Both the position numbers and the translations under genes were made by a program. Source: Spirochaetales bacterium (lineage in GTDB: Bacteria; Spirochaetota; Spirochaetia; UBA9216). From it: a DNA stretch of 64,000 nt. The stretch spans positions 248,001-312,000 of the forward strand of contig JAEKNX010000004.1 of NCBI GenBank assembly GCA_016839055.1, in the 5' to 3' direction. Positions 1-64,000 of the stretch are shown one piece after another. The notes under the pieces are model-generated. The model had not been told where the DNA came from, did not search any database, and saw only the letters and a list, made by a program, of their open reading frames with translations. The stretch's first letter is position 1; each line of letters begins with the position of its first letter.

Positions 1-1565
1 TTGGTGAGGCCGTTTTCCTCTTTCTGCTTTGGAATGATGAATTCGGTGGCAATCTTGAGTTTCTCGAGGTCGGTATAGCCGGGAATCTCGATTATTTCCA
101 TCCTGTCACGGAGAGCGTAGGGGATGTTGTGTATTGAGTTTGCTGTTGTGATGAACATAACGCTCGAAAGATCATAGGGAACTTCGAGGTAGTGGTCGAC
201 GAAGGTGGAATTCTGCTCAGGATCCAGGACCTCTAGGAGGGCCGATGCCGGGTCTCCTTTAAAGTCAGAACCCATCTTGTCAATCTCATCGAGGAGGAAG
301 ACCGGGTTACATGAACCTGCTTTTTTCATGGACTGGATAATTTTACCGGGAAGCGCTCCGACATAGGTTTTTCGGTGGCCTCTTATTTCAGCTTCATCAC
401 GGACTCCCCCAAGGGATATACGAACAAATTTCCGGTCAAGCGCGCGGGCTACAGACTTGCCCAGAGAAGTTTTTCCGGTACCCGGAGGTCCTACAAAACA
501 AAGGATGGGGCCCTTCATCTTCTCTTTGAGCTGCCTTACGGCGATATAATCAAGGATCCTGTCCTTGGGTTTTTTCATATTGTAATGATCTTCGTCGAGG
601 ATTTCGGCCGCGTTTATAAGATCTTTATTGTCCGATGTTTTTATGCTCCAGGGGAGGTCCGACAGCCACTCGAGGTAGGTTCGGAGAACTCCCGATTCGG
701 GACTCATTGGCTGAAGTTTGGAAAGCCTGTTTCCCTCTTTTTTTGCCTTTTCGAGAACTTCCGCGGGCGCCTTTTTTGCCTCAATTATCTTGACGTATTC
801 GTCAATTTCCTGGCTGTCATCCTTTTCCTTGCCGAGTTCCTTGTTGATTTCTCTAATCTGCTCATTAAGAAAGTATTCTTTCTGATTGTTCTCCATCTTC
901 TTTCTAACCCGAGTGGTAATCCGGCCCTGAAGATTCAGCATTTCAATTTCAGCTTCAATGAGAACTGCAAGTGAGTCGAGCCTTTCGGCGGTGTTGAGCA
1001 TTGAGTGAATCTCGAGTTTAAGCTCTTTTTTGACATGCATATTCGCGAGGATGATGTCGGCAAGCTTGTCGGCATACTCGGCCTTTTCGGCCGCCTGAAG
1101 TGCTTCTTTGGCAATAGTTTTTTTTAGATTGCAGTATTTTGTGAAAGATTTGAGAACTGCGGCCATGATAGGAATAAGGCTGTCATCGGTTTCGGTATTT
1201 ATTTTAACCGGAGTAAACTGAACGAAGGAGTAGTTGCGCTCCTGTTTGATTTTCCTGACAATACCGCGCTGTTTGCCTTCAGCAAGAATTCTAACGGTTC
1301 CGTCGGGGAGTTTCAGCATCTGGAGAATGTGAGCCAGGGTGCCTGTGTTGTGAATGTCTTCAATGCCTGGATCATCATTGTCCGTTAGCTGACAGGAGAT
1401 GAATATCATCCTGTCAGCGGACATTGCAGCCTCAACTGCGTTTATAGTGTTTGCTCTTCCGGTAAAAAAAGGAGTTACCATGAACGGAAGAACTACAAGA
1501 TCTTTTAATGCTACGAGAGGCAGTTCCCGCTTCTCGTTTTTTATTCCCGCTGTTACAAGTTTCAT
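1..1565 (-). CDS. lon: ATP-dependent protease Lon, N-terminal part (cut by window edge)
   Basis: Lon is a cytoplasmic AAA+ serine protease that unfolds and degrades damaged and regulatory proteins. The reading frame starts at ATG 1565 and stays open for 521 codons to the left edge, so about the first two thirds of a usual ~780-residue Lon is present; the protease domain with its Ser-Lys dyad lies outside. Visible parts are the substrate-binding N domain (begins [20 protein letters not shown]), a long helical linker, the P-loop GPPGTGKT, and the Walker B stretch [10 protein letters not shown]. Its ATG overlaps the clpX TGA (ATGA), so translation is coupled and lon is the last visible gene of tig-clpP-clpX-lon. 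Confidence 0.97.
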
Positions 1566-2803
1566 GCTGATTTTTTAGAAAAAGTTATTTCTGGTTTTTC
1601 CTTGTTATTTACTACATCCGTTGTTACGCGAACCTTTTTTTCCCCTTCAATGGATGGAAGATCGAACATTATCTCCGTCATGATTGACTCGACAATTGCC
1701 CTGAGGCCTCTTGCACCGGTCTTTCTTTTTACGGCGAGTTCCGCGATGGCTCCGATGGCTTCGTCATCAAAGTTCAGTTCAACATCATCAAGTTCAAGCA
1801 GGGCCTGATACTGTCTGATTATCGAGTTGCGGGGTTCGGTTATGATTCTCTTCAGCGTGTCTACTTCAAGATTTGAAAGGGTTACGTTAATTGGAAGGCG
1901 CCCGATAAACTCAGGAATTAAGCCGAATTTAATCAGATCGTCCGGAAGGAGGTTCTGATACAGGCTGACCAGATCTTTCTCGTCACTCGGCTGTATATCT
2001 GCTCCAAATCCCATGGGGTGTTGTGAAATTCTGGCTTCAATTGTCTTATCGAGGCCTACGAAGGCACCCCCACAGATGAACAGGATGTTTTTTGTGTCGA
2101 TCTTGAGCATTTCCTGGTTAGGATGCTTTCGTCCGCCCTGCGGTGGAACTGAGGCGACAGTGCCCTCTATAATCTTCAGAAGCGCCTGCTGCACGCCTTC
2201 GCCGGAAACATCTCTTGTTATCGAGGCGTTTTCGCCCTTTCTGGAAATTTTGTCAATCTCATCAATGTAGATAATGCCCTTTTCAGCCGCGGCAATGTTG
2301 TTGCCGGCATTCTGAATGAGTTTCAGTAGGATATTCTCAACATCTTCTCCAACATAACCAGCTTCGGTGAGGGTTGTAGCGTCAGCCATGGCATAGGGAA
2401 CTTTCAGTTTCTTTGCCAAAGTTTTTGCCAGAAGGGTTTTACCGGTGCCTGTAGGGCCTATCAGAAGGACATTTGCTTTCTCAAGCTCTACATCCTTATC
2501 AAGTTTTGCATTCTGGGTAATTCGTTTATAATGATTGTATACAGCAACAGAAAGTACTTTTTTAGCAGTCTCCTGTCCTATTATATACTGATCGAGATAG
2601 TCTTTAATTTCCTGTGGCTTGGGTACCTCATCAAGGTATTCACCGGTAAGAGTATCTTCTTCCTCTTCGAGTATCTTCTTGCAGACATAGACACAGTCGT
2701 CACAGATGTAAACGCCCGGACCTGCTATCAGTTTCCGGGCTGCATCAGAAGTTTTACCGCAGAAAGAGCAGACCTTATTGCTATCTGTCTTATTTCGAGC
2801 CAT
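1562..2803 (-). CDS. clpX: ATP-dependent Clp protease ATP-binding subunit ClpX
   Basis: ClpX is the hexameric unfoldase that feeds proteins to ClpP. The 413-residue product has the N-terminal zinc-binding domain (C12, C15, C34, C37), the Walker A motif GPTGTGKT at about 116-123, Walker [11 protein letters not shown], and the C-terminal small AAA+ domain. I chose ATG 2803 (MARNK...) over the GTG two codons upstream (2809) because an AGGGGTG ribosome site precedes the ATG and because ClpX proteins usually begin this way. The start lies inside the end of clpP, and the stop overlaps the lon start, so the three are translationally coupled. Confidence 0.97.
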
Positions 2804-3401
2804 TTTCACCCCTACTCAGGACCTTGTCAACGATTCCATATTTCACAGCCTCAGCTGCGGACATGAAAAAATCACGTTCAAGAGCACCGGCAATTTCGTC
2901 AGTTGTTTTACCGGTATGATGGGCAAAGTAATCAATGGTCATTTTCTTCAGTCTGACAATTTCTTTTGCCTGAATACCGATGTCGGTCGCCTGTCCCTGT
3001 ACGCCGCCCCATGGCTGATGAATCAGCACTCGTGATGAGGGCAGGGCAAGTCTTTTCCCGGGAGTTCCACAGGTAAGAAGCAGTGCTCCCATTGATGCAG
3101 CCTGTCCAAGACAGATAGTCTGCACATCAGTTTTAATGTGCTGAATTGTGTCATAGACTGCAAGACCGGCTGTAACAGAACCACCGGGGGAATTGATGTA
3201 GATGCTGATATCTCTCTCAGGATCCTGAGACTCCAGAAAGAGAAGCTGTGCAACCACTAAATCGGCTGTAAGATCGTTTATTTCACCGTCGATAAAAATA
3301 ATTCTGTCTTTAAGCAGACGCGAATAAATATCGTATGATCGCTCGCCGATACCAGTTTGTTCGATCACCATTGGTACCAGACTATTCATTTGTTCATTCA
3401 T
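2790..3401 (-). CDS. clpP: ATP-dependent Clp protease proteolytic subunit ClpP
   Basis: ClpP is the barrel-shaped serine peptidase of the ClpXP complex. The 203-residue protein has normal family length and carries the triad Ser103 (GQAASMGA), His128 (LIHQPWGG) and Asp177 (LERDFFMS). It sits 9 nt downstream of tig and overlaps clpX by about 14 nt, the usual tig-clpP-clpX order in bacteria. Its own start is preceded by GGAGTAA about 8 nt upstream. Confidence 0.97.
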
Positions 3402-3410
3402 TGTTGTAAT

Positions 3411-4772
3411 TTACTCCTTATTCTGCATCAAGTCCAGATAATCTTTTTTAGCTCCTTCCTTGATCTCGGCAGTCTCCAGCAATAAATCAAAAAGTTTCCT
3501 GTTACTTATATCGTTCTTCAGGTAGAAAAGCATACCATTCTGCTCGAAATAGTTCTTCGCGTCTTCGTAGCTCATCCCGGCTGTTTCTGCCTGCTTTTTA
3601 AGTTCTTCATCAACTTCTTCGTCTGTCACTTCGATTTTCTCATCGGCAATCAGCTTGTCGGTGATGAGGAAGGATTTAACGTTCTTTTCTGCAGAGGGTC
3701 TCCACTCTTCGAGCATTTCATCTTTGGTCTTTCCCTGTGCGGCGAGGATTTGGAGAACTTGCTCTTCGGGAAGTCTCGACTGTGATATGAAATTGTTCCA
3801 GGATGACTCGACTTCGGACTGAATCATTGTAACCGGTACATCGATATTTGACTTTTCGATGATTGCGTCAATTATCTGCTGTTTGCATCGTTCCTTAATA
3901 ACATTGTCCGCGCTTTCCTGAAGTCTTTTCTTTATTGAATCTTTGAGGTCTTTAAGAGTCTTGTACTCATCACTGATATCCTGTGCTAATTCGTCATCGA
4001 GTGCGGGAAGATCTTTAACCTTTATGCTGTTGAGCTTAACCTTGATTTTTTTCTTCTGACCGGCAAGGCTCTTGTCTTCATCGTCTTCAGCCCATTCCTT
4101 GGTGACAGTTTTTTCCTGTCCGGTGGTCATTCCCGTAACATTGTCATCGAGTTTGAACATATTATAGCCGGTTCCGATTGTGAAAACAAAGTCTTCACGC
4201 TTTCCGCCTTCAACCTCTGAGCCGTCCTCAGCCAGTTCACAATAGTCGATATTTACGATATCACCCTTTGCGGCCTTGCCTTCGGTTTTTTCGACTACAA
4301 CGGCATTCTGCTCTCTGAGGGTCTCAAGTTCACGGTCTATGTCTTTTTTTGCAATCTTGCAAACCGGACTTTTGATTTCGATACCCCTGTGCTCTCCAAT
4401 GTTTACATCCGGCAATGTGTCGTATACGACCGAGAATGTGAAATCCTTGTCGAGTTCGATTAACACTTCGTTCTCATCCTCCTGAAGGACGGGAGTAGCG
4501 TATGGGAGTGGTTTTTTTTCGACATCTTCATAGGCTTCTTTGAGGCTGTTTTCCATAAGGTTCATTGTTGCCTCGCCCTTGATGGAATCGCCGAATTTCT
4601 GTACAAGTACAGAGGCCGGGGCTTTGCCCTTTCTGAACCCCTTAATGTGGGCAGTCTGTGAGTATTTGCTTAGCAGGTCGTTGTATTCTTTGTTAACCGC
4701 GTCTTTTGAAACTGTAACTGACAGCTTTACCGCTGAGTTTTCCAGGTTTTCCAGGTTTTTGCTTACGATCAT
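3411..4772 (-). CDS. tig: Trigger factor, ribosome-associated chaperone / prolyl isomerase
   Basis: Trigger factor binds the ribosome tunnel exit and shields nascent chains. The 453-residue product has the N-terminal ribosome-binding domain with the signature GFRKGKAP near residue 45, a central FKBP-type prolyl isomerase domain (about 155-245), and a long helical SurA-like C-terminal chaperone domain. Start ATG 4772 follows a GAGGAAAC ribosome site. It is the first gene of tig-clpP-clpX-lon. No clear sigma-70 promoter is visible just upstream; the preceding bases hold mini-hairpins and the terminator of the tRNA operon. Confidence 0.95.
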   Translation of the reverse strand: MIVSKNLENLENSAVKLSVTVSKDAVNKEYNDLLSKYSQTAHIKGFRKGKAPASVLVQKFGDSIKGEATMNLMENSLKEAYEDVEKKPLPYATPVLQEDENEVLIELDKDFTFSVVYDTLPDVNIGEHRGIEIKSPVCKIAKKDIDRELETLREQNAVVVEKTEGKAAKGDIVNIDYCELAEDGSEVEGGKREDFVFTIGTGYNMFKLDDNVTGMTTGQEKTVTKEWAEDDEDKSLAGQKKKIKVKLNSIKVKDLPALDDELAQDISDEYKTLKDLKDSIKKRLQESADNVIKERCKQQIIDAIIEKSNIDVPVTMIQSEVESSWNNFISQSRLPEEQVLQILAAQGKTKDEMLEEWRPSAEKNVKSFLITDKLIADEKIEVTDEEVDEELKKQAETAGMSYEDAKNYFEQNGMLFYLKNDISNRKLFDLLLETAEIKEGAKKDYLDLMQNKE

Positions 4773-4804
4773 CTGTTTCCTCGTTTATTTTTCCGTTCTT
4801 ACTG

Positions 4805-4895
4805 GCTGCGAAGCAGCACCGGGTACTACGATGTAGCGCCTGAGGCACCGTGGAACAGCCGCCAAGCGACGGTGGAATGTAGTTTCGAATGAAAC
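4805..4895. repeat. Cluster of small hairpins with 3-4 nt loops
   Basis: This intergenic stretch holds a run of short palindromes: GCTGC-GAA-GCAGC (4805-4817), CTAC-GAT-GTAG (4826-4836), GCC-TGA-GGC (4838-4846), a longer CACCGT/ACGGTG pair (4846-4851 with 4869-4874) and GTTTC-GAAT-GAAAC (4882-4895). It does not code. It sits in the 5' region of tig and after the tRNA terminator. Function unknown; it may be structured mRNA leader or a dispersed palindromic repeat. Confidence 0.55.
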
Positions 4896-4896
4896 C

Positions 4897-4936
4897 AAAA
4901 AAAGGCGATCAAGGGTAATGCCCTGGATCGCCTTTT
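4897..4936 (-). terminator. Rho-independent terminator of the tRNA operon
   Basis: Arms AAAAGGCGATC (4900-4910) and GATCGCCTTTT (4926-4936) pair, with an inner AGGG/CCCT stem. On the minus strand the stem is followed by a run of seven T (complement of 4897-4903). It lies directly after the last tRNA gene. Confidence 0.85.
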
Positions 4937-4942
4937 ATGTAG

Positions 4943-5014
4943 AGCGGGAGACGGGAATTGAACCCGCGACATCCACCTTGGCAAGGTGGAGCTCTACCGC
5001 TGAGCTACTCCCGC
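4943..5014 (-). tRNA. tRNA-Gly (anticodon GCC)
   Basis: A 72-nt cloverleaf with acceptor GCGGGAG/CTCCCGC, T-arm GGGTTCAATTCCC and anticodon stem CCACC/GGTGG around loop TTGCCAA, giving anticodon GCC. No CCA is encoded. Last tRNA of the five-gene operon. Confidence 0.96.
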
Positions 5015-5062
5015 TTGTTGTTTTGATCCGTACCCTAATGGTACATACCTTAAAAAAAGATA

Positions 5063-5144
5063 TGCGAGAGAAGGGACTTGAACCCATACGCCTAAAGGCA
5101 CCAGATCCTAAGTCTGGCGTGTCTGCCAATTTCACCACTCTCGC
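5063..5144 (-). tRNA. tRNA-Leu (anticodon TAG)
   Basis: An 82-nt cloverleaf with acceptor GCGAGAG/CTCTCGC, a long variable arm as expected for a class II tRNA, T-arm with GGTTCAAGTCC, and anticodon stem CCAGA/TCTGG around CTTAGGA, giving TAG. CCA is not encoded. Confidence 0.95.
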
Positions 5145-5214
5145 AGTGTCCTGCGGAGATTTTCCGCATTATATACACTTTTTCAACTATAAGTCAATAA
5201 GTATAAAAAAGTTA

Positions 5215-5287
5215 TGAGCCGTGTAGGGATCGAACCTACGACCCGCAGATTAAGAGTCTGCTGCTCTCCCAGCTGAGCTAACGGCCC
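5215..5287 (-). tRNA. tRNA-Lys (anticodon CTT)
   Basis: A 73-nt cloverleaf with acceptor GGGCCGT/ACGGCTC (one G-T wobble), T-arm AGGTTCGATCCCT, and anticodon stem GCAGA/TCTGC around CTCTTAA, giving CTT. Confidence 0.95.
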
Positions 5288-5309
5288 AATTAAATACCAA
5301 AAACAATTA

Positions 5310-5383
<74 letters not shown>

Positions 5384-5416
5384 GCATAGCTCTTGCGCCC
5401 CATGTCAGGCGCCGAG

Positions 5417-5490
5417 GGTGGATAACGGGGCTTGAACCCGCAACATCCAGAACCACAATCTGGTGCTCTACCAATTGAACTATATCCACC
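5417..5490 (-). tRNA. tRNA-His (anticodon GTG)
   Basis: A cloverleaf with acceptor GTGGATA/TATCCAC, the extra 5' G typical of tRNA-His (complement of 5490) facing a C at the discriminator position (5417), and anticodon stem CCAGA/TCTGG around TTGTGGT, giving GTG. First gene of the tRNA operon. Confidence 0.95.
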
Positions 5491-5529
5491 ATGATTGAGT
5501 AGGGATTTCCCCGCCTCATTGTGGATAGG

Positions 5530-5558
5530 AATATGCTATATTTTAACTTTTTTGTCAA
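5530..5558 (-). promoter_or_regulatory. Probable sigma-70 promoter of the tRNA operon
   Basis: On the minus strand a perfect -35 TTGACA (5553-5558) is followed 17 nt later by CATATT (5530-5535, 4 of 6 bases). Transcription would start about 33 nt before tRNA-His and run through five tRNA genes to the terminator at 4897. Confidence 0.65.
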
Positions 5559-5585
5559 GCAGAGTCGGGGAGGTAATTTTTTATA

Positions 5586-7826
5586 TCAGGTGAAATTCTT
5601 GTCAGCGGAAATCTCCAGAAAATTCTGCTTCCATTTCACAATTTTACCTTTGAGATTTTCATAGATCAGGCTTCGCATCTTTTCAAAGTCTTCAGTACTC
5701 AGGACTTCAGAGAGCTTTCGCCCATATCCGGCACCCTCAGGATTGAACCAGGATTCAAGATCCTTTGCCTGTACCGGGCGGTTTTCGGCAATTATCTGCA
5801 GGTTGGCCCTGACTGAGAACCCCGCCCCGGCGGCGGCTTTTTTTATTTCGTCTGCGCCCCAGTTTACAAGTTTATTATTCTGGTCATGGTAGATCAGCTC
5901 TTCACAGGATGAAAGAGCCGAATGAAGCTCCGGATGGCGTTCTTTAAGAAAAAGCAGTTCGTCAAGATTAGATAGCCGCTGGGCCATGGACGGAATCATT
6001 TGGTAAAGATGTATGCTGCCGTTTTGTGTGAGAAGCTCTGAGGCTTTCGCGAAAAACTCTTCCCGGAGGCCGCATTTTGTAAGCAGATCTCTCATTATTA
6101 TTTTCTCAAATTTAAGACCGGAGGGAAGGAGCCCCGGCAGCCTTCCTTCTATCATAGATTCAGCTGAAGAAATTGTTTCATCGAAGGATAGTTCTATCGG
6201 CCGGGTTTCTTCCGGCAGGGAAGCCGCCCAGTGTCTGCTTATCTCGGCAGCCTTCCTGCCGGCGGGAAGATGATAGACCGAGCCTTCAGGGGTCTTTCGG
6301 ACAGCTTCCCATAGCAGCACGGATGCCGCAGACTCCATTACAAGGATGCATTCATGACGGGCAATTTTAAGGTTCGCGAAAATTCCCTCTCGCACAGCGG
6401 CGAGCGTTCCGCTTGTCTCGCGGTTGATTCTGTTCAGCCAGCGCTCACTGGTTTTGTCGGGGCGGGCGAAGGTCAGTATTTCGTCAGTCTTCTCCTCGAT
6501 GACAGCTGCCAGCTGGAGTTCACGCTGTCTTGTTATGCGCTCTTTTATTCCGGCCTCAAAGCCCTGATCAGATGGTTCATAGAAGACTCGTCCCTGAAGC
6601 CCCGCCGGAAGATACTGCTGGGCTACCCAGTGGTCCTTGTATGCGTGCGGGTACATATAACCCGCGCCGTGGCCGAAGCCTTCCTTGTCCCGGCCCGGGT
6701 CTCTCAGATGGTTGGGCACTTCTTTCGCGAATTCTTTTTCAACGGCCCCCAGGGCGTCAAAGAGGGCGAGGGTGGTGTTCGATTTCGGAGCTGTTGCAAG
6801 ATAGAGAGCTGCCTGGGCAAGATGAAAACGTCCCTCGGGAAGCCCGACTCTGTCGAAGGCTGCTGCGGCCGATTCTACCATACCTAGGGCGGCCGGATCG
6901 GCTAGTCCAATATCCTCGCTCGCGCTAATGAGCATCCGCCGGAACATATAGCGCGGCTCTTCTCCGGCCCTGATCATCGTTGCCAGCCAGTAGAGGGTTG
7001 CGTCAGGATCTGAACCCCGTATTGATTTAATAAAAGCGCTGATTGTGTCGTAATGGTAATCGCCTTCCTTGTCATAAAGAAGGGCCTTTTTTTGAATGCT
7101 TTCTTCTGCGGCTTCCATGTCAACATTGATGCTGCTGCCGGGCTCGGGCGGGAAGCTTTCGACACTGGTCTGAACTGCAAGCTCTACTGCGTTTAGAAGG
7201 CTGCGGGCGTCGCCGTTTGCCGTCTTAACCAGGTGTCCCAGGGAGTCTTCACTAAAACTGACATCAAAGCGGCCGTATCCGCGCGACGGATCATTAACAG
7301 CCTGTATTGCAATGTCGTGTAGATTTTTTTCAGTCAGCGGTTTTAGCTGAAAGATTCTGCTCCGGCTGACGAGGGCCTTGTTCACCTCAAAATATGGATT
7401 TTCGGTTGTGGCTCCAATTAGAATAACTGTTCCATTCTCAACCCAGGGCAAAAGGGCATCCTGCTGGGATTTATTCCAGCGGTGAACCTCGTCGATGAAA
7501 AGTATAGTCCGTCTGTCATAAAGATCCCTGTGGCTCTGGGCCTCGGCAATGGCGTCGCGCAGGTTTTTAACCCCATCAAGAACCGCGTTTAAGGTGATGA
7601 AGCTGCTGCTTGTTGTGTTAGCTATAACCCTCGCTAGAGTAGTCTTTCCGGTTCCCGGAGGTCCGTAGAAAATTATAGACGACATTCTGTCGGCCTGGAT
7701 TATCCGCCGCAGCAGCCGTCCCGGGCCCGCGATATGATCCTGCCCGATGAACTCATCGATATTGCGGGGGCGCATCCTGAAGGCAAGAGGCGCCTCATTG
7801 TTTGCGGTAGATGTGAATAATTCCAT
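5586..7826 (-). CDS. rarA: RarA/MgsA-type AAA+ ATPase fused to an uncharacterised C-terminal domain
   Basis: Residues 1 to about 435 form a complete replication-associated recombination protein A: Walker A GPPGTGKT (55-62), Walker [11 protein letters not shown] (108-117), sensor motif GATTENP, and the RarA C-terminal region ([15 protein letters not shown]). RarA acts at stalled forks with SSB. About 300 further residues (440-746) are not found in E. coli RarA; part of them ([20 protein letters not shown]) resembles the methyltransferase-like fold of the known long RarA fusion family. The gene is single, with no Shine-Dalgarno sequence; its promoter ends 6 nt before the ATG. Confidence 0.88.
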
Positions 7827-7832
7827 TTTGCA

Positions 7833-7861
7833 AGTATAGATGATGGTACTAGGTCTTGCAA
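7833..7861 (-). promoter_or_regulatory. rarA promoter, predicted leaderless
   Basis: Minus strand: -35 TTGCAA (7856-7861), 17-nt spacer, -10 TATACT (7833-7838), then six bases (TGCAAA) and the ATG at 7826. No purine-rich ribosome site fits, so the mRNA probably begins at or next to the start codon. Confidence 0.7.
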
Positions 7862-7914
7862 GGAGGAGGAATCTCGGGCATTACATAATTAGCCCGAATT
7901 AATTCACAAAGAAT

Positions 7915-7944
7915 TTGACAAAAATATATAGTCGACTATATAAT
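7915..7944 (+). promoter_or_regulatory. Promoter of the 17-kb operon with embedded palindromic operator
   Basis: Perfect -35 TTGACA (7915-7920), 18-nt spacer, perfect -10 TATAAT (7939-7944). An 18-bp perfect palindrome TATATAGTCGACTATATA (7925-7942) fills the spacer and covers part of the -10. Its core TAGTCGACTA has the T-x-GT...AC-x-A form typical of operators of GntR/FadR-type regulators, and such a regulator is the last gene of the operon (24586). The -10 ends 7 nt before the first ATG (7952) and there is no Shine-Dalgarno site, so the mRNA is probably leaderless. Confidence 0.85.
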
Positions 7945-7951
7945 TTATTAT

Positions 7952-8941
7952 ATGACAAACCACACAATAGATAACAAACTCAGTAAGGTAATAGTCGACT
8001 GTGATAATACAATGGGTCTCCCCGGCTGGGAGGTTGACGACGGACTCGTTATTTTCTACCTATTAGGTCGTGAAGATATTGATGTCCTTGGAATCACTAA
8101 CACCTTCGGCAACGGTTCTCTCAAGGATGTTGAGTTTTATACGAAGAAACTCCTTTTTGACATTGGTCGCAGCGATATTCCCCGGTTTACCGGAGAACCC
8201 TTCATGAATCAGAATCCCAAGCTGGCTCTCGACATAAGAAAGGGCGGGGACAGGTATGCTCATGAGCTTAAAGCTCAGAGTTTTCCCTCCGAGGCCGCAG
8301 TTTTTCTCTCTGATACTGTGAATAAGTATCCCGGCGAAGTTACAATTCTGGCCCTCGGGCCTGTCGGCAACCTGTATGACGCATGGAAGATTGACCATGA
8401 TTTTTTCAAAAAAACCAAAGAGATAGTGCTCATGGGAGGTTATACCGGAGAGCTTTTTGTGGGGGACGTGAATTGCCGTGAGCTGAACCTGTCATGTAAC
8501 CCTGTTGCAGCCAACCGGATTCTCCGGGCAGAGTGCCCTGTTATTGTATTTAACGGGCATATCTGCCTGCAGGCGCCTTTTTATGCAGAAGATTTGAGCC
8601 GGCTTGAATACTGGCCCGAGGATAGACTGAAAATCGTAACAGCCTGGCTCTCAGCTTTTGCAGGATATTTTAAAGGACTGGAAAACGCTGCCTTTTATCT
8701 GTGGGATTTACTTCCCGCTGTCTATGTTTCCCATCCTGAGCTATTTGATCTTAAAAATGTCGTGGTTAATCCTTCCGAGGAAAGTCTGATTGACGGGATG
8801 CTCAATCCCGGTGAATCGGAGGGGAGTGTCGAGGTAATAATGCCTGATAACATTCTCGATGTAGATAAATTCATGGACGTACTTGAAGAGGGCTGGAGGA
8901 AAGCCTGGGAGCTTGAGAAGTCCGGCTGGAAGACGAAATAG
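7952..8941 (+). CDS. Nucleoside-hydrolase-like protein 1
   Basis: First gene of the operon; 329 residues of the inosine-uridine nucleoside hydrolase fold, which cleaves N-glycosidic bonds with a Ca2+-bound water. The calcium aspartates are recognisable as D16-C-D18 and D29-D30, but ten residues separate D18 from D29 where the classical DTDxGxDD motif has three. The following TFGN and the ELN of the ribose site (RELNLS) are kept. The classical His241-Asp pair is replaced by Trp-Asp (YLWDLLPAVY). Substrate is therefore uncertain. Start ATG 7952 is the only start before the conserved VIVDCD and fits a leaderless mRNA. Confidence 0.8.
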   Translation: MTNHTIDNKLSKVIVDCDNTMGLPGWEVDDGLVIFYLLGREDIDVLGITNTFGNGSLKDVEFYTKKLLFDIGRSDIPRFTGEPFMNQNPKLALDIRKGGDRYAHELKAQSFPSEAAVFLSDTVNKYPGEVTILALGPVGNLYDAWKIDHDFFKKTKEIVLMGGYTGELFVGDVNCRELNLSCNPVAANRILRAECPVIVFNGHICLQAPFYAEDLSRLEYWPEDRLKIVTAWLSAFAGYFKGLENAAFYLWDLLPAVYVSHPELFDLKNVVVNPSEESLIDGMLNPGESEGSVEVIMPDNILDVDKFMDVLEEGWRKAWELEKSGWKTK

Positions 8942-8961
8942 CCTGAAAAAAAGGGAGTATC

Positions 8962-8981
8962 CCGGGCGGTTTTTCGCCCGG
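8962..8981 (+). other. Intergenic hairpin before the binding-protein gene
   Basis: Perfect 7-bp stem CCGGGCG (8962-8968) / CGCCCGG (8975-8981) with a 6-nt T-rich loop, followed by ATAATTTTA and then the GGAGG site of the next gene. Probably an mRNA processing or stability element rather than a full terminator. Confidence 0.6.
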
Positions 8982-9002
8982 ATAATTTTATGGAGGTTAA
9001 AA

Positions 9003-10241
9003 ATGAAGAAATTGATGGTGTTTGCTGTTCTTCTGCTTGCATTTTCCGGAATGCTCTTTGCAGGCGGGGCACAGGAAGAAAGTGTTCTCTTTGAGGACCG
9101 ATTCATGGACATGTCCTGGAATGATATTGTCGCTGAAGCCGATGGTCAGGATGTTTTTTTCTATATGTGGGGAGGTGCCGACCATATCAATAACTGGGTC
9201 AGCGGCTACCTTCAGGATAGGCTTAAAGAAAAATACAATGTCAATCTTGAAATGGTTCCCGTCGACGGAGCTCCTGTTTATGTAAATAAGGTTCTCGGTG
9301 AAAAACAGGCCGGCAAGAATACAAACGGCGCTGTGGACATGATGTGGATCAACGGCGAAAATTTCAAGACAATGATGCAGGGTCAGCTCCTCTTCGGTCC
9401 ATATAGTGACAAACTACCTAATATTAAATACTGCAACCCTGATATTCTCGGTTATGACTTCGGTTTTCCGATTAATGGATATGAAAGCCCCTACGGAGCA
9501 GCTCAATGTGTAATGGAGTATGATACCGAATATGTAAAGACTCCTCCTGCAAGCATTGGAGAACTCTTTGACTGGGCAAAGGCCAATCCGGGAAAGCTTA
9601 CCTATGCCGCGCCTCCAGACTTCATGGGATCAGTATTTGTAAGACACGTTTTCTATTATGTGGCGGGCGGATATGAGAAAATGATGGGACCCTTCGACGA
9701 GGCTGTCTACAACAAGATTGCCCCCAAGGTTTGGGATCTCCTCAATGAAGTTGAACCCTACCTTTGGAGACAGGGTAAGACCTATCCCGAGTCCTCAACT
9801 AAGTGTAAAGAACTCCTTGGAAACGGCGAAGTACATTTCAACATCAATTATGGTCCTGACGGAGCCACGAACGCAATAAGAAACGGAATCTATCCTGATA
9901 GCGTTAAGACCTTTTTGTTTGACAGCGGAACAATCGGAAATATCAACTTTGTTGCAATAGCTTATAACTCCGGCAATAAGGCTGCATCCATGGTTATGGC
10001 GAACGAAATCCTTGATCCTGAGGTACAGTACCACGCGGCATCTCCTGAAGGAATGTCATGGCTTACACCAATAGACCTTACGACAGTTCCGGCTAGAGTC
10101 AGAGCTGATTTTGAAGCACTTCCACTAGATCCTTCCAGGGTCACTACCGAAGAACTCAATACTCATAAACTTCCTGAACTTCAGTCAGACTGGCTTATGA
10201 GAATCGAAGAAGACTGGCAGACTTTCGTTTTAAGACAGTAA
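9003..10241 (+). CDS. YnjB-type ABC transporter substrate-binding protein
   Basis: Secreted 412-residue solute receptor of the family of E. coli YnjB, whose ligand is not established. It has an N-terminal signal peptide ending in MLFAGGAQEE, the same F-A-x-G-x-Q-E end seen in the other binding proteins here, with no lipobox cysteine. Start ATG 9003 is chosen because GGAGG stands at 8992-8996 and the signal peptide begins there; the longer frame upstream overlaps the previous gene. It is flanked by hairpins on both sides and followed by two permeases and an ATPase, so it forms a complete importer. The ligand is presumably what the operon's glycosidases attack. Confidence 0.85.
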   Translation: MKKLMVFAVLLLAFSGMLFAGGAQEESVLFEDRFMDMSWNDIVAEADGQDVFFYMWGGADHINNWVSGYLQDRLKEKYNVNLEMVPVDGAPVYVNKVLGEKQAGKNTNGAVDMMWINGENFKTMMQGQLLFGPYSDKLPNIKYCNPDILGYDFGFPINGYESPYGAAQCVMEYDTEYVKTPPASIGELFDWAKANPGKLTYAAPPDFMGSVFVRHVFYYVAGGYEKMMGPFDEAVYNKIAPKVWDLLNEVEPYLWRQGKTYPESSTKCKELLGNGEVHFNINYGPDGATNAIRNGIYPDSVKTFLFDSGTIGNINFVAIAYNSGNKAASMVMANEILDPEVQYHAASPEGMSWLTPIDLTTVPARVRADFEALPLDPSRVTTEELNTHKLPELQSDWLMRIEEDWQTFVLRQ

Positions 10242-10263
10242 GACAGTTAAACAGTAAGAAATC

Positions 10264-10284
10264 GGCGGGGAGATTCTCCCCGCC
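10264..10284 (+). other. Hairpin after the binding-protein gene
   Basis: Perfect 9-bp GC-rich stem GGCGGGGAG (10264-10272) / CTCCCCGCC (10276-10284) with a 3-nt loop, then TTCACTTTT. It likely protects the upstream message or attenuates read-through, giving more receptor than permease. Confidence 0.7.
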
Positions 10285-10304
10285 TTCACTTTTAAGGAAG
10301 ATAT

Positions 10305-11165
10305 ATGACAAATAGAGCTAGGGTGAGCCTTCTGTTGGCTCCTTCACTGATAATTCTATGCGTACTCTTTTTCGGCGGTTTTCTGCTTGGAATAATGCAG
10401 AGTCTGAATTATATGCCAATGATCGGCCTCGACAGTCCGAATTTTGAAGCATATAAGATGATGTTCACCGATGAGCAGTTCTTTCAGAGTCTGCTTTTGA
10501 CATTGTGGATTTCAATTGTGACAACCGTTCTAGTAATAGTCTTATCGATAGTGTCCGCGCTGGCACTCAGGAATACCTTTGTTGGAAAAAGACTGGTAAA
10601 CTTTCTCTATCAGTTTCCAATTACAGTTCCCTATGTTGTCATCACTATAGGAACGCTGTTTCTCTTTTCTCAGAGCGGATCGGTAGCCAGAATAGCGTAT
10701 AATATGGGGATAATCTCAGATCAGTCTATGTTTCCTGAACTCGTGAATGATAAGTTTGGATTGGGAATAATATTCGTTTACGTATGGAAACAGGTTCCCT
10801 TCATCGGAGTAATAGTCCTTTCAATCCTGCAGTCGATGGGGAATAATTTTGAAGAACTTGCCCGCTCACTCGGAGCTAACAAATGGCAGTCCTTCAGGCA
10901 TGTTCTACTCCCGATTATAATCCCGGGGATCCTTCCGGCGAGCATCATCACCTTCGCCTACACCTTCGGCTCCTATGAGGTTCCGTTTCTACTCGGACGT
11001 CCGTACCCTGCGGTGCTTTCGATACTGGCCTATCGCCTTTATGACAATGTTGACCTTAATGCCAGGCCAGAGGCAATGGCGATGGCGGTTTTCATGACGG
11101 CCTTTCTGGTTGTCTTAGTGTTTTTGTACAAGAAACTGCTTAATAAAGCATCGGGGAGGGATTAA
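10305..11165 (+). CDS. ABC transporter permease (YnjC N-half type)
   Basis: 286-residue inner-membrane permease with six or so hydrophobic segments and the EAA loop (EELARSLGANKWQSFRHVLLPII) that docks the ATPase. In E. coli YnjC the two permease halves are one polypeptide; here they are separate genes. ATG 10305 follows AAGGAAG. The stop TAA overlaps the next ATG by one base (TAATG), so the two permeases are coupled and should be made in equal amounts. Confidence 0.9.
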   Translation: MTNRARVSLLLAPSLIILCVLFFGGFLLGIMQSLNYMPMIGLDSPNFEAYKMMFTDEQFFQSLLLTLWISIVTTVLVIVLSIVSALALRNTFVGKRLVNFLYQFPITVPYVVITIGTLFLFSQSGSVARIAYNMGIISDQSMFPELVNDKFGLGIIFVYVWKQVPFIGVIVLSILQSMGNNFEELARSLGANKWQSFRHVLLPIIIPGILPASIITFAYTFGSYEVPFLLGRPYPAVLSILAYRLYDNVDLNARPEAMAMAVFMTAFLVVLVFLYKKLLNKASGRD

Positions 11166-11992
11166 TGGAAAATGTAAAACAGAATAATTCCCGAAACGCA
11201 CTACTTTTTATAATCGGACTCGGAATCATAATTGGAGTCATTGTTCCAATAGTACCGCAGCTTGTATGGGCTGTGAGCCATAGGTGGGCTTTTCCCGACC
11301 TTCTGCCTGAAGCAATGAGCGGCAGAGCCTGGAAATATATAGCCAACCCGAACAGTAAGGTGCTCTCGGCAACTTTGAACAGCCTGGTTATTGCAATATG
11401 TGTGACGGTTATTTCAATTCTTGTAGGAGTGCCGGCGGGTAAGGCCCTCGGGATGTACAAGTTCAAGGCAAAGGGCGCAATAGAGCTGATTATCCTGTCG
11501 CCGAGCATAATTCCGCCGCTGGCGGTAACCATGGGTATGCAGGTAATCTTTATCAGAATGGGGCTGTCCGACACAATATTCGGGGTCATTCTCGTTCATC
11601 TGATACCGACAATTCCCTATATGACAGTCAGTATGGCAGGTGTTTTTGCCAACTATGATCCTGCCTATGAAGAGCAGGCCCGCTCGCTCGGCGCCGGTAC
11701 AGTGAAGACGTTTTTTCTAATTACCCTGCCGACAATTTTCCCGGGAATAGTAACCGGGGCAATGTTTGCCTTCCTGATTTCATGGGGGCAGTATATTTTA
11801 ACAATAATAATCGGAGGAGGACGGGTAATAACCCTTCCGCTTCTGCTTTTCAGCTTCGCCAGCTCCGGCGATTTCACTCTCACAAGCGCGCTCAGCATAA
11901 TCTTTCTGCTGCCGTCGATAATAATTCTCGTAATAACAAGTAAATATCTATCCGGACAGTCTAGCGGAATGGGAGGATTTGGAAACATATGA
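11165..11992 (+). CDS. ABC transporter permease (YnjC C-half type)
   Basis: 275-residue partner permease of the same importer. Hydrophobic spans alternate with the EAA loop (EEQARSLGAGTVKTFFLITLP). It starts inside the stop codon of the first permease and its own stop overlaps the start of the ATPase (ATGA at 11989-11992). The tight coupling of permease, permease and ATPase supports one transport complex. Confidence 0.9.
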   Translation: MENVKQNNSRNALLFIIGLGIIIGVIVPIVPQLVWAVSHRWAFPDLLPEAMSGRAWKYIANPNSKVLSATLNSLVIAICVTVISILVGVPAGKALGMYKFKAKGAIELIILSPSIIPPLAVTMGMQVIFIRMGLSDTIFGVILVHLIPTIPYMTVSMAGVFANYDPAYEEQARSLGAGTVKTFFLITLPTIFPGIVTGAMFAFLISWGQYILTIIIGGGRVITLPLLLFSFASSGDFTLTSALSIIFLLPSIIILVITSKYLSGQSSGMGGFGNI

Positions 11993-13038
11993 CAAATATT
12001 AGCCTTAGAAATCTTACGAAGGTATATGAGGGAACTAAAGAGCCCGCTGTTGAGAACTTCAATCTGGAGATTGAGCCGGGCGAGCTGGTAGCTTTTCTCG
12101 GACCGTCCGGATGCGGAAAAACTACAACTTTGAAGATGATAGCTGGTCTTCATTCGGTAACCGGCGGGGATGTCCTGTTTAACGGCGAGAGGGTGAATGA
12201 CATCAAGCCGGAAAACCGTGAAGTAGTAATGGTATATCAGAATTATCTGCTGTTCCCCTACATGAACATAGCTGAAAACGTAGGTTTCGGGCTGAAGATG
12301 CGGCACGTTCCCAAGGATGAGATTGCCCGAAGGGTGGATGAAATCCTCAAACTTGTAAAATTAGAGGGCTACGGACCCAGGAAACCCAACCAGATGTCAG
12401 GTGGACAGAAACAGCGGGTAGCCCTGGCTCGGGCTCTTATTATCAGGCCGAAGATCCTGCTTCTTGATGAACCCCTCTCCAACCTCGACGCTCATCTGCG
12501 TGACGAGATGAGAGAGCTCATCCTCACCATTCATAAAGAATTCGATGTTACTACAGTTTTCGTAACCCATGATCAGGAGGAAGCTGTTCTTCTTGCAGAC
12601 AGAATTGCCCTGATATTTGAAGGTAAGCTTCAGCAGTTCAGCCGCAGTGAAGACTTCTATGAAAGGCCGGCCTCGAAGCGGATAGCCGACTTTTTCGGAA
12701 ACGCGAACTATATAGCCGGTGAAAAGAAGGATAACAAGGTGGCAACGGCTCTCGGCACCTTCGCTGTACGCGAAGATCTTAAAGTGCCCGACGGCCGGGT
12801 GACTTTGATAATCAGGCCAGAGTCGATTGAACTCGGCAAAAATGGTGAGAACAGCTTTGAGACTAAAATTGCCCGCAGGATCTACATGGGCACATACATC
12901 AGGTACAGAATTGATATGGATGGTGCCTTCTGGGATGTTGTCGGAGATCCTCATTATAACGTTGACTATGACGAGGACAAGACTGCCGGCTTCACCCTTC
13001 CAAAAAACAAGATCTGGCTGCTTGAGGGTGATAAATGA
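11989..13038 (+). CDS. ABC transporter ATP-binding protein (MalK/YnjD type)
   Basis: 349-residue ATPase that energises the importer. Walker A GPSGCGKTT (about 39-47), signature MSGGQKQRVALARAL, Walker B ILLLDEPLSNLDA, switch H in VFVTHDQEEA, and a C-terminal TOBE-like regulatory region of about 110 residues as in the MalK/UgpC group. It overlaps the preceding permease by four bases and the next gene by four bases (13035-13038). Confidence 0.93.
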   Translation: MTNISLRNLTKVYEGTKEPAVENFNLEIEPGELVAFLGPSGCGKTTTLKMIAGLHSVTGGDVLFNGERVNDIKPENREVVMVYQNYLLFPYMNIAENVGFGLKMRHVPKDEIARRVDEILKLVKLEGYGPRKPNQMSGGQKQRVALARALIIRPKILLLDEPLSNLDAHLRDEMRELILTIHKEFDVTTVFVTHDQEEAVLLADRIALIFEGKLQQFSRSEDFYERPASKRIADFFGNANYIAGEKKDNKVATALGTFAVREDLKVPDGRVTLIIRPESIELGKNGENSFETKIARRIYMGTYIRYRIDMDGAFWDVVGDPHYNVDYDEDKTAGFTLPKNKIWLLEGDK

Positions 13039-13631
13039 TTGAAAAGAGGCTGAATGTCGCAGTAGCAGGTCTCTATTTCTCGAATTTCGAGGCCCAAAAG
13101 CGGTCGGCGGAGATAAATGTGCAGATTATAAGCGAGAGAGTGCAGGTTGATGTGCCGGAATCTGAGATTGACCATTCGGCACGCACCGCGGAAGCCCTGA
13201 TGCGGCTGGGCGGAGAGTTGAAGTTTCAGGCAGCGGCCCTTAAGTGCTGGCCTGAGTTCCAGACTGAGTTTTCTATGGCGCCATGCACGGCTGTTTCATA
13301 CTTAAATGATCGCGGATTTCCGACCTCCTGCGAGGGAGAGGTAACAATGCTCAGAATAAGCGGTGACGGCAGTGAAATCTGCATCCTGGAGGGTGAAGTC
13401 GTCGGAGAATCATCTAAACCCTACTGCGGAAGCGGAGGCTGGATCGGAAACCTCAAGAGCCGCGGGCAGAATTACAGCACTTCCCAGCTGCTGCAGGCAA
13501 TAACTGATTACGGCCTCGACCATCATTATCCGATTTTGCATGGTCATTGGGAGGATGTCCTCCGTGAACTGGCATCCTGGACTGGAATGAAGGTTCTTGA
13601 GATGCCCGATGCTCAGGATTACCTGGTATGA
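13035..13631 (+). CDS. Short protein resembling the C-terminal half of the L-fucose/L-arabinose isomerase family
   Basis: 198 residues. From about residue 65 on it carries landmarks of the fucose-isomerase-like family: AALKCWPEF, then PCTAVSYLNDRG, then SCEGEV with the putative metal-binding Glu, and a tail YGLDHHYPILHG followed by a helix. Family members are usually 450-500 residues, so the N-terminal Rossmann-like half is absent; residues 1-60 are not recognised. It could be a minimal sugar isomerase or an enzyme that needs a partner. Start is coupled to the ATPase stop (ATGA). Function is inferred from fold only. Confidence 0.6.
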   Translation: MIEKRLNVAVAGLYFSNFEAQKRSAEINVQIISERVQVDVPESEIDHSARTAEALMRLGGELKFQAAALKCWPEFQTEFSMAPCTAVSYLNDRGFPTSCEGEVTMLRISGDGSEICILEGEVVGESSKPYCGSGGWIGNLKSRGQNYSTSQLLQAITDYGLDHHYPILHGHWEDVLRELASWTGMKVLEMPDAQDYLV

Positions 13632-13644
13632 GGACCCTTATCTA

Positions 13645-15219
13645 ATGAGTTTGCAGGATAAGGTTTACGGCGGAATAATCGGTTCGGCCATAGGCGACGC
13701 AATGGGCGGGCCGGTTGAAGGGCTGAGCTGTCAGGAGATAGAGGCCGGCTACGGTCGGCTTTGTGAGCTTCTTCCGTATGAAAAAAATCGAATAAACCCC
13801 CACGGCCCATTCGCAGCGGAAGCCGGCTGCTATACAGACGATACGCGTATGTCCATCATCCTCTGCCGGGCGGCAATAAGGGCCTGTGGCGCGCCGCTTC
13901 GGGGACATGTTGCTGAGGCGATCATCGATTATTCCCGAAACGCGGCAAACGCCCTGGAGCGTTCATTCATTGATGAGTATAGCCTGAAGGCGATACACGC
14001 AGGCGATAAGGAGGCCTTCGGCGGCCGCCCGACCAACGGCGGCATAATGGGCATAGCCCCGCTTGGTCTCATTTACCCCTGTGATCCGGTGCGGGCCTAT
14101 GAAGAGACCTTTCGAAACCTTTTTATCTCGACGGGAACGGCCCGGAGCGCCTCGGCCCTTGCCGCCGCGATGATTGCCGGTGCCATGAAGATAGGAGCGG
14201 ACGCCGATTCAGCGGTAAATGACGCGCTTAAGGCCGCCTCCGCCTACAAAAAAAAGGTTGAAGGCCGGTACTGGCGGACGAGCAATCTCTACCCGATAGC
14301 CTCCCTCAAGGCCGAACAGCTGCTTGAGAGGGCCGCAGAACTTGGAATCAAGTACCGTGACCCCTTCGCCTTTCAGGAAGAACTCTACGGACTTGTAGTT
14401 CAGCCCTTTTTCGCCGACGGCTCGGAGACCCTTGCAATAGCAGCTGCGATGTTTACCGCGGCCGGCGGTGATTTTAATGGAACTGTGACGGGCTGCGTTA
14501 ACTTCGGCCGAGACAACGACAGCTCTGCCTCCGTCGGAGGAGCCGCTGCCGGCGCGCTAATTGGAGCCTCGCGGATAAACCGGGAGTGGATAAGTGCTGT
14601 TGAGGCGGCCAACCCCGCGCCGCTTCCCTATGATGACCTCAAAGATCTCTCCGATGCTCTCTGCTCGGTTACCGCCCGGCGGATAAAGAATGAAAACAAG
14701 GTGTTGAAGCTGCAGGCCGGTTATTTTCTCGATGAGGACGGCTCCTCCCTTCTCTCTGCCGCCAAAGACGGCAGGCCTGATGACCTCCTGAATCTTCTCA
14801 TTTCCGGAGTTGACGTTGATTTCATAGATGATAAGGGCACAACAGCCCTTCATTTTGCCGCATGGGAGAACCAATCAGATTGTGTTCGACTGCTGCTTGG
14901 CCATGGAGCCGATCCGGAGATTGCTGAAGGAGCTGGCTGGACAGCCCTTCATGACGCGGTAAGGCGTGAGTATGTCGATATTGTATGCCTTATTCTCAGC
15001 AGTCTCAGAGGGAGCGGGAAAACAGAGGCAGATTATAAACTCTCGGGCACTGCTGGTGATGAGCGTTTCCTGCGGATGCTAGGTCTTCTGAAAGATGAGT
15101 ACGTCCGCCTTGACTCAATAGGAATCTGCGGGAAGGGCCTCCTTGATGACGCGACAGAGCGGGGTTATGAGAAGTCAGCTGAGTATCTGCGCGGGGAGGC
15201 GGTCTGTCATGAAGCATAA
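13645..15219 (+). CDS. ADP-ribosylglycohydrolase-family enzyme with C-terminal ankyrin repeats
   Basis: 524 residues. The N-terminal ~345 residues are an ADP-ribosylglycohydrolase (DraG/ARH) domain, which hydrolyses N- or O-ribosyl bonds with two metals: GGIIGSAIGDAMGG at 9-22, TDDT at 64-67, and GRDNDSSAS with metal aspartates D290 and D292. Residues about 365-470 contain at least two ankyrin repeats (GTTALHFAAWENQSDCVRLL; GWTALHDAVRREYVDIV). Such a fusion is unusual. Start ATG 13645 has GAGGA upstream and begins right at the domain; the longer frame runs into the previous gene. It overlaps the next gene by 11 nt. In this context a small-molecule ribosyl compound is a likelier substrate than a protein. 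Confidence 0.8.
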   Translation: MSLQDKVYGGIIGSAIGDAMGGPVEGLSCQEIEAGYGRLCELLPYEKNRINPHGPFAAEAGCYTDDTRMSIILCRAAIRACGAPLRGHVAEAIIDYSRNAANALERSFIDEYSLKAIHAGDKEAFGGRPTNGGIMGIAPLGLIYPCDPVRAYEETFRNLFISTGTARSASALAAAMIAGAMKIGADADSAVNDALKAASAYKKKVEGRYWRTSNLYPIASLKAEQLLERAAELGIKYRDPFAFQEELYGLVVQPFFADGSETLAIAAAMFTAAGGDFNGTVTGCVNFGRDNDSSASVGGAAAGALIGASRINREWISAVEAANPAPLPYDDLKDLSDALCSVTARRIKNENKVLKLQAGYFLDEDGSSLLSAAKDGRPDDLLNLLISGVDVDFIDDKGTTALHFAAWENQSDCVRLLLGHGADPEIAEGAGWTALHDAVRREYVDIVCLILSSLRGSGKTEADYKLSGTAGDERFLRMLGLLKDEYVRLDSIGICGKGLLDDATERGYEKSAEYLRGEAVCHEA

Positions 15220-16081
15220 GGTAATTGTGGACTGCGACAATACATTCGGACTTCCTAAGCTCCCGATTGACGACGGGCAGACCATTATCTATCTTCTTGG
15301 GCGCCCGGACATCGAGATTGTCGGCATAACCACAACCTTCGGAAACAGCGGGATTGATGATGTTTACCCGGCAACCTGCTCTCTTATGGAGAAGCTTGGC
15401 CGGAGTGATATTCCGGTGCTGCGGGGAGCCTCCGATTACCGCTGCGGAGAGACTGACGCTTCGAAGTTTTTGGTGGCCAAGGCTGCCGAGTTTAAGGGCG
15501 ATATTAACCTCATTGCAATCGGCACAATGGCGAATTTAAAGAGCGCCTCGGACATGGATCCTGATTTTTTCAGAAACCTTGCTCAGATTACAACTATGGG
15601 CGGTTATTTTTATCCTCTTCCCTACAAAGGCTGGTGCGACGTAAAAGAAGTAAATTTTTCGGGCGACGGCGCGGCCGCCCACAGAGTTTTCAGGGCAGAA
15701 TGCCCGGTGACAATAATGAGCGCTCATATCTGTTTTGCCCTTCCGTTCGGACTCCGGGAGCTTGCCCCCATTGCGGACTGGGACCTTGAGCAGTACTTCA
15801 TCATGCTCGATCTTCTTCTTGAGAGTTCCGAATTCCTTGATGACGCACAGGATTATCTGTGGGATCTGCTGCCGGCGGTATATATATCCTATCCGGATCT
15901 TTTCGCGGACAAAATTGTGAAAATATCATCTACCCCCGATGAGATTGAATCGGGAATATTGTCGGTAGGTGAGGGCGGAGCCCCGGTTAACGTTCCTGAA
16001 TACATCCTCGATGTTGAGGAATGCTACGCGATAATCTATGACGCCTGGAAGAAAGTAAGGTTTGTCGGAGCGAAGGCATGA
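15209..16081 (+). CDS. Nucleoside-hydrolase-like protein 2
   Basis: 290 residues, paralogue of the first gene (shared VIVDCDNT, GLP, DDG, TFGN, GRSDIP, LWDLLPAVY). The calcium-site aspartates D8, D10, D21 and D22 are present with the same ten-residue spacing, as is EVNFSGD in the ribose site. His of the classical leaving-group site is again Trp (LWD). Start ATG 15209 is preceded by GGGGAGG at 15193-15199; the longer frame lies within the upstream gene. Probably a functional glycosidase with altered specificity. Confidence 0.8.
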   Translation: MKHKVIVDCDNTFGLPKLPIDDGQTIIYLLGRPDIEIVGITTTFGNSGIDDVYPATCSLMEKLGRSDIPVLRGASDYRCGETDASKFLVAKAAEFKGDINLIAIGTMANLKSASDMDPDFFRNLAQITTMGGYFYPLPYKGWCDVKEVNFSGDGAAAHRVFRAECPVTIMSAHICFALPFGLRELAPIADWDLEQYFIMLDLLLESSEFLDDAQDYLWDLLPAVYISYPDLFADKIVKISSTPDEIESGILSVGEGGAPVNVPEYILDVEECYAIIYDAWKKVRFVGAKA

Positions 16082-16971
16082 TGAAAAAAAGAGTAATTCT
16101 AAACTACGCTTCAGCCTTCGGCCTTCCATCAGAGCGCCCGGACGCGGGGCTTGCCCTCATTCATCTTCTTGAGTCAGAGCATATTCAGCTCGATGCGATC
16201 CTGATCTCCGGAAGTGCGGCAGATCTTCCCCGAATATCCGCGGCTCTCGGCTGGCTGCTTAAATTTTCAGGCCGAACCGATATAAGGGTGTTCGGAAGCT
16301 GCGCTCCGGCTGATGAGGCGGCGGCAGGCAGGGCGGAGCAGTCTGCTGCTGATTCACTCAAATCATACCTCGACGACACCCGAGAGGCGGAAGGCAAACC
16401 CGTCCTGCTTGACCTCGGGGAGCCCTCAGCCCTCATTCTGACTGTGGAGAAAATGCAGAAGCTGTCGGATTATTTCACCGAAATAGTCTTCTGGACTCCT
16501 CAGCCTCATCCCTCCCAGCGGCGAGGACTCAGCCTGCCTCACGGCAGTCTTCAGGATGAAGCTTTGCGAACTCTATATATGGATTCGGACTGCATTCTGA
16601 CTATGTTCGGCGAAGAGCCGGGGTATCAGACTCCTCTTGATATTGATGAACTTGTGACCATCAGAAACTTCTCGCGGCCTCTTTACTACCTGCTTAAGGA
16701 CTACCTCCTCTGCACGGCAGTCTCGGAGGGAAGGGGCGGCGGGCAGGATTTTCTGTTCAGGCTTCCGGCGGCTGTTTATCTGACGAATCCGGAATTGTTC
16801 TACATAAAAAAGAAAATGATGAGGCCGGAACTGAATCAGGAAAGCGGGTTCAGTTTTTCAGATGACGGGCGGGCCGTGATGCTCTGTGAATATATTAGTG
16901 ATATAAAAGAATATAACAGAAGTCTGCAGGCTATCTGGAAGTCCTGGCACGGGCAGGGGGGCGCTCGATGA
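16078..16971 (+). CDS. Nucleoside-hydrolase-like protein 3, without catalytic residues
   Basis: 297 residues, third paralogue in a row. The alignment of its start with the second copy is clear (RVILNYASAFGLP versus KVIVDCDNTFGLP), but the first two aspartates became N and A, the DD pair became DA, TFGN became ISGS, and the late WD became FR. No calcium site remains, so it should not hydrolyse glycosides; it may be a regulatory or structural subunit of the other two, or a binding protein. The frame is intact and coupled by ATGA-type overlap on both sides, which argues against simple decay. Confidence 0.7.
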   Translation: MMKKRVILNYASAFGLPSERPDAGLALIHLLESEHIQLDAILISGSAADLPRISAALGWLLKFSGRTDIRVFGSCAPADEAAAGRAEQSAADSLKSYLDDTREAEGKPVLLDLGEPSALILTVEKMQKLSDYFTEIVFWTPQPHPSQRRGLSLPHGSLQDEALRTLYMDSDCILTMFGEEPGYQTPLDIDELVTIRNFSRPLYYLLKDYLLCTAVSEGRGGGQDFLFRLPAAVYLTNPELFYIKKKMMRPELNQESGFSFSDDGRAVMLCEYISDIKEYNRSLQAIWKSWHGQGGAR

Positions 16972-18209
16972 GCTGCACTCTCAAATACGGAAGAACCGAA
17001 ATAGAGCTGAATTTAAAACCGTCGACAGCAGCCGATTTTCTTGAGCGGGAAAATAATGCCGACGGGCTCCCTGGCGGCCGGGACATCATCATGAGCGCCC
17101 TTTTAAACACTAGGCTGCGTCTGAAAGACTTCATATCTGTTTTTGATTCAGTTGCCATAGTAGTCTCCGATCAGACAAGACCCACCGGCAGTGATGTTTT
17201 TCTTCCAATCATCATAGAGGAGATAAAGGCAGCCGGAGGTTCGGATATCGTTGTAATCCTGGCCCAGGGGCTGCACCGCCCGGCCAGGGCTGAAGAAATT
17301 GAAAAGATTTTCGGCGGCAGGGTTCCCGACGGGGTGAGAGTCGTTAATCATGATGCTGAAAATGATCTTAAACAGAGCGGCGGAGCATTTTTTCGATCTG
17401 AGGCAGTAGACGCCGACAAGCTTATAATCACCGGTACCGTGACCTTTCATCCGATGGCCGGATTCTCAGGCGGCAGGAAGAGCCTTCTTCCGGGGATAGC
17501 CTCCGGTGATGATATCCGGAGGAATCACCGGCTTTATTTCAAAGATAAAGAACACAATCCGGCCTGCGGCCCCGGACTGATAAATAATAATCCGGTCAGA
17601 GATGATCTGACTCGCCGAACAAGAGGATTTGAAAATTTATGGGCGCTTAATGTTGTTCTCGGCGATTCGAAAGAAATAATCTTTGCCTCCTGCGGAGATG
17701 CCGATGAAGTCTGGCAGGACTGCGTGAGATATGTGTCCTCAAATTTTTCTATAGGAATAGGCGGGAAATATGACACGGTCATTTCTTCCGCCGGAGGATA
17801 TCCGTCAGATTTCTCATTTTATCAGAGTATGAAAGTGTTGACCAATTCCGCCAGGGCATGCCGAGAGGGCGGAAGGTTGATTATTCTTTCGGAATGCAGC
17901 AACGGCTGGGAGATAGATGCGGAGATGCTGAAATTGTTCTCATTTCCCCTGTCGGAGATAACCGACCGGCTGATAGAAAATTTCAGAATGGATGTGCTCG
18001 GTATGTTTATGGCTCTGTCAATTATCCGGAAATATGACGTGTGGCTGTATTCTTCCCTCCCCAGGGCCGAGGTCGAATTGGCGGGAATGCATTATCTCGA
18101 TGATAAATCTATGATTGAAGAGCTAATCCTGGAAGGGCGCACGGCTATTATTAAAAACGGATCATCAATTCTGCCAATCAGTGACGAGCAGAGAAAGGAG
18201 CTTCTATGA
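16968..18209 (+). CDS. LarA-family nickel-pincer racemase/epimerase
   Basis: 413 residues of the lactate racemase family, which uses the nickel-pincer cofactor for hydride-transfer racemisation of 2-hydroxy acids. Cofactor and catalytic residues are visible: DQTRP (R71), GLHRP (H103), FHPMAGFSGGRK with H161 and the Lys171 that would anchor the pincer, and LLPG. Characterised relatives act on lactate, malate, phenyllactate and sugar acids such as gluconate, so a sugar-acid or other hydroxy-acid epimerisation step is plausible here. The cofactor genes larB, larC and larE are not in this window. Overlaps neighbours by 4 nt on each side. Confidence 0.85.
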   Translation: MSCTLKYGRTEIELNLKPSTAADFLERENNADGLPGGRDIIMSALLNTRLRLKDFISVFDSVAIVVSDQTRPTGSDVFLPIIIEEIKAAGGSDIVVILAQGLHRPARAEEIEKIFGGRVPDGVRVVNHDAENDLKQSGGAFFRSEAVDADKLIITGTVTFHPMAGFSGGRKSLLPGIASGDDIRRNHRLYFKDKEHNPACGPGLINNNPVRDDLTRRTRGFENLWALNVVLGDSKEIIFASCGDADEVWQDCVRYVSSNFSIGIGGKYDTVISSAGGYPSDFSFYQSMKVLTNSARACREGGRLIILSECSNGWEIDAEMLKLFSFPLSEITDRLIENFRMDVLGMFMALSIIRKYDVWLYSSLPRAEVELAGMHYLDDKSMIEELILEGRTAIIKNGSSILPISDEQRKELL

Positions 18210-19198
18210 GCGGTGTTTATAAGCGGGCATTTGAACTGCAGGGAATGAAAATAGGATTGATCTCTAATTTCGAGCAGATAATCGTTGATAACCAGTACTT
18301 CAGGAGCGAGGGAGGTCACCTGCATTCCCTCCTGTCAAACTTCAACAGCCTGAATGAAATATCCTCTGATCTCCCCATGGACATGATCTTCGAGGTCAGA
18401 AACCATTCTTCGGCCGAAGAGTTTGCTCTCGAAACGGACGGGTCGAATTATCTCCTTCGGGGGCCGGTTGAGAAATGGGAGACAGGCTTGAAGGATAAGC
18501 GAAGTTCGATATTCGGGAATATGGGTATATTTTCAAAGATAGCCGTAGGCGAGCTTGAAAAGCAGGGGGTTTTTTCCTTTCATTCGACAAGCTTCTGCAG
18601 GCCCGGAGAAAACAGACTGTATCTCGTTCTGGGAGGAAGCGGAGCCGGAAAGAGTTCGGTGCTCCTCAAAGCCCAGACCGAGAACCTTAGTGTCTTTGGC
18701 ACTGAGCTGACTCATTTTAGACAGGATGGCGGAAAAATCAACATGATGATGGGCTCCCTCTGGCAGAACTGCAGGATGGGTAATCTCGTAGTGGATTTTC
18801 CACAGCTGCTTGAGAAATATAAGATAAGGTATTCGGGGGACGGAGATCCATGGCATCAGTATATGTCGGTGAATCTTGGTGACTGGAAGGCAGATAAAAA
18901 GCAGTTTTATGATCCAGAGATCGTCCTGCTTTTTCCTAGAATTGAATCTGAACGAGAGAATAATGTAATAAGCAGATCTAAAACGGATAAAATCGACTAC
19001 AAACTCTATGGAAATCTTGCGGATAAGGTCTCCCCGCCGTCTATGCTTTATGGCAGATTTTTTATCCCGTCTATCGACGATGCCGAATCACAAAAGAGAA
19101 GAATGAGGGCCGCAATAGATTTTAGAGAGGCGGCTAATATAGTTGAATGCTGGGAAATTCTTGCGAGTCCGGCGCAATGTCTTAATGGAATTATATAA
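18206..19198 (+). CDS. HPr-kinase/PEPCK-like P-loop protein, possible small-molecule kinase
   Basis: 330 residues. A Walker A VLGGSGAGKSS (141-151) follows FSFHSTSF (His126) in the spacing seen in HPr kinase/phosphorylase and PEPCK-type kinases (H...G.GKS). The rest, including an N-terminal ~100 residues and a His/Asp-rich stretch GDGDPWHQYMS, is not recognised. No HPr or PTS genes are near. In a sugar catabolic operon lacking any other kinase, it is the best candidate for phosphorylating the released sugar. Start overlaps the LarA-like stop by four bases. Confidence 0.6.
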   Translation: MSGVYKRAFELQGMKIGLISNFEQIIVDNQYFRSEGGHLHSLLSNFNSLNEISSDLPMDMIFEVRNHSSAEEFALETDGSNYLLRGPVEKWETGLKDKRSSIFGNMGIFSKIAVGELEKQGVFSFHSTSFCRPGENRLYLVLGGSGAGKSSVLLKAQTENLSVFGTELTHFRQDGGKINMMMGSLWQNCRMGNLVVDFPQLLEKYKIRYSGDGDPWHQYMSVNLGDWKADKKQFYDPEIVLLFPRIESERENNVISRSKTDKIDYKLYGNLADKVSPPSMLYGRFFIPSIDDAESQKRRMRAAIDFREAANIVECWEILASPAQCLNGII

Positions 19199-19208
19199 GG
19201 AGTAGTTT

Positions 19209-20024
19209 ATGAGTGAACTGAAAAAACGTGGAATGGACGGTATTTATCCGAGTCCTCTGGAAGGCAGAACTGAACAGCCAAGGATAAGCGGACTTACGAT
19301 GGTTATTGATATGGGAAGCGGTCTTTCTGAAACCGCCGATCTGCTCGACTATGCCGGGCGATACATGGACATCTTTAAGATCTCCTCCGGAACTGCAGCC
19401 CTCTATCCTGAAGACATTCTCAGGAAGAAGGTTGCGATGATCAGAGGTTACGGAATCGAGGTCGAAGCAGGCGGATCTCATTATGAGGTTGCCAACTGGA
19501 AGGGCGTGAGAACAGAATATTACAAGAGGCTTATCGACCTTGGTATTGATGTCGTCGAGATTGCCGATGGGCACCTGCCTCTCTCAGATAAAGACAGACT
19601 CGATTCTATCAGAGAAGCAAAGGCTCTCGGGCTCAAAGTGGCTACCGAGATAGGGAAAAAAGAGCCTGCCAAGAATATCAAAGCTCAGACCATCGTTCAG
19701 CAGTTTGATGAGAATGTCGGCGCTGGTTCAGACTACATAATCATTGAAGGAAAGGCTTCAGGCATGGATGTTGGAATCTTTGATGAGAAGGGGAATATCA
19801 ACGAAGATGAACTCCGTGAAATCACGGAAGGAATTACAGACCTTGATAAAATTATATGGGAGGCGCCGCTCCGGATGCAGGAACAGGCCCTGATTCTCCG
19901 CTTCGGGCCGAATGTAAACCTCGGAAATATCTTCCCTGCAGAGGTTTATCCGCTCGAGCTGATGAGAAACGGTCTCATGCTGATGCCCCTGATCAATGCC
20001 TATAATAAGGAGCAGGGAGAATAA
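19209..20024 (+). CDS. ComA-like (phosphosulfolactate synthase family) TIM-barrel enzyme
   Basis: 271 residues matching the ComA family, which in methanogens adds sulfite to phosphoenolpyruvate on the way to coenzyme M. Recognisable blocks: GLTMVIDMGSG, then YMDIFKISSGTA, EAGGSHYEVA, VVEIADGHLPL, ATEIGKKEP, IIIEGKASG, IIWEAPLRMQEQ and VNLGNIFPAEV. Bacterial members outside sulfonate pathways have unknown activity. Here it is between a probable kinase and a transketolase, so a C-C or C-S lyase on a phosphorylated C3 unit is possible. Preceded by AAGGAGTAG; 10 nt gap from the previous gene. Confidence 0.75.
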   Translation: MSELKKRGMDGIYPSPLEGRTEQPRISGLTMVIDMGSGLSETADLLDYAGRYMDIFKISSGTAALYPEDILRKKVAMIRGYGIEVEAGGSHYEVANWKGVRTEYYKRLIDLGIDVVEIADGHLPLSDKDRLDSIREAKALGLKVATEIGKKEPAKNIKAQTIVQQFDENVGAGSDYIIIEGKASGMDVGIFDEKGNINEDELREITEGITDLDKIIWEAPLRMQEQALILRFGPNVNLGNIFPAEVYPLELMRNGLMLMPLINAYNKEQGE

Positions 20025-20026
20025 AT

Positions 20027-20848
20027 ATGGAAAAACTGAACGCTGAAGAATTAGGCTGTAAGGCTAATGAGATTCGTCTCGATGCCATGGTTATGGGGAA
20101 GCAGGCCGGCGGCGGACATCTTGGCGGCGGCCTCTCATCCATGGACATTATGACCGCGCTCTATTTTAACGTAATGAATATTGATCCGGCAAAGCCTGAT
20201 ATGCCGGATCGGGACCGTTTTATTCTCTCGGCAGGTCATAAGGCAGTCGGTTATGTACCGGTCCTGGCAGAAGCGGGGTTTTTCTCAAAAGATCTTCTTT
20301 CGACTTTTAATAAACTGGACAGTCCCTTCGGGATGCATCCTGATATGCACAAGATTCCCGGCTGTGAGGCGTCAACCGGAAGCCTCGGGCATGGCCTGCC
20401 GATTGGCGTTGGAATGGCTCTCGCGCTCAGGATGGACAAGAACCCGGCCAGGATTTTTGTACTTTTAGGGGACGGAGAAACTCATGAGGGAACAGTTTGG
20501 GAAGCCGCAATGGGCGCCGCCCAGCATAAACTCGATAATCTCACGGCAATTATAGACTATAACAAATGCTCGATGGACGGCCCGATTGATGAGGTTGTTT
20601 CACTCGAACCGATTAACGATAAATGGGCCAGTTTCGGATGGAATGTTATTCGGGTAGACGGACACAACATGAGTGAACTTCTTGATGCCTTTGCAAAGGC
20701 TGCCGGGCAGAAGGGTCCTACGGTAATTATTGCCGATACCCTGAAAGCCAAGGGGATGCCCTTCGCCGAAGGCGACTACCTCTGGCATTACGGCTGTCCG
20801 AGTGATGAGCAGATTGAAGAAACAAGAATCTATCTTGAGGAGAAGTAA
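20027..20848 (+). CDS. Transketolase, N-terminal (thiamine diphosphate pyrophosphate-binding) subunit
   Basis: 273 residues forming the N-terminal third of transketolase as a separate polypeptide. It has the TPP/Mg motif LLGDGETHEGTVWEAA and IIDYNKCSMDG, plus SAGHKAVGYVP and GSLGHGLPIG. Transketolase moves a two-carbon ketol unit between sugar phosphates. Split pairs are common in archaea and anaerobes and often serve special pathways rather than central metabolism. It lies 2 nt after the ComA-like gene and 1 nt before its partner. Confidence 0.93.
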   Translation: MEKLNAEELGCKANEIRLDAMVMGKQAGGGHLGGGLSSMDIMTALYFNVMNIDPAKPDMPDRDRFILSAGHKAVGYVPVLAEAGFFSKDLLSTFNKLDSPFGMHPDMHKIPGCEASTGSLGHGLPIGVGMALALRMDKNPARIFVLLGDGETHEGTVWEAAMGAAQHKLDNLTAIIDYNKCSMDGPIDEVVSLEPINDKWASFGWNVIRVDGHNMSELLDAFAKAAGQKGPTVIIADTLKAKGMPFAEGDYLWHYGCPSDEQIEETRIYLEEK

Positions 20849-20849
20849 T

Positions 20850-21812
20850 ATGCCTGGTTTGAATATGGCTGATATTGAAAAAATGTCCGCGCGTGACGCC
20901 TTTGGCTCAGCCCTTGTCGCGGCCGGGGAAAAGAATCCGAATCTCGTTCTTCTTGGTGCCGATGCTATAGGCTCCACGAGGGCAGCGGCCTTCGCGGACA
21001 GATTTCCGGAGCGCACCTTCAATTTCGGAATTGCCGAGCAGGAGATGGTCTCAGCTGCAGCAGGTTTTGCTCTATGCGGAAAGGTTCCGATTGCAACTGC
21101 CTACGGTTTTCTTATTTCCCTCCGCGCCTGTGAGCAGGTCAGGGATGATATCTGTTACCAGAATCTAAACGTAAAGCTGATGAGCACCCACGCTGGCCTG
21201 TCGATGGCGGCCGGAGGAACTACTCATCACAGCACCGAAGACGTTGCCATAATGCGAAGCTTTGCCAATATGACAATTGTGGCTCCTTCCGATGCCCTTG
21301 AAACTGTAAAAGCCGTACAAGCGGTAATCGATTATAACGGTCCTGTTTATCTTCGGATGGGGCGAGGCTCGCTTGAGTCTGTTTACAGCAGTGAATTCGT
21401 GTTTGAAGTAGGTAAGTCGATTCAGCTTCGAGACGGCGGAGACGTTACATTAATTGCATATGGAATAATGGTGGCCGAGGCACTTAAGGCAGCGGAAAGC
21501 CTTGCCTTAGAAGGAATAGAAGCGCGAGTTATAAACATGCATACGATCAAGCCGCTTGATGAGGCGGCCGTTCTCAAGGCGGCGAATGACACCGGCTGCA
21601 TTGTTACTGCTGAAGAGCATAATATAATCGGCGGACTCGGCGAAGCTGTAGCAGGCTGCACTTCGGCGGCAGTGCCGGTTCCGGTACTTCGTGTAGGAAT
21701 AAATGATATATTCTGCGGCATAGGTCCGGAGGACGGTCTCAGGGCTAAACTCGGGCTCACAGCAGCCGATATAACTGCGGCCGCGAAGAAAGCCGTGGCG
21801 TTAAAGCGATAA
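20850..21812 (+). CDS. Transketolase, C-terminal (pyrimidine-binding) subunit
   Basis: 320 residues completing the split transketolase: catalytic Glu in FGIAEQEMVSAAAG, VKLMSTHAGLSMAAGGTTHHS, and a C-terminal domain with EEHNIIGGLGEAV. ATG 20850 is chosen because GAGGAGAAG precedes it and the first subunit stops at 20848; the longer frame overlaps that gene. With the upstream subunit it should form an alpha2-beta2 enzyme. A structured 60-nt spacer separates it from the oxidoreductase gene. Confidence 0.93.
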   Translation: MPGLNMADIEKMSARDAFGSALVAAGEKNPNLVLLGADAIGSTRAAAFADRFPERTFNFGIAEQEMVSAAAGFALCGKVPIATAYGFLISLRACEQVRDDICYQNLNVKLMSTHAGLSMAAGGTTHHSTEDVAIMRSFANMTIVAPSDALETVKAVQAVIDYNGPVYLRMGRGSLESVYSSEFVFEVGKSIQLRDGGDVTLIAYGIMVAEALKAAESLALEGIEARVINMHTIKPLDEAAVLKAANDTGCIVTAEEHNIIGGLGEAVAGCTSAAVPVPVLRVGINDIFCGIGPEDGLRAKLGLTAADITAAAKKAVALKR

Positions 21813-21822
21813 TAACAGGAGG

Positions 21823-21884
21823 AATGCTAAAAAGCATCCATGCTTTTTAGCATTTTGAAGTTTGAACGTTTGCGTCCAAACTTC
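21823..21884 (+). other. Two tandem hairpins between transketolase and oxidoreductase genes
   Basis: The first is a perfect 15-bp inverted repeat AATGCTAAAAAGCAT (21823-21837) / ATGCTTTTTAGCATT (21840-21854) around CC. The second pairs GAAGTTTG (21857-21864) with CAAACTTC (21877-21884) with a further ACG/CGT inside. There is no long T-run after them. They could attenuate transcription or mark an mRNA cleavage site so that oxidoreductase expression differs from the upstream genes. Confidence 0.7.
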
Positions 21885-21930
21885 ACTCATAACTATTTGC
21901 CTTCCATGGCAGAGTACTATAGGAGAAATT

Positions 21931-23763
21931 ATGGCCGGAGGATATTGGCATAAAAATCTGAGGATTGATCTATCATCGGAGAGGGTCTATACCGAGGAGC
22001 TCGATGAGGTGTTACTTAAAAACTATATCGGCGGTGCCGGAGTTGCCGGAGTCTATCTGAAAAGAGAAGTTCCGGCGGAAACGCCGCCGCTTTCTCCGGG
22101 GAATCTGCTTATATTCTCGACCGGCCCTTTTCAGGCGACGAAGATCTCCGGAGGCGCCAAGTTTTCCATCGTCACGAGATCTCCTCTGACTGGGATTTTT
22201 GTTGATTCTGCCGCCGGGGCCGGCTGGGGTGTCTCTTTCAAGAAGACCGGATTTGATTTTCTGATGATAAGAGGAGCCGCAAGCACTCCTGTGTATCTGA
22301 ATATTACCGACAACAAGGCTGAAATTCTGCCGGCTGATGAGCTCTGGGGCCTCGACACCCTGGAGGTTACAAAGATTCTCATGGAGAGGCATAAGGGAGC
22401 CTCGGTGGCGGCAATTGGTCAGGCAGGGGAGAACCTCAATGCCATGGCCTGCATCTATGTAGACGGGTTCTCCGCTGCCGGGCGCGGCGGCACGGGGGCG
22501 GTTGCCGGAAGCAAGAACCTTAAGGCGGTTGTTGTAAACGGCAGCATGAGCTGCCCTGTGGCGCATCCGGAACGACTCGCCGAACTTGAAAAATCCTACC
22601 GGAAAAGCATAGCGCAGACCGCGGCTGGACTCCGGGAATTCGGCACAGTAGGCGGTCTTGTTCCCGGAGAAGAGGGCGGGAATCTCCCGGTTAAAAACTG
22701 GAGTATGGTGGGCTGGAAAGAGGGGGCCGCGAAAATCGGATACCCCGGCTACAGCAGCCTGAACATGAAACCTCATGCCTGTTCTTATTGTTCGATCGCC
22801 TGTCACCGGAAGGCTAAAGTTGAATTTAAAAGCGGATGGAAATACTCCGGACCTGCTCCGGAATATGAGAGCCTTGCCCTTCTTGGCGCAAGCTGCATGA
22901 TAGATGAGCTCGAACTTCTTGTCAGGGCTAATGACTTCTGCAACAGAAGCGGGATTGATACGATGAGCGCCGGCAGCTGTGCCGCCTTCGCGATGGAGGC
23001 CCTCGAGAAGGGACACACAAAAGGGAAGACACCATCCTATCAGTTTGGATGGGGCAACGGTGGGGGTCTCCTTAAGTTCCTCGCTGAGCTTGTGGACGGA
23101 CAGGGATTCGGCGGTATTTTCAGCCGGGGAATCCGCGAGGCGGCCGCCGGTTTTGATGATGAAGCCGCTTCCTATGCCAGCCACGTAAAGGGAATGGATG
23201 TGCCGGCCCATGATCCGAGAGTCTATTACAACCTCGGGCTGTCATACGCTACAGGAAACCGCGGGGCCTGTCACATGAGGGCATACTCGCAGATCTCGAC
23301 TATGGGAGCGCTGCTTCCTGAGGCCGGAATCGGTGCGGCTCCCTCTCCCGATACTCTCGAGGGTGCCGCCGAAGTGGTAAAGGCCTATCAGGATTTTACA
23401 GCCTTCTATAACTCATGCGTACTCTGTCAGTTTATGATATGGGGAGGCCTGGGGCTTGGCGGCATGATCGAGCTTTTGAACGTCATAACCGGATGGGACC
23501 TTGATGCCGCTGAGGTTTTGAAGGCCGGAGACCGGATATTCACAACTCAGCGGATGCTCAATAATGACTGGGGCGTAAGAGCCATAGACGACAGACTTCC
23601 CGAGAGATTCTTTCAGGCGTCTAAAGAAGGCCCGAGGGCAGGCAAGTATCCGGAAGGCTTAGATGATGAGCTTTCAAGGCTCTACAGCCTGCGCGGCTGG
23701 AACGCCGAAGGGCTGCCTGTCAGCTCAAAGGTGGAAGAGCTGGAGATCCTCAGATGGATATAG
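21931..23763 (+). CDS. Tungsten-dependent aldehyde:ferredoxin oxidoreductase
   Basis: 610-residue AOR-family enzyme that oxidises an aldehyde to an acid with ferredoxin as acceptor, using a tungsten bis-pterin cofactor. Features: N-terminal LRIDLSSERV and YIGGAGVAG, the cofactor-binding AAGRGGTGAVAGSKNLKAV, the [4Fe-4S] motif CSYCSIAC (C-x2-C-x3-C) and a distal cysteine in NSCVLCQF. ATG 21931 is preceded by AGGAG at 21921-21925 and opens the family-typical MAGGYWHKNLRIDL; a longer frame upstream enters the hairpins. The tungstate importer tupABC lies 8.5 kb downstream. The aldehyde substrate is not evident. Confidence 0.93.
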   Translation: MAGGYWHKNLRIDLSSERVYTEELDEVLLKNYIGGAGVAGVYLKREVPAETPPLSPGNLLIFSTGPFQATKISGGAKFSIVTRSPLTGIFVDSAAGAGWGVSFKKTGFDFLMIRGAASTPVYLNITDNKAEILPADELWGLDTLEVTKILMERHKGASVAAIGQAGENLNAMACIYVDGFSAAGRGGTGAVAGSKNLKAVVVNGSMSCPVAHPERLAELEKSYRKSIAQTAAGLREFGTVGGLVPGEEGGNLPVKNWSMVGWKEGAAKIGYPGYSSLNMKPHACSYCSIACHRKAKVEFKSGWKYSGPAPEYESLALLGASCMIDELELLVRANDFCNRSGIDTMSAGSCAAFAMEALEKGHTKGKTPSYQFGWGNGGGLLKFLAELVDGQGFGGIFSRGIREAAAGFDDEAASYASHVKGMDVPAHDPRVYYNLGLSYATGNRGACHMRAYSQISTMGALLPEAGIGAAPSPDTLEGAAEVVKAYQDFTAFYNSCVLCQFMIWGGLGLGGMIELLNVITGWDLDAAEVLKAGDRIFTTQRMLNNDWGVRAIDDRLPERFFQASKEGPRAGKYPEGLDDELSRLYSLRGWNAEGLPVSSKVEELEILRWI

Positions 23764-24599
23764 GAATTCACGTATCGCTCTGGACGAAAGAATGGACTGA
23801 TCCCTATCTTGACTACATCGATCTCGCCGCCGAGCTTGGATTTACTTCGGTTGAGATTCCGCTTATGGACCCGGCTTCACTGCCGATCGGCGAGATAAAA
23901 GAGCGGATAGAGAGGACAGGGCTGGGCGTTTACTGCGGAACAGGCCTTGGCCCCGCCACCGACATCAGCAGCGATGATGCCGGTATAAGGGCGGCAGGGC
24001 TAGAGCATTTGAAAAAATGCCTCACGGCGGCGGCGCATCTGGGCAGTCCCTCACTTCAGGGGGTAATCCACTCAGCCTGGGGGAAGCGCAGCAGGACTAC
24101 CGGGGCCGAGCGCAAGAACTCCGCGTTAGTCCTCAGGGAAGTCGCAGACTATGCATCAGAGCAGGGCCTCAGAATAGCGCTTGAGTGCATAAATCGGTAT
24201 GAGAGCTCGTTTCTCAATACAGCCGCCCAGGGAATGGAGATGCTTGAGATGATTAATCGTCCTAATGCCGGACTCCACCTTGATACCTATCATATGAATA
24301 TTGAAGAACAGTCCTTCGAGGAGGTCTTCAGGCTGACTAGGGGCAAGTTGTTTCATCTCCATATGAGTGAAAATAACAGGGGTTATCCGGGGAGCGGTCT
24401 CCTTGATTGGGCATCAATAATAGATCAGGCCAGGCAAAATGGATATACTGGTCCATGGGTTATCGAAAGCTATGTTGTTCCCAATTGTCCTGAAGGGGAT
24501 GACGTATGCATATGGAGACGGATTGAAGGCGATACCCTGGCGAGCCTTGGTGGTTCGCTGAAATTATTAAGGAAGTTAATAAAAAATGAAAACAGATAA
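23754..24599 (+). CDS. D-tagatose/D-allulose 3-epimerase-family sugar epimerase
   Basis: 281-residue TIM barrel of the tagatose/psicose 3-epimerase group, which interconverts ketohexoses or ketopentoses at C3. The metal-binding set is visible: Glu in ALECINRYESS, Asp in LHLDTYHMNIEE, His in LFHLHMSENNRG, and Glu in WVIESYV. GYPGSGLLDW is also typical. It overlaps the oxidoreductase gene by 10 nt and the regulator by 14 nt. With the isomerase-like protein and transketolase it points to a sugar whose carbon skeleton is remodelled before entering central metabolism. Confidence 0.88.
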   Translation: MDIGIHVSLWTKEWTDPYLDYIDLAAELGFTSVEIPLMDPASLPIGEIKERIERTGLGVYCGTGLGPATDISSDDAGIRAAGLEHLKKCLTAAAHLGSPSLQGVIHSAWGKRSRTTGAERKNSALVLREVADYASEQGLRIALECINRYESSFLNTAAQGMEMLEMINRPNAGLHLDTYHMNIEEQSFEEVFRLTRGKLFHLHMSENNRGYPGSGLLDWASIIDQARQNGYTGPWVIESYVVPNCPEGDDVCIWRRIEGDTLASLGGSLKLLRKLIKNENR

Positions 24600-25287
24600 A
24601 GAGAAGACGAGTAGTCCTTTTAAACCTATGGGAAGCAATACCTCACTGCATATTCTGGTTTACAGGCAGCTCAAAGAGCTGATTATATCAGGTGAGCTGA
24701 AACCGGGGGACAGGCTTCTTGAGTATGAGATTGCTTCTCAGCTGAATACCAGCAAGACGCCTATTCGTGAAGCCATCAGAGAGCTTGCATCCGAAGGCCT
24801 GGTTGTTCATGAAAAACGCAAGAGAATTACCGTCGTAGATTTTACGGAACAGGACGTTCGTGAGATTCTAACGCTCAGGGCTGAACTTGAGGTCATTGCG
24901 TTAGGGTTGGCGACACAGTATCTTGATGAGTCTGACTACAAGAAACTCTCTTTGCTGATTGACGAGCTCAAGGAGGCCGAAGCCGAGAATGATTTTAAAA
25001 AGGTTCGGAGCATCGATATTGAGGGAATTCATGCATTCATCGTAAACAAATCAGGAAATTCAAGGCTGGAGCAGATGTGGAAGATGCTTGCCAGTCAGAT
25101 GATGGTGCTTTTTCAGGCTGTTGATTTTAATACAAAACGATCCGGCTTTGCTTCCGACAGGCACAGTGAGCTGCTGAATCTGATGCAGAAGGGTGAAACA
25201 GAGAAGGCTGCGGACTTTATTCGGAATCATGTGCTGAGAAATCTTGAGTCAATTGTGGAGGAATACGCCAGCCATAAGAGAGGCTGA
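24586..25287 (+). CDS. GntR-family (FCD subgroup) transcriptional regulator of the operon
   Basis: 233 residues. Residues about 25-85 form the winged helix of GntR proteins (VYRQLKELIISGELKPGDRL, then SQLNTSKTPIREAIRELASEGLV). The remaining ~140 residues are an all-helical FCD ligand/metal-binding domain (RAELEVIALGLATQ; FHAF-type helix with a late FIRNHVLRNLES). FCD regulators usually repress until they bind a carboxylate or sugar acid. It is the last gene of the operon; the 18-bp palindrome at 7925-7942 is a fitting operator, so autoregulation is likely. Confidence 0.9.
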   Translation: MKTDKEKTSSPFKPMGSNTSLHILVYRQLKELIISGELKPGDRLLEYEIASQLNTSKTPIREAIRELASEGLVVHEKRKRITVVDFTEQDVREILTLRAELEVIALGLATQYLDESDYKKLSLLIDELKEAEAENDFKKVRSIDIEGIHAFIVNKSGNSRLEQMWKMLASQMMVLFQAVDFNTKRSGFASDRHSELLNLMQKGETEKAADFIRNHVLRNLESIVEEYASHKRG

Positions 25288-25296
25288 ATCAGCCTC
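25280..25296. other. Palindrome containing the two converging stop codons
   Basis: GAGGCTGA-A-TCAGCCTC, 8-bp arms around one base. The TGA of the GntR gene (25285-25287) and the TGA of the opposing ThiS-like gene (25289-25291) both lie inside it. There is no T-run, so it is at best a weak bidirectional transcript end. Confidence 0.6.
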
Positions 25297-25489
25297 CTGC
25301 AAGAAAGGGGACTATCTGGAGAGTCTGTTCATCCTTGAGATCCGTCGAGGAATATTCTTGTCTCGGAATCAGCCTGCCGTCAATTTTAACTGACATAGGA
25401 ACCATCTTCCATTTTTTTTGTTCAAGCAGATCATAGAGGGTGTAAGCCTCCGGTATGTTCATCTCGTTTCCGTTCAATGTAATCTTCAT
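25289..25489 (-). CDS. ThiS/MoaD-like beta-grasp sulfur-carrier protein
   Basis: 66 residues with the ubiquitin-like fold pattern of ThiS/MoaD and the free C-terminal Gly-Gly (FLAGG) needed for thiocarboxylate formation. ThiS serves thiamine synthesis and MoaD serves molybdopterin/tungstopterin. No thiF, thiG, moaE or moeB is adjacent; instead the gene overlaps a NadE-like enzyme by four bases (ATGA). Small MoaD/ThiS-like proteins are often encoded near aldehyde oxidoreductases, which fits this locus. Confidence 0.8.
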   Translation of the reverse strand: MKITLNGNEMNIPEAYTLYDLLEQKKWKMVPMSVKIDGRLIPRQEYSSTDLKDEQTLQIVPFLAGG

Positions 25490-26337
25490 TGATTCTCCAG
25501 TAGATTGAGATTTCTGACGTTCCGGTAATCAGCCGCGGAAATTATCTGCCGGACTCTCTCTATGTCATCTGCGTTCTCGCCTGCGGTGTCCGAGTTTGTC
25601 CTGATTTTTTTCAGGATCCTGTCCAGATTTTCATAACTCATTCCTAGAGCATACTCGTCAGTTATCCCGGGTGCAACATCCGGACTTGGTTTTTTATTTA
25701 TTATTTTTCCTGGAATGCCCAGTTCTTCGGCCAGCTTGAAAACCTCAGTTTTATAAAGATGCATTATCGGTTCTATATCACTTGAGTCGTCCCCCCATTT
25801 GATATAGAAGCCGGTAAGATGTTCGGTCAGGTTGGTTGTTCCTATGACCGCATACCTGCGCTTCTCGGCCTCAAAATACATCCTTATCATCCTGAAGCGA
25901 TGCTTAGTTCTGTAATATGCGAGGTTTTTACGGTAGGCATCTCCTCCTGAGGTCTTGAGATCGTTTATGTACGGATCTTCATTCTTCTCCCAGACTGAGC
26001 GCGCATAATTCTCCTGTATTTTTCGGGGGAAGAGCCTTGCTGGAGGTTTCATCCTGTAAACTCCGAGCTTCCTTACAAGCGGGGTAATGGATTTCAGGGC
26101 ATAATCTATTCCGAGATAGCTGCAGACGAGTTTTGAGTCGGCGACGGTAGTTTTTGAGGAGTCACGTTCGGGGAGAAGAAGTCCAAATACCCTCTCTCTG
26201 CCGAGGGCGTCAACAAGGAGTTTTCCGACTACAGCCGAATCTATTCCGCCGCTTATTCCGATGATCGCACCCTTAAAGCCGTATTGTTCAGTTTTAGCAC
26301 GGATGAAATCTACGATTCTGTTTTTATCAGAGGACAT
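25486..26337 (-). CDS. NadE-like (ammonia-dependent NAD synthetase family) PP-loop enzyme
   Basis: 283 residues. The PP-loop ISGGIDSAV (about 28-36) adenylates a carboxylate; GTTNLTEHLTGFYIKWGDDSSDIEPI and the tail PSPDVAPGITDEYALG match NAD synthetase. An insert of about 40 residues (PPARLFPRKIQENYARSVWE and following) lies between the PP-loop half and the RFRMIRMYF helix. It could be the cell's NAD synthetase or a paralogue that activates the overlapping ThiS-like protein. GGAGGT precedes ATG 26337. Transcribed away from the alpha-galactoside operon. Confidence 0.8.
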   Translation of the reverse strand: MSSDKNRIVDFIRAKTEQYGFKGAIIGISGGIDSAVVGKLLVDALGRERVFGLLLPERDSSKTTVADSKLVCSYLGIDYALKSITPLVRKLGVYRMKPPARLFPRKIQENYARSVWEKNEDPYINDLKTSGGDAYRKNLAYYRTKHRFRMIRMYFEAEKRRYAVIGTTNLTEHLTGFYIKWGDDSSDIEPIMHLYKTEVFKLAEELGIPGKIINKKPSPDVAPGITDEYALGMSYENLDRILKKIRTNSDTAGENADDIERVRQIISAADYRNVRNLNLLENQ

Positions 26338-26480
26338 ACTGCTACCTCCACATCATATGCTTTAAAGATAATCCTGATCTTCCGCGGAATCAAGGATGAT
26401 TTATCTGTCTATTTGATACATGAGACGGCGAACCCGGTTTGTGTAGATTAAGCGGTTTAAGAAGAAAAAAGAACTTTTAC

Positions 26481-26522
26481 TTGACAACTGTAAATGATGA
26501 TGTAAAATATATTAAAACGTTT
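26481..26522 (+). promoter_or_regulatory. Promoter and LacI-type operator of the alpha-galactoside operon
   Basis: Perfect -35 TTGACA (26481-26486), 16-nt spacer, -10 TAAAAT (26503-26508). Just downstream lies AAACGTTT (26515-26522), extended to TTAAAACGTTTACAA, a typical LacI/CcpA-family operator with a good right half CGTTTACA. It covers the start region, and a LacI-type regulator ends the operon (31043). Confidence 0.8.
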
Positions 26523-26555
26523 ACAATAAATTTACATAAGAATGAGGTTGCAATA

Positions 26556-27881
26556 ATGAGCACACGTCCCCGGATAACATTTCTGGGTGCTGGAAGCACA
26601 ATTTTCTTGAAAAATCTTATAGGCGACGCATTTCTCTTTGATACTCTATCTGAGGCTGAAATTGCGCTTTATGATATAGATGAAAACAGACTAGAAGAAT
26701 CGCGAATCATAATTGAATCTCTCAATAACAGCATGAACCTCGGAAGGGCTGTAATTTCGACCTACCTCGGAGTTTGTAATAGAAGGGATGCTCTGAAAAA
26801 CTCCGACTTTGTAATAAATGCTATCCAGGTGGGGGGCTACGAACCCTCAACAGTTATTGATTTTGAGATTCCCAAAAAATACGGCCTCCTTCAGACTATA
26901 GGGGATACTCTAGGAATAGGCGGTATCTTCAGAACCCTTAGAACCGTACCGGTAATGCTCGATATAGTATCTGATATGGAGGATGTCTGTCCTGATGCAA
27001 TTATTCTGAATTATGCAAATCCGATGGCCATGGTAACCGGCGCTATTCAGAAAACATCAGAAATTCAGACTGTCGGTCTGTGTCATTCTGTTCAGATCTG
27101 CGCACCTGATCTGCTGAAATCTCTTGATATGAAAGCTGAAAAGCTCAGATGGAAGATCGCGGGCATTAATCATATGGCCTGGCTGTTGGAAATCAGGGAC
27201 GGAGACAGGGATTTATATCCGGAGATAAAGAAACGGGCTGCTGCCAAAAACAAGATGCATAAACATGATGACATGATTCGTTTTGAGATGATGAAGCACT
27301 TCGGATATTATATAACGGAGTCTTCCGAACATTTTGCCGAATATGTGCCTTACTGGATAAGAAAAGATTCGCCCGAACTGATCGAGCGCTACAATATCCC
27401 GCTGGATGAATATCCGCGTCGCTGTATTGAGCAGATCCGAGACTGGCAGAGTCGAAAGCAGGCGCTGATGGCCGGCGAGGAGCTTGAGCATGAAAAAACA
27501 CGAGAATACGGGGCCGATATCATGAATGCAGTGCTTTCAGACAATCCAACCTGCATACACGGTAATATTCTCAATACAGATGGATATATTCCTAATCTTC
27601 CATCAGATGCCGTTGTCGAAGTGCCATGTTTAGTTGACGGTAACGGTATTCAGGGTGTTCATTCCGGAAAGCTGCCCATCCAATGTGCAGCTCTTAATCA
27701 AACGAATATTAATGTGCAGCAGCTGACAATTGAGGCAGTACTGAGCCGTAAAAAGGCAGCAGTATATCAGGCCGCGCTGCTTGATCCGCATACTTCGGGA
27801 GAGTTGAATGTTGAAAAAATAATTCAGCTTTGTGATGAATTGTTTGATGCTCATGAAGAATGGCTTCCTGAGTATAATTAA
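26556..27881 (+). CDS. Glycoside hydrolase family 4, probable alpha-galactosidase (MelA type)
   Basis: 441 residues. GH4 enzymes cleave glycosides by an NAD+- and Mn2+-dependent redox-elimination mechanism in the cytoplasm. The NAD-binding GAGST (11-15), metal-binding C176-H177 in GLCHSV and H206 in GINHMAW are visible. The CHSV tetrad is the signature of the alpha-galactosidase subgroup (glucosidases and phospho-glycosidases have other tetrads). Start ATG 26556 follows TGAGGT; the longer frame begins upstream of the promoter. First gene of an operon with a sugar importer and a LacI regulator. Confidence 0.85.
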   Translation: MSTRPRITFLGAGSTIFLKNLIGDAFLFDTLSEAEIALYDIDENRLEESRIIIESLNNSMNLGRAVISTYLGVCNRRDALKNSDFVINAIQVGGYEPSTVIDFEIPKKYGLLQTIGDTLGIGGIFRTLRTVPVMLDIVSDMEDVCPDAIILNYANPMAMVTGAIQKTSEIQTVGLCHSVQICAPDLLKSLDMKAEKLRWKIAGINHMAWLLEIRDGDRDLYPEIKKRAAAKNKMHKHDDMIRFEMMKHFGYYITESSEHFAEYVPYWIRKDSPELIERYNIPLDEYPRRCIEQIRDWQSRKQALMAGEELEHEKTREYGADIMNAVLSDNPTCIHGNILNTDGYIPNLPSDAVVEVPCLVDGNGIQGVHSGKLPIQCAALNQTNINVQQLTIEAVLSRKKAAVYQAALLDPHTSGELNVEKIIQLCDELFDAHEEWLPEYN

Positions 27882-27947
27882 AGGCTGTCGGAATCTTCCG
27901 GCAATTGATATAATATTCCCGGAATACCGGGACCCATTGGAGGTGAG

Positions 27948-29198
27948 ATGAACAGTTTTAAAAGAATCATGATTTTGGTCCTGATAGCTGCTACAGGAAG
28001 TTTCCTGTTTGCATCAGGACAGCAGGACGAAGGTGTCGTTGAATTGACGATGATGATTAACTTCGGAGCAGATACAGCAACAGCTGTTGCTTTTGAAGAG
28101 GTTGTTAATGCTTTCAACAATGAATACGACGGCATAGAAGTCACTCTTATTGCAGGCGATGCAAATTATGAAGCGCTTATGAAATCGAAGATGGCCACCA
28201 ATGAGCTGCCGGATGTCTGGTCAACTCATGGCTGGTCCGTCATGCGATACAGTGAATATTTGCTTCCTCTTAATGATCAAGGGTGGGGCGATAGATTGAA
28301 TCCGGCAATAAAGCCGGTAATTACCGATTCAAATGGTAATTTCTACGTTCTCCCTCTCGATGTTGATCTTGCAGGCGTCTCTTATAATAAGTCCGTAGTA
28401 AAAGCAGCCGGTGTTGATATTGCTGATATCAGGACCTGGGATGACCTCTTTGCCGCAATGAAGAAAATAAAGGCAATTGGTGTTACTCCGGTTCATATCG
28501 GTGGAAAGGACAATTGGACTATTGGAAATTTCTTCGATTGGACCGCTCCTGCAATGTATGTAACCGATCCTGATAATAACAGTAGTGATGAGCTTTTAAA
28601 TGGAGATTTCGATACTGCGAAATGGGAGATTCTTGCGGGTTTATTCAAAGAAATGAATGAAAAAGGGTATATGAATGTAGATAATCTGACATCTACATTC
28701 AGTGATTCGGCGCGGGCGCTAGCCGAGGGATCTGCTGCATTCGAGTTTTACGGCAACTATGTATTAACTGAGGCATGGACCTATAATCCTAATGCTGAAC
28801 TCGGCTTTTTCCCGGTACCGGCTTTCTACAAAAGCGACAGTCCTAGCCTTATTTCAGGTGAACGTGCAGCCATCGGTGTATGGAAGGATAGTGAGTATCC
28901 GGAAGAGAGCATGCTTCTGCTGAATTATTTTACAAGACCCGAAAATATGACGAAGATTTCTGCTTCAAGCGCGATACCTGCCGGTTTCTCAGACGTTGAA
29001 AGTGACACTGGAAAGCTGAAGGATGATTACAGCAGATGGTTCGGTACGCCTGCATTCCCATATTTTGACAGAGCATTTCTTCCAAGCGGAATGTGGGATA
29101 CTATGTGTTCAACCGGTGCTGGTATTCTCTCAGGAGATATGACAACTGCAGATGCTGCAGCCAAAATGAATGAAGATTTCAACAGGATGTATAAATAA
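27948..29198 (+). CDS. ABC transporter sugar-binding protein (MsmE type)
   Basis: 416-residue extracytoplasmic receptor of the family 1 solute-binding proteins for oligosaccharides. Signal peptide of about 22 residues ending FLFASGQQDEG, without lipobox cysteine. GGAGGTGAG precedes ATG 27948. Following permeases and GH4 enzyme suggest melibiose/raffinose-type alpha-galactosides. The gene is followed by a strong hairpin. Confidence 0.9.
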   Translation: MNSFKRIMILVLIAATGSFLFASGQQDEGVVELTMMINFGADTATAVAFEEVVNAFNNEYDGIEVTLIAGDANYEALMKSKMATNELPDVWSTHGWSVMRYSEYLLPLNDQGWGDRLNPAIKPVITDSNGNFYVLPLDVDLAGVSYNKSVVKAAGVDIADIRTWDDLFAAMKKIKAIGVTPVHIGGKDNWTIGNFFDWTAPAMYVTDPDNNSSDELLNGDFDTAKWEILAGLFKEMNEKGYMNVDNLTSTFSDSARALAEGSAAFEFYGNYVLTEAWTYNPNAELGFFPVPAFYKSDSPSLISGERAAIGVWKDSEYPEESMLLLNYFTRPENMTKISASSAIPAGFSDVESDTGKLKDDYSRWFGTPAFPYFDRAFLPSGMWDTMCSTGAGILSGDMTTADAAAKMNEDFNRMYK

Positions 29199-29205
29199 AA
29201 TCTGA

Positions 29206-29230
29206 GGAAGTCCGGTTTTACCGGACTTCC
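29206..29230 (+). other. Hairpin after the sugar-binding protein gene
   Basis: Perfect 11-bp stem GGAAGTCCGGT (29206-29216) / ACCGGACTTCC (29220-29230) with loop TTT, followed by GCCCTTCTCT rather than a T-run. Likely stabilises the upstream message or attenuates the permease genes. Confidence 0.75.
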
Positions 29231-29270
29231 GCCCTTCTCTGTAATACTTGTCATTTTCAAGGAGCTGCCA

Positions 29271-30164
29271 GTGAAAATACGGTCTTCAGCCGTTTCTATT
29301 CTTCAGAAACCAAATAGTATCAATCTGCTGTATGTTCCGGCGGTTATACTTTTTATCTGCTTAATTGTTTACCCGTTTTTTGAAGGGCTTAGAATTGCAT
29401 TTACTGACTGGAACGGTTTTTCACAGCACTATGACTATGTCGGTTTGGAAAATTTTAAATATCTTTTTAAGGATAAAAGTCTCTTTATCGCAATTGTCAA
29501 TACTCTGTTGTACGGTATAGGTTCCACCTTTTTTCAACAGATATTCGGGCTGAGTTATGCACTGCTTTTAAACAAGAAAATATTCGGTAGAAATTTTGCA
29601 CGAACGCTGATATATCTGCCTGTTTTGATTGCCCCGGTGATTATGGGATATATGTGGTATTTCATCTTTCAGTACAGTCACGGCGCATTAAATGATATTC
29701 TATCAATTTTTGGTGCCGAATCAGTTGATTGGCTTGCCAAAGGCGATAGGGCAATAATACTTATTATTTTTGCCAATACCATCCAGTTCTGCGGTATTTC
29801 CATGGTAATATACCTGGCGGGACTACAGACCATTCCAAAAATGTATTATGAAGCAAGCGGTATTGATGGGGCATCCGTCTTTTGCCAGTTCAGATACATT
29901 ACCGTTCCGATGCTGCGGCCTGCATTTATTACCAGCATAACGCTGAATCTGATTGGCGGATTGAAGCTTTTTGATGTCATAAAGGCATTGACCAACGGCG
30001 GCCCCGGATATGCGTCTCACTCTCTTTCGACACTCATAGATTATACTTATTTTAAATCGCAGTCCGCAGGTTATTCGGCTGCTATGGGGATCCTGCTTTT
30101 TATTCTGATAATGGTTGTGACTCTGGCATTTAACAAGTTATCCGGTGAAAAGGAATTAGGCTAA
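29271..30164 (+). CDS. Sugar ABC transporter permease (MsmF/MalF type)
   Basis: 297-residue membrane protein with about six spans and an EAA loop beginning YYEASGIDGASVFCQFRYIT. It starts with GTG at 29271, preceded by AAGGAG at 29259-29264. Its TAA overlaps the next ATG by one base. No ATPase gene is in this operon, so it presumably shares a MsmK/MalK-type ATPase encoded elsewhere, possibly including the one at 11989. Confidence 0.92.
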   Translation: MKIRSSAVSILQKPNSINLLYVPAVILFICLIVYPFFEGLRIAFTDWNGFSQHYDYVGLENFKYLFKDKSLFIAIVNTLLYGIGSTFFQQIFGLSYALLLNKKIFGRNFARTLIYLPVLIAPVIMGYMWYFIFQYSHGALNDILSIFGAESVDWLAKGDRAIILIIFANTIQFCGISMVIYLAGLQTIPKMYYEASGIDGASVFCQFRYITVPMLRPAFITSITLNLIGGLKLFDVIKALTNGGPGYASHSLSTLIDYTYFKSQSAGYSAAMGILLFILIMVVTLAFNKLSGEKELG

Positions 30165-30997
30165 TGAGAACAGTAAATAGAAGCAGAAAGGGAAGGGTTG
30201 TCTGGTCGCTCCTGGCCGTTATTATTGGGTTGTTTCATTTTATTCCCCTGTTTATCTCAATGAATCTCTCATTGAAACCAAAGACGGATCTAAGCTCAAG
30301 ATGGATGTTTCCGGGAGAACTATATTTCGAGAACTTTAGATATGCGGTTGAAAAGGCAAAAATTTTTCTTGCCATGAAGAATAGCGCTATAATTACTATT
30401 ATTGGAGTTACAATTGTAGTTTTAATCGGAGCAATGGCCGCCTATCCGCTGGCCAGGAACAGATCGAGGTTTAATAACAGGATACTCCAGTTTGTGCTCG
30501 CCGTGATGATGGTGCCGCCACTTAGTATGCTGGTTCCTCTTGTAACGACAATGACAAGAATAGGTGGAATTAGCACTTATTGGGGGATTATATTAGTTCT
30601 GGTGACCTTTCAATTACCCATTAGCATATTCCTATATGCCAACTTTATTCGAACAATCCCCATGGAGCTTGATGAAGCTGCTTTAATTGACGGATGCAGC
30701 CGCTTTTCGATATTTTTCAGGATTATTCTTCCTCTGCTTAAACCGGTGACTGCAACTGTAATTATTCTGACAGGTGTTGCTATCTGGAATGATTTTCAGT
30801 TTTCGTTATTTCTGCTGCAGGCTCCGAAAATGAAGGTCGTAACTCTTGCTGTGTTCACCTTCTTTGGGCAGTCTTCATCTAATCCGGGTGCAGCAGCAGC
30901 TGCGGCGATTGTAGCGGTTCTGCCGGTTGTCGTGCTCTTTATGTTTCTGCAAAGATATTTCATAAAAGGAATGGTAGACAGCGCGGTAAAGGGGTAG
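30164..30997 (+). CDS. Sugar ABC transporter permease (MsmG/MalG type)
   Basis: 277-residue second permease, with the EAA loop ELDEAALIDGCSRFSIFFRI and six hydrophobic segments. Translationally coupled to the first permease (TAATG). Followed 45 nt later by the LacI-type regulator. Confidence 0.92.
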   Translation: MRTVNRSRKGRVVWSLLAVIIGLFHFIPLFISMNLSLKPKTDLSSRWMFPGELYFENFRYAVEKAKIFLAMKNSAIITIIGVTIVVLIGAMAAYPLARNRSRFNNRILQFVLAVMMVPPLSMLVPLVTTMTRIGGISTYWGIILVLVTFQLPISIFLYANFIRTIPMELDEAALIDGCSRFSIFFRIILPLLKPVTATVIILTGVAIWNDFQFSLFLLQAPKMKVVTLAVFTFFGQSSSNPGAAAAAAIVAVLPVVVLFMFLQRYFIKGMVDSAVKG

Positions 30998-31042
30998 AAT
31001 AACCCTGTTTAATAATTTTCGGCAAAAAAAGGGAGTTGGATA

Positions 31043-32065
31043 TTGAAGGTCAGGATTGAGGATGTGGCTAGTGAAGCCGGAGTTTCGATAGCTACGGTTT
31101 CCAGGGTCTTGAATGATCATCCGGTAAGTGAAAAAGCCCGAAGAAATGTTGAAGATGCTATCGCAAAACTTGATTACAGTCCAAATCTGACAGCCCGGGG
31201 TCTGATTAAGGGGAAATCTTCCAGAGTCGGTGCAATCGTTTATAATCTTGAAAATCCGTATAATTCGGCAATCCTGAGTGCTATTGAACGCCGATTGAGG
31301 CAGGATGGATATCTATGTAATTTTGCGAGTTCCACCCTCAGGGAAAAGGAGGAATCCGATACATTGAAGCGTTTACTTGATTCAGGTGTCGAGGGCCTTA
31401 TTATTGTCGACGTCGATCTGAAGAGTGAAAACTCAGGAATGTATGCAGCAATTAACAAACATATGCCGGTTGTACAGATTAACGGTAACCCAGACAGGAC
31501 TGATACTAACTGTATTATGGTTGATCAGAAATTCGGCATGAGCTCGGTTATGGATTATTTTTTCGAATTGAATCATCGGGATATTCTTTTCATCAGAGGA
31601 GAATTGCCCTCCTTATCTTCCAATCAAAAAGAGAAGGTTTTCAGGGCAAGAATGAATGAGCAGGATTATGATCTTGATGAATACAGCATTCTTAAGGTAG
31701 GTTTGTCCAATCTTATGGACGGGATTGATGAAACCCGGCAAAAATTCTGTGAAGTTTGGAAGAAGGGTAGAAAACCCACTGCAGTATTTTCCTGCAACGA
31801 GATTATGGCAATCGGCGTTGTTCAGGCAAGCTGGGAGCTGGAATTGAAGATTCCTGAAGATTTTTCTCTTATATCGCATGACAATACTTTTTTATCACAG
31901 CTGTCCAATCCTCCTATTACAACAGTTGACATGACTCCGGCAAGACTCGGTTATGAATCCGCTGAAATGATGATACAGCTGTTAAAGCATGATGATCCCA
32001 TCCCGCGGAAACTGATATTTTATCCTGAACTGATAAAACGCGCTTCCTGTAGGTCGCTTGAATAA
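31043..32065 (+). CDS. LacI-family transcriptional regulator
   Basis: 340 residues: N-terminal helix-turn-helix VRIEDVASEAGVSIATVSRVLND, hinge helix with SPNLTARGL, then a periplasmic-binding-protein-like effector domain. It begins with TTG at 31043 after GGGAG at 31031-31035. As the last gene of the alpha-galactoside operon it probably represses from AAACGTTT at 26515-26522 and is released by a galactoside or derived sugar. Confidence 0.92.
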   Translation: MKVRIEDVASEAGVSIATVSRVLNDHPVSEKARRNVEDAIAKLDYSPNLTARGLIKGKSSRVGAIVYNLENPYNSAILSAIERRLRQDGYLCNFASSTLREKEESDTLKRLLDSGVEGLIIVDVDLKSENSGMYAAINKHMPVVQINGNPDRTDTNCIMVDQKFGMSSVMDYFFELNHRDILFIRGELPSLSSNQKEKVFRARMNEQDYDLDEYSILKVGLSNLMDGIDETRQKFCEVWKKGRKPTAVFSCNEIMAIGVVQASWELELKIPEDFSLISHDNTFLSQLSNPPITTVDMTPARLGYESAEMMIQLLKHDDPIPRKLIFYPELIKRASCRSLE

Positions 32066-32157
32066 TTTCTATTGTCAGCGGATCTGCGGCTGAATAGGAT
32101 AATAACCGGATTCTCACTAATCTTGACAATATTCATCATTTACAGTTAACATCAAAA

Positions 32158-32163
32158 TATAAT
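32158..32163 (+). promoter_or_regulatory. Candidate -10 element for tupABC
   Basis: Perfect TATAAT 24 nt before the riboswitch core. The closest -35-like hexamer is TTCATC (32132-32137, 20-nt spacer). A perfect TTGACA at 32123-32128 is 29 nt away and cannot pair with it, though it could pair with TTAACA at 32146-32151 (17 nt). Confidence 0.4.
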
Positions 32164-32181
32164 GCCGAATAGAAACAGCTA

Positions 32182-32277
32182 AACTTCATTCTCCAGGGGA
32201 GGGGGCAGGCTGTCTCTATCGATGGGTGTAACCGGAAACAGTTGCGCCTCCCGTGTTTGGAAAGGCTGAAAGTTAAA
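32182..32277 (+). ncRNA. Probable Moco/Tuco-type riboswitch upstream of tupA
   Basis: A conserved-looking leader with a pairing AACTT (32182-32186) / AAGTT, a GGGAGG (32197-32202) / CCTCCC (32247-32252) stem, and an 8-bp stem GGTGTAAC (32225-32232) / GTTGCGCC (32241-32248) capped by a GAAA tetraloop, followed by the block GGAAAGGCTGAAAGT. These blocks resemble the molybdenum/tungsten cofactor RNA motif known in front of Moco biosynthesis and Mo/W transport genes. The position before a tungstate importer supports this. I identified it by eye, not by covariance search. Confidence 0.65.
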
Positions 32278-32311
32278 TCTAAATAAGCTTTCGTGCCTTC
32301 AAATTTTTTTT
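32262..32311 (+). terminator. Terminator hairpin in the tupA leader
   Basis: AAGGC (32262-32266) and GAAAG (32268-32272) pair with CTTTC (32288-32292) and GCCTT (32295-32299), followed by eight T (32304-32311) directly before the GGAGG of tupA. The 5' arm overlaps the last conserved block of the riboswitch, so the two structures exclude each other. Confidence 0.7.
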
Positions 32312-32321
32312 GGAGGAAAAA

Positions 32322-33176
32322 ATGAAAAACAGGATTAAAGCTTCACTTCTTGTTCTGCTGCTGCTGCTGCTCGCTGTCGCAGGATTCGCCGGAGGGGTTC
32401 AGGAGGCGGCGGACAGCACTCCCGCGGCCCCTGAGAACCCGAGAGTGAAACTCGCGACCACTACAAGTACCGAAAATACAGGGCTGCTTGATGTGCTCCT
32501 TCCTGCCTTTGAGGAAAGAACAGGATACAAGGTTGACGTAATTGCCGTCGGCACTGGAAAGGCCATTGCTCATGGAGAAGCCGGAGATGTAGATATCATC
32601 ATGGTTCATGCAAGAAGCCGCGAAGACGCCTTTGTAGAGAAAGGTTTTGGCGTAAATCGACGGGACATGATGCATAATGACTTTGTAGTCCTTGGTCCTG
32701 ATTCCGACCCTGCAGGAATTGCTGGAACAAATGATGCCGCCGCCGCATTCACAAAAATTGCCAAAGCTGGTTCTGATTTTGTTTCCAGAGGTGATGATTC
32801 TGGTACCCACACCAAGGAAAAGGCTATCTGGAAGGTTTCCGGAGCCGAAAAGACAGGTAAGTGGTATAAGGAAGCAGGGCAGGGCATGGGCACTGTTATC
32901 ACTATGACTGATGATATGCAGGGATATACCCTGACAGACCGTGGAACTTATCTTGCAATGAAAGACAACATCGGATTAAAGGTTGTGGTAGAGGGCGATC
33001 CTGTGCTTTTCAATCCTTACGGTGTTATAGCTGTTAATCCAGAGCTCCACCCTCATGTAAACTTCGACGGAGCTATGGCCCTTATTGAGTTTGTGACGGG
33101 CGCCGAAGGTCAGGGAATTATTAGGGATTTTACCAAAAACGGAGAGCCGTTGTTTTATCCGGATGTAATTAAATAA
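32322..33176 (+). CDS. tupA: Tungstate ABC transporter substrate-binding protein TupA
   Basis: 284-residue secreted anion receptor. TTTSTENTGLLDVLLPAFEE, IAVGTGKAIAHGEAGDVD and SRGDDSGTHTKE are signatures of TupA, which binds tungstate with very high affinity. The signal peptide ends GFAGGVQEAA, again without a lipobox cysteine. ATG 32322 is chosen because GGAGG (32312-32316) precedes it; an in-frame TTG at 32310 lies inside the terminator T-run. Supplies tungsten for the aldehyde oxidoreductase at 21931. Confidence 0.92.
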   Translation: MKNRIKASLLVLLLLLLAVAGFAGGVQEAADSTPAAPENPRVKLATTTSTENTGLLDVLLPAFEERTGYKVDVIAVGTGKAIAHGEAGDVDIIMVHARSREDAFVEKGFGVNRRDMMHNDFVVLGPDSDPAGIAGTNDAAAAFTKIAKAGSDFVSRGDDSGTHTKEKAIWKVSGAEKTGKWYKEAGQGMGTVITMTDDMQGYTLTDRGTYLAMKDNIGLKVVVEGDPVLFNPYGVIAVNPELHPHVNFDGAMALIEFVTGAEGQGIIRDFTKNGEPLFYPDVIK

Positions 33177-33199
33177 TGATTAAGCTGAAGTTACTGTAG

Positions 33200-33883
33200 A
33201 TGGATAGTGTATTCGGCTATGCTCTAAAGCTGCTGCTTACCTTCGACAAGGAAACCTACTTTATTGCGGGACTCTCTCTCCGTTTTGCATTAACTTCAAC
33301 CATATTTTCAGCGCTGTTAAGCCTGCCCGTTGGTGTCCTTCTCGGACTTAACCGCTTTCGGGGCAGGCGATTCTGCATTACTGTTTTAAATACGCTCATG
33401 GCCCTCCCGACAGTTGTTGTCGGACTGTTTATTTACGCACTTGTTTCGAGGTCAGGACCTCTGGGATATCTGGGACTTCTTTTTAACCCATCAGCTGTTA
33501 TTATAGGGCAGTCTATTCTGTCGTTTCCAATAATAGCCTCAATGGTGAACACTAGTGTCGAGCGTCTTGACGGGAATCTTCGTGAGACGCTGGTCACTCT
33601 TGGCGCTTCAAAATTTCGGATCTACCTCACAATTCTGAGCGAGGCTCGTTTTTCTATCATGACAGCCCTTCTCGCCGGATTCGGAAGGGTAATTGGCGAG
33701 GTCGGTGTTTCGATGATGCTCGGAGGAAATATCCGATGGTGGACCCGGACCATTACAACTACGATAAGTCTTGAGACGAGCAAGGGGCAGTTTGGACTTG
33801 CTCTTGCTCTGGGAATCATTCTGCTTATTATCGCCTTTACAGTCAACTTTATAACTCACTGGACGGTAAAACATGAGAGATAA
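33200..33883 (+). CDS. tupB: Tungstate ABC transporter permease TupB
   Basis: 227-residue permease with about five spans and the coupling loop LRETLVTLGASKFRIYLTIL. The GRVIGEVGVSMMLGGNIRWWTRT block is typical of TupB. It overlaps tupC by 11 nt. Unlike the other importers here there is no hairpin between the binding-protein and permease genes. Confidence 0.92.
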   Translation: MDSVFGYALKLLLTFDKETYFIAGLSLRFALTSTIFSALLSLPVGVLLGLNRFRGRRFCITVLNTLMALPTVVVGLFIYALVSRSGPLGYLGLLFNPSAVIIGQSILSFPIIASMVNTSVERLDGNLRETLVTLGASKFRIYLTILSEARFSIMTALLAGFGRVIGEVGVSMMLGGNIRWWTRTITTTISLETSKGQFGLALALGIILLIIAFTVNFITHWTVKHER

Positions 33884-34877
33884 CGGAAGACGCTTCGGAG
33901 TATCGATCCGAAACCTTAAGTTCAGTTATGAGCTGCCTGCCGGTAAAAATAAAAGGGGGGTGAGTTCCTACGTTCTGGATCTCGAGGAGCTCGATATTCA
34001 TTCCGGCGGGTGTCATGTTATTCTTGGCCCGAACGGCTGCGGCAAGACTACACTTCTGAAGTTGATTGCCGGGCTGATTACGCCTACCGAGGGGCATCTG
34101 GAAATGAACGCAAAGGCTGTTCTCGTTCATCAGCGGCCTTACCTGCTGTCAGGGACTGTCTACCACAACGTTTCTTATGGTCTCAGGATAAGAAAAACTG
34201 CGAAGCATGAGATAGAACAGAGGGTGCTCTCCGAGCTTGAAAACTGGGGGCTCCTCCATCTTAAAGACAGGTCCACTGCAAAACTATCCGGCGGAGAGAA
34301 GCAGAGGACTGCAATAGCCCGAGCTATGGTAATCCGCCCGGATATTCTGCTGCTGGATGAGCCCACCGCAAGCGTCGATCCCGACAACATCAGCCAGATG
34401 GAAGAGCTGATAAACCGGATTCTAACAGGCGGTACTACAGTCATCCTCAGTACCCACCATCTCGATTTTGCCTACAGAATGGCCGATAGTATTTTCAGGC
34501 TGAGGCGCGGCAGGCCGGTGCAGGCGCATGAGAATATTCTAACCGGCCAAGTTACAGGGCGTGAGGAGTTTTTTAATATTTTTGAGACAGAGGGAACAAA
34601 GCTCTTCTGCCCCGGTAGGGATGGGCACTTTCGCAGAGCGGTCTTTTCCGAGAATGATGTAATTTTGTCAAAAGAGCTAGTAAAGTCCAGTGCAAGAAAT
34701 GTGCTCGCGGCTTCTGTTGAAGAGCTTATACCCGACGGCTCAGAAGTAATTGTCAGGCTGCGGGCAGGATTTTCGTTTAAGGTCAGGATATCGGGCGCAT
34801 CGGCCAGGGAGCTCGATATTCGCCCCGGCTGTAGGCTATATGCAATGCTGAAATCGTCTTCGATTGGTCTTTATTAA
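33873..34877 (+). CDS. tupC: Tungstate ABC transporter ATPase TupC with C-terminal Mop-like domain
   Basis: 334 residues. ATPase part: Walker A GPNGCGKTT, signature LSGGEKQRTAIARAM, Walker B ILLLDEPTASVD. The last ~65 residues (SSARNVLAASVEELIPDGSE onward, IRPGCRLYAMLKSSSIGL) look like a Mop/TOBE oxyanion-binding domain, which in ModC-type ATPases lets intracellular anion inhibit the pump. Last gene of tupABC. Confidence 0.9.
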   Translation: MRDNGRRFGVSIRNLKFSYELPAGKNKRGVSSYVLDLEELDIHSGGCHVILGPNGCGKTTLLKLIAGLITPTEGHLEMNAKAVLVHQRPYLLSGTVYHNVSYGLRIRKTAKHEIEQRVLSELENWGLLHLKDRSTAKLSGGEKQRTAIARAMVIRPDILLLDEPTASVDPDNISQMEELINRILTGGTTVILSTHHLDFAYRMADSIFRLRRGRPVQAHENILTGQVTGREEFFNIFETEGTKLFCPGRDGHFRRAVFSENDVILSKELVKSSARNVLAASVEELIPDGSEVIVRLRAGFSFKVRISGASARELDIRPGCRLYAMLKSSSIGLY

Positions 34878-34934
34878 AATTCCCCTATACTAAAGTTCTG
34901 TTATTCGTTAAATTTATCAACAACGGGGTAGTCA

Positions 34935-35618
34935 ATGGCAGACGAGAGTTACAGGAAAATAGTAGAGCTTTTAAAACGGGACTTTACAGCATGTGGAAAT
35001 CGGATAATCGGATCTGAGGAAGCTTTCAAGTCTGCGGTTCTTGTTCCTTTTATAGAAATAGATGGCGAGGAGTGCATTCTATTCGAGAAACGGGCTGAAG
35101 GCATCCGGCAGGGCGGTGAAATCTGCCTCCCTGGAGGGATGGTTGATGAAGTAGATGAGACCTCCATCGAAACCGTTATCAGAGAAACGATTGAAGAAAC
35201 GGGTATTACTGAAGAAGTTATCTCTGTTCACGAGAGTGCGGGTTATCTCATTACGGGAATCGGGGCTCTGATCGATGTATATCTCGGGCACATCAATGTC
35301 ACGTCATTAGATGATTTTAATCCCAATCCTGATGAGGTTCAGCGGCTGTTCACTATTCCAGTATCATTTTTTACCCAGAACGAACCGGAGTTTTATAATT
35401 ACAGACTCACCTGCGAGCCCTGGTATGAAGATAAGGAGGGCTCGAGGGTTGATCTTTTTCCGGCTGAGGAGCTTGGGCTGCCTGAGCGCTATTGGCAGCC
35501 ATGGTCTCATAGAAAGAACCGATTTGTAGTCTATAAATATGACGGGGAAGTAATATGGGGCATCACTGCCCGAATTCTCTATACTATCTCCAAGCTTCTT
35601 CGAAAAAGTATTTCCTGA
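34935..35618 (+). CDS. Nudix hydrolase, CoA-diphosphatase (NudL) type
   Basis: 227 residues. The Nudix box reads CLPGGMVDEVDETSIETVIRETIEETGI in pieces LPGG..D..D.S and RETIEETGI, the spacing typical of the NudL/CoA pyrophosphatase subgroup, preceded by the ILFEKRAEGIRQ block where NudL has LLTKRS..LR. Probably hydrolyses CoA or a related nucleotide diphosphate. Promoter candidate TTGGTC (34864-34869) / TATACT (34886-34891), spacer 16; GGGGTAG lies before ATG 34935. No operon partners. Confidence 0.8.
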   Translation: MADESYRKIVELLKRDFTACGNRIIGSEEAFKSAVLVPFIEIDGEECILFEKRAEGIRQGGEICLPGGMVDEVDETSIETVIRETIEETGITEEVISVHESAGYLITGIGALIDVYLGHINVTSLDDFNPNPDEVQRLFTIPVSFFTQNEPEFYNYRLTCEPWYEDKEGSRVDLFPAEELGLPERYWQPWSHRKNRFVVYKYDGEVIWGITARILYTISKLLRKSIS

Positions 35619-35893
35619 AAAACTCCGACAGCGAGAAAGCGCGCGTTCAGCCTAAGTGTTAAAAGCTCGGCCGGTGATATTATCAGTATCCCCTTTTCTT
35701 AAATAGAGAGTTAGCAGGCCGATACCTCCATAATACAATTATAGAAGCAGATTTTATTACGGAGGATAATCGGTTACTGCACCGTGAAAATAAATTAATT
35801 CGGTACTTGTTCATTGAACCCCGACCTCTATCATGATGCTGTGCTCTCAGCATTTCGCGTCTCCTGCACTCGCCTGCCCGCAGGTCTATGTAA

Positions 35894-37396
35894 TTATCCA
35901 GGAACATTATTACCCTCCTCGCATCTGGGTAATCCAGCGACTACTCCGCCAATAATTTCTATTGCTTTCTCTATGTCCGCAGCATCGGCCATAGCTATAG
36001 AAATTCGAAAATGGAGGTCTTCACTGCTCTGGACGAAATATTTACTGCCCGGACTAACCGACACGCCGGCATCTTCGATGGCTCTGATGAGATGTTGTTC
36101 ATCGTAATTGACATTTCTGATTGACACCCAGAAGGTGTATCCTCCCGACGGTTTCGTGTAATTCAGGTGTTCGAAGTGGAGATATTTTCTTGCGGCCCCC
36201 ATTGCAATAGACATCTTGTTTTTGTAGCGGCCATGAATTTTCCTGACATATTTTTCGAACAGGCCGCTGCTTAAAAAATTACTGAATGCAGCCTGGGTCA
36301 GGTTATTCCCGCATAACTCACTACTGTTTTTTATTGTTGATAACTTTTCAATATACTCCTTGGGAGCAGCAATCCAGCCAGTTCTTAATCCGGGGAATAA
36401 TACTTTTGAAAATGTTCCGAGATAAATAACCATACCTTTTTTATCCATTGATTTTATAGGAAGGATAGTCTTGCCGGTATATTTCAGTTCTTCGACAAAT
36501 CCGTCTTCGATAAGGGGGATCTTCTGTCGTTCACAGATAGAGAGAAGTCTTTCCCTGTGATCCTGAGACGTTGTAATACCTGTAGGATTCTGGAAATTCG
36601 GCATAGTGTAGATCAAAGCCGGTTTGACTGTTTTGAGAACATGCTCAAGAGCATCAAGATTCATACCCTCTTCAGTAATTTCTATCGATTCGATGCGGCA
36701 GTTGTAGTACTGCAAGAGCGGTATCAAATATCCATATGTAGGATTTTCTGTAATAATAACATCGCCTTCTTTGAGAAGGCTTCGGAATACAAGATCTATT
36801 GCAGATTGAGAGCCTGATGTAATGATTATTTCATCGGCGGATGTTCGAATCTGATGAGTTCTGAGGTATTCGGCAAGGTTCTTTCTAAGCGGTAGATAGC
36901 CTGCCGGATCTCCATAACTGAAGAGATAATCGTCCCCGTTAAAAGCTGCCTGAGTAATGCATTTTTTGAAGTCTTCAAGCGGCCAGTATGCGGAATCCGG
37001 TGACAGGCTCGAGAGGTTTATCAGATCTCCATCTACCGGTGGTATCCTGACTTCATTCATTTTTTCTATCATCCTGCTGCAGGATGGGGTTATTCTGCCG
37101 GTCCAGTCCAGACTCGAGCCGCCTGATTCCCCTGAAGTCATCGAGCATAAGAGCTCCCTGCCTCTTATTCTGGTGTAAGAACCTGATTGACTCTCTGTAT
37201 ATCCCATAGCCCATAAATTCTCGTATGCCTTGGTAATTGTAGTGCGGTTCATTTCGAGTTGTGTTGATAGGCTTCTGGATGAGGGTAGTGTATCCCCCTG
37301 TTTAAGTCTTCCGTCTTCAATCATCAGCTGAATCTGTTCTGAAATCTGGAGATACAGTGGTTGACTGCTGTCCTTGTCTATTTTTATCAAGATCAT
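35894..37396 (-). CDS. MocR-type regulator (GntR helix-turn-helix fused to class I aminotransferase)
   Basis: 500 residues. N-terminal winged helix (QPLYLQISEQIQLMIEDGRL; SSRSLSTQLEMNRTTITKAY) is joined to a full fold-type I aminotransferase domain with ENPTYGYL and the PLP lysine in GTFSKVLFPGLRTGW. MocR proteins use PLP as a sensor, for example for vitamin B6, GABA or ectoine genes. The 275 bases after its stop (35619-35893) hold nothing I recognise. AAGGAGG precedes ATG 37396; an inverted repeat upstream (37437-37485) may be its operator. Confidence 0.9.
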   Translation of the reverse strand: MILIKIDKDSSQPLYLQISEQIQLMIEDGRLKQGDTLPSSRSLSTQLEMNRTTITKAYENLWAMGYTESQSGSYTRIRGRELLCSMTSGESGGSSLDWTGRITPSCSRMIEKMNEVRIPPVDGDLINLSSLSPDSAYWPLEDFKKCITQAAFNGDDYLFSYGDPAGYLPLRKNLAEYLRTHQIRTSADEIIITSGSQSAIDLVFRSLLKEGDVIITENPTYGYLIPLLQYYNCRIESIEITEEGMNLDALEHVLKTVKPALIYTMPNFQNPTGITTSQDHRERLLSICERQKIPLIEDGFVEELKYTGKTILPIKSMDKKGMVIYLGTFSKVLFPGLRTGWIAAPKEYIEKLSTIKNSSELCGNNLTQAAFSNFLSSGLFEKYVRKIHGRYKNKMSIAMGAARKYLHFEHLNYTKPSGGYTFWVSIRNVNYDEQHLIRAIEDAGVSVSPGSKYFVQSSEDLHFRISIAMADAADIEKAIEIIGGVVAGLPRCEEGNNVPG

Positions 37397-37436
37397 ATTT
37401 CCTCCTTAAAATACCCTGGAGAAATAATAACGCCTC

Positions 37437-37485
37437 ATTGGACTGTCAGCAACAGCCAATTATGGATGAATTAAAACAGTCCAAT
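37437..37485. promoter_or_regulatory. Inverted repeat upstream of the MocR gene, candidate operator
   Basis: ATTGGACTGT (37437-37446) and ACAGTCCAAT (37476-37485) form a perfect 10-bp inverted repeat with a 29-nt spacer that also contains ACAGCCAAT. It lies 41-89 nt upstream of the MocR start. Confidence 0.6.
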
Positions 37486-37514
37486 ATGAGGGAAAGGATG
37501 TAAACGGAGAAATT

Positions 37515-37544
37515 AAAAAGACAGCGGCCTGGTTAGGACCGCTG
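37515..37544 (-). terminator. Terminator after the PLP decarboxylase gene
   Basis: CAGCGG (37522-37527) pairs with CCGCTG (37539-37544) around a short inner stem; on the minus strand it is followed by CTTTTTAATTT. It lies 144 nt after the decarboxylase stop and before the MocR operator. Confidence 0.65.
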
Positions 37545-37687
37545 AAAAAGGAGTTAAGTAAGTTATAGAAATATCAGAAACGTCCTTTACAGGTATTTAC
37601 TGATATCATAATTGATAATATTCCGCATAATTGTCCAGGTCAAGCCTTTTTGTGCAAAATCCCACAGCTTCCCGGCCGATACGGCCT

Positions 37688-38827
37688 CTACTTGTTTATG
37701 TGCACAATCTTTGCGGGAGGAAAGCCGTTGAACCAGGTTGAGGAAGCCCGGCTGTAAGCTCCTATGTTTTCACTGTAAACATATTCTTCAATTTCAAGTT
37801 CCGGCAGTTCCTCTGCAAGAGAAATCGTATCAAGCGCGTCGCAGGTAGGTCCGAAGACCGAGCAGATCTGCTTCGGGCCGGTCTTGAATGCCTGCAGATG
37901 GTATTTGCAATGATCGAAGATTATCCCTGAGAAGGTATGATATACTCCGTCATTAATGTAGTAGCATCTCTTTCCGTCCCTGTCGGCCTTGCCTATGACT
38001 GAGGAGACGGCCGTACAAGCGGTAGCAACGAGGAACCTTCCCGGTTCAGCAATGATTTCTATGCTGTCGTCGAAGAGACGGTCGAGTTCGGAGTTGAGTT
38101 TTCGCGCCAGATCTTTAAAGGGTTCTACATTTACGTCATAGGGAGCGGGGAAGCCTCCACCTATATCTAGGATTTTAATTTTTTCGAATCCCTTAAGCTT
38201 GGCTTCTTTGATTATTCCCGATGCGACACTGATGGCCTGAATGTAGTTATCGAAGTTCGTTGTCTGGCTGCCTACGTGGAAGCTGAGTCCTTCCACAACC
38301 AGTCCCTGTCTGTGGGCTTCTTCAATCAAATCAACTGCAAGGCCAGGATCAATGCCGAATTTCGATGAGAGTTCAACCATTGCGCCGGTGTTCGGAACCT
38401 TTATCCTTAACACGAGTCCGGCATTGGGAGCATGATTTTTCACCTTCTTGATCTCTTCGATGTTATCAAAGGTTACAAGAGGTTTGTATTTGTCCAGTTC
38501 CTTCAGGGTTTTTATATCCTTGATAGGATTTGCGTAGATGATCTTCTCCCAGATGAATTTCTGTCTTTCTTCATCCGGAAGACTCTCTATGTTTTCATGA
38601 ACGAGAAGGAATTCATTCATCGAGGCAACATCGAAGCTTGAACCCATGTCGTAGAGAGTCTTTACAATCTCTTTGTCCGAGTTAGCCTTTACTGCATAGA
38701 AGATCTGTACGCGCGGCAGAAGCGTTTTGAAGTCCTGATAGTTCTGCCTGATTATATCATGGTCCACAACGAAGATTGGGGTACCATTCTCTTCTGCCAA
38801 TTGTTCAAGAGTACTGAGTTTCGCCAT
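37688..38827 (-). CDS. Fold-type III PLP decarboxylase, ornithine/lysine type
   Basis: 379 residues of the alanine-racemase-fold decarboxylases. PLP lysine is K47 in YAVKANS; FHVGSQ, GGGFPAPY, EPGRFLVA and the ornithine decarboxylase block FGPTCDALD with its catalytic Cys are present, so ornithine (or lysine) decarboxylation for polyamine synthesis is more likely than diaminopimelate. Normal length. There is no Shine-Dalgarno site; the promoter ends 6 nt before the ATG. Confidence 0.88.
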   Translation of the reverse strand: MAKLSTLEQLAEENGTPIFVVDHDIIRQNYQDFKTLLPRVQIFYAVKANSDKEIVKTLYDMGSSFDVASMNEFLLVHENIESLPDEERQKFIWEKIIYANPIKDIKTLKELDKYKPLVTFDNIEEIKKVKNHAPNAGLVLRIKVPNTGAMVELSSKFGIDPGLAVDLIEEAHRQGLVVEGLSFHVGSQTTNFDNYIQAISVASGIIKEAKLKGFEKIKILDIGGGFPAPYDVNVEPFKDLARKLNSELDRLFDDSIEIIAEPGRFLVATACTAVSSVIGKADRDGKRCYYINDGVYHTFSGIIFDHCKYHLQAFKTGPKQICSVFGPTCDALDTISLAEELPELEIEEYVYSENIGAYSRASSTWFNGFPPAKIVHINK

Positions 38828-38833
38828 AAAATG

Positions 38834-38863
38834 ATTCTAATACTGAATTCAGGTAAAAATCAA
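38834..38863 (-). promoter_or_regulatory. Promoter of the PLP decarboxylase gene, predicted leaderless
   Basis: Minus strand: TTGATT (38858-38863), 18-nt spacer, TAGAAT (38834-38839), six bases CATTTT, then ATG 38827. Confidence 0.6.
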
Positions 38864-38915
38864 ATAAAAAGATCAAAAAACGAAATTATACTATGTTTTA
38901 AGCAGTTTTCTGTAA

Positions 38916-39515
38916 TTACTCTGCAATTCCGAGGAATTGCTTAAGCTGGTCTTTCGCCTGGGTAAGGGCTTCCGAGTAATTCTTGGAAAGATTTCCCATA
39001 TTCTGTGAATATATTTTCTGGAATTCCGGTTCATCGAGCGGATCGATGCTTCTCCTGTTTCCAGTCTGGGCAAAAGCAGCCTCTTCTTTTTGTTTGAGCA
39101 GGGGCTCAAACTGGGCCATCAGCTGCTTCTCCATCTGATCACGGTTCTGAATGTACTGATCAAAGAATTGACTCAGCTGTGTTAACATCTGCTTGACTTC
39201 AGATGGACTGTCTGATATCACAGCGAGTCCTTCTGACGCTTTTTCGAAGACATCTTTATAGCCCTCATCTGTGGGAAGTTTCACACAGGACAAGAGAGAC
39301 TCTACCGCCCCCAGCTTGAATGCCGTCTGCTCATCGCCTTTATGCTGTTTGAGTGCTTTTACTATATCTTTCGCCGTTGATTTATCATCAAGGAAAGCAA
39401 TCGCTGCTTTACGGCCTTCAATCTTGAGCTGTTTCGCGGCGATTTTACTTCTGTCTGTTTCCATGCCCTCTGTTCTTTCGAGAGCTATTTCTAGAGCTGA
39501 TTTTATTTCTGCCAT
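38916..39515 (-). CDS. Conserved hypothetical helical protein
   Basis: 199 residues, soluble, almost entirely predicted helix, rich in Lys, Glu, Gln and Ala; no signal peptide, membrane span or known motif. An internal stretch DQYIQNRDQMEKQLMAQF could form a coiled coil. Similar proteins seem familiar from spirochaetes but I cannot name a function. ATG 39515 is preferred to the ATG five codons upstream because the promoter -10 (39522-39527) overlaps the upstream one. Confidence 0.7.
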   Translation of the reverse strand: MAEIKSALEIALERTEGMETDRSKIAAKQLKIEGRKAAIAFLDDKSTAKDIVKALKQHKGDEQTAFKLGAVESLLSCVKLPTDEGYKDVFEKASEGLAVISDSPSEVKQMLTQLSQFFDQYIQNRDQMEKQLMAQFEPLLKQKEEAAFAQTGNRRSIDPLDEPEFQKIYSQNMGNLSKNYSEALTQAKDQLKQFLGIAE

Positions 39516-39521
39516 GAATAA

Positions 39522-39550
39522 AATATACATGTGTTTCGGTTATGAATCAA
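39522..39550 (-). promoter_or_regulatory. Promoter of the 38916-39515 gene, predicted leaderless
   Basis: Minus strand: TTGATT (39545-39550), 17-nt spacer, TATATT (39522-39527), six bases TTATTC, then ATG 39515; no ribosome site. Confidence 0.65.
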
Positions 39551-39585
39551 GCAGGATCTGAAATTATCCGTAATTCAAGCCAGGA

Positions 39586-40269
39586 TTATAACTGCTTGAA
39601 TCTTTTCTCAAGAGCCTCAGAGTTATTTACTGTCCCCCGGAGCCATGACAGGAGGATTTCCTGCTGTCTCTCGCTACTCAGCCTCCAGTCTAACTCACTC
39701 TGTCTTAATTTCCAGCTTAGATGGTGAAGAATCAGTGCGCATGCTACTGAAATATTGAAACTCTCTACAAATCCATGCATCGGGATTTTTAGATATTCGT
39801 CTGCGCATTCGGTGACATCGTCACTTATTCCCTCGAGTTCGGTTCCTAGTACAATGGCGGTTTTACCGGAAGTCAGATCAAAATCCTCAAGATTAGTATC
39901 ATCGCTATGGGGAGTAGTTGCTACGATACGATATCCGTCTTCTTTTAGTCTGTTCAGAGTCTGTTTTGTCACGCGCGCTCCAGCCTCTGCTGTGCTACGA
40001 GAAAGTGAAAGCCATTGTGAGGTACCCATGTCAACATCTTTATTCGGTCTGAACTGGTTTCGGTTTTCGATTATATGAACATTCTGTATACCAAAGCCGT
40101 CACAGGAGCGGAGGACAGCACTAGCGTTGTGAGGCTGAAAAATATCTTCGAGTACAACGGTGATATAATCTGTTCTCTGTTCCATCACGGAATGCATCCT
40201 TTTCATCCTATTCTCGGTGGCAAATGATGAGAGGTATTCTATTAGTCTTGATTCATATTCGGTTATCAT
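39586..40269 (-). CDS. trmH: tRNA (guanosine-2'-O-)-methyltransferase, TrmH/SpoU type
   Basis: 227-residue SPOUT methyltransferase that methylates the ribose of G18 in tRNA. The three SpoU motifs are visible: VLEDIFQPHNASAVLRSCDG, then TAIVLGTELEGISDDV, then MHGFVESFNISVACALILHH, followed by a C-terminal extension of the TrmH type. Its ATG overlaps the stop of the hydrogenase-like gene (TAATG), an unusual partner. Confidence 0.88.
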   Translation of the reverse strand: MITEYESRLIEYLSSFATENRMKRMHSVMEQRTDYITVVLEDIFQPHNASAVLRSCDGFGIQNVHIIENRNQFRPNKDVDMGTSQWLSLSRSTAEAGARVTKQTLNRLKEDGYRIVATTPHSDDTNLEDFDLTSGKTAIVLGTELEGISDDVTECADEYLKIPMHGFVESFNISVACALILHHLSWKLRQSELDWRLSSERQQEILLSWLRGTVNNSEALEKRFKQL

Positions 40270-41570
40270 TATTCTTTTTCCTCATCGGCCAGAAGCGGAG
40301 GCATCCATGAACCGAGTTCTGCAAGATTCTCAGTCAGTACTTTGATTTCATTACGAAGGATGAAAATACAATCATTTTTTTTGGCTGTTCCTCTAACGAT
40401 ATCTTCGGCTAATGCCCTACAGGTAGGTGCTCCGCAGGAACCACAGTCGAGACCGGGAAGTGTTTCGATAATTTCCTCCATCATGGCCATCTTTTCAAGC
40501 GCCTTTTTGAAATCTTTATCAAGAGAGAGAATGTGTTTCTGTACGATATCGGTATCCATGGTAAGAACTGCTTTTGATTTCCGAATCAGCTTTCCTCCGC
40601 GCTTTCTGTCGTCAACTTTGCCGGCTTTTCTGATTATTCTGGCCTTGCTGATGTAAGGGTTCTCAATGGTTAACGCGCCGCCTACACATCCTCCGGGGCA
40701 GGCCATGGCCTCAATGAAGTCGACATGCTTGATCTTACCGTTTTCAAGTTCTTCAAGGAAGTTTATTACGTTATCAATTCCGTCCACGGCAACAGTCTCA
40801 GGCCAGCCTGTCGAATGACTCTCGCCTTCGCTTCTTGCCCAACTGATTCCCCAAGATGAAGCCTTACCCAATGGTTCAATATTCTTAAGCTCCGCCGCAG
40901 CGTTTTGAAGATCCAGAAATATTCTATTAATTGAGATTACGCCGTCAACCGCCGATTGTTTTGACCCGATTGGGGCCCGTGCGGCGGTAATTTTGGCAGG
41001 GCATGGACTAATGAAGAACACGCCGATATTTTTCTTATCGGGATAGATGTCTTTTTTGATGATACGGGCAGCTATCTCCATTGGAGATTCTATCCGCACA
41101 ATTTGCTCAATCAGGCCGGGAAATCGAATCTGAATCAGCCTGACTACGGCCGGGCATGAAGATGATATCCACGGGATGTTCTCAGGCTTGTTGTTGAGTG
41201 CCTTCTTCAGTTCCGCTGTAACAATATCCGCAGCCTCGGCTGCCTCAAAAATATCATCAAAACCGAGATGTTTAAGGGCAGTCAGGATCATGTCGATGGA
41301 GTAGCGGTCTTTGAACTGACCATAGAGGGTAGGTGCCGGAACCGCGACTGTGAAATCAAATTTATCAAGCATTTCCAGGCCGTCGGATTGTGCTCTTTTT
41401 GCATGATGAGGGCAGACCCTGATGCATTCGCCGCAGTCGATACATCTATCCTCGATAATGTAGGCCTTACCATGTCTTACCCGGATTGCCTCGGTAGGAC
41501 AGTGAGCGATGCAGTTGGTACATCCTCTGCATTTGTCTTTATCAAGAATCACTGAATGAATATAGTTCAA
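40269..41570 (-). CDS. [FeFe]-hydrogenase-like protein of the sensory (HydS) type
   Basis: 433 residues. Two ferredoxin-type [4Fe-4S] motifs at the N-terminus (CRGCTNCIAHC, CIDCGECIRVC) precede a hydrogenase H-cluster domain with all three cysteine motifs: SSSCPAVV, SPCPAKI and MACPGGCVGGA. The C-terminus adds a further Fe-S domain (LDCGSCGAPTCRALAEDI ... NDC). This architecture is that of putative H2-sensing group C/D enzymes, not of bulk hydrogen producers. TTG 41570 follows GAGGAAG. It lies 11 nt after an RsbW-like kinase, suggesting control of a sigma/anti-sigma or two-component partner. Confidence 0.82.
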   Translation of the reverse strand: MNYIHSVILDKDKCRGCTNCIAHCPTEAIRVRHGKAYIIEDRCIDCGECIRVCPHHAKRAQSDGLEMLDKFDFTVAVPAPTLYGQFKDRYSIDMILTALKHLGFDDIFEAAEAADIVTAELKKALNNKPENIPWISSSCPAVVRLIQIRFPGLIEQIVRIESPMEIAARIIKKDIYPDKKNIGVFFISPCPAKITAARAPIGSKQSAVDGVISINRIFLDLQNAAAELKNIEPLGKASSWGISWARSEGESHSTGWPETVAVDGIDNVINFLEELENGKIKHVDFIEAMACPGGCVGGALTIENPYISKARIIRKAGKVDDRKRGGKLIRKSKAVLTMDTDIVQKHILSLDKDFKKALEKMAMMEEIIETLPGLDCGSCGAPTCRALAEDIVRGTAKKNDCIFILRNEIKVLTENLAELGSWMPPLLADEEKE

Positions 41571-41581
41571 TATTTCTTCCT

Positions 41582-42001
41582 CTAAAGATTAATAATGATA
41601 GTAACCTTCGTCCCTTTTCCAGGTTCAGATTCAATACTAAGATTGCTGGAATTCTTTTTAATGTTCGGAAGGCCGAGACCTGCTCCGAAGCCCATCTCCC
41701 GTATTTCTGATGATGCGGTAGAGAATCCTTCCTGCATGGCCATTTCTATATCCGGAATACCGGGGCCCTCATCCTTAAATACTATCCGGATCTGCTCATC
41801 ATCAATCTGCGCTTCGGCCCGTCCGCCTTTCCCGTGTATTATGGTGTTGATTTCCGCTTCATACATAGCAATAGCGGTCCTCTTGATAACATCTGAGGGG
41901 ATTCCAAGCTGTTTTAGTGTTTTTTTGAAGTTGCTTGATGCTTCGCCGAATGCCAAGGGGTTGTCTGGATCAATAATATATTCTTTCTTTAATAAGATCA
42001 T
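41582..42001 (-). CDS. RsbW-type ATP-binding protein (anti-sigma-factor-like serine kinase)
   Basis: 139 residues forming a lone HATPase_c domain: N box YEAEINTIIHGKGG, G1 box FKDEGPGIPD, and GFGAGLGLPNIKKNS. Such proteins phosphorylate anti-anti-sigma factors or hold sigma factors. No STAS partner is near. ATG 42001 is chosen over TTG 42010 because a promoter (-10 at 42009-42014) overlaps the TTG and ends 7 nt before the ATG. Pairing with HydS-type proteins is known in several anaerobes. Confidence 0.82.
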   Translation of the reverse strand: MILLKKEYIIDPDNPLAFGEASSNFKKTLKQLGIPSDVIKRTAIAMYEAEINTIIHGKGGRAEAQIDDEQIRIVFKDEGPGIPDIEMAMQEGFSTASSEIREMGFGAGLGLPNIKKNSSNLSIESEPGKGTKVTIIINL

Positions 42002-42008
42002 CTGCGTC

Positions 42009-42037
42009 AATATAGCATCAGAATCTAATAAGGTGAA
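42009..42037 (-). promoter_or_regulatory. Promoter of the RsbW/HydS/TrmH operon, predicted leaderless
   Basis: Minus strand: TTCACC (42032-42037, 4 of 6), 17-nt spacer, TATATT (42009-42014), seven bases GACGCAG, then ATG 42001. Confidence 0.55.
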
Positions 42038-42075
42038 GCCCCGGAAAACCTCGGCTAAAACTGATTTGTTCCAAA

Positions 42076-42465
42076 TCAGTTGTTTACATATTTTGATATT
42101 ACGTCAATTAGAGTTTTTTCATTCAGAGGTTTTACTACAACATCGTCCATTCCGGCATCAAGAAACTTTTTCCTGTCGGAGGGAAACGCGTGAGCCGTTA
42201 GAGCCACTATGGGAAGATGACGGCCGTCTGCTTCATTCTTCCGGATTTCAATTGTAGCATCGAGACCGTTCAACTTGGGCATGCTGATATCCATCAGGAC
42301 TATATCATAATTATTGCTTTTGATTTGCTCCAGCGCTTCTATTCCGTCAGCAGCTTCATGAATCTCCCATCCGTTACGTTCTAAAATTGTAGTTATATAC
42401 ATGCGATTGATTGCTTCATCTTCAGTTACGAGTATTTTCAGCTTTTTATTCTTAATGTCTGACAT
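42076..42465 (-). CDS. Single-domain response regulator
   Basis: 129-residue receiver domain alone: acidic pair in VTEDEA, phospho-acceptor Asp in IVLMDISMPKLNG, Thr in IVALTAHAF, Lys in VVKPLNEKT. It has no output domain, like CheY or the stand-alone receivers of hybrid kinases. GAGGTAAG precedes ATG 42465. Upstream of the RsbW/hydrogenase operon on the same strand and possibly part of the same pathway. Confidence 0.92.
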   Translation of the reverse strand: MSDIKNKKLKILVTEDEAINRMYITTILERNGWEIHEAADGIEALEQIKSNNYDIVLMDISMPKLNGLDATIEIRKNEADGRHLPIVALTAHAFPSDRKKFLDAGMDDVVVKPLNEKTLIDVISKYVNN

Positions 42466-42548
42466 TTCTTACCTCATTTTATAAAACGTATATTATATTG
42501 TATTAAATACGCTATAGCATTCGCAAGGTGATTGAAGAAAAAATAAAA

Positions 42549-42562
42549 TATTTGTACAAATA
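42549..42562. promoter_or_regulatory. 14-bp palindrome before the TSCPD gene
   Basis: Perfect TATTTGTACAAATA ending 4 nt before ATG 42567. It overlaps a weak promoter TTGAAG (42532-42537) / TACAAA (42555-42560), spacer 17. Candidate operator of an unknown regulator. Confidence 0.5.
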
Positions 42563-42566
42563 CTTC

Positions 42567-42848
42567 ATGAAACAAAATTTTACACATAAAACCAGGGGAA
42601 CCTGTTCCAGAGAAATAAAAATTACAATTGATGAGAATATAATTGACTCCGTTGAGTTTATCGGGGGCTGTCCCGGCAATCTTGCCGGAATAAGCAGACT
42701 TATTGAAGGGATGGATATAGATGATGTAATCCGCCGGGTAGACGGACTGCAATGCGGTTCGAGAGGCACATCCTGCCCTGATCAGCTTGCCAAAGCACTT
42801 ATTAAAATGAAGCTCAAGACAGGCCAGACTATTTCCTGTTTTGTTTAA
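42567..42848 (+). CDS. TSCPD-domain protein (TIGR03905-like)
   Basis: 93 residues with five cysteines, including the C-terminal TSCPDQLAKAL found at the end of vitamin B12-dependent ribonucleotide reductases and in the small family TIGR03905. GGCPGNLAGI near the middle is also typical. Function unknown; possibly metal or nucleotide binding. ATG 42567 is preferred to GTG 42528 because homology begins near it and a promoter-like element lies between them. Confidence 0.75.
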   Translation: MKQNFTHKTRGTCSREIKITIDENIIDSVEFIGGCPGNLAGISRLIEGMDIDDVIRRVDGLQCGSRGTSCPDQLAKALIKMKLKTGQTISCFV

Positions 42849-42964
42849 TTTTTATCATGTCTGCCAGGGTGAAGGTGTCCGGGCTGTCGTCGGTGAACTT
42901 CTTCATGAGCTGTCTCGTGACTGCTTTTCCCTTTCTTTCCGGCAATCATATTCAGTCTCAGTTC

Positions 42965-43785
42965 CTATTTCGCAGTAAGCTCAGGTGATTTCAGCTGCTC
43001 CGGGGCTAGGAGAAGCACATCATCTCCTGCAGGAGAGACTGAAAGTGAGCCGTTTCCTGCATCTCCTTCATCTCCAACAGGGCGGCAGTCAACAACCCGC
43101 GATCCATCATCTATCGTCCTGTTTGTGCTGATAAACAGGGATTCTCCGTCCGCCTCAATCTCGGTGTTTCGTTTCAAGTAGCGGTTTTGGGGCGAGAATA
43201 GGGCAATGAAGCGCTTTATAATCAGTTCTCAGAGCGCTTTTTCTTCCGGCGCAAGGTTGTCAAGTCTTACGGTCTGCTCGGTCGGAATGATAGTGTGGTG
43301 ATCGCTTACCTTGGAGTCGTCTAACAGCCTTTTCCCGGGGTTTAAATCGGTATCAAGCAGCTCTGACGCCTTTTTGTTCCAGTGGGTACCCGAAAGTGCC
43401 TTGAGTCTGTCCTTGATAGTCATCTGGATGTCGGCTGTCAGATGTTTTGAGTCGGTATGGGGATAGGTTACAATCTTATGTCTCTCATAGAGTATCTGAA
43501 GGGCGGTGCTGTCATAGGCGAGAGGCGGCGGTACGCTGTGGATTTTATCTGTTATTGAGACCACGAGCGCATCGGCTCTGGAATAATGGGGAGGTGTTCG
43601 AGGTTCCATTCTTTGTCGATCGGGTCATGTGCACCCGGATCGGCGAGTTCAATAAGGTGGCCCATTGCCCAGGTTACTATATGATTCTGTCCTTCGATAA
43701 AAGTCCTGGTTATTTTATTGCATCCGAATACCATAGCAAGGTCCCGGCCTACGCTCGGTTTTTCCGCAAGTACAGCTGTTTCCAT
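42965..43785 (-). pseudogene. topB: Decayed DNA topoisomerase III gene (topB)
   Basis: The first ~75 codons from ATG 43785 encode the TopB N-terminus (TAVLAEKPSVGRDLAMVFGC, then TWAMGHLIELADP and LPIIPEPM). Then about 200 residues are missing and the frame shifts near 43565. The second frame resumes with VPPPLAYDSTALQ directly joined to ILYERHKIVTYPHTDS, so another ~20 residues are deleted and the catalytic TYPRTDS has Arg changed to His. An in-frame TGA (43229-43231) interrupts EEKAL-ELIIKRFIALFSP, after which homology continues to a stop at 42965. It cannot make an active enzyme. The bases 42849-42964 hold no recognisable gene. Confidence 0.88.
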
Positions 43786-43822
43786 TGGGTGATTTTACTT
43801 TTAATCAGGGAAAAATAAAAGG

Positions 43823-44377
43823 CTAATCCACCCAGGTAATGTCAGCCTCTTTCAAAAGTTTTGTTAACAATGCGGCAAGAGCCTTTTGTCGCTCTATTTC
43901 ATTGGCAGTGCTGTAATCTTTATTCTCTTCTTTTAACAACTGAATCGCCAGCATATCAACACTTAAAGCTATTCTTATCTCGTCCATAAGTTTTTCTTCA
44001 GAGATATTACTGTCTTTGAGAAAATCATGAAATTGTTGTTCTTCAGGAAACTGATTTTTTAAAGACTGAAGGTTTTGGTTAATTATTTCCGGCTTGATAG
44101 TAATGCCTCTTATAGTACATTCCTGAAGCAGGATGTGTTTATTTATCAATGTAGTAATAACTGTATTTCTTAATTCTTCGATATGCGCATAGTTTAAAGG
44201 TATCTTCTTTTGTTCTCCGGAAATCATTGCCTGTCTTTCCAGCTGCTCCAGTTCATAGTTTATTTCTGCTTCAGTAATTATATCACCGTTTATGAGAACA
44301 ATGACCTTTTGAGGAGATTCAGAAAAAACAGGGAAAACAGCAACTAAAAATATTAGTAAGTAGAATAATTTTTTCAT
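43823..44377 (-). CDS. Exported SurA-N-type chaperone-like protein
   Basis: 184 residues. A signal peptide (MKKLFYLLIFLVAVFPVFS) is followed by the SurA N-terminal pattern VIVLINGDIITEAEINYEL and a helical remainder with LINKHILLQEC. The parvulin isomerase domain is absent, so it would act as a periplasmic holdase rather than an isomerase. AAAGGAT precedes the ATG, with a TATAAT about 30 nt upstream. It is divergent from the sigma-54 operon across a 267-bp AT-rich gap. Confidence 0.75.
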   Translation of the reverse strand: MKKLFYLLIFLVAVFPVFSESPQKVIVLINGDIITEAEINYELEQLERQAMISGEQKKIPLNYAHIEELRNTVITTLINKHILLQECTIRGITIKPEIINQNLQSLKNQFPEEQQFHDFLKDSNISEEKLMDEIRIALSVDMLAIQLLKEENKDYSTANEIERQKALAALLTKLLKEADITWVD

Positions 44378-44457
44378 TTTAGCAAATCCTTTATTTTACG
44401 TGCTAATTATATAACCCATTTAATTTTTTAGTCAAACTAATAACAGCACTAATATCT

Positions 44458-44500
44458 ATTGTCTCATTTAACAGACAGTAATTCTGATATTAATGACAAT
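44458..44500. promoter_or_regulatory. Candidate enhancer for the sigma-54 activator
   Basis: ATTGTC (44458-44463) and GACAAT (44495-44500), each with ATTTAA/TTAAT on the inner side, form an interrupted inverted repeat about 110-130 nt upstream of the sigma-54 promoter, a usual distance for NtrC-type enhancers. Short arms make this tentative. Confidence 0.35.
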
Positions 44501-44592
44501 AAAAGCAGTGACGATTATTATGTTTTTTTATCTATGATATTTATTTCTTTAGCTACAAAGGAAATAGCTCTATTATAATTATTTTCTCTGAC

Positions 44593-44608
44593 TTGGTACA
44601 ATATTTGC
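44593..44608 (+). promoter_or_regulatory. Sigma-54 promoter of the sugar-importer/DhaKL operon
   Basis: TTGGTACAATATTTGC: the -24 GG (44595-44596) and -12 GC (44607-44608) are separated by exactly ten bases, with the flanking T's of the consensus TTGGCAC-N4-TTGC. Transcription would start near 44620, and AAGGAG precedes the ATG 44645. The GAFTGA-containing activator encoded at 53925 is the likely partner. Confidence 0.8.
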
Positions 44609-44644
44609 GTTAAATAGATAAAACTAATTTTTTAAGGAGAACTT

Positions 44645-45283
44645 ATGAGTGTTCATGAAGTAATACTAGAACGTCTCCGTGATATCGGTATGAAGGAATT
44701 TTCTGAATTTGGCCGAATAATCGGAAGAGACGAAGACACAGAGGAAGGTAAATATAATTTACATCCAGTCGACAACAAAGCAGAAGTTGATAATGACATG
44801 ATCAAGACTTACTGGGATCTGCTTCCTTTTGAACCTACAGATCAGGAACGTTTTTCAATGGGAATGCTTTTTCTAAAATCAAAGAAGCCAGGCGAACCCC
44901 TTGATTGGACCGAGTGTCACAAACAGACCAACGAGTTCTTTTTTCCGCTTGGTGGCAAGCAGCTTGTTTTTCTTATGTGCCCTCCTATGGCAAAACCAGA
45001 TCCTGCAAAAACCAGAGCGTTTATTGTAGGTCCTGATGAGGGCGTTATGCTGGGTAAAGGTACTTGGCATTACCCACCGTTTGCTTTAAACGGAATTACC
45101 CCCTGTTTGATGCCGAGATATGGCAAGCTTGCACCGAGAAAGGGCAAGGTTACTAGTGCATTCGGTAAAAACTGGCCGACTGAAGGTCCGGGCTGGATAG
45201 AAGGAGCATTGCATGCTCTTGATACTGAGTTTTACGGCGGCGATTATTCAGACGACGAATACAATATTCAAATTGCTTTCTAA
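44645..45283 (+). CDS. AllA-like (ureidoglycolate lyase family) cupin protein
   Basis: 212 residues. The central part (CHKQTNEFFFPLGGKQLVFL ... RAFIVGPDEGVMLGKGTWHY) matches the cupin barrel of ureidoglycolate lyase-like proteins with its metal-ligand His and Glu. No other allantoin genes are here, so an activity on a sugar or hydroxy acid handled by the importer is likelier. First gene after the sigma-54 promoter. Confidence 0.7.
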   Translation: MSVHEVILERLRDIGMKEFSEFGRIIGRDEDTEEGKYNLHPVDNKAEVDNDMIKTYWDLLPFEPTDQERFSMGMLFLKSKKPGEPLDWTECHKQTNEFFFPLGGKQLVFLMCPPMAKPDPAKTRAFIVGPDEGVMLGKGTWHYPPFALNGITPCLMPRYGKLAPRKGKVTSAFGKNWPTEGPGWIEGALHALDTEFYGGDYSDDEYNIQIAF

Positions 45284-45315
45284 TAATTTAAGTGCATGAA
45301 GAGGAGGACTATTTT

Positions 45316-46629
45316 ATGTACAAAAATTCTTTTAAAATAGCAACAACATTGCTAATCTGTGTTTTTTTTTGGGCAGAAACATTCTGTTTTGCTAGTGGAG
45401 ACCAGGAACAAAGTGCTGCAGCTGACGGCCCACAGAAGATGCTCACCACTTACGCTACTATGGCTAACGACTTCTTCCTGACGTTCGATCAGGGTGCGAA
45501 GGAAGCAACAGAGGCTTTAGGTAATGAATATATTTCAGCTACCGATGATCGGAAACCTGAAAAGTTCATTTCAAATATGTCATCTTATGCTGCATCTGAC
45601 GTTAAGATGATGTCAGGTTACTCTCCAACAATCGGTTCGGTTATTGAAGCCACCAAACTCGTTAATAGAGAAAAAGTTTTCTATTCCAACGTTCTTGAAA
45701 TAGCAGACTGGTGGACACCTTTGGATGCAGGTCCATATTGGGGAATGTTCCATTTTCCTGATGCCCGTGCAATAGGTATGCAGGGTGGAGATGTGATGGC
45801 TGAGGCTGTCGGCGAAAAAGGCAAGACCCTTCTTCTTCTCGGTTTCCCAGGATCCAAAGCGGGTAATGACCGTGGTCTTGGATATAAAATAGCACTTGAA
45901 AATTATCCCGGTATGGAAGTTCTGGCCGAAGAATACGGCGACTTCACAAGAGACAAAGGTTATAGTGTAACTGCTGACTGGATCATCAAATATGGTGATA
46001 CGATTGATGGTATTTACTGTACAAATACAAGTATGGCAGTAGGCGCCGCTGTTGCCTGTAAAGAAGCCGGTTTGACTGATGTTAAAATTATCGGAACTGA
46101 TGCTAATAAAGAAAACATGAAATATCTGAAAGACGGAAGCCTCTATGGTATCTGTGGTATCTTCGGACCATGGCTTGCCGGTCATGCAGCAGTTGTTGCA
46201 TATGATATGTATAACGGCTGGGAACCTACCGTTGCAGAAACTATGATGTCAACTGGATTCATTATGCTTACTCAGGATAATGCTGACTGGTACATCGATA
46301 CTTTCTGTGGAGACAATCTTCCGTATGACTGGAAAAAGATGTCCCGAACACTCAATCCCGACAATTGGGATCCACAGAACCTTATGGTACCTATTAACCC
46401 CAATACATTTTCCAACTGGGAATTTGTTGAAAAACCCAAGGGATATGATGTACCTGAAGAATACGCTATGGCACTTGCTGCGGGGGAATATAAAGAAATT
46501 CGCCAGCTGTATCTTGACCATTTCAAGGATCATACAACTGTACCCCCTTCATCTTCAGCACCTTATGACAAGGTTTTCGCTTCAAATAACATAAATGATG
46601 AGACTGTAGTTGATTCCGTAGTGAAATAA
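45316..46629 (+). CDS. Sugar ABC transporter substrate-binding protein (RbsB-like)
   Basis: 437 residues. Signal peptide ends CFASGDQEQ; the cysteine is at -5 relative to Gly and not in a normal lipobox. The mature part is a type I periplasmic binding protein (sugar family) with TNTSMAVGAAVACKEAGL and IIGTDANKENM, extended by about 80 C-terminal residues. ATG 45316 is chosen because AGAGGAGG precedes it. Ligand unknown; the downstream kinases suggest a short polyol or ketose. Confidence 0.88.
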   Translation: MYKNSFKIATTLLICVFFWAETFCFASGDQEQSAAADGPQKMLTTYATMANDFFLTFDQGAKEATEALGNEYISATDDRKPEKFISNMSSYAASDVKMMSGYSPTIGSVIEATKLVNREKVFYSNVLEIADWWTPLDAGPYWGMFHFPDARAIGMQGGDVMAEAVGEKGKTLLLLGFPGSKAGNDRGLGYKIALENYPGMEVLAEEYGDFTRDKGYSVTADWIIKYGDTIDGIYCTNTSMAVGAAVACKEAGLTDVKIIGTDANKENMKYLKDGSLYGICGIFGPWLAGHAAVVAYDMYNGWEPTVAETMMSTGFIMLTQDNADWYIDTFCGDNLPYDWKKMSRTLNPDNWDPQNLMVPINPNTFSNWEFVEKPKGYDVPEEYAMALAAGEYKEIRQLYLDHFKDHTTVPPSSSAPYDKVFASNNINDETVVDSVVK

Positions 46630-46642
46630 CTAATTAACTGAC

Positions 46643-46671
46643 ACACGGGCAGTGTTTTCCACTGCCCGTGT
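46643..46671 (+). other. Hairpin after the binding-protein gene
   Basis: Perfect 12-bp stem ACACGGGCAGTG (46643-46654) / CACTGCCCGTGT (46660-46671), loop TTTTC, then ATTTTAAAAGG. Third case here of a strong hairpin between a binding-protein gene and its permease. Confidence 0.78.
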
Positions 46672-46690
46672 ATTTTAAAAGGATAGCAAT

Positions 46691-47662
46691 GTGACTGCCG
46701 ATGTAAAGGAAAAAGCAAAAATTGATATAAATAAAATTGTTAATCTGGTACCGATTATTGTGATAATCGCGTTGATGATAATTTTTTCTTTTCTTTCACC
46801 AGCATTTCTTAGATTCAGGAATCTTGTAGAGATTCTTCAGCTTTCATCTATTTATCTGCTGATCGCCGCTGGTGTTACTTTTCCTATATTGATGGGGAGT
46901 ATCGACCTATCAATCACTGGAATAATTGTAGGTTCGGGTGTAATTGCTGCGACAATTGCTCCTGCGGGAGGCCTCTTTACAGTATTTTTAATTTTATTTA
47001 TTGGTTTGTGTCTTGGATTATTTAACGGCTTCCTAGTAGCCAAAATCAAACTGCCGTCATTTATCGTGACACTCGCTACAAATTTTATATATTGCGGAAT
47101 AGCGGTTGCGCTGACGGAAGGATATAACATCAACATTCGAAGTAATTTTTTCAGCAATATTTCGAATGGAAGGATGATCCCCGGAATCCCGAACAGTATT
47201 ATTCTGGCCGGAATTATTTACATTATTTTTGTTTATCTGAGTGAGAAGACAAAAACTGGAAGATATATTATGGCCATCGGCGGCAAGGAAGATGTTGCTG
47301 CCCGTATGGGAATTAATGTTGCGAAATATAAAATTATTGCTTTCGCTCTGTCAGGATTGCTGATAGGGTTTGGAACTTTATTTTTATCTGCAAGACTTGG
47401 AATGGCTTCGGCACAGCTCGGTTCCGGGTATATTTTCAGCACATTAATAGCTGTTGTTGTTGGAGGTACCGCGCTCTCCGGCGGTGTAGGCGGAGTCAGA
47501 CGGACAATTCTCGGTGTGCTGATTATTACCATCCTTGAGAATGGAATGACTCTAGGCGGTCTCGATGTGAGAATCCAGTATATGGTAAAAGCAGTAATAC
47601 TTATCGGTTCTGTTTATCTGATATCGATTCCGGACAGATCCCGCCAGGATCTGATGAAATAG
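46691..47662 (+). CDS. Sugar ABC transporter permease (RbsC type)
   Basis: 323 residues, eight to ten hydrophobic segments, with GSIDLSITGIIVGSGV and the RbsC-family glycine-rich block VVGGTALSGGVGGVRRTILG. Starts with GTG 46691 after AAAAGGATA. First of a permease pair. Confidence 0.92.
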   Translation: MTADVKEKAKIDINKIVNLVPIIVIIALMIIFSFLSPAFLRFRNLVEILQLSSIYLLIAAGVTFPILMGSIDLSITGIIVGSGVIAATIAPAGGLFTVFLILFIGLCLGLFNGFLVAKIKLPSFIVTLATNFIYCGIAVALTEGYNINIRSNFFSNISNGRMIPGIPNSIILAGIIYIIFVYLSEKTKTGRYIMAIGGKEDVAARMGINVAKYKIIAFALSGLLIGFGTLFLSARLGMASAQLGSGYIFSTLIAVVVGGTALSGGVGGVRRTILGVLIITILENGMTLGGLDVRIQYMVKAVILIGSVYLISIPDRSRQDLMK

Positions 47663-47674
47663 AAGGTTGTATGC

Positions 47675-48625
47675 ATGAAAGAATCAGTTAATAAAATGAC
47701 GGCTTTAATGAAGTATCTTCCACTGCTTCTATTGGTTGTTGTAAGTTTGTTTTTTGGAATATTGTACCCGAGGTTTTTTTCAATACAGAATGTATTAAAC
47801 CTGATTAGGCAGATGTCATTTTTGATGATTGTCTCAATGGGTATGACCTTTATAATTCTTATGGGCAGTATTGATGCGTCTGTTGGAGCAAATGCAACTT
47901 TCTGCGGAGTTATCGGAGCGTTGCTTGCACCTTATCTTGGCGGGGGGGCAATAATAATCGGTCTTTTAGCCGGTGCCGGTGTTGGGGCTGTTAACGGAAT
48001 AATAGTTACGAAGGTAAAGGTCCCGTCTTTTCTAGTTACACTGGCTTTGATGGGGGCTCTTGACGGGGCTGCGCTGCTGCTTATGCACAGCTCGCCTGTA
48101 AATATCTCCAATCAAACTTTCCTGGACTTTTCCAATGGTTCACTTTTGTTCTCTTTTCCAAATGTAGACCTTATACCAATAGTAATTATAGTTATCTGTT
48201 ATTACATAATTACCAAAACGGCATTTGGTCGCTCACTCTATGCTATAGGTGGAAATGAGCAGGCGACATTTTATTCCGGAATTAAGGTCAGGCATATTCA
48301 GGTTATAGCGTTCATGATTTCTGGGGTTATGTCCGGTCTGGCAGGCTGTCTGCAGGCGTCAATGTTTGAAGCTGCCTGTCCATATATGGGTAATTCTTTT
48401 TTAATGAATTCGATTGCAGCAGTAGTTATCGGCGGAACGCAGCTCAGCGGCGGTGTAGGCGGGCCCTTGAGGACTGTTTTCGGCGTTGTGTTGATTGCGA
48501 TAATTGGAAGTGGAATGAATTTCATGGGACTTGAACCGGCAACCCGCCAGATAGTAACGGGTGCGATAATGATTCTTGCAGTTTCAGTGAATATTGATCG
48601 TTCTAAGATGGCTTATGTTAAATAG
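47675..48625 (+). CDS. Sugar ABC transporter permease (RbsC type)
   Basis: 316-residue paralogue of the preceding permease (GSIDASVGANATFCGVIGA; VIGGTQLSGGVGGPLRTVFG). Two different permeases imply a heterodimeric channel, as in autoinducer-2 or xylitol-type importers. 12 nt from the previous gene. Confidence 0.92.
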   Translation: MKESVNKMTALMKYLPLLLLVVVSLFFGILYPRFFSIQNVLNLIRQMSFLMIVSMGMTFIILMGSIDASVGANATFCGVIGALLAPYLGGGAIIIGLLAGAGVGAVNGIIVTKVKVPSFLVTLALMGALDGAALLLMHSSPVNISNQTFLDFSNGSLLFSFPNVDLIPIVIIVICYYIITKTAFGRSLYAIGGNEQATFYSGIKVRHIQVIAFMISGVMSGLAGCLQASMFEAACPYMGNSFLMNSIAAVVIGGTQLSGGVGGPLRTVFGVVLIAIIGSGMNFMGLEPATRQIVTGAIMILAVSVNIDRSKMAYVK

Positions 48626-48649
48626 TTTTTACAGGTTGAGGTGAACAAT

Positions 48650-50185
48650 ATGCGCGGCGAGAGAGAGATACTATTCAAGGCTGAAGGAATTACTAAACAG
48701 TTTTCAGGTGTAAGAGCTTTGAATGATGTAAGTATTGAAATATATAAAAATGAAATTCTTGGATTATCCGGCGAGAACGGTGCCGGTAAATCTACTCTGA
48801 TGAAGGTAATTGCCGGGGTTTATTCAAAAGACAGCGGCCGAATGTTCCTTAAGGACAGAGAATATAATCCTGCTAATTATCGTGAAGGTACTTCGCAGGG
48901 TATTTCTATGGTTTTCCAGGAACAGAACCTTGTACCCAATCTTTTTGGTTATGAAAATATATTTTTATCACATGAAAAGTTTTTTCTCAAAAAAAGCGGA
49001 GTACTGAATACAAAGGCAATGATTGATAAAACCAGAATGTATTTTGAGCAGTTTGAAATAGATGCTGATCCGGCAAAGAGAGTTTCCAGTTACTCATTCC
49101 ATCAGAGACAGCTGGTAGAAATTGTTCGGGCTTTTATGATATCGGAGCTTTATGGAATAACCCATCCGTTTATACTTCTTGATGAGCCTACTGCGGCACT
49201 GGCTGAGAAAGAGAGAGAGCTTCTGTTTTCAAAGGTAACAAAATACTCGGAGAATGCGACTTTCTGTCTCATATCTCACCGATTATCCGAAATGATGACT
49301 TACTGTAACAGGATAATGGTTTTAAGAGACGGAGAGCTTGTCGGAGAAGTCGACCCAAAAACTTCTGAAGAACATGATCTTCATACTATGATGGTTGGAC
49401 GGGAAGTCAGCAGAGACATCTACGGAACATCAAAGCAGGAAGATGGTTTTCGAGATGAAAAAGCTATGGAAATCAAGGGCCTTACCCAGGAAGGCGTATA
49501 TGAGGATATAAATATTGATTTGAATAAAGGTATGATCCTTGGTTTGGGAGGTCTGGTCGGCTGTGGAAAGCGGGATCTGGGGAAAGCTATTTACGGGATT
49601 ACGGAATATCAGTCTGGTAATATTTTAGTTAATGGGAATTCTGTGAATAAAGGGCAGATATCATTGATGGTAAAAAAGCGTGTTGGATATATTCCTGCTG
49701 AACGGAAAGGTTTCGGGATAATTGAGTATCTTCCTGTGAGCTGGAATATCAGCCTTCCAAGTATATTTTCTCTATCAAACAATGTGCTGATGAAGGTTGA
49801 CAGGAAAAAGGAAAGTAGTCTTATAGATAAATATATCAAGCGGTTTCGCATTAAGGCTTCTCCTGAAGATATGTGTTTTTCTCTGAGCGGCGGTAATCAG
49901 CAGAAAGTGGTTCTTGCAAAGTGGATTGCAAAAAATCTTGATATTATCATTCTCGATAATCCTACGAGAGGAGTTGATGTCGGAGCAAAGGAAGAAATTT
50001 ACTCCCTTTTAAGAGAGATTGTTAAAGAAGGTGTTTCAATTCTGATGATTACTGATGATCTTTTGGAATTGATTGGTTTAAGCAATCAGATAGTGATTAT
50101 GAAGGAAGGCAGAATCTCAGAAATCAGAGATGCAGGAAAGAATAGTAAACCGACTGAAAAAGAGTTGGTTCAATATATGGTTTAG
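48650..50185 (+). CDS. Sugar ABC transporter ATP-binding protein (RbsA type, two cassettes)
   Basis: 511 residues with tandem ATPase cassettes. First: Walker A GENGAGKST, Walker B FILLDEPTAAL, but its signature region reads SSYSFHQRQLVEI instead of LSxGxQQ. Second: degenerate P-loop GLVGCGKRDL and intact SLSGGNQQKVVLAKW, DNPTRGVDVGAKEEI. ATG 48650 is preferred to GTG 48641 because GAGGTGA stands 5 nt before the ATG. Confidence 0.9.
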   Translation: MRGEREILFKAEGITKQFSGVRALNDVSIEIYKNEILGLSGENGAGKSTLMKVIAGVYSKDSGRMFLKDREYNPANYREGTSQGISMVFQEQNLVPNLFGYENIFLSHEKFFLKKSGVLNTKAMIDKTRMYFEQFEIDADPAKRVSSYSFHQRQLVEIVRAFMISELYGITHPFILLDEPTAALAEKERELLFSKVTKYSENATFCLISHRLSEMMTYCNRIMVLRDGELVGEVDPKTSEEHDLHTMMVGREVSRDIYGTSKQEDGFRDEKAMEIKGLTQEGVYEDINIDLNKGMILGLGGLVGCGKRDLGKAIYGITEYQSGNILVNGNSVNKGQISLMVKKRVGYIPAERKGFGIIEYLPVSWNISLPSIFSLSNNVLMKVDRKKESSLIDKYIKRFRIKASPEDMCFSLSGGNQQKVVLAKWIAKNLDIIILDNPTRGVDVGAKEEIYSLLREIVKEGVSILMITDDLLELIGLSNQIVIMKEGRISEIRDAGKNSKPTEKELVQYMV

Positions 50186-50208
50186 AACTTATAAGAATAG
50201 AGGTTTTT

Positions 50209-51204
50209 ATGAAGAAAATAATAAACACACCAGAATCTGTTGTTGATGATATGTGCAAGGGCTTTCTCCTGGCGCATAAGGATTATGTTGGTCTTGATGA
50301 GAAATATAGAGTCATTCACCGTAAAGAGATTAATACCAAAAAGGTTAATCTGATAAGCGGTGGAGGAAGCGGTCATGAGCCCAGTCATGCCGGCTTCGTA
50401 GGCAGGGGAATGCTTGACGGTGCTGTCTGCGGAGATGTTTTTGCTTCTCCTTCGGTAATGCAGATTTACAATGCCATCACAAAACTGGAATCGGATAAAG
50501 GTGTTTTGTTAATTGTAAAGAATTACTCCGGTGATGTTATGAATTTCGACGGTGCAGCGGATATGGCCGAAGAGGATGACGATATTCATGTTGAGAAGGT
50601 TTATGTGAATGATGATGTAGCTGTAACCGACAGTCTTTACACCGTTGGAAGGCGTGGTGTCGCTGGAACTGTATTTGTTCATAAAATTGCCGGAGCTAAG
50701 GCGGAGACAGGGGCTGACTTGAAAGCTGTAAAAGCAGTTGCTGAAAAAGTTATAGCAAATGTCAGAACAATGGGTTTTGCTTTAACATCATGTACCGTTC
50801 CTGCTAAGGGTGGGCCGACTTTTGATATAAAAGACGGTGATATGGAGTTCGGAGTAGGTATCCATGGAGAACCGGGGGTATCGAGAGAAAAGACCGTAGG
50901 AGCCGCAGCGTTGGCCGAAAGAGCTGTAGGTCGAATATTTGAAGATATGCCGGTACAGAAGGGTAGTGATGTTGCCGTACTTCTGAACGGCTTGGGAGGG
51001 ACTCCGCTGCAGGAACTGTATATTCTATACAATGAAGTTTGTAAAATACTTGATAAGGCCGGTATTAATGTCTATTTCAATATGGTCGGTAATTATATGA
51101 CCGCACTGGATATGGCAGGTGCGTCAGTTAGTATTTTGAAACTTGACGATGAATTGAAGGCTCTGCTTGAAGCGGAGGCTGATACACCGGCACTGAAGAT
51201 GTAA
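50209..51204 (+). CDS. dhaK: Dihydroxyacetone/tetrulose kinase, DhaK-type substrate-binding subunit
   Basis: 331 residues. GGGSGHEPSHAGFVG, GDVFASPS, NYSGDVMNF and the substrate-binding His in GVGIHGEPG identify the DhaK subunit, which holds the ketose covalently as a hemiaminal. With DhaL and no DhaM/PTS nearby, it is probably an ATP-dependent kinase; related DhaKL pairs phosphorylate erythrulose and other short ketoses. Placed right after the importer ATPase gene. Confidence 0.92.
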   Translation: MKKIINTPESVVDDMCKGFLLAHKDYVGLDEKYRVIHRKEINTKKVNLISGGGSGHEPSHAGFVGRGMLDGAVCGDVFASPSVMQIYNAITKLESDKGVLLIVKNYSGDVMNFDGAADMAEEDDDIHVEKVYVNDDVAVTDSLYTVGRRGVAGTVFVHKIAGAKAETGADLKAVKAVAEKVIANVRTMGFALTSCTVPAKGGPTFDIKDGDMEFGVGIHGEPGVSREKTVGAAALAERAVGRIFEDMPVQKGSDVAVLLNGLGGTPLQELYILYNEVCKILDKAGINVYFNMVGNYMTALDMAGASVSILKLDDELKALLEAEADTPALKM

Positions 51205-51215
51205 GGAGCGAGAAG

Positions 51216-51851
51216 ATGAAAACATTGAATATTTCTGATATAAAGAGCGTATTGAAAATTACGGCTGATACCGTTCTGGAGAATGAAAAACATTTCTGCG
51301 ACCTTGATGCAGTGATTGGAGACGGTGATTTCGGGATGACTCTGGCGAAAGGGTTTCGTGTAATTAAGGTTGAATTGGAAAAATTTGAAGCTGATGATAT
51401 CGGCGGACTGATGAAATCAATAGGAATGACAATGCTGGAGACCTGCGGCGGTGCTACCGGTTCTCTATGGGGTGCCGGCTTCCGGGCTATGGGGAAAAGT
51501 GCAAAAGGTAAAAGCGAGGCAGAATTAACTGATATCAGTGAAATGACTGCAAGCTTTATCGGCGGAATGCAGAAGGTAGGAGGCGCGGTGCTTGGAGATA
51601 AAACACTGCTTGATGCGCTGATTCCTGCGTCAGAGTCAATGGCAAAGGATGCGGATGCTGGTCTTGATATTGCTGAGGCAATGAAGAATGCCGGAGCAGC
51701 AGCCACAATGGGGGCAGATAATACAAAGCAATTGATAGCGAAAAAAGGCCGGGCTACTTATTTGGGTGACCGCAGCCTCGGATATCCTGATGCGGGAGCC
51801 GAAGCGATAAGTGTTCTGTTCAAGGCGGTTAATGACAAATTCTTTTGTTAG
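51216..51851 (+). CDS. dhaL: Dihydroxyacetone/tetrulose kinase, DhaL-type nucleotide-binding subunit
   Basis: 211 residues. LDAVIGDGDFGMTLAKG gives the three Mg2+-binding aspartates; GGATGSLWG and KKGRATYLGDRSLGYPDAGA complete the DhaL signature. Forms the active kinase with the DhaK subunit 11 nt upstream. Last metabolic gene before the regulators. Confidence 0.92.
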   Translation: MKTLNISDIKSVLKITADTVLENEKHFCDLDAVIGDGDFGMTLAKGFRVIKVELEKFEADDIGGLMKSIGMTMLETCGGATGSLWGAGFRAMGKSAKGKSEAELTDISEMTASFIGGMQKVGGAVLGDKTLLDALIPASESMAKDADAGLDIAEAMKNAGAAATMGADNTKQLIAKKGRATYLGDRSLGYPDAGAEAISVLFKAVNDKFFC

Positions 51852-51880
51852 TTGCGATTGTAGGATGACACTGTTACAAT
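51852..51880 (+). promoter_or_regulatory. Promoter of the PocR kinase/regulator pair, predicted leaderless
   Basis: TTGCGA (51852-51857), 17-nt spacer, TACAAT (51875-51880) with an upstream TG (extended -10), six bases, then ATG 51887. It starts 1 nt after the dhaL stop and gives the regulators expression independent of the sigma-54 promoter. Confidence 0.7.
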
Positions 51881-51886
51881 ATTTGA

Positions 51887-53932
51887 ATGAAAAATAATAA
51901 AGAATCCGATGTGGATTATTCGTTAAGTGATCTTCTTGATGTAGATCTACTGCAGCGTATTCAGGACGAGTTTGCTGAAACTTCGGAGGTTCAAAGTATA
52001 ATATACGCGTTAGATGGATCCCCGATTACAAAGGGATCCAATTTTTCAGAATACTGTAATCTTATACGAAGTACTCCTAAAGGTTTGCGGAACTGCATCA
52101 AGTCGGATGAGGCCCTCGGGCAGCGCTCATTCAATGAGACATATAAAGGTACTGCAATGCCGTGTCTCAGCGGAAGGTTGATGGACGGTATTGCTCCGAT
52201 AGTTCTCAAAGGTAAACGTATTGCCAACTGGGGTATGGGACATGTCCTTTTTGAAGAACTCGATGAAGACTGGGTCAGAGGGTATGCGAGGGATATAGGT
52301 CTGGAGGAAGATAGGTTGCTTGCGGCTTATCATAAACTCAATATCAGTACAGAAGAGCAGTTTCTGCAAAAAATAAAATATCTTACTACTTTAGGCCAGG
52401 AGATATCAGAACTCGCACTTGTTAATTATCAGCTCACACAAGAGATGGCCAGCAGAAGAAAGTCTGAGAGCAGATATAGTGCAATTATTAAAAATGCTAT
52501 TGTCGGAGTTTGTGAGATAACAAACGAAGGGAAAATAGATTACGTTAATAGTCATCTTGGTACTTTAACAGGATTTACTGAGGAAGAACTGATAGGTATC
52601 AGATTGAAAGATATACTGATATCGAAGCGGAATTTTGAATCATATTTTAATGGAATCACTGATTACGCGAACAAGCCTTTTTCAAGTATCGGGTACGATT
52701 TTACAGGTGGATTGAAACAGAAGTTCGGGGGAATTAGGCCCTGCCGTATTTGTATGACTCCCCAGATAAATCTATCAAATCAGGTTGTTAAATCCACCGC
52801 AGTAATTATCGATATGACAACAGAAAAGTTGGCTATTGATAACCTGAAGAAAAAGAATATGGAGCTTAAGGAAAGTAAAAAACAGTCTGACCTGTTTTTT
52901 GATAATAATATAAATGGATTATGTATTATAGATAAATGTTACAAATGTCTCAAAGTTAATTTTTCCTATATGAGTTTTATTGAAGAGAATGGTAAGCTGA
53001 ACTATTTCAAAAAAGATGAGATATGGGAGCCGTTTGGAAAAGAAACTATAGAGAAAATATATCATAAGGAATTAGATGAGATCGAAATAAAGAAAGAGTA
53101 TGGAATGCAGCTTTACTCCTTTAGAGCAAGCCCCTTGTTTGATTCTGAAAACAGGTTATTCAATATACTGATAACATTGACAGATATTACAGACTATCAA
53201 ATGATGATTGAAAATGCAATGTTTGCTGAGAGAATGTCCGGAGTCGGAATGGTAGCTTCCGGGATAGCGCATGATATGAAGAGTGTTTTTTCCATTCTCG
53301 GTAATTCAAATATGACTATGAAAAGTATCTGCGCTGATATTGAGAACAGCGACAGAAAAGAGAAAATTCTCCGGACGTTGAAGACTCAGGAGCATGGGCT
53401 TCAGAACGGCCGGAAACTTCTGACTCAGATATTGTCATACGCGGGTCAAACAAAAGAACAGATCGAAAGTTTTAATTTAAAGGAATCTGTTGAAAAGATA
53501 ATCAGGATTTTTAACAGTGAAATTATGAATAAGAATGCCGCAGCGGTTGTTGATGTTCGGGAAAACATAATGATTGAGGGGAATAGTGCTAAGTTCAGTC
53601 AAATATTTATGAATCTCACAGCAAATGCCCTTGATGCAATTGAAAATAACGGTGCTATCAGGATTACTGAATCCTGCAGTAATGGACATTTTTTAATGGT
53701 TTTTGAAGACTCAGGAGGAGGCATATCATCCGAAGATCTGGGTTTTGTTTTCAAGGCTTTTTTCACTACTAAAGAAAAAGGAACCGGGCTTGGTTTGTTT
53801 TCTGTTAAGAATATTATCGAAGAGATGGGAGGATTGATCGAAGTCGAATCGGATGCCGGTGTAAGTACAAAGTTTATTATCAGAATAAGCGACAGTGATA
53901 AGCTTCAGGTCAGGGTAAAAAAGAATGAATAA
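51887..53932 (+). CDS. PocR-domain sensor histidine kinase
   Basis: 681 residues, no membrane span. Order: PocR ligand-binding domain (about 10-180; LSDLLDVDLLQRIQDEFAET, CNLIRSTPKGLRNC), PAS domain (about 200-315), a second PAS-like segment (330-435), a dimerisation helix with phospho-acceptor His in ASGIAHDMKS, and an HATPase domain (NLTANALDAIE, FEDSGGGISSED, GTGLGLFSVKN). PocR domains sense short polyols such as propanediol or glycerol, which fits the DhaKL kinase operon. Overlaps the regulator gene by 8 nt. Confidence 0.9.
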   Translation: MKNNKESDVDYSLSDLLDVDLLQRIQDEFAETSEVQSIIYALDGSPITKGSNFSEYCNLIRSTPKGLRNCIKSDEALGQRSFNETYKGTAMPCLSGRLMDGIAPIVLKGKRIANWGMGHVLFEELDEDWVRGYARDIGLEEDRLLAAYHKLNISTEEQFLQKIKYLTTLGQEISELALVNYQLTQEMASRRKSESRYSAIIKNAIVGVCEITNEGKIDYVNSHLGTLTGFTEEELIGIRLKDILISKRNFESYFNGITDYANKPFSSIGYDFTGGLKQKFGGIRPCRICMTPQINLSNQVVKSTAVIIDMTTEKLAIDNLKKKNMELKESKKQSDLFFDNNINGLCIIDKCYKCLKVNFSYMSFIEENGKLNYFKKDEIWEPFGKETIEKIYHKELDEIEIKKEYGMQLYSFRASPLFDSENRLFNILITLTDITDYQMMIENAMFAERMSGVGMVASGIAHDMKSVFSILGNSNMTMKSICADIENSDRKEKILRTLKTQEHGLQNGRKLLTQILSYAGQTKEQIESFNLKESVEKIIRIFNSEIMNKNAAAVVDVRENIMIEGNSAKFSQIFMNLTANALDAIENNGAIRITESCSNGHFLMVFEDSGGGISSEDLGFVFKAFFTTKEKGTGLGLFSVKNIIEEMGGLIEVESDAGVSTKFIIRISDSDKLQVRVKKNE

Positions 53933-55292
53933 AGCAAGCCTCATGATTGTTGATAATGAAGAACTGGTCCTACAAAGCCTTGTCGATATGCTGGAAACTC
54001 AAGGCTATTCTGTTGCTCCTTTTTTGTCAGCAGAAGAAGCGTTAAATTGTCTTAATGAAGGCCGGAAACATTTTGATATTATTCTCACAGACATCAATAT
54101 GCCGGAAATGGACGGTTATCATTTAATAGGAGAAGTCAAAAAATCGTGTTTTTCTGATATAAAGATTATTGTTCTGACGGGTTTCGGGTCAATAGACAGT
54201 GCTATAAAAGCTGTAAAACTTGGTGCTGATTCCTACTGTCAAAAAGAGCAGGATCCTGAACTTCTACTGTTTGAAATAAATAAGCTTGTCGAACAAATTA
54301 AAATGCAGGAAGATTTAAATGCGCTTCAGAAAGAAGCCGGGAATAACCTTCTCTATTTATTCGACTCCTCCGATCCTGAAACCAGAAAAGTTTATGAAAT
54401 GGCGAAACAAATCGCATCAAAAGATGTAAATATTTTGATAACCGGAGAGAGCGGTACCGGCAAGGAAATTATCTCCCGCTTTATTTATAATAATAGTGGA
54501 TTAAATGGGCGTTTTGTTTCCATGAACTGCAGCGCAATTCCCGATTCTCTGTTTGAGAGTGAGATGTTCGGTCATGTCAAAGGGGCTTTCACAGGTGCTC
54601 ATAAAGATGTGTCGGGTTTTTTCAAGCAGGCTGAAGGCGGTGTTCTGCTTCTTGATGAAATTGGTGAGCTTGTCCCGATGAATCAGGCAAAGCTTTTAAA
54701 AGTAATAGAAGAACACTATTATTATCCGGTAGGCTCTTCTGAGAGACAGGAAACAAACTGTAGAATTATTGCGGCGACAAACCAGAACCTTCAAAAAAAA
54801 ATTGAAGAAGGGAGTTTCAGAACCGACTTTTATTACAGGCTGAATACAGTTACATTAAAGCTGCCACCTCTGAGAGAGCGTAGAGGTGATATAATGCAGC
54901 TTGCCTGGATTTTTATAAAACAGTTCGCACGTAAGTATCAATCCGATATAGAAGGCATAAGTGAAGATGGAGAAAAAGTGTTGATATCTTATGATTGGCC
55001 GGGCAATATCAGGCAGTTAAGACAGACCGTCGAGCGATGTGTCTTATTTGCGTCAGGAAAAATAATCAGTGCTGAGCTGGTAAAGAAGAATATTACAGAA
55101 AATTCCAGGGGACATTTTTCTGATATAGACGGGAGTTCCTCCTCTTTGTTTCGGGATGCAAAATATAAATTTGAAAAGAAATATTTCACCAAGATTCTTG
55201 AATCGACCAGTTATAATATAAATGAAGCGGCTGCTCTTTCCGGGATGAATCGAACTTATATTTATAAAAAACTGAAAGAACTTAGTCTGTAA
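53925..55292 (+). CDS. Sigma-54-dependent response regulator (NtrC type)
   Basis: 455 residues: receiver (Asp in IILTDINMPEMDG), central AAA+ with GESGTGKE and the sigma-54 contact loop GAFTGA, and a Fis-type HTH at the end (NEAAALSGMNRTYIYKKLKEL). It should activate the sigma-54 promoter at 44593-44608 when phosphorylated by the PocR kinase. The receiver Lys position reads CQKEQD instead of the usual V-K-P. Confidence 0.93.
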   Translation: MNKASLMIVDNEELVLQSLVDMLETQGYSVAPFLSAEEALNCLNEGRKHFDIILTDINMPEMDGYHLIGEVKKSCFSDIKIIVLTGFGSIDSAIKAVKLGADSYCQKEQDPELLLFEINKLVEQIKMQEDLNALQKEAGNNLLYLFDSSDPETRKVYEMAKQIASKDVNILITGESGTGKEIISRFIYNNSGLNGRFVSMNCSAIPDSLFESEMFGHVKGAFTGAHKDVSGFFKQAEGGVLLLDEIGELVPMNQAKLLKVIEEHYYYPVGSSERQETNCRIIAATNQNLQKKIEEGSFRTDFYYRLNTVTLKLPPLRERRGDIMQLAWIFIKQFARKYQSDIEGISEDGEKVLISYDWPGNIRQLRQTVERCVLFASGKIISAELVKKNITENSRGHFSDIDGSSSSLFRDAKYKFEKKYFTKILESTSYNINEAAALSGMNRTYIYKKLKELSL

Positions 55293-55311
55293 TTTATGCT
55301 GTTATATAAAA

Positions 55312-55336
55312 AACTGCCCGGAATTACCGGGCAGTT
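55312..55336. terminator. Bidirectional rho-independent terminator
   Basis: AACTGCCCGG (55312-55321) / CCGGGCAGTT (55327-55336) with loop AATTA. The A-run on the left gives a T-run for minus-strand transcripts (symporter operon); on the plus strand only TGAAAA follows, so termination is stronger leftward. Confidence 0.8.
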
Positions 55337-55376
55337 GAAAACCTAAATTACATCTTGGTAAATCACCGGAGGTGAT

Positions 55377-55502
55377 TTACTCCTCTTTCTTGTTCAGTCT
55401 TGCAAGCTGGGCCTTTGCGCCCTGCAGATACCAGAAGATCAGACAAATAGGTCCGATTATAGAAATGGCACCCATTATATAACATGTTACATTCCAACCC
55501 AT
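55377..55502 (-). CDS. 41-residue membrane protein, symporter small accessory subunit
   Basis: Its ATG (55502-55500) overlaps the TAA of the symporter gene by one base (TAATG). The product has a single hydrophobic span (about residues 8-26, IMGAISIIGPICLIFWYLQG) and a charged C-terminus ending NKKEE. Short one-span partners are known next to SSS-family symporters. The coupling and composition make it a real gene despite its size. Confidence 0.75.
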   Translation of the reverse strand: MGWNVTCYIMGAISIIGPICLIFWYLQGAKAQLARLNKKEE

Positions 55503-57010
55503 TATGATACCTCCGCTACAGTTTCTTTACCGACGGCGTTTGCTATCAGATATATAACGATAACAGTCGGTACAATTATAAGTATACCATGCTCCTGCCA
55601 GAGCTCAATATTTCCAATCTTAATCAGGTAGACTTCCCATTCGTCGCTCCAGGTTCCGAAGAAGTTGGACCATATATACCATACAACCGAGAAGATAAGA
55701 CCAAATCCGGTTGCAAGGGTACCGGCAATCTTCTTAGGCGGCTTCCTGCTGAAGGCTCCGAAGTAAACAGGAACGAGGGCTACCGACAGAATAATTGTTG
55801 CCTGAAAAACCCATACTTCCATTATCCTGTCGAAGGTAAAAGCAAGTGCGATGGACAAGGCGGCTGAAACTAGCATACCAAGCTTGGTCATCCTCTCTAT
55901 CTGATCTGATGTTGCATCGGGTTTAAATACATTTTTATAGATATCGTAACCGATGACACCTCCTGCAACAAGGAAGTATGAGTCGGCGGTAGACATAGCG
56001 GCTGCAAGAACTCCAGCGAGAAATATCCCAACGAGTCCGACCGGCAGATACTGCCCGACTATAGCAAAGAGTGCTTGATTTGCCTCAACCTCAGGAATAA
56101 TTCCAAGACCGATTGCCGCAGCTCCGAGAATGCCGAGGAAGGTAACACACCAGTCAAACGACAGCCACATTGGAACACCGGCGGCAAATGCTTTCTGTAT
56201 TTCCTTGGGCCCGGCTGACGCGAATACTCTTTGAAAAAATGCAGGCTCTGCGAGTACCGCGAGAGATGTTACTCCGTATGACACAAGCGTCCACGGGCTC
56301 AAGTATCCCGCCCCGGCACTGAAGAAGTAACTCGCGTCCTCCTCGCTTCCGGTCCAGGCAACAAGACCTTCGAAGACACCGTCGTAACCGCCGATAGCCT
56401 TCCATGCCACGATGAGGGCGATTCCGACCGTTATCATCATCGAGATGAACTGAATAAAGTCGGTCATGGTTACCGCCCACAGACCGCCTGTCCAGGTGTA
56501 AACCAGGACGAGAACAGCTCCAATAATTACTCCCATCCAGATAGGCATACCGGTGATAAGATTCAGGATGAATCCGATTCCCATCATTTCCATAGTGTTG
56601 GTTGAATAAAGAAATGATGCGATAGAAGTGAAGATCCCGGCAGGTTTTCCGTATTTACGGAATGCAATATCCTGCATTGTGGTTCCGTCTGGAAACATTT
56701 CTTTAAACTTCGGTGCAAGGACAGCCATGACTACGTAAAGCGCTGTATAGGGCAGCGAATACGCAAAGAAGGCTGATATTCCTTCATAGAACCCTACTTC
56801 AGAGGTTCCGAAAAGAGTATCGAGACCATAAAAGGTTGATACCAAGGTTCCCACCAACAGCGGCGCGGTAAGGGAGCGTCCGGCCATGAAGTAATCATCA
56901 AAGCCCTGCTTCTTTTTCGAGAAATAAAACCCGACAAAGAGCATGAAGGCGACGTAAAGCACTACGATAGCCCAGTCAATTACATGTAATTGAACTACAA
57001 TTTCTTCCAT
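55502..57010 (-). CDS. Sodium:solute symporter (SSS family)
   Basis: 502-residue membrane protein with about 13 spans. YFMAGRSLTAPLLVGTLVSTFYG and the conserved AAMSTADSYFLVAGGVIGYDIY match the SSS family (PutP, PanF and relatives). Substrate cannot be read from sequence. GAGGAGG precedes ATG 57010. It forms an operon with the 41-residue downstream gene. Confidence 0.9.
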   Translation of the reverse strand: MEEIVVQLHVIDWAIVVLYVAFMLFVGFYFSKKKQGFDDYFMAGRSLTAPLLVGTLVSTFYGLDTLFGTSEVGFYEGISAFFAYSLPYTALYVVMAVLAPKFKEMFPDGTTMQDIAFRKYGKPAGIFTSIASFLYSTNTMEMMGIGFILNLITGMPIWMGVIIGAVLVLVYTWTGGLWAVTMTDFIQFISMMITVGIALIVAWKAIGGYDGVFEGLVAWTGSEEDASYFFSAGAGYLSPWTLVSYGVTSLAVLAEPAFFQRVFASAGPKEIQKAFAAGVPMWLSFDWCVTFLGILGAAAIGLGIIPEVEANQALFAIVGQYLPVGLVGIFLAGVLAAAMSTADSYFLVAGGVIGYDIYKNVFKPDATSDQIERMTKLGMLVSAALSIALAFTFDRIMEVWVFQATIILSVALVPVYFGAFSRKPPKKIAGTLATGFGLIFSVVWYIWSNFFGTWSDEWEVYLIKIGNIELWQEHGILIIVPTVIVIYLIANAVGKETVAEVS

Positions 57011-57187
57011 ACGTTTTTAATCCTCCTCTAACTTTAGATTAATTTTACCATTGATTGCTTGGTAAAACAAATTATTATTTTATTAAGACCTTCCAAATTG
57101 CTGAAAAATTGTTTACACTGCCGCCATTCTGAAAATTTGAAATTTAAAATGTAACTAATAATATTCTTTTAAGGCGGTTTCTGTGAT

Positions 57188-59065
57188 ATGACAATAAAAA
57201 GAAAACTATTTATGGTAGTTTTTGGTGAACTGGCTCTGTTCCTTGCAGCTATAGCGGTGATTGTGATCTCCTTTTTACCGGTTTTAACAATTAATAAAGA
57301 AACTGATCAACTCAAAGCTCTTGGTGAACAGGTTCAGCTCATGCGCGTTGAGATGAATCTTCTGTTTTCCGCCCCTCTTAGTATTCAGCAGACAACAATT
57401 AAAGCTGAAAAGACAGAACTCAGCGCCCTTTTTGATACTATAGAACAGCAGAAAATGCTTAAGAATCTTAATTTAAAGACTGAACGTTCGATGGAATCCA
57501 TCCTTCTTCTTGAAGACTTATTTGAAGAGCGCTGGATAGCATTAGATTCACTTCTTGAGGAAGTTATAATAGACGCTAAAACAAAATTGTTTTCCGGCAC
57601 AGTCCCTCTTCTTCAGTTCTATAAAACCAGTATGCTTCGTAGGTATGAAGATTATGACGATATCATGATGAGGGTTGGGAAGCTTGAAACCCTTGTGGAT
57701 ATTACCGACGGCGCTTTAAGTTCGGCTCAGGATGTCATCCAGACCCAGTTTGGTTTGATTGAAAAGGAAATTAATGCGAAGTACCGTTCTCTAATAATTC
57801 GTGCATTGATAATCTTCGCGGTAATGACATTCGGTATCATCTTAATCGCGACAATCGTAGCGACACGAATGGTCAGAAGCATAATTACCCTTGAGGAGGG
57901 CGTCTCCAGACTACGTGACGGGAAGTTGACGGCGTATTTTGATGCCGACTCAAAGGATGAAATAGGGAAACTTGGAATTAATTTGAATAATTTCACCGGT
58001 GAATTATCGGCGTCCATCATGAAGATAAAGGAAGCATCAAGAAATAATTTGTTGATGAAGGATGAGCTCATCAGCGCGGCAGATGACTCGACAGTTTCCA
58101 CCTCCAGAATCTCAGCCTCGGTTGTCGATATTAGGGACGGCATTATTGATCTTGATAACAGGGTAGCCGAATCCGGGCAGGAAGTGAATACCGTCAAGAC
58201 TAAGACCGGCGAGCTTGAGATTATGCTCGAAGAGCAGATGGCAATGATCGAAGAATCCACTTCGGCTGTTACCGAGATGATTGCATCAATCGGGAACGTC
58301 AGCGAAATAACCGGAAAAAAGAAAACCGCTACAGGTGAGCTTGTGGCTACTGCCGGAATAGGCGGACAGAGGCTCAATGAGACTATTAACATAATTCAGG
58401 AGATAACTTCGAATGTCGACGATATTCGTGGAACCGCTTCTGTTATTCAGTCGGTAGCCGCCCAAACCAGTCTTCTTGCTATGAACGCAGCAATCGAGGC
58501 GGCCCATGCGGGGAAGTACGGTGCCGGATTCGCAGTTGTTGCCGAGGAAATCCGTAAACTTTCTGAAGCTTCCGGGGAAAGTTCCAAGCAGATAAGCAGC
58601 GTGCTTAAAGAAGTTGTGCTGCGCATCCAGAAGGCGGCAACCTCCGGAGAAGACACAAGAAAGGCTTTCATGAATATAAACTCTGAAGTTACGGGGGTTG
58701 CCCAGGCCCTCGATGAAATAACCGGCAGCATGCAGGAGCTCGCGGCAGGCGGACATCAGATTCTTGAGGCAATGTCAGCTCTGAGCGGATACGCTTCCAG
58801 GGTTAAGGACGGGGGTGGGGCAATGGCTGACGCTTCGGTACGTCTCGAAGAGGCTTTCCGGGCCGTTGAAAGCGTTACTACGAATGTTCTTTCCAGAGTC
58901 GCCGGAATAACAGACGGAGTTGATGAGATTATGAGCGCCGTCAGTGTAGTCTCCGGGATCAGCGGCCGGCTAAGTATTGAATCCGAGAATCTTGACGCTG
59001 AGGTTGACAGATTTTCTCTCGATAAAGATTCGATTGAGAATATTGCAGCAGATGAGGTTGTCTAG
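57188..59065 (+). CDS. Methyl-accepting chemotaxis protein
   Basis: 625 residues: an N-terminal span, a helical sensor of about 170 residues, a second span (about 200-225; [20 protein letters not shown]), HAMP domain, and a long coiled-coil signalling domain with the CheA/CheW-binding tip ([27 protein letters not shown] split here at residue 20 for length). The sensor has no PAS or Cache motif I can identify. Single gene, AAGGCGG about 10 nt before ATG. Confidence 0.9.
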
Positions 59066-59223
59066 GAGCTAATCACCGCATCTTTTATAAATGAATCCTC
59101 CGATTAAGGATGATAGGGGCGGGGTAGGCATAAGACTGACCGCCTGCAAAGATTGTCAGCGGCAGGATGATGACAATGATGCTCCGGTTTAAGTTAGTCT
59201 TTTATTAAACATTAGGGAGGTCT

Positions 59224-59643
59224 TTACTTCTCGTATTGTTCTATCGCCTTCCTCATTTCTGAGGGAATTATTATAGTCTCCTGCTTTTCATAGTCAAAGC
59301 CGGCAAATACCGTGGAGCAGGTTGCGTAGATGACCTCATCATCTGTACTCGATATTTTCTGGAACATCTTCAGGGATTTGTTGCCGATGCTGATAACCTT
59401 TGTCTCCACCTGGATTTTGTCATGTCTGAATACCGGCCTCATGAAGTCAGTCTGGACAGCGGCAATTATTACCGATTTTCCTCCGGTATGATAATGCTGA
59501 CCATGGATTGCCGAGAAATATCCTTCACGTCCTATATCGAAATATGACTGGTAAACGGCGTTATTCACATGCTGCTGCCCGTCTATGTCGTTGAAGCGAA
59601 TCTGAATGGGAACGATGTGTTTGAATGATTTTTCTTTGTTCAT
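59224..59643 (-). CDS. Acyl-CoA thioesterase, 4HBT/YbgC type
   Basis: 139-residue hot-dog protein with RFNDIDGQQHVNNAVYQSYF, the catalytic Asp and helix of the 4-hydroxybenzoyl-CoA/YbgC subgroup. Natural substrate unknown. No Shine-Dalgarno site; predicted leaderless. The 158 bases upstream of its stop toward the MCP gene hold no gene. Confidence 0.85.
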   Translation of the reverse strand: MNKEKSFKHIVPIQIRFNDIDGQQHVNNAVYQSYFDIGREGYFSAIHGQHYHTGGKSVIIAAVQTDFMRPVFRHDKIQVETKVISIGNKSLKMFQKISSTDDEVIYATCSTVFAGFDYEKQETIIIPSEMRKAIEQYEK

Positions 59644-59650
59644 GATAATT

Positions 59651-59678
59651 ATTATCCGGGAAGCTATGTTATTGTCAA
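59651..59678 (-). promoter_or_regulatory. Thioesterase promoter, predicted leaderless
   Basis: Minus strand: perfect TTGACA (59673-59678), 16-nt spacer, GATAAT (59651-59656), seven bases AATTATC, then ATG 59643. Confidence 0.68.
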
Positions 59679-59726
59679 GAGTTAATACCTTTTAGAGTCA
59701 GGAAAAAGACTGCTCCGCATAGTCTA

Positions 59727-61694
59727 TTAAAAGGCAGTGGATTTATCCAACACATTAATTGTTATGTGGCAGTTGGTCCCTTTGTTAGATGTGATCTCAA
59801 GCCGGCCCTGCAGCTGGCTCTCAACAATACTTCTCGTGGTCATTATCCCGAAGGTCGCTGGTTTATCGAAGCCTTCGGGAAACCCTATCCCGTCATCAGA
59901 TATATTGAGCACAATACTCTTTTCATTTTTGCGATAAAGCTGGATGAGTAGAATTCCTTTGGTTCTGTTGATAAATGCGTGTTTTAGCGCATTGGTTACA
60001 AGTTCATTGACGACAAGGCCCAGAGGAATAGCAGTATCAATAGATACGGCAATATCCTCGATTTCATAATTAATCCTGATTTTTTTCTCGCCTATCGTCT
60101 GAAATGACAGCAGCAGGCTTACCATGTCCTCAATATATTCTCTGATGTTTAAATTGGAGAGATTATTGGACTGACAAAGTTTTTCATGTACTAGTGATAT
60201 TGTCTGTATTCGTGAGTTGACACTTAGAACAAGTTTTTCAACATCCTTGTTTCTGATGAAACTTGCCTGTAGTACTAAATAAGCTGATATAAGCTGCAGA
60301 TTGTTTTTTGTCCGGTGGTATAATTCTCTAAGCAGAATTTCCTTTTCGGCAAGTGATGTCTCAATCTGCTTCTGGCTTGCCACCTCCTTTGTGATATCAC
60401 GGCATAGTGATACAACTCCGATTAGTTCTCCAATTGCTGAAGTGATTGGTGTATTTATCCATTCGCATGTGATTGTCTTTCCTTCTTTGGTTATATTGTG
60501 CTCCGAGACATAGTTCGAATATTCGTCAATTTTGTCGCCGTTAATCAGTTTGTTCCATAATATTTGCTGCTCATGGCAAAAATTATCAGGAACTGTAAAT
60601 GTTCCCTTTTTGCCTCTGACTTCATCTTTAGTATAACCGAATATCTTCTCTGCTGCCGGATTCCATTCTTTTACTCTATAGTCCAGATCCCATTGAATTA
60701 CACCTACCGGCGTTTCATTTAGGTGCAAAAGAAGCTGATATTCAGATTCCTTCTGTGCTGACTCAGCTGCTATCCTCTGTTTTATTTCCTGTTTAAGCCT
60801 TTTGATCCACATTACAAGCAGAGTTATCAGTATTGTAAAACCCGCTGTTATTTTCCAGAGCAGAGTGTAGTCAAAGCCGTGCTCATATTTAATTGGAACA
60901 CATTTGTAATATATTGACTCTCTCTCTTGTACAGAGATGGAGTCGAGCGCTTTCTGCAGAATACCGGCAAAAATAGGCCAGTCGTTTCGGACTGCCATTG
61001 CCATGCTGTTGGAATAGGGAGTCTCGCCGGCTACTTTTATATTGATTAGTTTTTGCTGAGCAATATAATATCCGCCAATCAGCATATTATCGATGTATGC
61101 AAAAACCTTATTATCGTTAAGAAGCTCAAGGGCTTCGAGTGAATTTGAAACTCTTATCAGTTTGATATCCGGATAATCGCGTGGTATCCATTCGTTAACT
61201 GCGTAATTGTCTACCACCGCAACCTCTTTGAAATCCAGTTCATGCATCGATGAAATATAGGTTACATTCGACTTTGTCATTATTGATATAGGCATCTCCA
61301 GATATGGATCTGTAAAATCCCAGAATTTAAGCCGTTCCGGGGTCACCGAAACAGCTGTAGTCATATCGATTTCATGGTTTTTGAGTCCCTCATAAGCCTG
61401 CTGCCAACTTAGCACTGAAATACGGGTGAAAGAGATTCCGAGACGCTTTTCTATCAGTTCAAGATAGTCCGCGGTTATGCCTATATTCTTGCCGGTACTA
61501 TCTGCAAACTCGACAGGAGGCCAGAGCGGATCTTGAGTAACAGTGATTACAGGATGGTTCTTCAGCCATTCTCTTTCAATATCTGTGAGTTCAACCCGGG
61601 ACTCGTCGGCATGTGTCTGAATAAGTGCGGTAAGAAACAGTAGTGTAAATGCAGCTTTTATAATTAAACTAAACTTCACTTTTTTAGTTATCAT
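59727..61694 (-). CDS. Sensor histidine kinase with solute-binding (SBP3) domain, PAS and HisKA_2
   Basis: 655 residues. Signal sequence/first span, then a periplasmic amino-acid-type solute-binding domain (TQDPLWPPVEFADSTGKNIG ... VLSWQQAYEGLKNHEIDMT), a transmembrane span near 285, PAS domain (VGVIQWDLDYRVKEWNPAAE), and a kinase core of the HisKA_2 class (ELYHRTKNNLQLISAYL). The ATG at 61694 is preferred to the TTG one codon upstream. Divergent from the kinase at 61905. No response regulator is next to it. Confidence 0.9.
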   Translation of the reverse strand: MITKKVKFSLIIKAAFTLLFLTALIQTHADESRVELTDIEREWLKNHPVITVTQDPLWPPVEFADSTGKNIGITADYLELIEKRLGISFTRISVLSWQQAYEGLKNHEIDMTTAVSVTPERLKFWDFTDPYLEMPISIMTKSNVTYISSMHELDFKEVAVVDNYAVNEWIPRDYPDIKLIRVSNSLEALELLNDNKVFAYIDNMLIGGYYIAQQKLINIKVAGETPYSNSMAMAVRNDWPIFAGILQKALDSISVQERESIYYKCVPIKYEHGFDYTLLWKITAGFTILITLLVMWIKRLKQEIKQRIAAESAQKESEYQLLLHLNETPVGVIQWDLDYRVKEWNPAAEKIFGYTKDEVRGKKGTFTVPDNFCHEQQILWNKLINGDKIDEYSNYVSEHNITKEGKTITCEWINTPITSAIGELIGVVSLCRDITKEVASQKQIETSLAEKEILLRELYHRTKNNLQLISAYLVLQASFIRNKDVEKLVLSVNSRIQTISLVHEKLCQSNNLSNLNIREYIEDMVSLLLSFQTIGEKKIRINYEIEDIAVSIDTAIPLGLVVNELVTNALKHAFINRTKGILLIQLYRKNEKSIVLNISDDGIGFPEGFDKPATFGIMTTRSIVESQLQGRLEITSNKGTNCHITINVLDKSTAF

Positions 61695-61753
61695 CAATAA
61701 TCCTGTATTATCTTATGGCATTTTATGTCTGAAAGCAACAATTTAAAACGTTC

Positions 61754-61794
61754 ATGTCAAGACTCGATAGAGGAGTCTTGACATTTTTCTTTTT
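61754..61794 (+). terminator. Orphan rho-independent terminator in a divergent spacer
   Basis: ATGTCAAGACTC (61754-61765) / GAGTCTTGACAT (61773-61784), a perfect 12-bp stem with a 7-nt loop, followed by TTTTCTTTTT. No gene reads into it on the plus strand, because the left neighbour is transcribed leftward. It may end a short RNA starting near 61718 or the leader of the next gene. Confidence 0.75.
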
Positions 61795-61869
61795 CACCTC
61801 TGTTTACTTGTCTTTTTAAAATATTCACTCTGGGTGATCCTTGTTCCGGTGTATGCGGAGAATATTTAG

Positions 61870-61898
61870 TTGCGTCCTTGTGATACTGCGTCTATTAT
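61870..61898 (+). promoter_or_regulatory. Promoter of the YesM-type kinase gene, predicted leaderless
   Basis: TTGCGT (61870-61875), 17-nt spacer, TATTAT (61893-61898), six bases ATTATCTA-type AT-rich sequence, then ATG 61905; no ribosome site. Confidence 0.65.
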
Positions 61899-61904
61899 TA
61901 TCTA

Positions 61905-63815
61905 ATGAAAATCCGTTACAAGCTGGCATTTCTTACTTTTATCTATATTGCCGGAATATCTTTCTTTGCGGTCATTTCAATCTATAGCTGGAATAAAAAC
62001 ACCCAGATTCAGCAGTCGATAAATCTGGGTGTTCAGCTTCAGAAAGATTCACGTGAGGTTAAGAGCCTTATGAAGGACATTGTCTTTGATCTGTTTACAC
62101 CGAAGATGTACGGACAGGTGCGCTCGCTTACATATTCTCCGCGGTCGGCCGTTACTCTGTCGCAATGGAAGGAGGCCGTCCTTCAGTATAAAAAAACATT
62201 TTCCGACTTCATGAGCATCTCAAATTTTGTTAAGTCGAGCGATGAGGGGCTTCGTGATCAGTATTTTACCGCGTTGATGATGAACGACCGTGCAATGGAA
62301 ATGCTTAAGCAGATGGAAGGTACTCTGGTTTTTCTGCGCGAACAGTACCGGACGGTTGATAATCTGTATAACAAGATGCAGAAGGACGAATCATTAACTC
62401 CATTTTTTACTGAGGTACAGGAAACTTCCTACTTTTTTACAAACAGCTTTGAAAGTTTTATGAATTATTTTATCAAGTCGCTCAATGAAGAGGGGGACAG
62501 GCTGAGGCGCCGGATAATAATGATTTTTATTATTTCAGCAGGGGCTGTCAGCGCAATTTCATTTCTGCTTACCCTCTACATAGTTCGGGATTTGAGTAAG
62601 AAACTTTTAAAGGTAGAGAATACATTCCGTCAGGTTTCATACGGAAATTTTTCTGTAAAAATGGATATAAACTCCCGTGATGAATTCGGCGAGTTTTCAA
62701 AAACATTTACAACTCTGGTCACCAATTTAAAAGAGAATGTAGACAGCATCCTCAATCTTACAAGGGATATCGGATCTTTTATCAGCGAGGGCTCGGACTT
62801 GCGAAGTCTTCTTCAGCTTGTTGTACAGGCTGTTGTTCAGGATACAACAGCTGATTCGGCATTTATTCTCCGGTTCGATAAGGACGGAACGGCTATTCCT
62901 GAAGCTGAGAATGGCAGGACTATTGATGTAACTGATCAGCGGATTCTGCTGGATTATTTTAGTCGGCGGATCATCCGCCCCACCTCTTTTATTCAGTACC
63001 GTCCTGATGAGGTTGCAGATAAAGATTCTGAACTTGTAAATCTTGATGCAGTTACATCGATGCTCGCCGTTCCGCTTATGGTTGAGGGGAGGGTTTTTGG
63101 AATTCTCGCCGCACTTAAAATTGAAACAGAGAATAATTTTTCCGATCTTGGAATTACCAGACTCCGCACCTTTGCAGAGTACGCGTCGCTTTCTATTGAT
63201 AATTTTCTTAAATACAGCGAGCTGATAGAAAAGCGTGAAGCACAGTATCAGGCTCTCAGTTCTCAGGTTCAGCCTCATTTTCTTTATAATATAATGAGCG
63301 GCATTCTCGGTCTGAACAGCCGGGGCGATTCTGAAGGAATAAAAATGACTATTGAGGCTTTGAAAGGAATGCTTCGTTATATTCAGTCAAAAAGTAACTG
63401 GAGCTCGCTTGAGGAGGAGTTTGAGTTCCTTGAAAAATATCTGTCGCTGCAGAGAATCCGTTTTGGGAAGCGGCTTGAGTACAGCCTCGAGCTGGATGAC
63501 GGAATTCGTCATTTGCAGATCCCCCGGCTTCTGCTTCAGCCGCTTGTCGAGAATGCAGTTATTCATGGTATCGAACCGATAGAGGAAGGCGGCTGTCTCA
63601 ATGTCAGGGCTATAATGGTGCGGAGGCTCGGTGAAAAAGGCGCAGACATTGTTGTTTCAGATAACGGAGCCGGGTTCGAGACCGGGGATCTTGATAAAAA
63701 AGCAAACATCGGCCTGTCAAATGTTCGTCAGCGGGTGCAGATTGCATTCCCCGACAGCAGCTTCCTGATTGAGAGCTCGCCCGACAGCGGAACAAGGATA
63801 GAGTTGAAAATATGA
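61905..63815 (+). CDS. LytS/YesM-type sensor histidine kinase with HAMP and GAF domains
   Basis: 636 residues: first span, extracytoplasmic helical region, second span (about 203-225), HAMP (226-280), GAF domain (about 295-435), and the His_kinase region with phospho-acceptor His in QVQPHFLYNIMSGI plus an HATPase domain (LLLQPLVENAVIHGIEP; SDNGAGF). Its TGA overlaps the ATG of the next response regulator (ATGA), so they are a pair. Confidence 0.92.
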   Translation: MKIRYKLAFLTFIYIAGISFFAVISIYSWNKNTQIQQSINLGVQLQKDSREVKSLMKDIVFDLFTPKMYGQVRSLTYSPRSAVTLSQWKEAVLQYKKTFSDFMSISNFVKSSDEGLRDQYFTALMMNDRAMEMLKQMEGTLVFLREQYRTVDNLYNKMQKDESLTPFFTEVQETSYFFTNSFESFMNYFIKSLNEEGDRLRRRIIMIFIISAGAVSAISFLLTLYIVRDLSKKLLKVENTFRQVSYGNFSVKMDINSRDEFGEFSKTFTTLVTNLKENVDSILNLTRDIGSFISEGSDLRSLLQLVVQAVVQDTTADSAFILRFDKDGTAIPEAENGRTIDVTDQRILLDYFSRRIIRPTSFIQYRPDEVADKDSELVNLDAVTSMLAVPLMVEGRVFGILAALKIETENNFSDLGITRLRTFAEYASLSIDNFLKYSELIEKREAQYQALSSQVQPHFLYNIMSGILGLNSRGDSEGIKMTIEALKGMLRYIQSKSNWSSLEEEFEFLEKYLSLQRIRFGKRLEYSLELDDGIRHLQIPRLLLQPLVENAVIHGIEPIEEGGCLNVRAIMVRRLGEKGADIVVSDNGAGFETGDLDKKANIGLSNVRQRVQIAFPDSSFLIESSPDSGTRIELKI

Positions 63816-64000
63816 AAATACTGATTGCCGATGATGAAGAACTTGTAAGAGTCGGATTGCGCGATATCCTGATGAAAATCGTGCCGGAGGCTGAGATCCG
63901 TGAAGCCGTCAACGGCAGGGCAATGATTGAGGCGGTTGAAGAACTTCAACCCGATATCTGCTTCGCTGATATCCGCATGCCCGGAATAAATGGTCTTGAG
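63812..64000 (+). CDS. Response regulator, N-terminal part (cut by window edge)
   Basis: 63 codons are visible. MKILIADDEELVRVGLRDIL has the acidic pair, and DICFADIRMPGINGL the phospho-acceptor Asp. The partner of the YesM-type kinase upstream; such regulators usually carry an AraC-type HTH at the far end, which is outside the window. Confidence 0.92.
   Translation, partial: MKILIADDEELVRVGLRDILMKIVPEAEIREAVNGRAMIEAVEELQPDICFADIRMPGINGLE

Follow-up and report, generated by a model that had tools for sequence, protein, structure and literature searches.

The window, by which we mean the whole 64,000-nt stretch of Spirochaetales DNA analysed here, carries the genes tupABC with a Moco RNA aptamer directly 5' of them (Table 1). 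Of the NCBI curated transporter profiles, those of TupA and TupB give the best matches for the binding protein and the permease, and the ATPase matches WtpC best; since TupA and TupB score below the curated cut-offs, tungstate is the presumed substrate of this importer. Translation of tupA starts at the ATG of 32322-32324. The candidate promoter further upstream is a weak one, because shuffles of the region yield 0.8 such sites.

Table 1. Features of the tupABC locus and its leader (positions in the window)
Feature	Position	Strand	Basis
Candidate sigma-70-type promoter, TTGACA-N18-TAACAT	32123..32152	+	Consensus scan, 10/12 matches
Moco/Tuco RNA aptamer, P3 absent	32151..32283	+	Rfam RF01055
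P1 5' strand (GCC)	32164..32166	+	Rfam alignment
P2 stem with internal loops	32169..32219	+	Rfam alignment and fold
P4 stem, GAAA cap at 32235-32238	32224..32249	+	Rfam alignment
P5 (CC/GG)	32250..32260	+	Rfam alignment
Anti-sequestor hairpin, 32262-32274 with 32285-32299 (terminator stem of the first-pass annotation)	32262..32299	+	Folds, covariation
P1 3' strand (GGC), doubles as part of the anti-sequestor	32264..32266	+	Rfam alignment; shared use from sequence and folds
Sequestor hairpin, 32296-32303 with 32309-32316, covers the tupA Shine-Dalgarno	32296..32316	+	Folds, covariation
T8 run	32304..32311	+	Full run not conserved in relay-type relatives
Shine-Dalgarno GGAGG of tupA	32312..32316	+	Sequence
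tupA, tungstate-binding protein	32322..33176	+	NF041772, E 5.6e-68, 229 bits (curated cut-off 400, not reached)
tupB, permease	33200..33883	+	NF041773, E 1e-62, below its cut-off; general NF038017 cut-off exceeded
tupC, ATP-binding protein, WtpC/ModC-like	33873..34877	+	NF040840, E 2.2e-52, below its cut-off

RF01055, the Rfam model of Moco RNA, has a hit in the leader at 64.3 bits, its gathering score being 36 (E 3.7e-13 for the whole window). The first-pass annotation had recognised a Moco/Tuco-type aptamer here and proposed a covariance-model search, the lack of a hit to count against it; the high-scoring match bears the call out, and the blocks it quoted, a GAAA-capped stem (P4) and the last conserved block GGAAAGGCTGAAAGT (32259-32273), can both be read in the sequence. 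The aptamer does begin earlier than the 32182 that had been given, as the 5' strand of P1 lies upstream of that position. All 15 model columns of P3 are deleted in the Rfam alignment of the window copy, which makes it the P3-less form tied to the tungsten cofactor by Regulski et al. 2008 (PMC2408646), and its fold has two hairpins between P1 and the core. With a score above gathering and a place in the leader of Mo/W transport genes, the RNA before tupABC adds a true new member to the Moco/Tuco riboswitch class, and it is of the Tuco type in that P3 is absent and the host has tungsten genes (tupABC and aldehyde:ferredoxin oxidoreductase). We infer that the ligand is the tungsten or molybdenum cofactor, and that its binding stabilises P1. 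The genome holds seven copies of RF01055, one of which precedes an operon of ferredoxin and aldehyde:ferredoxin oxidoreductase (Pfam AFOR_N/AFOR_C), and another a molybdopterin hydroxylase, so that enzymes of both metals appear to be present. A search of genome contigs with the single TupA protein gave one locus only.

Between the aptamer and tupA, two hairpins draw on the same nucleotides. In the anti-sequestor, AAGGCTGAAAGTT pairs with AAGCTTTCGTGCCTT, thereby reusing AAGGC and GAAAG from the end of the aptamer; its 3' strand is followed by CAAA, the T8 run and GGAGG, and a UUUGG:CAAA extension carries the stem up to the T-run, giving a hairpin of -14.3 to -14.8 kcal/mol. The sequestor appears when 32158-32330 is folded with GGC held in P1, whereupon CCTTCAAA pairs with TTTGGAGG, Shine-Dalgarno included. 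Since CCUU is common to both hairpins and the formation of one excludes the other, the sign of the switch depends on which of them is the working element. So which one is it? The first-pass annotation took the former, together with T8, for a terminator that aptamer folding would prevent, so that cofactor would turn the importer on, and it warned that a further switching element might reverse this logic. Taken by itself, the hairpin with T8 could well be a terminator that competes with P1 and P5, and the predicted sign was a reasonable one from a single sequence.

To find loci for comparison, TupA was searched for at the level of the order, the phylum and the class and in further regions, and the loci were scanned with Rfam or by motif. 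Among the Spirochaetota, 33 distinct tupA leaders match RF01055 at the gathering score, in two layouts. The direct type (19 of the 33) has GGAAAGGAG or GGAAAGGGG after the core, mostly 5-13 nt before a start codon, so that the strand of P1 itself, mostly GGAAAGGAG or GGGG, serves tupA or a short leader ORF as ribosome site; an exception is L067, with a long leader. In the Moco RNA of E. coli moaA the ribosome site likewise lies inside P1, and that RNA was shown to be an OFF switch (PMC2408646), which is why the 19 direct leaders are predicted to be OFF as well. The remaining 14 leaders, the relay type, have GGAAAGGC or GGAAAGGU, a displaced ribosome site and a CCUUCAA strand 5' of it, and have in common the motif GGAAAGG[C/T]...[G/A]CCUU[C/U]AA...UUGGAG. 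They span five family-level groups and are all RF01055 matches (L006, which is the window; L019, L027, of the same genus; L036, L065, L066, L071, L085; L082; L088, L089, L091; L093, L094), L019 being identical over the compared stretch to the tupA leader L064 of Spirochaetales isolate SZUA-414. On the TupA tree the relay layout is clustered, if not one clade on the best tree (six changes), and it may still have a single origin; L076 is direct, yet belongs to the same genus as two relay leaders. Most direct-type aptamers carry P3 by fold; 12 of the 14 relay-type aptamers have no room for it. We found no description of the relay layout in the open-licence literature, taken without the supplementary alignments of the 2008 paper.

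For the 14 relay leaders, blocks of equal length (P1 5' strand, aptamer end, hairpin 3' strand and ribosome site) were aligned; in two subgroups the upper stem was brought into register by eye, and in one of these a bulged base was dropped. In the anti-sequestor (AAGGC:GCCUU), 92.9% of cells are paired, compared to 85.2% in column shuffles and 44-59% when the strands are slid, with two-sided changes in 6 of 11 pairs and a covariation score (0.385, against 0.231 in shuffles) that none of 500 shuffles reaches. For the sequestor (CCUUCAA:UUGGAG), 89.3% of cells are paired, 3 of 10 pairs show two-sided changes, and the score of 0.182, against 0.073 in shuffles, is again reached by 0 of 500. CCUUYAA and UUGGAG were among the criteria by which the set had been chosen, so columns 41-47 and 56-61 are to be discounted in these figures; the flanking pairs, including the A-U to U-A swaps of the sequestor, lie outside the selection motif. 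There are thus two mutually exclusive helices, both with covariation, one of which lies over the Shine-Dalgarno. P1 retains its core of G-C, C-G and C-G in all 14 leaders, one G-U excepted, and shows no covariation within the set; because it hardly varies, its covariation is uninformative as proof of the relay.

The bound state was mimicked by masking the aptamer strand in partition functions. Upon masking, accessibility of the Shine-Dalgarno falls to 0.00-0.04 in 14 of 14 relay leaders, and from 0.90 to 0.00 in the window copy. In the controls, on average 17% of the spacer shuffles fall to 0.04 or below, and so do 2 of the 21 further ribosome sites of the window that were compared. Without masking, some of the leaders are open, but equilibrium accessibility is 0.07 or less in L088, L093 and L019. 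For leaders whose free state is not open, the model that follows assumes a folding order during transcription.

Taken together, we consider it probable that this P3-less, Tuco-type Moco RNA is a translational OFF switch of tupABC, acting through a relayed mask of the Shine-Dalgarno. What the sequences show directly is that the RNA matches the aptamer model, that it lies before tupABC, and that both exclusive hairpins are conserved and covary. Without cofactor, the aptamer end (AAGGC and UGAAAG) would pair with CUUUCG-U-GCCUU, holding CCUU away and leaving GGAGG open, so that the importer would be made. With cofactor, P1 would hold GGC and the lower half of the anti-sequestor hairpin could not form; the freed CCUUCAAA would then pair with UUUGGAGG and cover the ribosome site. 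The logic is most likely that of simple feedback on tungstate import, with repression when cofactor is plentiful. For control to lie at translation, transcription would have to pass T8 with sufficient frequency, as it presumably does.

That the hairpin with T8 acts instead as an intrinsic terminator, blocked by aptamer folding so that cofactor turns the importer on, now seems unlikely to us, well as the window copy would suit it. T8 stands directly 5' of the ribosome site, the UUUGG:CAAA extension brings the stem to it, and in a separate scan the extended hairpin ranks 22nd by hairpin energy among 557 T-tracts in the window; alone among the relay leaders, this copy has a perfect T8 after a hairpin of -14 kcal/mol and would pass as a terminator. 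However, its relay relatives keep the stem without the full T-run: in the 8 nt after the stem the window copy has eight T, the 12 other relay leaders listed have 3-7, with seven in L089 and L091, and L094 reads CAAAACGACTCGTTTTGG there. A terminator as conserved element was rejected on this ground, the stem being kept in 14 relay leaders and the full T-run in the window copy only. (A terminator scan of 31900-32400 gave none, as its loops were restricted to 3-8 nt, and is not counted as evidence.) Furthermore, folding predicts that in all 14 bound states the released CCUUCAAA covers the Shine-Dalgarno, so that blocking a terminator would still not give translation, and the layout of tupA leaders elsewhere in the phylum is that of an OFF switch. 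Of the earlier reading, the stem with T8, its reuse of AAGGC and GAAAG and its competition with the last conserved block stand, while a termination role is not supported, the full T-run being kept in no relay relative; nor is the predicted activation by cofactor supported, as OFF is indicated both by the 14 relay leaders that keep a covarying sequestor over the Shine-Dalgarno and by the 19 others, mostly with the ribosome site in P1. Termination with activation by cofactor is thus disfavoured, only the sign of the switch would change, and the warning of an element that may reverse the logic was apt, given the sequestor sharing CCUU.

Could both elements act in this species? T8 would then trim transcripts when the aptamer is empty and the mask would repress when it is full, resulting in expression that is low at both ends, or in a leaky brake. 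Both elements are indeed there in the window copy, and L089 and L091 have a partial T-rich tract, but we found no precedent, the two halves would need mutual tuning, and T8 has the look of a U-rich sequestor strand lengthened in this one copy; we therefore hold this to be more doubtful still. A slightly fainter chance yet is that in this species the conserved mask has gained, through T8, a functional terminator, such that tupABC is expressed only at a middle range of cofactor, which, if true, would mean that an empty aptamer is terminated and a full one untranslated. Finally, that the aptamer is a relic or ligand-independent, its leader hairpins only setting a basal level, is hardly credible: P1 of the window copy is short (3 bp), yet the core is conserved at 64.3 bits, both hairpins covary, and seven RF01055 copies stand in the genome, including those before the oxidoreductase operon and the hydroxylase.

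The OFF switch proposed here shares with the Moco RNA of Regulski et al. 2008 its core, P1-P2-P4-P5, the GAAA-capped P4, the P3-less form and the position before a metal-oxyanion importer, and other Moco RNAs have terminators (PMC2408646). It differs from E. coli moaA in that the ribosome site is not inside P1 but about 50 nt downstream, masked by the released CCUUCAAA. The 19 direct-type tupA Moco RNAs of the Spirochaetota have the same aptamer family and target gene and are predicted to be OFF as well, whereas they use the 3' strand of P1 (GGAAAGGAG) as the ribosome site. Translational riboswitches of other classes also employ a sequestor and an anti-sequestor, two exclusive hairpins of which one masks the Shine-Dalgarno; the hairpin logic is the same, and aptamer and ligand differ. 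As such, the predicted sign is corrected from an apparent ON switch for an importer to ordinary feedback repression, and the spirochaete tupA leaders present one aptamer in two layouts, with the ribosome site either in P1 or displaced and relay-masked, both of which predict OFF. The relay layout could serve as a reporter format, and in the window's genus there are three natural variants, differing in whether they have the T-run, as material for asking whether that run terminates.

L111, in front of an aldehyde-dehydrogenase-like gene, and L121, in front of a moeA-like one, are relay-like leaders as well; masking changes accessibility little in L111 (0.12 to 0.10) and lowers it clearly in L121 (0.83 to 0.20). 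The contig of L111 (G440:C146, minus strand) also carries tupA, and a T6 run lies inside its 11-bp ribosome-site mask. In L037, L045, L049, L056, L070, L073 and others, a third hairpin is found at the P3 position before tungstate-type transporter genes. P3 in direct-type leaders of such transporters sits badly with a strict equation of P3-less with tungsten, unless these transporters carry molybdate. Short reading frames begin right 3' of the aptamer in the tupA leaders L073, L078, L084, L038 and L041, and that of L078 ends overlapping the tupA start (TTATGA), which suggests coupled translation.

Among the other copies in the genome of the window, three were masked in the same way, with no difference in L001 and L002 and a decrease from 0.44 to 0.23 in L003. 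L001 (G000:C15:236335-236478) is a Moco RNA with an apparent P3 and a long leader before a binding-protein gene, the product of which resembles, by eye, metal/siderophore (FecB-type) binding proteins. Behind L002, the locus L009:4202-7573 encodes a 316-aa protein without a Pfam match and a TonB-dependent receptor with plug domain, possibly to take up a metal compound through the outer membrane. In three genomes of the window's genus (L004, G000:C33:522622-522738; L016; L023), a P3-less Moco RNA lies approximately 190 nt 5' of a purB-like gene, with a G+C-rich hairpin and its T-run on the 3' side; this Moco RNA is possibly a short stand-alone transcript. In the same three copies, a later sequence, ATAGTTTCCACCATAATCC, is complementary to GGATTATGGCAGAAACTAT just 3' of the aptamer.
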